A DNA stretch of 22,343 nucleotides from Gemmatimonadota bacterium (GTDB lineage Bacteria; Gemmatimonadota; Gemmatimonadetes; Gemmatimonadales; GWC2-71-9): positions 1 to 22,343 of the forward strand of contig QHUQ01000216.1 in the NCBI GenBank assembly GCA_003221985.1, given 5' to 3'. The stretch's first letter is position 1. Each line of letters begins with the position of its first letter. Position numbers and translations under genes: made by a program. Below, piece after piece: positions 1-22,343 of the stretch. The notes beneath the pieces were generated by a model that saw only the letters and a list, made by a program, of their open reading frames with translations, did not search any database and was not told where the DNA came from.

Positions 1-519
1 ACTCGACGGGTTCAGCAGTTGAAGGTCGGGAGCGTGCTCGACGAACAGACGGACGTCGGGCCGATGATTGCGCTCGAGGCGGCCGAGCGGGTGGAACGGT
101 GGATCGCCGAAGCCGTGGCGGGTGGCGCGAAGATCGAGCTGGGAGGCAAGCGCAGAGGCGTCTATCTGGAGCCGACCGTCCTGACCCACACGACGGCCGA
201 CATGAAGGTGAACTGCGAAGAGGTCTTTGCGCCGCTCGTGACGGTGACGCCGTACAAGTCGCTGAGCGACGCGATCGCGTGGGCGAACGCTTCGCCTTAC
301 GGATTACAGGCGGGCGTGTTCACCACCAATCTGCAGACGATGTTCCGGCTGCACGCCGAGCTCGATGTCGGCGCGGTCAATGGCAACGACATTCCGGGAT
401 TCCGCGTGGACCGTCTGCCGTACGGCGGCGCCAAGGCTTCGGGGCTCGGGCGCGAGGGCGTGCGGTATGCAATCGAAGAAATGACGGAGCGCCGGGTACT
501 GACTCTGAAGCTCGATTAG
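1..519 (+). CDS. Aldehyde dehydrogenase, C-terminal part (5' end outside window)
   Basis: The reading frame is open from the first base, so the gene starts upstream; an internal TTG at 19 is not a real start. The 172 visible residues are the C-terminal part of an NAD(P)+-dependent aldehyde dehydrogenase, which oxidises an aldehyde to the acid in the cytoplasm. Recognisable pieces are VGPMI, the EEVFAPLVTV block that contains the conserved glutamate-phenylalanine pair used in cofactor binding, YGLQAGVFT, and the terminal PYGGAKASGLGREG followed by the YAIEEMTE tail. The catalytic cysteine lies upstream of the window. The tail resembles lactaldehyde/phosphonoacetaldehyde-type ALDHs, but the substrate cannot be called from this part. 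Its TAG stop overlaps the TAA stop of the convergent phosphate transporter by 4 bp. Confidence 0.93.
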   Translation, partial: TRRVQQLKVGSVLDEQTDVGPMIALEAAERVERWIAEAVAGGAKIELGGKRRGVYLEPTVLTHTTADMKVNCEEVFAPLVTVTPYKSLSDAIAWANASPYGLQAGVFTTNLQTMFRLHAELDVGAVNGNDIPGFRVDRLPYGGAKASGLGREGVRYAIEEMTERRVLTLKLD

Positions 520-1544
520 ACGATCGCCCGCAGCAGGAGATATGAGAGTCCCGCGATCCCGGCTGCCGCCGGGATCGTCAAGATCCACGCCCACACGATC
601 CGGCCCGCCACGCCCCATCGCACCGCTGAGATTCGTTGAGCCGCTCCCACACCCGTGATCGCGCCGGTAATCGTATGCGTCGTGCTCACCGGAATGCCGA
701 AGTGCGACGCAAACCCGATGGTGAGCGCCGCACCCGTTTCCGCGGCGAAGCCCCCGAAGGGCGTGAGCTTCGTGATCCGCTGTCCCATCGTTTTCACGAT
801 GCGCCATCCGCCGGCCATGGTGCCTGCGCCGATGGCTGCGTACGCCGCCAATACGACCCAGGTCGGTATGACGTCGACGCTGCTGAGGTATAGGGAAGGC
901 ATCCGTTCCTGGAACAGCGCTCGCTCGGCCACGAGCAGCCCAACGATGATTCCCATCGTCTTCTGCGAGTCATTACTGCCGTGACTCAAAGACATCCCGG
1001 CCGCCGAGACCAGCTGCAATACGCGAAAGGTCCGGTCCACTTTCCGGGGGAGCGAGCGCCGCAGCAGCCACGAGAGCCCCACAATCAGCGAGAACGACAC
1101 CGCCATGCCGATCGTCGGCGACAACACGATAAACGCGAGCGGCTTGATCCACCCGCTCGCGATCAGCGCATGCGTCCCGGCCTTGGCAACGGCCGCACCC
1201 GCATAGCCGCCCATCAAGGCATGCGATGACGAGGACGGCAGCCCCGCATACCAGGTGATCAGGTTCCAGGTGATCGCGCCCAGGAGGCCGGCAAGCACAA
1301 CGGTCGCGTCCACCACCGCAAGGTCTACGAGCCCCTTCCCCATCGTCTTCGCCACGGCGGTCCCGAACACGAAAAACGCCACGAAATTGAAAGCCCCGGC
1401 CCACACCACCGCAGCCGATGGGGACAGCACCCGCGTAGACACGACGGTGGCGATCGAGTTTGCCGCGTCGTGAAAGCCATTGATAAAGTCGAAAACAAGC
1501 GCCACAAGAACGATGGCGAGAACGTACCAGATGGAGTCGATCAT
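516..1544 (-). CDS. PiT-family inorganic phosphate transporter
   Basis: This 342-residue inner-membrane protein is a PiT-family low-affinity phosphate permease (Pfam PHO4). Both family signatures are visible: GFHDAANSIA near residues 23-32, and a second inverted copy around SHGSNDSQKTMG, followed by PVSTTHTITGAI towards the C terminus. Long hydrophobic segments run through the whole protein. The frame stays open upstream to 1739, but that extension is an arginine-rich shadow of the preceding gene. I chose the ATG at 1544 because it shares one base with the stop of the DUF47 gene (TGATG) and gives the usual PiT N terminus, MIDSIWYVLAIV. The tight overlap implies translational coupling with DUF47. 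Confidence 0.95.
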   Translation of the reverse strand: MIDSIWYVLAIVLVALVFDFINGFHDAANSIATVVSTRVLSPSAAVVWAGAFNFVAFFVFGTAVAKTMGKGLVDLAVVDATVVLAGLLGAITWNLITWYAGLPSSSSHALMGGYAGAAVAKAGTHALIASGWIKPLAFIVLSPTIGMAVSFSLIVGLSWLLRRSLPRKVDRTFRVLQLVSAAGMSLSHGSNDSQKTMGIIVGLLVAERALFQERMPSLYLSSVDVIPTWVVLAAYAAIGAGTMAGGWRIVKTMGQRITKLTPFGGFAAETGAALTIGFASHFGIPVSTTHTITGAITGVGAAQRISAVRWGVAGRIVWAWILTIPAAAGIAGLSYLLLRAIV

Positions 1545-2158
1545 CAGGCGTGCTTGATCGTGATGGACTCGACCACGTTGGCGACGTCTTCGGCTTGGTC
1601 GAGCGTGCCCTCCAGGTTGTCGTAAATCTCCTTCCACTTGATCAGCTCGATGGCGTCCTGCTCCTTCGCGAACAGCTGCCCCAGCGCCTCGTGGTAGATG
1701 GCATCGCCTTCCTCTTCGAGCTGCTTCGCCTCGACGCAATACTTCATGACGTCATCACCCTTCTTGAGCCGGCTCACCGCTTCCAGCAAAACATCCATCA
1801 TCCTTTGAAGCACCTCCACGAGCCGCAGCACGCCCTGCGGCGCCGCGCCCAACCGGAAGATCTGCGCGCGCCGGGCGGTGCCGTCCATCGCATCCATGAC
1901 GTCGTCGAGGTCGGAGGCGAGCTGATGAATATCTTCGCGGTCCAGCGGCGTGATGAACGTGCGGTCGAGGCGGTTGACCACCTCATGCGTTACCTGATCG
2001 GCCTCGTGCTCCAGCCTCTTCAACGCTTCGATGTGGGGCGTGCGGCGGTCGGCGGACGTCTCGAACAACTTCCGCAGGTACCCCGCGGCTTCCTTGTTCC
2101 GGTTGGCGACTTCTGTGAACAGATCGAAAAACTCTTCTTCGCGCGGCAGGAGACGCAC
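1544..2158 (-). CDS. DUF47 (PhoU-like) phosphate transport accessory protein
   Basis: A 204-residue, mostly helical, charged protein of the DUF47/PhoU_div family (Pfam PF01865, TIGR00153). It carries the expected EEEFFDLF start, the ALKRLEHEADQVTHEV helix, and the TFITPLDREDIHQLASDLDDVMDAM segment, which are the acidic metal-binding PhoU-type helices. Proteins of this family sit next to PiT transporters and are thought to modulate phosphate uptake. Here the stop codon overlaps the PiT start by one base, which supports that pairing. The start is a GTG preceded by a good Shine-Dalgarno GAGGAG at 2164-2169. It diverges from the permease gene over a 71-bp gap. Confidence 0.94.
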   Translation of the reverse strand: MRLLPREEEFFDLFTEVANRNKEAAGYLRKLFETSADRRTPHIEALKRLEHEADQVTHEVVNRLDRTFITPLDREDIHQLASDLDDVMDAMDGTARRAQIFRLGAAPQGVLRLVEVLQRMMDVLLEAVSRLKKGDDVMKYCVEAKQLEEEGDAIYHEALGQLFAKEQDAIELIKWKEIYDNLEGTLDQAEDVANVVESITIKHA

Positions 2159-2163
2159 GGTAT

Positions 2164-2169
2164 CTCCTC
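2164..2169 (-). promoter_or_regulatory. Shine-Dalgarno site for DUF47 gene
   Basis: Read on the minus strand, GAGGAG lies 5 nt before the GTG at 2158. This fixes the GTG as the start although it is a non-ATG codon. Confidence 0.7.
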
Positions 2170-2229
2170 GGGAAAAATGGGCCGAGGGAAGATAGCGGTG
2201 GAATGGAACGGCAACTAGGTTAACGTCTC

Positions 2230-3663
2230 ATGACTTCCACCCCCGTCCAGCCTCAACGGGTCGAGTTCGTCCGCGCGATTTCGCGGCTCGACGCGACCGC
2301 GCTCGTCGTCGGATCGATGATCGGATCCGGCATCTTTATCGTCGCCGCCGAGATCATGCGGGAGGTGCACAGCCCGTCGCTGCTGCTGATCGTGTGGGCG
2401 CTCTCCGGTGTCGTGACGCTGCTGGGCGCGCTAAGCTATGGCGAACTGGCGGCGATGTTCCCCAAGGCTGGCGGCCAGTACGTCTATCTGCGCGAGGGCG
2501 TCTCACCGCTGTTCGGCTACCTCTATGGCTGGACGCTGTTCGTCGTGATTCAGACCGGGACGATCGCGGCGGTCGCGGTCGCGTTCGCGCGGTTCACCTC
2601 GGTGCTCATTCCCGGGCTCACGCCCGACGTCTTCCTCGGCACGACGCTGCACCTCCCGCAACCGATCGGCGACATCGCGGTCGGGTTATCACCGCAACGC
2701 ATCTTCGCGATTGCCTCCATCGCGCTGCTGACGTGGATCAACGTGCGGGGCGTGCGCACCGCCGCATTCATTCAGACCTCGCTCACCGCGATCAAGACGG
2801 CCGCGCTCGCGGGCCTTGTGCTGCTCGGCATTACGCTCGGCCGGAACGCCGCGGCGATCGCCGCCAATTTCGGCGCGAACTTCTGGCCGCAGGGCGGCCT
2901 CACGCTCGCCATGATTCCGGTGATCGGCGCGGCGATGGTCGGTTCGCTCTTCTCGATGGACGCGTGGAATAACGTCGGCTTTGCGTCCGGAGAGCTCAAG
3001 CATCCCGAGAAAGATGTGCCGTTCGCGATGGCCGCCGGCGTGCTGACCGTGACCGCGCTGTATGTGCTCGCCAACGTCGCCTATCTCGTCGTGCTGCCGG
3101 CCGACGCCATCGCCAACGCCCCGCAGGACCGCGTCGGCACAGCCGCGTTGCAAGCCATGCTCGGGGCGCCCGGGCTCTACATCATGGCGATCGCGATCAT
3201 GATCTCGACGTTCGGTTGCAACAACGGGCTGATTCTTTCCGGTGCCCGCGTCTACTACGCGATGGCGCAGGACAATCTGTTCTTCAAATCCGCAGCGGTT
3301 CTGCATCCCACCTATAAGACGCCCGCCGTCGCGCTGATCGTGCAGGCGGTGTGGACGTGTGTGTTGTGCCTGTCGGGCACGTACAGCCAGCTCCTCAACT
3401 TCGTGATCTTCGCCGCCGTCGTGTTTTACGCCGTGACGGCGATCGGCCTGTTCCGGCTGCGGAAAAGGCGTCCCGACCTCCAGCGGCCGGTGCGCGCGCC
3501 GGGATATCCGTGGCTGCCCGCACTGTACGTCGCTCTCACCGGACTGATCGCCGTGGACCTGCTCGTCCAGGATGCGACGCGGACCTACGCGATGCTGGGG
3601 CTCGCCCTGGTCCTGCTCGGTGTGCCGGTGTACTTCGCCTGGAGGCGACTGGCCCCCAGGTAG
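2230..3663 (+). CDS. APC-superfamily amino acid permease
   Basis: A 477-residue polytopic inner-membrane transporter of the amino acid-polyamine-organocation superfamily. The hallmark GSMIGSGIF lies in the first membrane helix (about residues 28-36). It is followed by the ELAAMFPKAGGQYVYL loop, typical of LAT/serine-threonine-type permeases, and about 12 hydrophobic segments. The C terminus ends in a short basic tail. The substrate cannot be told from sequence alone. The ATG has no clear Shine-Dalgarno; a weak -10-like TAGGTT at 2216-2221 sits 9 nt before it. The TAG stop at 3661-3663 lies only 2 bp before the repeat-type regulatory element of the next operon, so no terminator separates them. 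Confidence 0.93.
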   Translation: MTSTPVQPQRVEFVRAISRLDATALVVGSMIGSGIFIVAAEIMREVHSPSLLLIVWALSGVVTLLGALSYGELAAMFPKAGGQYVYLREGVSPLFGYLYGWTLFVVIQTGTIAAVAVAFARFTSVLIPGLTPDVFLGTTLHLPQPIGDIAVGLSPQRIFAIASIALLTWINVRGVRTAAFIQTSLTAIKTAALAGLVLLGITLGRNAAAIAANFGANFWPQGGLTLAMIPVIGAAMVGSLFSMDAWNNVGFASGELKHPEKDVPFAMAAGVLTVTALYVLANVAYLVVLPADAIANAPQDRVGTAALQAMLGAPGLYIMAIAIMISTFGCNNGLILSGARVYYAMAQDNLFFKSAAVLHPTYKTPAVALIVQAVWTCVLCLSGTYSQLLNFVIFAAVVFYAVTAIGLFRLRKRRPDLQRPVRAPGYPWLPALYVALTGLIAVDLLVQDATRTYAMLGLALVLLGVPVYFAWRRLAPR

Positions 3664-3665
3664 GC

Positions 3666-3682
3666 TTCGGGTTATATTCGGG
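3666..3682 (+). promoter_or_regulatory. Shared direct-repeat operator/promoter, site A (zinc ribbon-SPL operon)
   Basis: The sequence TTCGGGTTATATTCGGG is an exact direct repeat, TTCGGG-N5-TTCGGG, with 11-bp period. The spacer region contains TATATT (3673-3678), a good -10 candidate. The ATG of the downstream gene begins 9 nt after that hexamer, so the transcript would start at or within about two bases of the start codon. No Shine-Dalgarno fits in the gap. The same element precedes imuB and lhr in this window. Its function as an operator is inferred from position and recurrence. Confidence 0.72.
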
Positions 3683-3686
3683 GTAT

Positions 3687-3812
3687 ATGGCGGTCCGAAA
3701 GCCCCGGGAATCCCCTCCCAAAGCTCCTCCATGTCCTGATTGCGGCGCGAAGACCGCTCACCAGTCCGGCTGCGTCGTGTGCCTGCAGTGCGGCTGGGCA
3801 CGGTGTGTCTAG
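3687..3812 (+). CDS. 41-residue zinc-ribbon protein, NrdJ C-terminal-like
   Basis: A small six-cysteine protein with the pattern C16-x2-C19-x9-C29-x2-C32-x2-C35-x4-C40 and a CGWARC ending. The spacing and the SGCVVCLQCGW motif resemble the C-terminal zinc ribbon of class II (B12-dependent) ribonucleotide reductases, but here it stands alone. The N terminus is a short basic/proline-rich tail (MAVRKPRESPPKAPP). The start is chosen because the ATG lies immediately downstream of the -10 of site A, and the ORF ends by overlapping the GTG start of the radical SAM gene by 8 bp, which implies coupled translation. It may be a metal-binding partner of the SPL-like enzyme or a small nucleic-acid-binding protein. 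Neither role can be shown from the sequence. Confidence 0.68.
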   Translation: MAVRKPRESPPKAPPCPDCGAKTAHQSGCVVCLQCGWARCV

Positions 3813-4860
3813 CCGCCAGCTGCCCCTTCTACCGGCCGACAGGCCGTCCGGCCGTCCGCCCGTCATCCTGGACGAGCGCCTCCGCGGCACTCGCTTTGTT
3901 TCGCTCACACCGCATCGCGTCCTCAATCCGCCGTCCGCCACCGGGATGGATTACTGGTCACTCAACCCCTACGTCGGGTGCGAATTCGGCTGCAGCTACT
4001 GCTATGCGCGCTATACGCACCGCTACGTTGTCGAGCGGGCGCACGACGCCGGCAAGCTCACCGACGCCGAGTTCGCCGATTACCGTGGCGCACACGGCTG
4101 GGAAGCGTTCGAACGGCGCATTTTCGTGAAGGAGCAGGTGGTCGGCGCGCTCGACGCCGACCTGAAGCGGGTGCCAGTGGGCGAGTGCATCGTCATCGGC
4201 ACGGCGACCGATCCCTATCAGCCCGCCGAGCGACGGTTTCGGCTCACCCGGGCCGTGCTGCAGCGCCTGACGCGCTGTGAAGGGTTGTCGTTCGGCATCA
4301 TCACCAAGAGTCCACTCATCGCCCGCGATTGTGACGTGCTCCTGCGATTGCAGCAGCGCAACGAGCTCCAGGTGCACGTCTCGCTGATCACGCACGATGC
4401 GCAGCTCGCGCGGAAGCTCGAGGCGCGCTCGCCGGTTCCTGCAGCCCGGCTGCGCGCGCTGCACAAACTCGTCGCAGCCGGCGTCAATGCCGGACTCATC
4501 GTGGCGCCGGTGCTGCCGGGAATCACGGACGACATCGGGCATCTGGACGCGTTGTTCGCCGCCGCGCGGGACGCCGGCGCCCATTTCGTGCACGCCGGGG
4601 CGCTGCGACTCTATGCCGCAGTCCGCCACCGCTTCTTGCCTGTTCTTGATGAGCATTTTCCGGATTTGGTGGCGCGCTACACTCGAGCCTACGCGCGACA
4701 GGCAGGTGCGCCGCGCGAGTACACCAAGGCTCTGTCGCGGCGCATCGAGAAGCTACGGCGCAAACACGGGTTCAAGAATCACACCGGCATGATCGACCGC
4801 TACCGCCCCACCAACATGCCGGTCCAGGGCGAGCTCGAGCTGCGCGGCAGCCTGCCCTAG
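3805..4860 (+). CDS. SPL-type radical SAM protein (COG1533 family)
   Basis: A 351-residue radical SAM enzyme. The 4Fe-4S/SAM motif C-x3-C-x2-C is at residues 59-66 (CEFGCSYC), preceded by the family block SLNPYVGCEFGC. Later conserved stretches are IGTATDPYQPAER and ITKSPLIARD. The C-terminal NHTGMIDRYRP tail is also typical. The family is related to spore photoproduct lyase, but most members outside spore formers have no proven substrate, so a nucleic acid repair role is inference supported by the operator shared with imuB and lhr. The start is GTG at 3805, overlapping the zinc-ribbon gene. Residues 5-9 (QLPLL) resemble a weak beta-clamp-binding motif. A GGCCGTCC tandem repeat lies within codons about 11-20. 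The stop overlaps the convergent lipoprotein stop as CTAG. Confidence 0.88.
   Translation: MSSRQLPLLPADRPSGRPPVILDERLRGTRFVSLTPHRVLNPPSATGMDYWSLNPYVGCEFGCSYCYARYTHRYVVERAHDAGKLTDAEFADYRGAHGWEAFERRIFVKEQVVGALDADLKRVPVGECIVIGTATDPYQPAERRFRLTRAVLQRLTRCEGLSFGIITKSPLIARDCDVLLRLQQRNELQVHVSLITHDAQLARKLEARSPVPAARLRALHKLVAAGVNAGLIVAPVLPGITDDIGHLDALFAAARDAGAHFVHAGALRLYAAVRHRFLPVLDEHFPDLVARYTRAYARQAGAPREYTKALSRRIEKLRRKHGFKNHTGMIDRYRPTNMPVQGELELRGSLP
3834..3865 (+). repeat. Imperfect 8-bp tandem repeat (GGCCGTCC)
   Basis: Four adjacent octamers read GGCCGACA, GGCCGTCC, GGCCGTCC, GCCCGTCA inside the 5' end of the SPL gene. The unit is the reverse complement (rotated) of the GGCCGGAC repeat found in the DUF6504-like gene at 9307-9330. 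It codes for the proline/arginine-rich linker before the conserved domain, so it is tolerated in frame. Confidence 0.7.
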
Positions 4861-5516
4861 TTGAGCGTAACGAGCTCGAAGACTCGAGTTTCTCCGCAGA
4901 TCGGCGTTGGAGACTCGTGGATGTATCCCCGGACGAATGCGTACGAGAACCTGGCCGTGTCGGCCTGATCCTCGAGCACGTACGCTGTGCGAATAGTCTG
5001 GTTCGGCCGGAGGCGGACGCATCCAAGGTTGTCGATGTCTTGGGCGGCGAACCCGGCTGCATTGCGACGTGAGCTATCGGGATCGGTGGGCCGTACGGTC
5101 ACGTCTCCATAGGTTCGGACTGGAAGCGTGTTAGTCCCTGGAGTTGGCGCGGACACTTGCGATGCCGCCCGCATCTCGAAGGTGCGTGCGACGCTCGCCC
5201 TAAGGCCGGGGGCCGTTACGACAATGTCGAGCGCGTTGGGATAGACCGTGTACACGCCGGGCGGGCAGAAGCCGTGCTTCGTGTCCACCAGAAAATAGGG
5301 CGCGAAGGTGACAGCGGACTGATCGGCGTGGGTGCCGGGCTTGAACACGCCTTGATGACAGCCGGGACGGGAGACGATCAGTCGCACCGGGAAAGGTGCA
5401 GCGACTGACACTTCCGCCGGCCACTCCATCCATTCGACCGTTGCGGGCGCTAGTGAAATGTCGGACTCACAACCAACCAGTGCTGTGAGCAGCGGGAGAT
5501 AATAAAAGGGACGCAT
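4857..5516 (-). CDS. Predicted lipoprotein, paralogue A of a tandem triplet
   Basis: A 219-residue exported protein with a short signal peptide and lipobox (TALVGC, then ESD), so it is probably lipid-anchored. The body is shared with the two upstream neighbours: a WMEWPAEV stretch right after the anchor, DQSAVTFAPYF, GLRASVARTFEMR, PVRTYGDVTVRP, SRRNAAGF, and YVLEDQADTARFSYAFVRGYIHE with a terminal CGETRVFEL. Several cysteines besides the anchor could form disulfides. I do not recognise the family and assign no function. The ATG at 5516 lies 3 bp after the stop of paralogue B, so the three genes are very probably co-transcribed. Its TAG stop shares CTAG with the SPL stop. Confidence 0.85.
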   Translation of the reverse strand: MRPFYYLPLLTALVGCESDISLAPATVEWMEWPAEVSVAAPFPVRLIVSRPGCHQGVFKPGTHADQSAVTFAPYFLVDTKHGFCPPGVYTVYPNALDIVVTAPGLRASVARTFEMRAASQVSAPTPGTNTLPVRTYGDVTVRPTDPDSSRRNAAGFAAQDIDNLGCVRLRPNQTIRTAYVLEDQADTARFSYAFVRGYIHESPTPICGETRVFELVTLN

Positions 5517-5519
5517 ACA

Positions 5520-6221
5520 TCAATACCGCGCGACGAGGTGAAAGACTCGTTGGCTCTCCCCGCAGACCGGCCCGGGAGGCTGGTGGATGTAGCCCCGCAC
5601 GAACGCGCCCCTGAGTCCTGCGGTGTCCGCCTGGTCCTCCAGCACGTACGCCCCGTCGAGATGGTACACACCGATGGGGATGATGCGCGCACAGCTCGTG
5701 TCGAGCAGCTTCGCCACGAATCCGGCCGCGAACTGTCGAGTATCGACCGGTGCGTCGGGACGCACCGTGAAGCTGCCAAACGTGCGAACCGGCTGACCCC
5801 CCACCTCCGCCGTACTCATGGGAAGCGCGTACGCCGATGATGCGCCCCGCATCTCGAAGACGCGGGCAAGACTGGCCCGGAGCCCCGGCGCAATGCCCAC
5901 CGTTTCCAGCGCACCGATGACGAGCATACCGGTCGGCGGGTAGTACGCTCTCGCCGCCGCACAAGTTGGGCGCGGTGGTTCGACGATGAAGTAAGGCGAG
6001 AATGTCACCGCGGATTGATCGGCGAATACCCTGGGCCGATAGGTCGACTGCTGCCCGCAATCTCCCGGTTCCGCGATCACGATCTGGACATTGAATGGCG
6101 TGTTGGCGCGAACTTCGGCCGGCCATTCCATCCACTGCACGATGCCGCTGCGCACTTCGGTGTCCGACTCACAGGCGGCCAGCGGGAGAGCGAGGATCGG
6201 GAGATAGTGGAGGAGGCGCAT
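5520..6221 (-). CDS. Predicted lipoprotein, paralogue B of a tandem triplet
   Basis: A 233-residue lipoprotein starting MRLLHYLPILALPLAACESD, with lipobox LAAC. The frame is open for another 15 codons upstream, but the ATG at 6221 gives a compact signal peptide and is preceded by GAGG on the minus strand. It shares WMEWPAEV, DQSAVTFSPYF, GLRASLARVFEMRG, PVRTFGSFTVRP, YVLEDQADTAGLRGAFVRGYIH and CGESQRVFHL with paralogues A and C. It is separated from the stop of paralogue C by 2 bp and from the start of A by 3 bp. The function is unknown. The variable parts lie between the shared blocks, mainly the loop after the first cysteine and the segment before the DQADTA block. Confidence 0.85.
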   Translation of the reverse strand: MRLLHYLPILALPLAACESDTEVRSGIVQWMEWPAEVRANTPFNVQIVIAEPGDCGQQSTYRPRVFADQSAVTFSPYFIVEPPRPTCAAARAYYPPTGMLVIGALETVGIAPGLRASLARVFEMRGASSAYALPMSTAEVGGQPVRTFGSFTVRPDAPVDTRQFAAGFVAKLLDTSCARIIPIGVYHLDGAYVLEDQADTAGLRGAFVRGYIHQPPGPVCGESQRVFHLVARY

Positions 6222-6223
6222 GG

Positions 6224-6895
6224 TTATTGCCTCGCCGTTAGATGGAAGACGCGGGTTTCGCCGCACACGGGCACCGCCACGTCGTGGATGTAGCCACGCA
6301 CGAACGCATACGAGAGACCTGCGGTGTCGGCCTGGTCTTCGAGCACAAGCGCCGTGGCCGGATTGTACAGCGCCGCCGGAGTCACTCGCGAGCAGCCCCC
6401 AACGTCGGTCTGCCGATTGACCCAGCCCGCTGCGTTGCGGCGGGATTGATCCGCGCCCGAAGCGCGCACGATCACATCGCCGAACGTCCGCACTGGAAGA
6501 TGGGGAACGGGATCGACGGCCATCATGGAGCCGCGCATCTCGAACGTGCGCGTGTTCGCCGCGAACAGACCCGGTGCCATCCCAGCGGTGTCGAGAGGGC
6601 CCACGAGGAGGCCCGGGGCTGGCGCCGTCACCTCACCGACACAGGCGATGTGCTCGTCGCTGGTCACGAAAAATGGCGCGAACGTGACGGCGGACTGATC
6701 GACCCTTACTCCCGCATGGAATCGCGGGTTGAGGGCGCAGACGCCGTACACCACGATCCGGGTACGGAACGGCTGACCGGCGGTCACCTCCGCGGGCCAG
6801 TCCATCCACTGCACGACCACGGGATCGATGTTTACACTGGACTCACACGCGGCAAGAGCTCCGAGGCTCAGCGTCGCTAACCAAGTAAGGCGCAT
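6224..6895 (-). CDS. Predicted lipoprotein, paralogue C, first of the tandem triplet
   Basis: A 223-residue lipoprotein starting MRLTWLATLSLGALAAC, with lipobox LAAC followed by ESS. I chose the ATG at 6895 over an in-frame start 17 codons upstream because it follows an AAGGAG Shine-Dalgarno at 6902-6907 with a 6-nt gap and begins a clean signal peptide. It shares the triplet's blocks: WMDWPAEV, DQSAVTFAPFF, TFEMRG, PVRTFGDVIVR, SRRNAAGW, LVLEDQADTAGLSYAFVRGYIHD, CGETRVFHL. It lies 28 bp after the stop of the DUF72 gene on the same strand, so the whole set may be one transcript. No function is recognised; export and lipidation are the only supported predictions. Confidence 0.85.
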   Translation of the reverse strand: MRLTWLATLSLGALAACESSVNIDPVVVQWMDWPAEVTAGQPFRTRIVVYGVCALNPRFHAGVRVDQSAVTFAPFFVTSDEHIACVGEVTAPAPGLLVGPLDTAGMAPGLFAANTRTFEMRGSMMAVDPVPHLPVRTFGDVIVRASGADQSRRNAAGWVNRQTDVGGCSRVTPAALYNPATALVLEDQADTAGLSYAFVRGYIHDVAVPVCGETRVFHLTARQ

Positions 6896-6901
6896 AGTCC
6901 G

Positions 6902-6907
6902 CTCCTT
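6902..6907 (-). promoter_or_regulatory. Shine-Dalgarno site of lipoprotein C
   Basis: AAGGAG on the minus strand lies 6 nt before the ATG at 6895 and decides this start over the longer frame. Confidence 0.7.
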
Positions 6908-6923
6908 TACCTCCTCTACCCCG

Positions 6924-7892
6924 TCAATTGGCCTCCGAGTCACCATCCAACCACTGGCGGGCGACCGCTTTGATCGTCCCCGGCGCGTTCCCTTCGGCCC
7001 GGTTATTCGCGAGGATGAACGCTTCGATGCGCCGGCGCAACGCTTCGCGCACGAGCTGCAAGAGATCCGCGCGCAGCGCCGGTTGTGGCTCCTGCACGCG
7101 GTCGTACGGCTGGAATTGCTTCACCGCGTCGCTGTACCGGCGGCCCGGCTTGAGCAGCGCCCGCGCCACCGTGAAATCGGCCGGAAAGGTCCAGCCGAGG
7201 TCGATCTGGTCGCCGATCGACGGCATTTCCGTCCAGGAGTTGAATACGTGCGTGAGGCCATGTCGCTTCAGCACTTCACCATGCACGCCGGTGAGCAGCT
7301 CGGGATTGCGTAGCTCGACGCCGTAGCGAAAGTCGCGCGGCAACTCCGTGAAGAAGTCGTCGAGCTGATCGGCCCACTGCAAGGGATCCGGCAGATCCTT
7401 GCCACGCATCGCCTGGAACTCAAAGACGAAGCACCCCGCATGATCGCTGAACACTCGGCTGTAGGGACCCAGGACGGCGTCCTTGAACAGCATCGCATTG
7501 AGAAAGTCCGGATTCTTCATGCCGGCGAGGCCTGGTTGCGCGGCATCCTGACCCAACCGTTTCGCCGTGATGCGATCCCAGACTTTGCTCACGCACGGAA
7601 AGCCCGCTGGCAACGCGCGGGCGTAGGACCGCAATTCGTCTTCTGACGGCGGATCGTAGAACGCACTGTCGATGCCGACGGTCCGAAACAGTGGATAGCG
7701 CGCGTATTCCTCGAGCCGCCTGGCTGGCTCGGGGCCGCGATAGCGACGGTGATAGACGTCGCCAAACCAGCCGTCGTAGGTCCAGGTAGAGGTTCCAAAT
7801 CGGATGTTCGCCGGGATTCCTTGTGCGAGTTCAACCACCTCATGGCTTGGAGCCGGAAGTGCTTCAGGGCCAAAGAGATCCGGTTGAGTCAT
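6924..7892 (-). CDS. DUF72 (YecE-like) TIM-barrel protein
   Basis: A 322-residue soluble protein of the DUF72 family (Pfam PF01904), a TIM-barrel fold without an established reaction. Family blocks visible are FGTSTWTYDGWFGDVYH near the N terminus, YPLFRTVGIDSAFYDPPS, FPCVSKVWDRIT, YGVELRNPELL, HVFNSWTEMPS and the C-terminal FILANNRAEGNAPGTI. The ATG at 7892 is preferred to a TTG two codons upstream. No Shine-Dalgarno is evident; a TAGACT hexamer lies just upstream as a possible -10. The N terminus QPDLFG matches the bacterial beta-clamp-binding pattern (Q-x-D-L-F). The gene diverges from imuB, and operator site B lies in the 82-bp gap, 45 bp from this start, so joint control is possible. Confidence 0.9.
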   Translation of the reverse strand: MTQPDLFGPEALPAPSHEVVELAQGIPANIRFGTSTWTYDGWFGDVYHRRYRGPEPARRLEEYARYPLFRTVGIDSAFYDPPSEDELRSYARALPAGFPCVSKVWDRITAKRLGQDAAQPGLAGMKNPDFLNAMLFKDAVLGPYSRVFSDHAGCFVFEFQAMRGKDLPDPLQWADQLDDFFTELPRDFRYGVELRNPELLTGVHGEVLKRHGLTHVFNSWTEMPSIGDQIDLGWTFPADFTVARALLKPGRRYSDAVKQFQPYDRVQEPQPALRADLLQLVREALRRRIEAFILANNRAEGNAPGTIKAVARQWLDGDSEAN

Positions 7893-7937
7893 CAGCAAAG
7901 TCTAATCTCCCGGAAACGCCTTGCGAGTGAGGTAAGC

Positions 7938-7954
7938 TTCGGGATATATTCGGG
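7938..7954 (+). promoter_or_regulatory. Shared direct-repeat operator/promoter, site B (imuB-dnaE2 operon)
   Basis: TTCGGGATATATTCGGG differs from site A by one base and keeps the exact TTCGGG-N5-TTCGGG repeat. TATATT at 7945-7950 is the predicted -10, which puts transcription start near 7957. That is 3 nt before an in-frame TTG and about 18 nt before the ATG at 7975. It sits in the divergent gap between DUF72 and imuB. Confidence 0.75.
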
Positions 7955-7974
7955 TCCCCTTGGGGCTTTTGTCA

Positions 7975-9249
7975 ATGTCGCGACGTCCTACGAGCTCGCT
8001 CGCTGCCTGCGTCTGGATTCCCCTCTTCCCGCTCCGCTGTGAAGAGGCTCGGCATGAGGGACTGGTTGGCTACCCCACCGCCCTGCTCGCTCCCGACACC
8101 ACCCGCAAGCTCTGGCAGGTCTCCCCCCTCGCCCGCCATGCCGGCGTGAAGCCGGGCATGACGGTCAGTCAGGCGATCGGCCTCTGTTCCACGCTGCGGC
8201 TCATCGAACCCGATCCGGTCCATTACGACGAGCGCTTTGCCAATCTGCTCTCGGCACTCACCGAGGTGAGCCCGGTTGTCGAGGCTGCGGAATTGGGCCT
8301 CGCGTATGTGGGTGTGGACGGCTTGGAAGGGATTTATGGCTCGCGAGAGAAGATCATCGAAGCGCTCAAGAAGACGTTGGAATGTTGGAATGTTGGAAGG
8401 ATAGGGCTCGGTCCAGGAAAATTCGTCGCCTGGGTAGCCGCGAGTCGCACCAAACCGGGGGAAGCGATCGTCGTACCGCTCGGCGAGGAGCAGAAGTTTC
8501 TCGCATCGCAACCGGTCTCCGTCCTGCCGCTCGACCCTGACACGCATCGCCGGCTCCGCCAGCTCGGCATCCGCAGTCTCGGCGCACTCGCCGCTCTTCC
8601 GGAAGCAGCCGTCACGGCACAATTCGGCGCGCTGGGGAAGCGACTGTGGCGCCTCGCCGCGGGCCGCATCGCGGAGCCCGTCGCCGGATCCATCGCGCCC
8701 GAGCCGATCGTGGCCGCGCTCACCTTCTTCACGCCTGTCGGTGAGCGCGAGCTGCTCGTCCACTCCCTCGACCAGCTGATCGCTCGCGCGCTCAAACATC
8801 CACGCCGTATCGGCTGGCGCGTGCATGCGGTGCGACTGCGCGCCGACCTCGAATGTGTGGAGATGAATGAAAACGCAGGTAGGGGCGCAGCATGCTGCGC
8901 CCCTACAAATCGTTCCTGGCTCGTCAACGTGTTGTTGAAGGATCCGACTGCGGACGGTGAGCGCATCGCCGCGCCGCTCAAGACCCGGCTCGAGCAATCG
9001 CCGCCGACGGGCGCCGTCGAGCGTCTCGTCCTCGAGTTCACCGCCTTCGCGCCCGGCACCGCCGAGCTGCAGCTGTTCGCGCGCGATGCGCAGGCGGCCG
9101 CGCGCGCGGGCCAGCAGCGTGCGTTGCAGAGCGCCGCACGCGAGATCCGCATGCGCGTGCAGCGCTCGTGTCTTTACCACATCATCGAGGTCCAGCCATG
9201 GTCGCGCCTGCCCGAGCGCCGCTACGCACTGATCGACTACGAGCCGTAA
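7975..9249 (+). CDS. imuB: ImuB-like Y-family polymerase homologue (mutagenesis cassette)
   Basis: A 424-residue ImuB, the non-catalytic Y-family homologue that links DnaE2 to the sliding clamp during damage-induced mutagenesis. The start VWIPLFPLRCEE, the thumb region RRLRQLGIRSLGALAALPEAAVTAQFG and the end PWSRLPERRYALIDYEP are typical. The acidic catalytic residues of true Y-family polymerases are missing, both in the first strand and in the SIDE-type motif (here AELGLAYVGVDGL). ATG 7975 follows GGGG with a 9-nt gap; an in-frame TTG at 7960, just after the predicted transcription start, is the alternative. No imuA lies nearby. Two repeat insertions disturb the protein: a 24-bp TTGGAATG triplet (residues about 135-142) and the 28-bp palindrome, which codes for GRGAACCAPT. 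Both keep the frame. Confidence 0.9.
   Translation: MSRRPTSSLAACVWIPLFPLRCEEARHEGLVGYPTALLAPDTTRKLWQVSPLARHAGVKPGMTVSQAIGLCSTLRLIEPDPVHYDERFANLLSALTEVSPVVEAAELGLAYVGVDGLEGIYGSREKIIEALKKTLECWNVGRIGLGPGKFVAWVAASRTKPGEAIVVPLGEEQKFLASQPVSVLPLDPDTHRRLRQLGIRSLGALAALPEAAVTAQFGALGKRLWRLAAGRIAEPVAGSIAPEPIVAALTFFTPVGERELLVHSLDQLIARALKHPRRIGWRVHAVRLRADLECVEMNENAGRGAACCAPTNRSWLVNVLLKDPTADGERIAAPLKTRLEQSPPTGAVERLVLEFTAFAPGTAELQLFARDAQAAARAGQQRALQSAAREIRMRVQRSCLYHIIEVQPWSRLPERRYALIDYEP
8377..8400 (+). repeat. 8-bp tandem repeat x3 (TTGGAATG) inside imuB
   Basis: Three consecutive octamers TTGGAATG, TTGGAATG, TTGGAAGG occupy 24 bp, so the frame is kept. They encode LECWNVGR in the segment just before the conserved GLGPGKFVAWVAA strand. 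Confidence 0.85.
8879..8906. repeat. Perfect 28-bp palindrome, copy 1 (inside imuB)
   Basis: The left arm GTAGGGGCGCAGCA is followed directly by its exact reverse complement, with no loop. It is identical to copy 2 at the end of dnaE2. Here it is read in the frame that has no stop (AGG GGC GCA GCA TGC TGC), adding a cysteine-containing loop between the conserved VRLRADLE and SWLVNVLLKDP strands. Confidence 0.97.
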
Positions 9250-9485
9250 ACGAGCCGCGCGCCGTTACGGTGGAGTTGGATGAATCCGGTCTCATGACGG
9301 TCGGATGGCCGGACGGCCGGACGGCCGGAATAGTCGAAGCAATTCTCGAATCATGGCGAATCGACGATGAATGGTGGCGTCAGCCAATTTCTCGGTCGTA
9401 TCTGGAATTGTTGTTGGCAGGAGGAAAGCGCGTCGTGGTATTTCAGGATTTATTGACGGGCCTTTGGTTCATACAGCAGCCATGA
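9198..9485 (+). CDS. Small DUF6504-like protein of the imuB-dnaE2 operon
   Basis: A 95-residue ORF between imuB and dnaE2. The core is VEAILESWRIDDEWWRQPISRSYLELLL followed by a short strand pair ending LTGLWFIQQP. This resembles the small DUF6504-type proteins that accompany ImuB/DnaE2 cassettes in other phyla (recalled family resemblance, not searched). The ATG at 9198 is preceded by GAGG with a 7-nt gap and overlaps the imuB 3' end by 52 bp; a GTG at 9270 is an alternative. Its TGA overlaps the dnaE2 ATG as ATGA, indicating coupled translation. A GGCCGGAC tandem repeat sits in its N-terminal half. The role is unknown; the position suggests an accessory of the mutasome. Confidence 0.72.
   Translation: MVAPARAPLRTDRLRAVNEPRAVTVELDESGLMTVGWPDGRTAGIVEAILESWRIDDEWWRQPISRSYLELLLAGGKRVVVFQDLLTGLWFIQQP
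9307..9330 (+). repeat. 8-bp tandem repeat x3 (GGCCGGAC)
   Basis: Units GGCCGGAC, GGCCGGAC, GGCCGGAA form 24 bp in frame, encoding part of WPDGRTAGIV. The unit is the rotated reverse complement of the repeat in the SPL gene (3834-3865). Confidence 0.85.
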
Positions 9486-12400
9486 CTCAGGGGCCGTTGT
9501 ATGCGGAGCTGCATTGTCATTCCGCATACTCCTTCCTGGATGGTGCCTCGCCGCCGGACGAGCTGCTCGCCGCAGCGCACCACCACGGCTATCCAGCCCT
9601 GGCACTCACCGATCGCAACGGTATCTACGGCTCGCTCGCATTCGCGCACGCCGCCAAACCGCTCGGCCTGCAGGCAATCACCGGTGCCGAAGTCACGCTC
9701 ACGGACGGCAGCCATCTCGTTCTGCTCGCCGAGACACCGCAGGGGTACACGAATTTGTGCCGGCTGCTCACCGAGTCGCATCTCGGCGCCGAGCGTCTCG
9801 ATCCCCGGTTGCCGCTCGCGGCGATCGAATCGCGCCATGATGGTCTGATCATTCTTTCAGGGTCGCGCCGTGACGGCATGTTGTCGCGGGCTCTGGAGAA
9901 CGATGGACTGAGCGCTGCCCGCAAGCTCGCGGAGCGGTGCCGAGTGGTGTTCGGACCTGACCGGTTTTTCGTGGAGATCCAGCGAAATAGGGTGCGCGGA
10001 GATTTGGCGCATACCACGACACTGCATAGTCTCGCAGGCGACGTACACCTTGGCGTCGTAGCGACGGGTAACGTCTACTACCACACCCGCTCCCTGCATC
10101 GCCTGCACGACGTCATGGTCGCGATCCGCCACCGCACGACGCTCGACGGCTCGCACCGGGTGCGAAATCCGAACAGCGAGTTTTACTTGCGGCCACTGGA
10201 AGAAGTCGTGACGCTGTTTCATGACTGTCCGGATGCTGTCGCTACGACATTGTCCATCGCCGAGCGCTGTAAGGCCTTCGACCTGACGCGCGACCTGGGC
10301 TACACCTTCCCCGACTTCCGCGGGGCCGATCGGGCTCCCGCGCCGCAGGCGCTGGCCGAGCTGTGCAACGCGCGGATGCAGGAACGCTATCCCCCAGGCT
10401 CGCTCTATCATGCCCAGGCCGTCCGCCGGCTCGCGGAAGAATTGCAGCTCATCGAGCTTCACCAGCTCAGTGGCTTTTTCCTCGTCTACCACGACCTGTT
10501 CGATCTCGCGCGCGAGGTCGCGGCCGACATCCGGCGCGGCTCGCGGCGCGCCGGCGGCAACTTGCTGCCGGGCCGGGGCCGCGGCTCGTCCGTCTCGTCC
10601 ATCGTCTGCTACCTGCTCGGCCTGTCGCACATCGATCCGATCGCTAACAAGCTCTTTCTCGGCCGCTTCCTGAACGAGACGCTCGCGTCGGTGCCCGACA
10701 TCGATCTCGATTTTCCGCGCGAGATCCGCGAGGAGCTGATCCGCCGCGTCTACACGCGCTACGGCGCCGAGCACGCCGGGCTGGTGTGCTCGTTTCCCAC
10801 GTACCGGCTGCGATCGGCGGTGCGCGAAATCGGCAAGGCGCTCGACTTGCCGCTTGGCGAAATCGAATTGGTCGCCAAGCTCGCCGATGGCCGCGCCGAT
10901 GAGCTGCCGGATGAAATGGAAAACCTGCCGGGATTCAAAGGCCGCAAGGACGCGCCGCTGTGGAAAGAGCTGTGCCAGCTCGCGCACGACATTCGCGGCC
11001 TGCCGCGCCACGTCTCGCAGCACCCCGGCGGCATGATCATTTCCTCCCGGCCGCTCATCGAGCTGGTGCCGCTCGAGCGCGCTGCGATGGATGACCGCGT
11101 CGTCTGCCAGTGGGACAAGGATTCCTGCGACGACGCGCGCTTCATCAAGATCGACTTCCTCGCGCTCGGCATGCTGTCGCTGGTGGAGGAATGCGTCGAG
11201 CTGATCGCGCGGCGCACGGGAACGCCTCCCGATCTGTCACGCATCGACTTCGAAGACCCCGCCATCTACGACCGCATCTGCGCCGGCGACACGATCGGGC
11301 TGTTTCAGATCGAGAGCCGCGCCCAGATCCAGATGATCCGGCGCAGCCGGCCGCGCAACCTCGAGGATCTCGCGGTGGAAGTCGCGATTGTCCGGCCGGG
11401 CCCGATTGTCGGCGGCGCCGTGAACCCGTACGTCAGGCGGCGGGAAGAGCAGCGGCGCGCGCATGCGGCCGGCCGCGCCTACGAGCCTCCCGTCGATCAC
11501 CCGCTGCTACGCGACTGTCTCGCGGAGACGCTGGGCGTGATTCTCTATCAGGATCAGGTGCTGCAGGTGTGCCAGGCGCTCGCGGGCTTTACGACCGGAC
11601 AGTCCGAGGCGCTGCGCCGCGCCATGAGCCGCCGCCGCTCGCACGACTTGATCGGAGGCTTCTGGGACGAATTCCGCCAGGGGGCGCTGGCTCGTGGTGT
11701 CTCCGAAGCAACCGCGGAGAAAGTCTTCGGCCAGGTGATCGCGTTCAGTGAATTTGGATTTCCCAAGTCGCATGCCGCAGCGTTTGGTCTGCTCGCCTAC
11801 CAATCGGCGTGGCTCAGGCACTACCATCCAGTCGAGTACTACGTCGCCCTCTTCAATAATCAGCCGATGGGCTTCTACTCGATCGATGCGCTGGGACGCG
11901 ACGCCATGCGCAACGGCATCGAGATGCGCTTGCCCGACGTGAACCAGAGCGACGTGTGGTGTACGGTAGAGCGGGAAACGGGAAACGAGAAACGAGAAAC
12001 GGCGGTTCGGATTGGACTAGGATTCATTCGCCATTGGAGTGAAGAAACAGCCACCGCGACCGTGCTCGAACGTGAGCAGAACGGGTCGTTCAAAAGCGTT
12101 GGCGATTTCATTAGGCGCGCGCCGCCCAGGCGCAAACGCACCGCCATCGAGGCGCTCATGTGGGTGGGCGGCTGTGACGGATTCGGTCTCACGCGCCGCG
12201 AGCTGTTATGGCAGGTGGGACTGTGGCTGCCACCGAAAGCCTCGCGCTCCGTCGACGGACGCGGCCGGCGCCAACTCGAGCTGGCGTTGAGCCACCCCCA
12301 CGAGCAGCTGCCCTTCGGCGGTCTCGCGGCCCACGAGCGGCTCCTGGCCGAGTATGCCACGCTGGGATTTTCTGCCAGCGGGCATCCCTTGACGTTAGTG

Positions 12401-13189
12401 CGCGGTGCGTTACCACCTAACCTCACGCTGAACAAGGCCTTGGAGAGTCTCAGGCCGGGACAAAAATGCCAGGTGGCCGGTCTTGTCGTCGCGCGTCAGC
12501 GGCCGGAGACCGCGAAGGGGACCGTATTTCTGCTGGTCGAAGACGAAACCGGAATGACGAACGTGATCGTGCGGACCGACGTCTACGACCGCTATCGGGC
12601 AGCCGTCCGAGGCGAGCCGTTCGTGCTCGTAACGGGGAAACTGGCCAAGGATGACGGCACAGTGAATGTGCTGGCGGAGAAAGTGGACGGATTGCAGTTG
12701 GTAGGGGCGCAGCATGCTGCGCCCCTACACGACACGGTTAGTCGAAGGCCTCCCCAAATCCCCTCGCGTTGTCGACAGCCGCGTCATCGAGCTCAGCGAT
12801 CCCGCGGTCGTCGACTCGCGCCAGCCCTATCATGCCGGTTTCGGCACCGCGCAGACCGATTCCGCAGTAGTGACTCGCCTCGTGCGCGGCATCGAGCGAT
12901 TTTCCCGTCGCGCCATCGCGACTCTCATTGCCGAGTATCGCGAAGACCATCGTGTGCGCAGGGCCGGCGTTATTGTCGCATCATTGACGGATCCCGCTAC
13001 CATCGCGAATCAGCACATGCGCGCCCACGCATCCGAAGGCCGGCTGTTTCGCAGAGTGCTCGTCGATGGCCTCGAGCGCTGCGGCGTGACCATTCGAATC
13101 GCGCTGGAACGGGAGGTCTACGGCCTTTTGGCCAAGGCCCTGCACCAATCACCGACCAGGGTGAAGACCAGGGTAACCGCACTGGGTGA
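9482..13189 (+). CDS. dnaE2: Error-prone DNA polymerase DnaE2, 3' end extended by read-through
   Basis: DnaE2 is the C-family polymerase that does translesion synthesis with ImuB. The PHP domain starts at once (HCHSAYSFLDG, residues 11-21); LLPGRGRGSSVSSIVCYLLGLSHIDP precedes the catalytic PDIDLDF at about residues 405-411; SQHPGGMI and FGFPKSHAAAFGLLAYQSAWLRHYHP follow; an OB fold lies at about residues 995-1070. Homology ends near base 12700, where about 1,073 residues is the normal family length. The frame then runs on 160 codons through a palindrome and the next gene as an Arg/Ser/Pro-rich shadow, because no stop remains. ATG 9482 overlaps the upstream TGA (ATGA); the frame open to 9371 is not used. 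A 7-bp tandem repeat lies at 11973-12000. Confidence 0.93.
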   Translation: MTQGPLYAELHCHSAYSFLDGASPPDELLAAAHHHGYPALALTDRNGIYGSLAFAHAAKPLGLQAITGAEVTLTDGSHLVLLAETPQGYTNLCRLLTESHLGAERLDPRLPLAAIESRHDGLIILSGSRRDGMLSRALENDGLSAARKLAERCRVVFGPDRFFVEIQRNRVRGDLAHTTTLHSLAGDVHLGVVATGNVYYHTRSLHRLHDVMVAIRHRTTLDGSHRVRNPNSEFYLRPLEEVVTLFHDCPDAVATTLSIAERCKAFDLTRDLGYTFPDFRGADRAPAPQALAELCNARMQERYPPGSLYHAQAVRRLAEELQLIELHQLSGFFLVYHDLFDLAREVAADIRRGSRRAGGNLLPGRGRGSSVSSIVCYLLGLSHIDPIANKLFLGRFLNETLASVPDIDLDFPREIREELIRRVYTRYGAEHAGLVCSFPTYRLRSAVREIGKALDLPLGEIELVAKLADGRADELPDEMENLPGFKGRKDAPLWKELCQLAHDIRGLPRHVSQHPGGMIISSRPLIELVPLERAAMDDRVVCQWDKDSCDDARFIKIDFLALGMLSLVEECVELIARRTGTPPDLSRIDFEDPAIYDRICAGDTIGLFQIESRAQIQMIRRSRPRNLEDLAVEVAIVRPGPIVGGAVNPYVRRREEQRRAHAAGRAYEPPVDHPLLRDCLAETLGVILYQDQVLQVCQALAGFTTGQSEALRRAMSRRRSHDLIGGFWDEFRQGALARGVSEATAEKVFGQVIAFSEFGFPKSHAAAFGLLAYQSAWLRHYHPVEYYVALFNNQPMGFYSIDALGRDAMRNGIEMRLPDVNQSDVWCTVERETGNEKRETAVRIGLGFIRHWSEETATATVLEREQNGSFKSVGDFIRRAPPRRKRTAIEALMWVGGCDGFGLTRRELLWQVGLWLPPKASRSVDGRGRRQLELALSHPHEQLPFGGLAAHERLLAEYATLGFSASGHPLTLVRGALPPNLTLNKALESLRPGQKCQVAGLVVARQRPETAKGTVFLLVEDETGMTNVIVRTDVYDRYRAAVRGEPFVLVTGKLAKDDGTVNVLAEKVDGLQLVGAQHAAPLHDTVSRRPPQIPSRCRQPRHRAQRSRGRRLAPALSCRFRHRADRFRSSDSPRARHRAIFPSRHRDSHCRVSRRPSCAQGRRYCRIIDGSRYHRESAHARPRIRRPAVSQSARRWPRALRRDHSNRAGTGGLRPFGQGPAPITDQGEDQGNRTG
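11973..12000 (+). repeat. 7-bp tandem repeat x4 (GGGAAAC/GAGAAAC) inside dnaE2
   Basis: Two GGGAAAC units are followed by two GAGAAAC units. They encode RETGNEKRET in the loop between the conserved LPDVNQSDVWCTVE and VRIGLGFIRHW segments. The composition is unlike the flanking codons. Confidence 0.9.
12701..12728. repeat. Perfect 28-bp palindrome, copy 2 (dnaE2 3' end / next gene start)
   Basis: Identical to the copy at 8879-8906. In the dnaE2 frame it is read without a stop (VGAQHAAPL). In the frame of the following gene it supplies a TAG stop (12702-12704) and then an ATG (12714-12716). Confidence 0.97.
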
Positions 13190-13253
13190 AGGGGCGGGAC
13201 GGTGGCGGTCAGAGCAAAAGGTCGCGGCTGCAGCGGCCTGGCTGGTCAGCTAA
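12714..13253 (+). CDS. Hypothetical protein downstream of dnaE2
   Basis: A 179-residue protein of balanced composition that I cannot assign. It shows regular alternation of strands and helices: VVDSRVIELSD, a long helix AVVTRLVRGIERFSRRAIATLIAEY, a hydrophobic strand RRAGVIVASLTDP, then NQHMRAHASEGRLFRRVLVDGL, and a C-terminal RVTALGEGAGRWRSEQKVAAAAAWLVS. The order of strands and the final Glu/Lys-rich helix are loosely like RNase H-fold proteins, but this is weak. It is the real coding frame here, because the overlapping dnaE2 extension is Arg-rich noise. The only upstream start is the ATG inside the palindrome, since a TAG precedes it in frame. It probably belongs to the imuB-dnaE2 transcript. 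Confidence 0.68.
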   Translation: MLRPYTTRLVEGLPKSPRVVDSRVIELSDPAVVDSRQPYHAGFGTAQTDSAVVTRLVRGIERFSRRAIATLIAEYREDHRVRRAGVIVASLTDPATIANQHMRAHASEGRLFRRVLVDGLERCGVTIRIALEREVYGLLAKALHQSPTRVKTRVTALGEGAGRWRSEQKVAAAAAWLVS

Positions 13254-13288
13254 TGGCGTTTCGCGGGTCAGTATCACATCCTGTACCG

Positions 13289-14239
13289 ATGCGAATCGGG
13301 ATTGCCTGCTGCCTCGTGCTCGCGGCGTGTGGCGGGAAATCGGAAGCAGGGAAAACCGCTCCTGTCCCGGGCCCCGCCGCGCCGTCAGCCCTTATTTCCC
13401 GTGCACTATTCGCGATCGACGCGAATGGCACGCGGCTGACCTACCGGATCAGCGGCGACAGCACGAAGACGCCCGTCGTCTTCATTCACGGCAGTCTGGC
13501 TGATTCCCGGTCGTGGACCCGCCAGGAGCCGGGCTTCGCGCAATACTTCCGCGTCCTCGTGTATAGCCGGCGCTATCACCGGCCGAATCCGCAGACGGAA
13601 GACAACCAGCCCTATTCGGCTAAGCTGCACGCTGAAGATCTCGCGGCGCTGCTTCTCACGCTGAATTTCTCGTCCGCACACATCGTCGGATCGGGCTACG
13701 GCGGGTACATCGCGCTGACCCTGGCGCGCGAGCATCCCGATATGGTCCGCTCGCTGATCCTCGAAGAGCCGCCCATCGTCTCGCTGTTGACTGGCTCCGA
13801 AGCGGGGGATCCTGTACGCCGCACCTTTTTCACGTCTGCGCTCGACCCGGCGCGCGCCGCGTTTACGCGCGGTGATTCCGTGGCCGGGGTGCGTGCCTAT
13901 TACGACGCTGTAACCGGACATGGCAGCTTCGACATTCTTCCCACCCCGACGCGCAGCGAGTTGGTCGGCCATGCCTTCGAGCTGCGCCGCGAAATGCTGG
14001 CAAACCGCGAGCAGTACTACGCGCCGATTTCCTGCGCCGAGCTGGGCCGCTTTACAAAGCCGGTCCTGATCATCCGGGGTGAGCGGAGTCCACAGGTCTT
14101 CCAGCTCATCAGCAACGAGCTGGCGCGCTGCCTGCAGAGCGATACGACCGTCGTGATCCCGCGGGCAGGCCATCCGCCGCACGTCGCCAATCCGGCGTAC
14201 TTCAACCAGGTGGTCGCTCGCTTCATTATGACGCATTGA
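13289..14239 (+). CDS. Alpha/beta-hydrolase-fold lipoprotein lacking the nucleophile serine
   Basis: A 316-residue protein with lipobox LAAC (Cys14) after a short signal peptide and an alpha/beta-hydrolase body: RLTYRISGDS, VVFIHGSLADSRSW (oxyanion HGS, 67-69), the nucleophile elbow region HIVGSGYGGYIALTLAREHP, LILEEPP, the PVLIIRGERSP strand and the histidine loop RAGHPPHVANP (His295). At the elbow the usual G-H-S-Y-G-G reads G134-S-G-Y-G138-G, so the position of the catalytic serine is glycine. It may be a binding protein or a pseudoenzyme, or use Ser135 in an unusual way. ATG 13289 is chosen for the signal peptide; the frame is open further upstream. The previous gene ends 35 bp before. 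Confidence 0.85.
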   Translation: MRIGIACCLVLAACGGKSEAGKTAPVPGPAAPSALISRALFAIDANGTRLTYRISGDSTKTPVVFIHGSLADSRSWTRQEPGFAQYFRVLVYSRRYHRPNPQTEDNQPYSAKLHAEDLAALLLTLNFSSAHIVGSGYGGYIALTLAREHPDMVRSLILEEPPIVSLLTGSEAGDPVRRTFFTSALDPARAAFTRGDSVAGVRAYYDAVTGHGSFDILPTPTRSELVGHAFELRREMLANREQYYAPISCAELGRFTKPVLIIRGERSPQVFQLISNELARCLQSDTTVVIPRAGHPPHVANPAYFNQVVARFIMTH

Positions 14240-14249
14240 GCGGCGGGGG

Positions 14250-14280
14250 TTGACGTCGTTGGTCCGTCTGTTCAGATAAT
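14250..14280 (+). promoter_or_regulatory. Putative sigma-70-type promoter for the TonB-domain gene
   Basis: TTGACG (14250-14255) and GATAAT (14275-14280) with a 19-bp spacer, slightly long. The GTG start at 14288 lies 8 nt after the -10, so this transcript may also be leaderless. Confidence 0.45.
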
Positions 14281-14287
14281 CCGTACC

Positions 14288-15559
14288 GTGTTGCGCCGCC
14301 TCCTGTTTGTCGCCGCGCTCGCACTTCCAGCGCTCCCCGTTGCCGGGCAAAGCCGCAGTCAGGGGCTCGTGAACACCGCTCGCGAGCACATGGCGGCCCG
14401 AGATTTCGATAAGGCCGACGGAGAGCTCTCCAGCGCGCTTTCATCCGCGCTTTATCTGCTCGACAGCGTCAATGTCTTCATATGGCGCGGAGTGCTCGAG
14501 CACTTGCGTGGTAACGACAGTCTGGCCCGGCTCAGCTTTCGACAGGTGGTGGCGCTGCATCAGGTCAACGTGCGTGGCCTCGACAACGTCTCGCCGGGCC
14601 TCGGCGACCTCTTCGAATCGGAAGCGCGTCCGTATCGCGTCTATTCCGACAGCGAGCTCGATCAGCGCGCGGCCTGGGCGTCAGGTCCCAAACTCGCCTA
14701 TCCGCCCGAGTTACGGGGCCGCGGCGTGGCGGGCCATGCAATCGTACACGTCACGATCGATAGTCTTGGCAAGGTCGAGGCGCTGGGACTGATGGTGCTC
14801 GAGTCGCCGGATCCGGCGTTCGACATGCCCTTGCAACAGATGATGCTCGCCGCGCAATTCACGCCCGCGCGGCGCAAGGGTCATGCGGTGCGCAGCACGG
14901 TGACCATGGGATTCGATCTCCACCCTCCCGCTCCCGTGAACCCCACGCCCCTGATCACGTCTGCTCGTGAGCAGCTGCGCGCCCATCGCCCCGACAGCGC
15001 GCTCGTCCTGACGCAGGAGGCGCTTGACGGCGCGAATCAGGCGACTGAAGGCGAGCGCGTCTACGCGCTGCTCGTCCAAGGCACCGCATGGCACGTGAAG
15101 GGAAACGACAGTTTGGCGACGATCGCGTTCGATACGGGTCTGGCCGGCTACCGGGATCTCACCGCTCGCGGCGTCGATCTCGCGCCGTTCCTCAAACGAC
15201 TGGCGGATTCGATTCGCATCAGCCGCCGGGGGACGCCGCCACGGCCCGCGGCGCCGTTCGCGCAGCCGGCCGTGGTTGGGGCGGTGGATGACCCACCCGT
15301 GCTGATCTCGCATCCGCCAATACGCTACGCACCCGAGATGCAAGCGCTGCGCATCGGCGGCACCGTGATCGTCGAGGCGACCCTCGACACGACCGGACGC
15401 GTTGTGCCAGCGAGCGTGCAAGTGATCCAGAGCCCGAATCCCCTGTTCGATAGCGAGACGAAGCGCGTGGTTCTGGCCGCGATGTACCGCCCAGCCCGGA
15501 TTGGTGGCAAGGCGGCGCGCGTGACGATTCGTCAGCCGATCACGTTTGCCGCCTATTGA
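14288..15559 (+). CDS. Exported protein with two TonB C-terminal domains
   Basis: A 423-residue protein with a cleavable-looking signal peptide (MLRRLLFVAALALPALPVAG-QS). It is built from two similar halves. Each has a helical TPR-like segment with the shared phrase (R/K)GNDSLA (residues 74-80 and 271-277), and then a TonB C-terminal-type domain. The first domain runs about 132-210 (YPPELRGRGVAGHAIVHVTIDSLGKV ... ESPDPAFD ... AAQFTPARRKG). The second runs about 337-420 (IRYAPEMQALRIGGTVIVEATLDTTGRV ... QSPNPLFDSETKRVV ... AAMYRPARIGG). TonB C-terminal domains normally touch outer-membrane receptors or periplasmic partners, but the N-terminal membrane helix and Pro-rich linker of true TonB are lacking here. 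The start is GTG. MsrA follows 21 bp later. Confidence 0.85.
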   Translation: MLRRLLFVAALALPALPVAGQSRSQGLVNTAREHMAARDFDKADGELSSALSSALYLLDSVNVFIWRGVLEHLRGNDSLARLSFRQVVALHQVNVRGLDNVSPGLGDLFESEARPYRVYSDSELDQRAAWASGPKLAYPPELRGRGVAGHAIVHVTIDSLGKVEALGLMVLESPDPAFDMPLQQMMLAAQFTPARRKGHAVRSTVTMGFDLHPPAPVNPTPLITSAREQLRAHRPDSALVLTQEALDGANQATEGERVYALLVQGTAWHVKGNDSLATIAFDTGLAGYRDLTARGVDLAPFLKRLADSIRISRRGTPPRPAAPFAQPAVVGAVDDPPVLISHPPIRYAPEMQALRIGGTVIVEATLDTTGRVVPASVQVIQSPNPLFDSETKRVVLAAMYRPARIGGKAARVTIRQPITFAAY

Positions 15560-15580
15560 CGGCCGGACGAGAATACGAGC

Positions 15581-16117
15581 ATGACCACTGAACTCGCGAC
15601 ACTGGCCGGCGGCTGCTTCTGGTGCCTCGAGGCCGTCTTCGAGCAGCTGCGCGGCGTCACCAAAGTCACGTCCGGCTACTCCGGCGGGCACGTCCCGAAG
15701 CCGAGCTACGAGGCCGTGTGCAGCGGGACGACCGGGCATGCCGAGGTTGTCCAGGTCACTTTCGACCCCGACGAGATCTCCTACCGCGACCTGCTGGGCG
15801 TGTTCTTCACGTTGCACGACCCAACCACGCTCGACCGCCAGGGCGGGGACGTCGGCACCCAGTATCGGTCGGCGATCTTTTATCATGACGACGAGCAGCG
15901 GGGCACCGCAGAGGCAGTCGTTCGCGAGCTCGAGGCCGAGCACGTGTTTGACGATCCGATCGTGACGAAGATCGAGCCACTGCAGGCATTCTATCCGGCC
16001 GAGGAGTACCACCGGGAGTATTACCGCAGGAATCCGAACCAGCCCTATTGCCGCGCGGTCATCGCCCCCAAAGTGGCGAAGCTGCGCAGCAAATACCTGC
16101 AGCAGCTGAAAGCCTAG
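15581..16117 (+). CDS. msrA: Peptide-methionine (S)-S-oxide reductase MsrA
   Basis: A 178-residue cytoplasmic enzyme that reduces the S epimer of methionine sulfoxide in proteins. The active-site GGCFWC lies at residues 10-15, with the catalytic cysteine first in FWC context. The family blocks [60 protein letters not shown] and [21 protein letters not shown] follow in order. The protein ends soon after a C-terminal lysine-rich stretch. The ATG has only a weak upstream ACGAG. The gene is probably co-transcribed with the TonB-domain gene. Its TAG stop overlaps the lhr stop on the other strand (CTAG, 16114-16117). Confidence 0.96.
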
Positions 16118-19100
16118 CCCGCGGTCTTGCTCTTGCCGAGGTAGGTCCGCACCAGCGGGGCGGGCCGGCGGCGCAGCAAGGCGCCGCGCAGCATGTCGCG
16201 CTCTTCCGCCGGCACGTCCAGGAGGAACCGCTCCTTGCCTTCGCCCTCCTTCACGACGATCGGCACACCATCGCGATAGAGAATGCGGTTCGTCGTAATC
16301 GCCGCTACTGCGTCACCTGGTGTCAGGATCCCGACAAGGTTCAGCGGATCGGCACCACTGACGGCGATCAGCTCATCTGCGCCCTGCTCCCTGCGCGTGC
16401 TCCGCAGCAAGCCAATTGCTTCCGGTAGGGCATACTGCTCCCCAGAGAACCCGCCGACGAACCGGCCGCCCCGAATCTCGCCGCGGGCCTCGAGGCGCCG
16501 GAAGACGCGCAGGATATCCCGCCACGGCGCGAGCAGCGTTTCGCGCTGCACGAGCCGGCGGAACACCACGCCATAGCGCCGCAGCAGCTGCCACGCGATT
16601 GCTTCCGCCACTTGCTCCTCGGGAATCGCCGGGCGCGCGTGCGTGCGAGCCCACCGCCCCGCCGTCTCCACACCAAACGGTGCGATTCGCCCGCGGCGCC
16701 GGTATCCGCCACCGAGCGGCCGCCGGCGATCCGACGGGACGAGCAACGCCCTGAGCCCGGCAAAGCTGTCCGAGGAGACCAGCCCCCACGCCACCAGCTC
16801 GGCCAATCCCTTCTCGACTTCGGTGCGCAGCAAACCGGTGGCGTTGACGAGATCGCCGAAGAACAGGGCGCCTTTCATCTCGAACGCACCCAGCAGCGCC
16901 TTTCCGGTGGAGGAAAGCGGCAGCGTCGCAGGATCGACTTCCGGATTGCCTGCTCGCCAGATTTCCCCGCGGTCGCGCCGGAATAATGCGATGGGGGTGG
17001 AGCGCACAGGCCCAACCTTGCGATTCCGCATTCCCACTTCCGCATTTCGAATTGCGTTGAGCCGCCCCCAGGCGATCTCCCCCGATAAGCACAGGCCGTC
17101 GAGCCACAGGGGATCATAGTCCGTGAGACGAGCCGGCAGCACTTCGGACTCCCACGCGCCGGCCGCCAGCTCGTAACCGTCGAGCAGATCGAGGACTGCC
17201 GCCAACCCTTCGGGTCCCTCGGCGCGCGATCCGGTCGCGAGCCGCTGCCACTTGAAGAGGAAGCGCAGGAAGTCCGCTGCCGCGACCGGCTCGATCTCTT
17301 TGCGCAGGCGGTCGAGCGTATAACGATGGATCCGCGCCAGCAGCCGCCGTTCGCACCACTCGAGCTCCTGGACGCCTGCCGAGAAATGCCCGCGCAGCGC
17401 GAACCCCTCGTGCTCGAGCGCGGCGAGCGCGAAGTCAATGTCGCTCGGCGCTAATCCAAGTATCGCAGCGACATCTGGGGCTGTCGTTGGACCGATGACC
17501 TCGAGCCGCCCGCGCACCAGCTCGCGGATGGCATCTTCTCTGCTCCATGACTTCGCGCGCTCGCGCTCCGGAGCAGTAACGGCCGGCTCGAGGACCGCGT
17601 CGGGGAACGCAGCCTGGACCATCGGCACACGCTCAGTAGCGACCCAGAGCTTTCCATCCATCACTGTGGCGCGCCCGGCGGCAAGCAACTGCGCGAAATG
17701 CGGGGCCCATTCAGTCCGTTTTCCGGCCTCGAGCAGCGGCACGACACCCATGACGAGCAACGCGTCGTGCAGCTCATCGGCGTTCTCAGGATCCGGCCAC
17801 GCCTGCTCTCTCACGAGATCGATGGCCGTCTGATCGAGCTTCCCGAACTCCTCGGCCGTCTTCACGTCCAGACCGCGACGCGTGATCACCGCCTGCGTGC
17901 GCCGCTCTTCGAGTGGGGCATCGTCGAGGAACGCGTACGGCCGGGCGTTGAGCACCTCGTGACACAGCGGCGAGGGCTCGGTCGTGTCGCGCGCGATCAA
18001 AGTGAACTGGCCGGCCTCCATCCCTTCCAGCACGCGCTTCAGTCCCGGAAAATCCATCGCCTCGAGCAGACAGTCGGCGATCGTCTGATTGACGAGTGGG
18101 TGATCGGGAATCTCCCGGTCGCCGACCAGGTTTTCCGGACAGGCGAGTTGATCCGGGAACACTGCGGCGACGAGATCTTCCGCTTCCATGCGTTGCAGCG
18201 GCGTCGGGACTTTGCGGCCGCCCCGGAAGCGCAGCACGGCGAGCGCGCGCGTCGCGTTCCAGCGCCAGCGCGTCCCGAACACCGGGGCGTCGAGCATCGC
18301 TTGCACCAACAGGTGTTCCGCAGTTGCAGGCTTCAAGTACTGAAATACATCGTCGAGAGGAAAACTGTGTTGCGGACCAAGAGACAGGATGATCGCGTCC
18401 TCTGTTGCCGCCGCCTGGAGCTCGAAATTGAAGCTGCGGCAGAACCGCTTGCGCAACGCCAGTCCCCAGGCGCGATTGATCCGGCTGCCGAACGGCGCGT
18501 GCAGCACGAGCTGCATCCCGCCGGCCTCGTCGAAGAACCGCTCCAGCACCAGGCACTGCTGCGTCGGAATCGTGCCGAGGATGACGCGGGTCGCGCCGAG
18601 ATACTCGACGATGGTGCGCGCGCCTGCTTCGTTCAGGCCGATCGTGTCCACGAGCCACTTGATGGCGGCCGGCGGATCGTCCAGCCGGTCGGCCACGTCC
18701 TGGCGCAGCCGCGAAACTTCCTCCGACAGCTCGTTGGTCCGCCCCGGCGCCTCGCCGACCCAGAACGGCAGCGTGGGCGGTTGCCCCCTAGCGTCGGCGA
18801 CGCGCACCTGCCCCGACTCGACTTTGACGACCTGGTAGGACGTGTTCCCCAGCTGGAAGATGTCGCCCGGCATGCTTTCAATTGCGAAATCTTCGTTCAA
18901 CGTGCCGATGAACGTCTCGGTGGGCTCGAGGATGACACGATAGTCGCCCAGATCGGGAATCGCCCCGCCTGACGTGATCGCGGCGATACGCGCGCCGCGC
19001 CGCCCTTTGAGCTTCTTGTTGATGCCGTCGTAGTGGATGTGCGCGCTGCGCCGCCCGCGGCGCGTCGTGAATCCCTCCGCCAGCATCTGCACCACGTCGT

Positions 19101-20175
19101 CGAACTCGGCCCGCGAGAGATCCCGATACGGGTAGGCGGACCGCACCCGCTCGAACAGGTCGTTCTCGTCCCATTCTTCGCCGGCCGCGGCCGCCACGAT
19201 TTGCTGCGCGAGGATGTCGAGCGGCTTGTCGGGAATGATCAGACGGTCGAGCCGCCCTTCCTTCGTGGCGCGCAGCATCGCGGCGCATTCGATCAGCTCG
19301 TCTCGCGATAGCGGGAAGACGCGGCCTTTGGGAATCGCGCCCAGCCGGTGCCCGGCGCGGCCGACGCGCTGCAGCAACGTGGCGATTGAGCGGGTCGAGC
19401 CCACCTGAATCACGAGATCGACGCTGCCGATGTCGATGCCCAGCTCGAGCGATGCGGTGGCGACGAGCGCCTGCAGCTCGCCGCGCTTGAGCCGCTCCTC
19501 CGCCTCGAGCCGCTTCTCGCGTGACAGACTGCCGTGGTGGCTGGTGACGTGATCGGCGCCGAGCCGCTCCGAGAGATGCATCGTCAGCCGCTCGCACAGG
19601 CGTCGCGTATTCACGAACACCAGCGTCGTCTTGTGCTGCGTAATCAGCTCGGCGATCCGCGTATTGACTTCTTCCCAGACTTCGGCCGACATCACCGCTT
19701 CGAGCGGCGACGACGGAATCTCCAGCGCCAGGTCGAGCGTCCGGATGTGGCCGGCGTCGACGATCGTGGGCAGCGGCTGGCCAGTGCCCACGAGAAACTG
19801 CGCGATCTCCTCGATCGGCCGCTGGGTGGCCGATAGCCCAATGCGCTGCGGCCGCTTCCCGACGAGCGCGTCGAGCCGGGCGAGCGAGAGGGCGAGGTGG
19901 CTGCCTCGCTTGTCACGCGCGACCGCGTGGATCTCATCGACAATGACCGTCCGAACCGACCGCAGCATCTCGCGGGCGCGTTCGGACGTGAGGATGAGGT
20001 AAAGCGATTCGGGCGTCGTCACGAGGATGTGGGGCGGCTGTTTGAGCATCGCCTGGCGCTCGGACTGCGGCGTGTCGCCGGTCCGCACCAGCGTCCGTAC
20101 TTCGACCTCGGGCAGCCCCTGCTCCGCCATCTGCGCACGGATCTCGGCGAGCGGCTCGGACAGGTTCTTCTGCAC
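16114..20175 (-). CDS. lhr: Large Lhr-type ATP-dependent helicase, Walker A lost
   Basis: This 1,353-residue ORF holds most of a full-length Lhr, a superfamily 2 DNA repair helicase with a C-terminal extension. Visible motifs are TTPES (53-57), DEIH (80-83), SAT (115-117), [12 protein letters not shown] (239-250) and QRVGRAGHR (269-277). The Lhr core follows, with [20 protein letters not shown] and [26 protein letters not shown], then winged-helix and C-terminal domains up to [11 protein letters not shown]. Motif I (Walker A) is absent: the ORF begins at GTG ([13 protein letters not shown]) just after the usual motif Ia. The true N terminus is found out of frame at 20177-20302. The protein would not be expected to bind ATP normally. 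A repeat-like segment (17019-17056) encodes [16 protein letters not shown] at about residues 1038-1053. Confidence 0.9.
17019..17056 (-). repeat. Imperfect 8-bp tandem-like repeat inside lhr
   Basis: Plus-strand units GATTCCGC, ATTCCCAC, TTCCGCAT and TTCGAATT occur in succession (17022-17053). The stretch is A+T-rich compared with the flanks and lies between the conserved EIAWGRL and [14 protein letters not shown] segments, in frame. Confidence 0.6.
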
Positions 20176-20176
20176 G

Positions 20177-20302
20177 TCATTCGACAGCGCCTTGAGCGCC
20201 TTGCTGGATTACCGGCCAGGCGCGCCGCTGTGGCTCGGTAGGCTCCGCGAACCGATTGGCGAACCAGCGTTCGATGACAGGATGAAAGCGGGACAGCGGC
20301 AT
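20177..20302 (-). pseudogene. lhr: Detached N-terminal fragment of lhr
   Basis: ATG at 20302 opens a 41-codon frame, [35 protein letters not shown] and then six junk residues to TGA at 20179-20177. This is the exact N terminus expected of Lhr. In the next frame the sequence continues directly as [17 protein letters not shown], the usual motif Ia. The missing part is the roughly 40-45 residues that carry the ATP-binding APTGSGKT loop. The join lies at about 20190-20203, beside a short direct repeat AAGGCGCT. So the gene has an internal deletion plus frameshift (or there is an assembly error here). Confidence 0.85.
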
Positions 20303-20305
20303 GAT

Positions 20306-20322
20306 ACCAAATATAACCCGAA
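20306..20322 (-). promoter_or_regulatory. Shared direct-repeat operator/promoter, site C (lhr)
   Basis: On the minus strand the element reads TTCGGGTTATATTTGGT. Its first 13 bases are identical to those of site A, and the second half-site is degenerate. TATATT ends at 20310 and the lhr ATG is at 20302, a distance of 8, so the mRNA would start at or next to the ATG. The patatin gene on the same strand stops at 20333, 10 bp upstream of the element. Confidence 0.72.
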
Positions 20323-20332
20323 ACCAGAGTTG

Positions 20333-21565
20333 TCACGCCTCTGTCGGTTTACGCTCCAGCGCGATGAAGAACCGCTCGATCGCCGGCCAGTGCGCGCCCA
20401 CGTCCTCGTATCCCAGCTCCACCAGGCGCGAGGTGTGTTCCGGATGGAACAGCAGAAACCCGAGGAACTCCGACGACTCGGCCCGCTGGCCTCCGATCAC
20501 CCGCAATAGCCGCCGCACCGGGAGCGGCAGCAGCGCGCTGCGAGACGAGGTGATGAGACCGCCAAGATCCCTGGTCGGCCGTAACAGCAACAGCTCCACG
20601 GGGCGCAGATCCTGCGGCGTCGGAACGCCCGCCGGGAACAGCGCGAGCATCCGGTTCACCCGTTCCAGCTCCTCGGCATCGCCGTCGAGCGCGTCGAGGA
20701 AAACCGCCCGGAACAACAGTCCGATTGCCTCGGCCGTGCTGGGGTACGCGCCCAGGGGCGTCGTCGCTCGGGGGGCCATGTTCGGTGTGTTCAGTCCGAT
20801 GGCGATGACCGCATGCGCACCGAGATGAATCGCGGGCGAGAGCGGCGCCATTTGCCTGACGCTGCCGTCGCCAAAGAACTCGTCGCCGATGCGGATGGCC
20901 GGGAAGACGATGGGCAGTGCCGCCGAGGCCATGACGTGCTCCACCGTGAGCCGCGTGCGTACGGACACCCGTTGCGCACGTTGCCACACGGGCGTGTCCG
21001 CGGTCCCCTGCACGAACGTGACGGACCGGCCGCTCGTGTACGATGTGGCGCCGACACCCACGCAGCGCAGGCGGCCCGCGTCGATGTTGGCCGATATCCC
21101 GTTGGGATCCAGGCACGACGTCAAGAATTCGCGGAGCGGCTGCGTGTCCGCGAGCTCGTGTAACGCGGATGCTCCGTGCCCCGGCCGGCCGGTGACGGCG
21201 CGCCATGCCCAGCGGAGCAGCGCCCGGGTCAGCCGTCCGGCATGAACCTGGTAGACGGCATCGCTGGTCAATCTGGACCACTCCCCTCGTAGCCCGGCCA
21301 CGGCATCCGGCAGCGCGCCGGGGTGCGCGGCGAGATAGGTCGTGTTGATCGCGCCGACCGACGTGCCCGCGAGGATGGGAAACGCCAGGCCCGGAAGCCG
21401 CTCCGCCAGCCCGGCCAGAACACCGACCTGGTATGCGCCGCGCGCCCCGCCACCGCCGAGTACGAGCGCGAGGTGGGAAGAGAATCGCCATTCACCCGGC
21501 GGCCGCTCGCCGGGGTTCGTCACGGTGAGCGGACGCGGTGACGGGAAGTGACGAACCGGACTCAC
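20333..21565 (-). CDS. Patatin-like phospholipase (RssA-type)
   Basis: A 410-residue patatin-family lipid acyl hydrolase with the Ser-Asp dyad. The glycine-rich oxyanion loop LGGGGARGAYQVG is at residues 37-49, the nucleophile motif GTSVG (Ser69) at 67-71, and the aspartate motif FGDGSVRQ (Asp233) follows the conserved MASAALPIVFPAI. The C-terminal 150 residues form an extension ending SRLVELGYEDVGAHWPAIERFF. I see no signal peptide or membrane helix, so it is probably cytoplasmic or peripheral. The frame is open further upstream; GTG 21565 lies 5 bp after the stop of the TPR gene, and GTG 21523 is a shorter alternative (396 residues). It is probably co-transcribed with the TPR gene. Confidence 0.9.
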   Translation of the reverse strand: MSPVRHFPSPRPLTVTNPGERPPGEWRFSSHLALVLGGGGARGAYQVGVLAGLAERLPGLAFPILAGTSVGAINTTYLAAHPGALPDAVAGLRGEWSRLTSDAVYQVHAGRLTRALLRWAWRAVTGRPGHGASALHELADTQPLREFLTSCLDPNGISANIDAGRLRCVGVGATSYTSGRSVTFVQGTADTPVWQRAQRVSVRTRLTVEHVMASAALPIVFPAIRIGDEFFGDGSVRQMAPLSPAIHLGAHAVIAIGLNTPNMAPRATTPLGAYPSTAEAIGLLFRAVFLDALDGDAEELERVNRMLALFPAGVPTPQDLRPVELLLLRPTRDLGGLITSSRSALLPLPVRRLLRVIGGQRAESSEFLGFLLFHPEHTSRLVELGYEDVGAHWPAIERFFIALERKPTEA

Positions 21566-21570
21566 GTCCG

Positions 21571-22343
21571 CTACCGAAAATCCTTGGGCCGGAGCAGCTC
21601 CTGGAACGGCGGGAACTCGCGCAGTGGCTCGAGCGCGACGTCGGTGTGCAGGCTGTGGGCGTGCGGATACCCCTGCCGGAGAGCCTCGCGGATCAAGCTG
21701 ACGGCGACTTCGCGCTCCCCGAGCAGTGCGTGAATCCGCGCGCGCCACATGGTGTGCCGGCCGTAGAGATACCGGCGGGTCAGGGCCGCGAGCTCGCTGT
21801 CTCTCCGCAGCGCTTCCCGCCGATTCTGCTGGCGCGCGGCGATCGCGCCGAGATAGCCGATGTAATCCAGCTGCTCCGGTGGGCTGTTGAGCCAGCCGTG
21901 TGAATCGATCGGGCCGCCGGGGGTTCGCGGGAGAAACTCGAACTCGCGCCGTGCTTCATCGAGTCTCCCCGCCGTGAACGCGGTGACGGCAACCAGATAG
22001 TGCTGCAACGGAGAGGTTGAGTCGCTGCGGGCTCGCACTGCCAACCAGTCGGTGGTCTGGGCGAGCACCGAATCGGCCGCCGCCCCCCACCCGTGTGCGC
22101 GAAGCTCGACCGCTCCCGCCAGCATCGCGTCGGCGGCCGTCCATTCCTGCTGTGGCTCGAGATTCGCGCTCGCGGCGAGCAGACTCCGCACCTCTGCGGT
22201 GCGCCCCAGCGCAGCGAGTGCCACGACCTGCATCGTCACCGCCTGCAGGTTTCGCGGAAAGCGACGCACCGCTTCCTGTGCTTCTTTCAGCTCCTCGCGA
22301 TGCTCGCCCAGCATGTGCAAGGCCGCGGTAAGGTCCTGCCAGT
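21571..22343 (-). CDS. TPR-repeat protein, C-terminal part (5' end outside window)
   Basis: The frame is open to the window edge, so the start lies beyond it. The visible 256 residues are helical repeats with TPR-like spacing: EELKEAQEAVRRFPRNLQAVTMQVVALAALGRTAEVRSLL, then LVAVTAFTAGRLDEARREFEFLP, IGYLGAIAARQQNRREALRR and RARIHALLGEREVAVSLIREALRQGYP. The ending HTDVALEPLREFPPFQELLRPK is a tail I associate with large Ser/Thr-kinase or TolB/TPR regulators of soil bacteria such as Gemmatimonadota. The kinase or sensor domain, if any, would be outside the window. The neighbouring patatin gene follows 5 bp after the stop. Confidence 0.8.
   Translation of the reverse strand, partial: WQDLTAALHMLGEHREELKEAQEAVRRFPRNLQAVTMQVVALAALGRTAEVRSLLAASANLEPQQEWTAADAMLAGAVELRAHGWGAAADSVLAQTTDWLAVRARSDSTSPLQHYLVAVTAFTAGRLDEARREFEFLPRTPGGPIDSHGWLNSPPEQLDYIGYLGAIAARQQNRREALRRDSELAALTRRYLYGRHTMWRARIHALLGEREVAVSLIREALRQGYPHAHSLHTDVALEPLREFPPFQELLRPKDFR

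Follow-up and report, generated by a model that had tools for sequence, protein, structure and literature searches.

A short direct repeat found three times in a 22,343-nucleotide stretch of DNA, which is referred to in its entirety as the window, is very probably the LexA operator (SOS box) of the Gemmatimonadota, as judged from sequence comparison throughout the phylum. The element is better described as TTCGG-N6-TTCGG, in which the half-site recurs head to tail with a period of 11 bp, and is conserved upstream of the genes that it serves, where it overlaps their promoters; the LexA of these genomes has intact cleavage and catalytic motifs. According to the proposed mechanism, a dimer of canonical, self-cleaving LexA would bind the two head-to-tail TTCGG half-sites, whose 11-bp spacing corresponds to one helical turn, and would block promoters of the sigma-70 type, the -35 and -10 of which overlap the operator. 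In undamaged cells, LexA would repress its own gene (as a rule by way of two operators in tandem) as well as recA, imuB-dnaE2, the SPL-type radical SAM operon and a few others, with lhr included in part of the phylum, and DNA damage would render RecA active, leading to LexA self-cleavage and to the expression of these genes. We infer LexA as the binding protein, as well as repression and induction, from evidence on the regulator that comes from relatives, the window contig itself carrying no lexA.

The preliminary description had placed three copies in the window on given strands, with a single-base difference between the first two and no further full copy, all of which was reproduced by a scan of the 22,343 nt: sites A, B and C match TTCGGGWTATATTYGGK with 0 mismatches, boxes A and B differ at a single base, and no fourth match occurs in the whole window at up to three mismatches. 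These 3 copies compare with a mean of 0.05 expected, and 0 of 100 dinucleotide shuffles reached 3. The predicted boxes and the genes around them are listed below.

3666..3682, + strand: SOS box A (predicted), TTCGGGTTATATTCGGG, ahead of the SPL-type radical SAM operon; window scan, orthologues 24/24
3687..3812, + strand: zinc-ribbon-like ORF, 41 residues, between box A and the SPL-type gene
3805..4860, + strand: SPL-type radical SAM protein, Rv2578c/PA0069-like, below curated cut-offs
6924..7898, - strand: DUF72 protein, divergent from imuB, with box B in common
7921..7926, + strand: predicted imuB -35, TTGCGA, 18 bp before TATATT
7938..7954, + strand: SOS box B (predicted), TTCGGGATATATTCGGG, between the divergently oriented DUF72 and imuB genes; imuB orthologues 28/35, DUF72 16/17
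7945..7950, + strand: predicted imuB -10, TATATT, inside the operator spacer
7960..9249, + strand: imuB-type Y-family polymerase homologue
9371..13189, + strand: dnaE2-type error-prone DNA polymerase
16114..20302, - strand: lhr, long ORF 16114-20175 plus N-terminal frame from the ATG at 20302
20306..20322, - strand: SOS box C (predicted), TTCGGGTTATATTTGGT, upstream of lhr, second half-site degenerate; lhr orthologues 10/16

The DnaE2 of the window shares 85-91% identity (best segment) with eight uncultured Gemmatimonadota loci (L001, L002, L003, L005, L010, L024, L072 and L075). Box C is weaker than A and B, its second half-site being TTTGGT, and TTCGGGTATATTTCGG is found upstream of lhr in the relatives L001, L002, L010, L024 and L075. 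Compared with four relatives, the window lhr lacks about 130 bases including the Walker A motif (about 20170-20302, - strand) and its N-terminal frame ends early, as would result from gene decay or from faulty assembly. Since the lhr box is degenerate and the lhr frame is without a stretch found in relatives, box C may be inactive in the lhr of the window, or the contig may be imperfect.

Two further groups of small frames adjoin the listed genes. The 41-residue ORF at 3687-3812 has a CxxC...CxxC pattern and resembles the C-terminal tail of the B12-dependent ribonucleotide reductase, and similar ORFs adjoin the box in the relatives examined. After DUF72 and on the same strand (4857-6946, -) lie three tandem paralogous lipoprotein-like ORFs with no Pfam match, homologues of which are present in several relatives, as a single copy in most of those seen.

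The element was followed at the orthologues of the window genes in a survey of 80 related loci. TTCGG-N6-TTCGG stands upstream of all 24 orthologues of the SPL-type gene for which enough upstream DNA was available, and TTCG-N7-TTCG upstream of 28 of 35 imuB genes and 16 of 17 of the divergent DUF72 genes that use the same box, by which DUF72 may come under SOS control too. For lhr, the latter pattern was present in 10 of 16 orthologues, with both half-sites as TTCGG in 5, and absent in the other 6. The seven imuB misses comprise six with a box before an SPL-type gene further upstream and L025, where a perfect box precedes dnaE2 at a distance of 1.6 kb. The dnaE2 gene has a box upstream in 35 of 41 directly testable loci (mirrored control 0); this count covers 41 of the 49 loci L032-L080, leaving out L042 and L072, where imuB lies upstream, and L059, L068, L071, L075, L079 and L080, which have too little upstream DNA. 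Four of its six misses (L056, L061, L067 and L069) have the box before imuB instead; in L063 a box follows the match start by 68 bases, and in L066 the upstream stretch scanned contains no box. The preliminary description had considered that the motif might occur at the same rate before unrelated genes, which is not what was found: the box was seen upstream of 0 of 73 orthologues of six other window genes (PHO4 0/16, amino-acid permease 0/14, hydrolase 0/8, TonB 0/12, MsrA 0/22 and patatin 0/1) and upstream of 0 of 22 groES genes, 8 of 30 groES loci having been left out where the gene start was not found. The mirrored-pattern controls were not always zero, with PHO4 giving 1, SPL 2, imuB 3, TonB 1, MsrA 1, groES 1 and lexA 2 of 58.

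The association with lexA and recA, which the preliminary description had put forward as a check, was borne out, with controls at or near zero. A PF01726 match was obtained in 60 of 61 phylum genomes, and canonical lexA was examined in 59 of them, that of G065 being left out. TTCG[GC]-N6-TTCG[GC] occurs within 250 bp upstream of lexA in 58 of 58 loci, and L129, which has two copies, makes it 59 of 59. Among the 58 loci, one copy is present in 4, two in 52 and three in 2, and neighbouring boxes are 24-28 bp apart in 42 of 56 pairs. At recA, TTCG-N7-TTCG is present upstream in 26 of 30 loci, frequently in the form TTCGT-N6-TTCGG (14 of 29 with a stricter pattern), and three of the four recA genes without a box belong to a single clade that is described below. 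When gapped 4+4 words were listed with no motif given, TTCG-N7-TTCG headed the list at lexA (58/58) and shared the top place at recA (26/30), and a different element, the GCAC/GTGC inverted repeat that we take to be CIRCE, emerged at groES.

Comparison of 103 lexA boxes revealed that the six bases of the spacer are almost unconstrained, apart from a preference for T two positions ahead of the second half-site. TATATT, which the imuB-, SPL- and lhr-type copies have in common in the spacer, was accordingly rejected as part of the recognised motif. Of the 17-mer given in the preliminary description, the direct repeat and its 11-bp period were retained, and the recognised element was reduced to TTCGG-N6-TTCGG. 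Half-site variants TTCGT or TTCGC are found in some promoters or clades.

The LexA of G001, the closest relative searched, contains both a LexA_DNA_bind and a Peptidase_S24 domain, and it can be matched to solved structures of LexA. In the LexA proteins of the relatives, the Ala-Gly cleavage site and the Ser and Lys residues are kept in 51 of 58 by pattern and in 58 of 58 by eye. The G001 helix S-L-A-T-V-H-E-H-L aligns with S-P-N-A-A-E-E-H-L of the structure chains, which we take to be LexA of the E. coli type, and its E falls at chain position 45, presumably a position with a contact role. The LexA of Bacillus has a similar recognition helix, and its box has a TTCG core. Base 5 of the two half-sites was found to vary with this helix: in the 53 lexA genes encoding TVHEH it reads GG in 100 of 106 boxes, GC in 5 and CG in 1, and in the five genes encoding TVHKH it reads CC in 8 of 8 boxes. 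The link between base 5 and the helix residue is a single contrast, because the TVHKH genes all fall in one clade (support 100/99). The recA gene was seen in three of the five TVHKH genomes and has no box there. In many recA boxes the fifth base of the first half-site is T, which a LexA of the E type would have to accept at this place.

The genome-wide extent was examined with two patterns. The window-like pattern with one mismatch allowed gave 46 matches against 0 mirrored in 12 genomes, and the loose TTCGGNNNNNNTTCGGK gave 93 against 10 mirrored in 8 genomes. In G001, 8 of 16 loose matches lie before SOS-type genes, namely lexA (two), recA, dinB, a UvrD/PcrA-type helicase, SPL, imuB and lhr, and the other 8 are in coding-looking or unrelated places. 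The helicase box was also seen in G002, boxes precede a RecA-like gene, which could be of the ImuA type, and a dnaE-type gene in G047, and a radical SAM gene is preceded by one in G029. The box was absent upstream of 24 dinB genes (6 of 30 dinB-type loci were left out, and the G001 dinB, where a box was seen, is not among the 24) and of 19 uvrB genes (the usable ones of 20 stretches), leaving both unsupported as general regulon members and speaking against a wide repair regulon. The expectation that repair genes lie downstream thus held for lexA and recA and failed for uvrB and, outside G001, for dinB; by the sequences surveyed, the predicted regulon is small, and these two genes are not members where tested. 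Eleven of the 93 loose matches are copies of the 17-mer TTCGGATCATGTTCGGT, 8 in G027 and 3 in G064 (L298). The one copy inspected overlaps the beginning of a frame that by our own reading is transposase-like, and this repeat is possibly a mobile element with a start like an SOS box. Phage contigs were dropped: in 69 stretches with the pattern, the scan was confined to the immediate surroundings of each copy, and the sole stretch with two copies seems to be a local duplication.

The predicted promoters show how the operator could act. At lexA, the order TTG, box 1, TAnnnT was found in 51 of 53 genes, with the first box filling the gap between -35 and -10; the hexamers are spaced by 17 bp in 47 and by 16 bp in 4, and the second box usually comes after. 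For imuB and SPL, 22 loci chosen for carrying TTCGGGATATATTCGG upstream of either gene were compared, and TTG lies 16-18 bp before TATATT in 26 of 26 copies (scrambled control 0). No TTG was found at 16-18 bp before TATATT in boxes A and C of the window. Because of the 26 copies, and because box B is preceded by TTGCGA at 18 bp, TATATT probably serves as a genuine -10 within the operator, in agreement with the -10-like character first noticed for it. Moreover, in four relatives the ATG of lhr follows a few bases after the box, which suggests that its message is leaderless or nearly so.

Such a -10 might instead belong to a dedicated sigma factor, for example of the ECF type, and a sigma-specific promoter had indeed been the alternative in the preliminary description. 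The -10 distance at which TATATT follows TTG in the imuB, SPL and lhr copies, together with the single orientation of every box seen at lexA and recA, would agree with it, but TATATT is missing from the lexA boxes and from many recA boxes, the lexA box sits between another -35 and -10, and lexA mostly has two tandem copies. In addition, the opposite strand alone carries the box at 10 of 24 SPL genes and at 7 of the 35 box-bearing dnaE2 genes, and boxes in either orientation are allowed for a repressor site and not for a promoter. With no fixed geometry, a dedicated sigma factor was rejected on box orientation and placement, and is now very improbable.

A similarly slight probability attaches to another damage-responsive regulator as the binding protein, either a second LexA-like paralogue or an activator of the PafBC/WYL type, in place of canonical LexA. 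A LexA-like paralogue (helix STKTVSEHL or similar) does exist in many genomes, yet 0 of 11 of its genes (L183, L187, L189, L197, L215 and L217-L222) have a box upstream, G001 has boxes with one clear LexA only, the box is found at all 59 canonical lexA genes, and its base 5 shifts with the canonical LexA helix. Least probable of all, to the point of being negligible, is a chance repeat or a functionless mobile repeat: the TTCGGATCATGTTCGGT copies are one repeated element in two genomes and other loose matches lie in coding or unrelated places, in keeping with such an origin, but the excess over the shuffled window, the lack of boxes at the other window genes and the retention of the box at the same genes phylum-wide while the spacer bases vary all stand against it. 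The initial proposal, a dimeric repressor akin to LexA that occupies a direct repeat over the -10, is supported by the boxes at lexA and recA. A more detailed reading can be offered tentatively, as plausible rather than probable: a LexA dimer of the usual type would use a head-to-tail operator whose origin is separate from that of the alphaproteobacterial box, the E or K of its helix would set G or C at base 5, and in many SOS promoters the -10 would lie inside the operator, where LexA and RNA polymerase would compete.

Direct-repeat LexA boxes are known from other bacteria. The alphaproteobacterial GTTC-N7-GTTC resembles the present element in its direct repeat, 11-bp period, TTC core and splB-type gene under LexA, as described in PMC3323433. 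By contrast, the Gemmatimonadota half-site TTCGG is without the leading G, GTTC-N7-GTTC precedes just 6 of 58 lexA genes, no site in the window carries a G ahead of each TTC, and the phylum is another; the source being a gemmatimonadote, the comparison is only an analogy. In the Balneolaeota, PMC7739468 describes the LexA direct repeat TTACACATATTTTWTACATA and a comparable regulon that includes lexA and recA along with translesion polymerases, a helicase and a protein of the radical SAM family, and notes that LexA reached the direct-repeat arrangement several times; sequence and phylum differ, and binding was tested there in vitro. The Gram-positive GAAC-N4-GTTC shares LexA and the half-site TTC (PMC3323433) but is a palindrome, and was found in 0 of 58 lexA upstream regions. 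The mutagenesis cassettes of imuA-imuB-dnaE2 have been described as LexA-regulated (PMC3919608); imuB likewise adjoins dnaE2 in the window, whereas imuA was not identified there and the box sequence appears new. In PMC3323433 and PMC8565304, splB-type genes are also placed under LexA.

No published description of a LexA motif in Gemmatimonadota was found in the openly licensed literature, as judged from listings. The candidate damage regulon first noted as undescribed is of a known kind, LexA/SOS control; the operator sequence, its place in Gemmatimonadota and the base-5 exchange appear to be new. One more direct-repeat LexA motif is thereby added, and the SOS box and core SOS gene set become readable from assembled genomes of a phylum known mostly by environmental metagenomes. 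Meanwhile, the natural exchange of E for K and of G for C in one clade provides a direct test of LexA operator change and, if true, the helix residue and base 5 would constitute a readable specificity code.

Several minor observations were made near the boxes. A gene assigned by eye to RND-type transporters has a box about 150 bp upstream in two genomes (L267/L268; G002, G001), and holB has one nearby in two genomes (L284/L083; G001, G003), the second holB being assigned by eye. In the TVHKH clade (G013:C32, G017:C230, G019:C91 and G021:C161), lexA and a dinB-type gene are encoded on the same strand about 2 kb apart and possibly form one operon.
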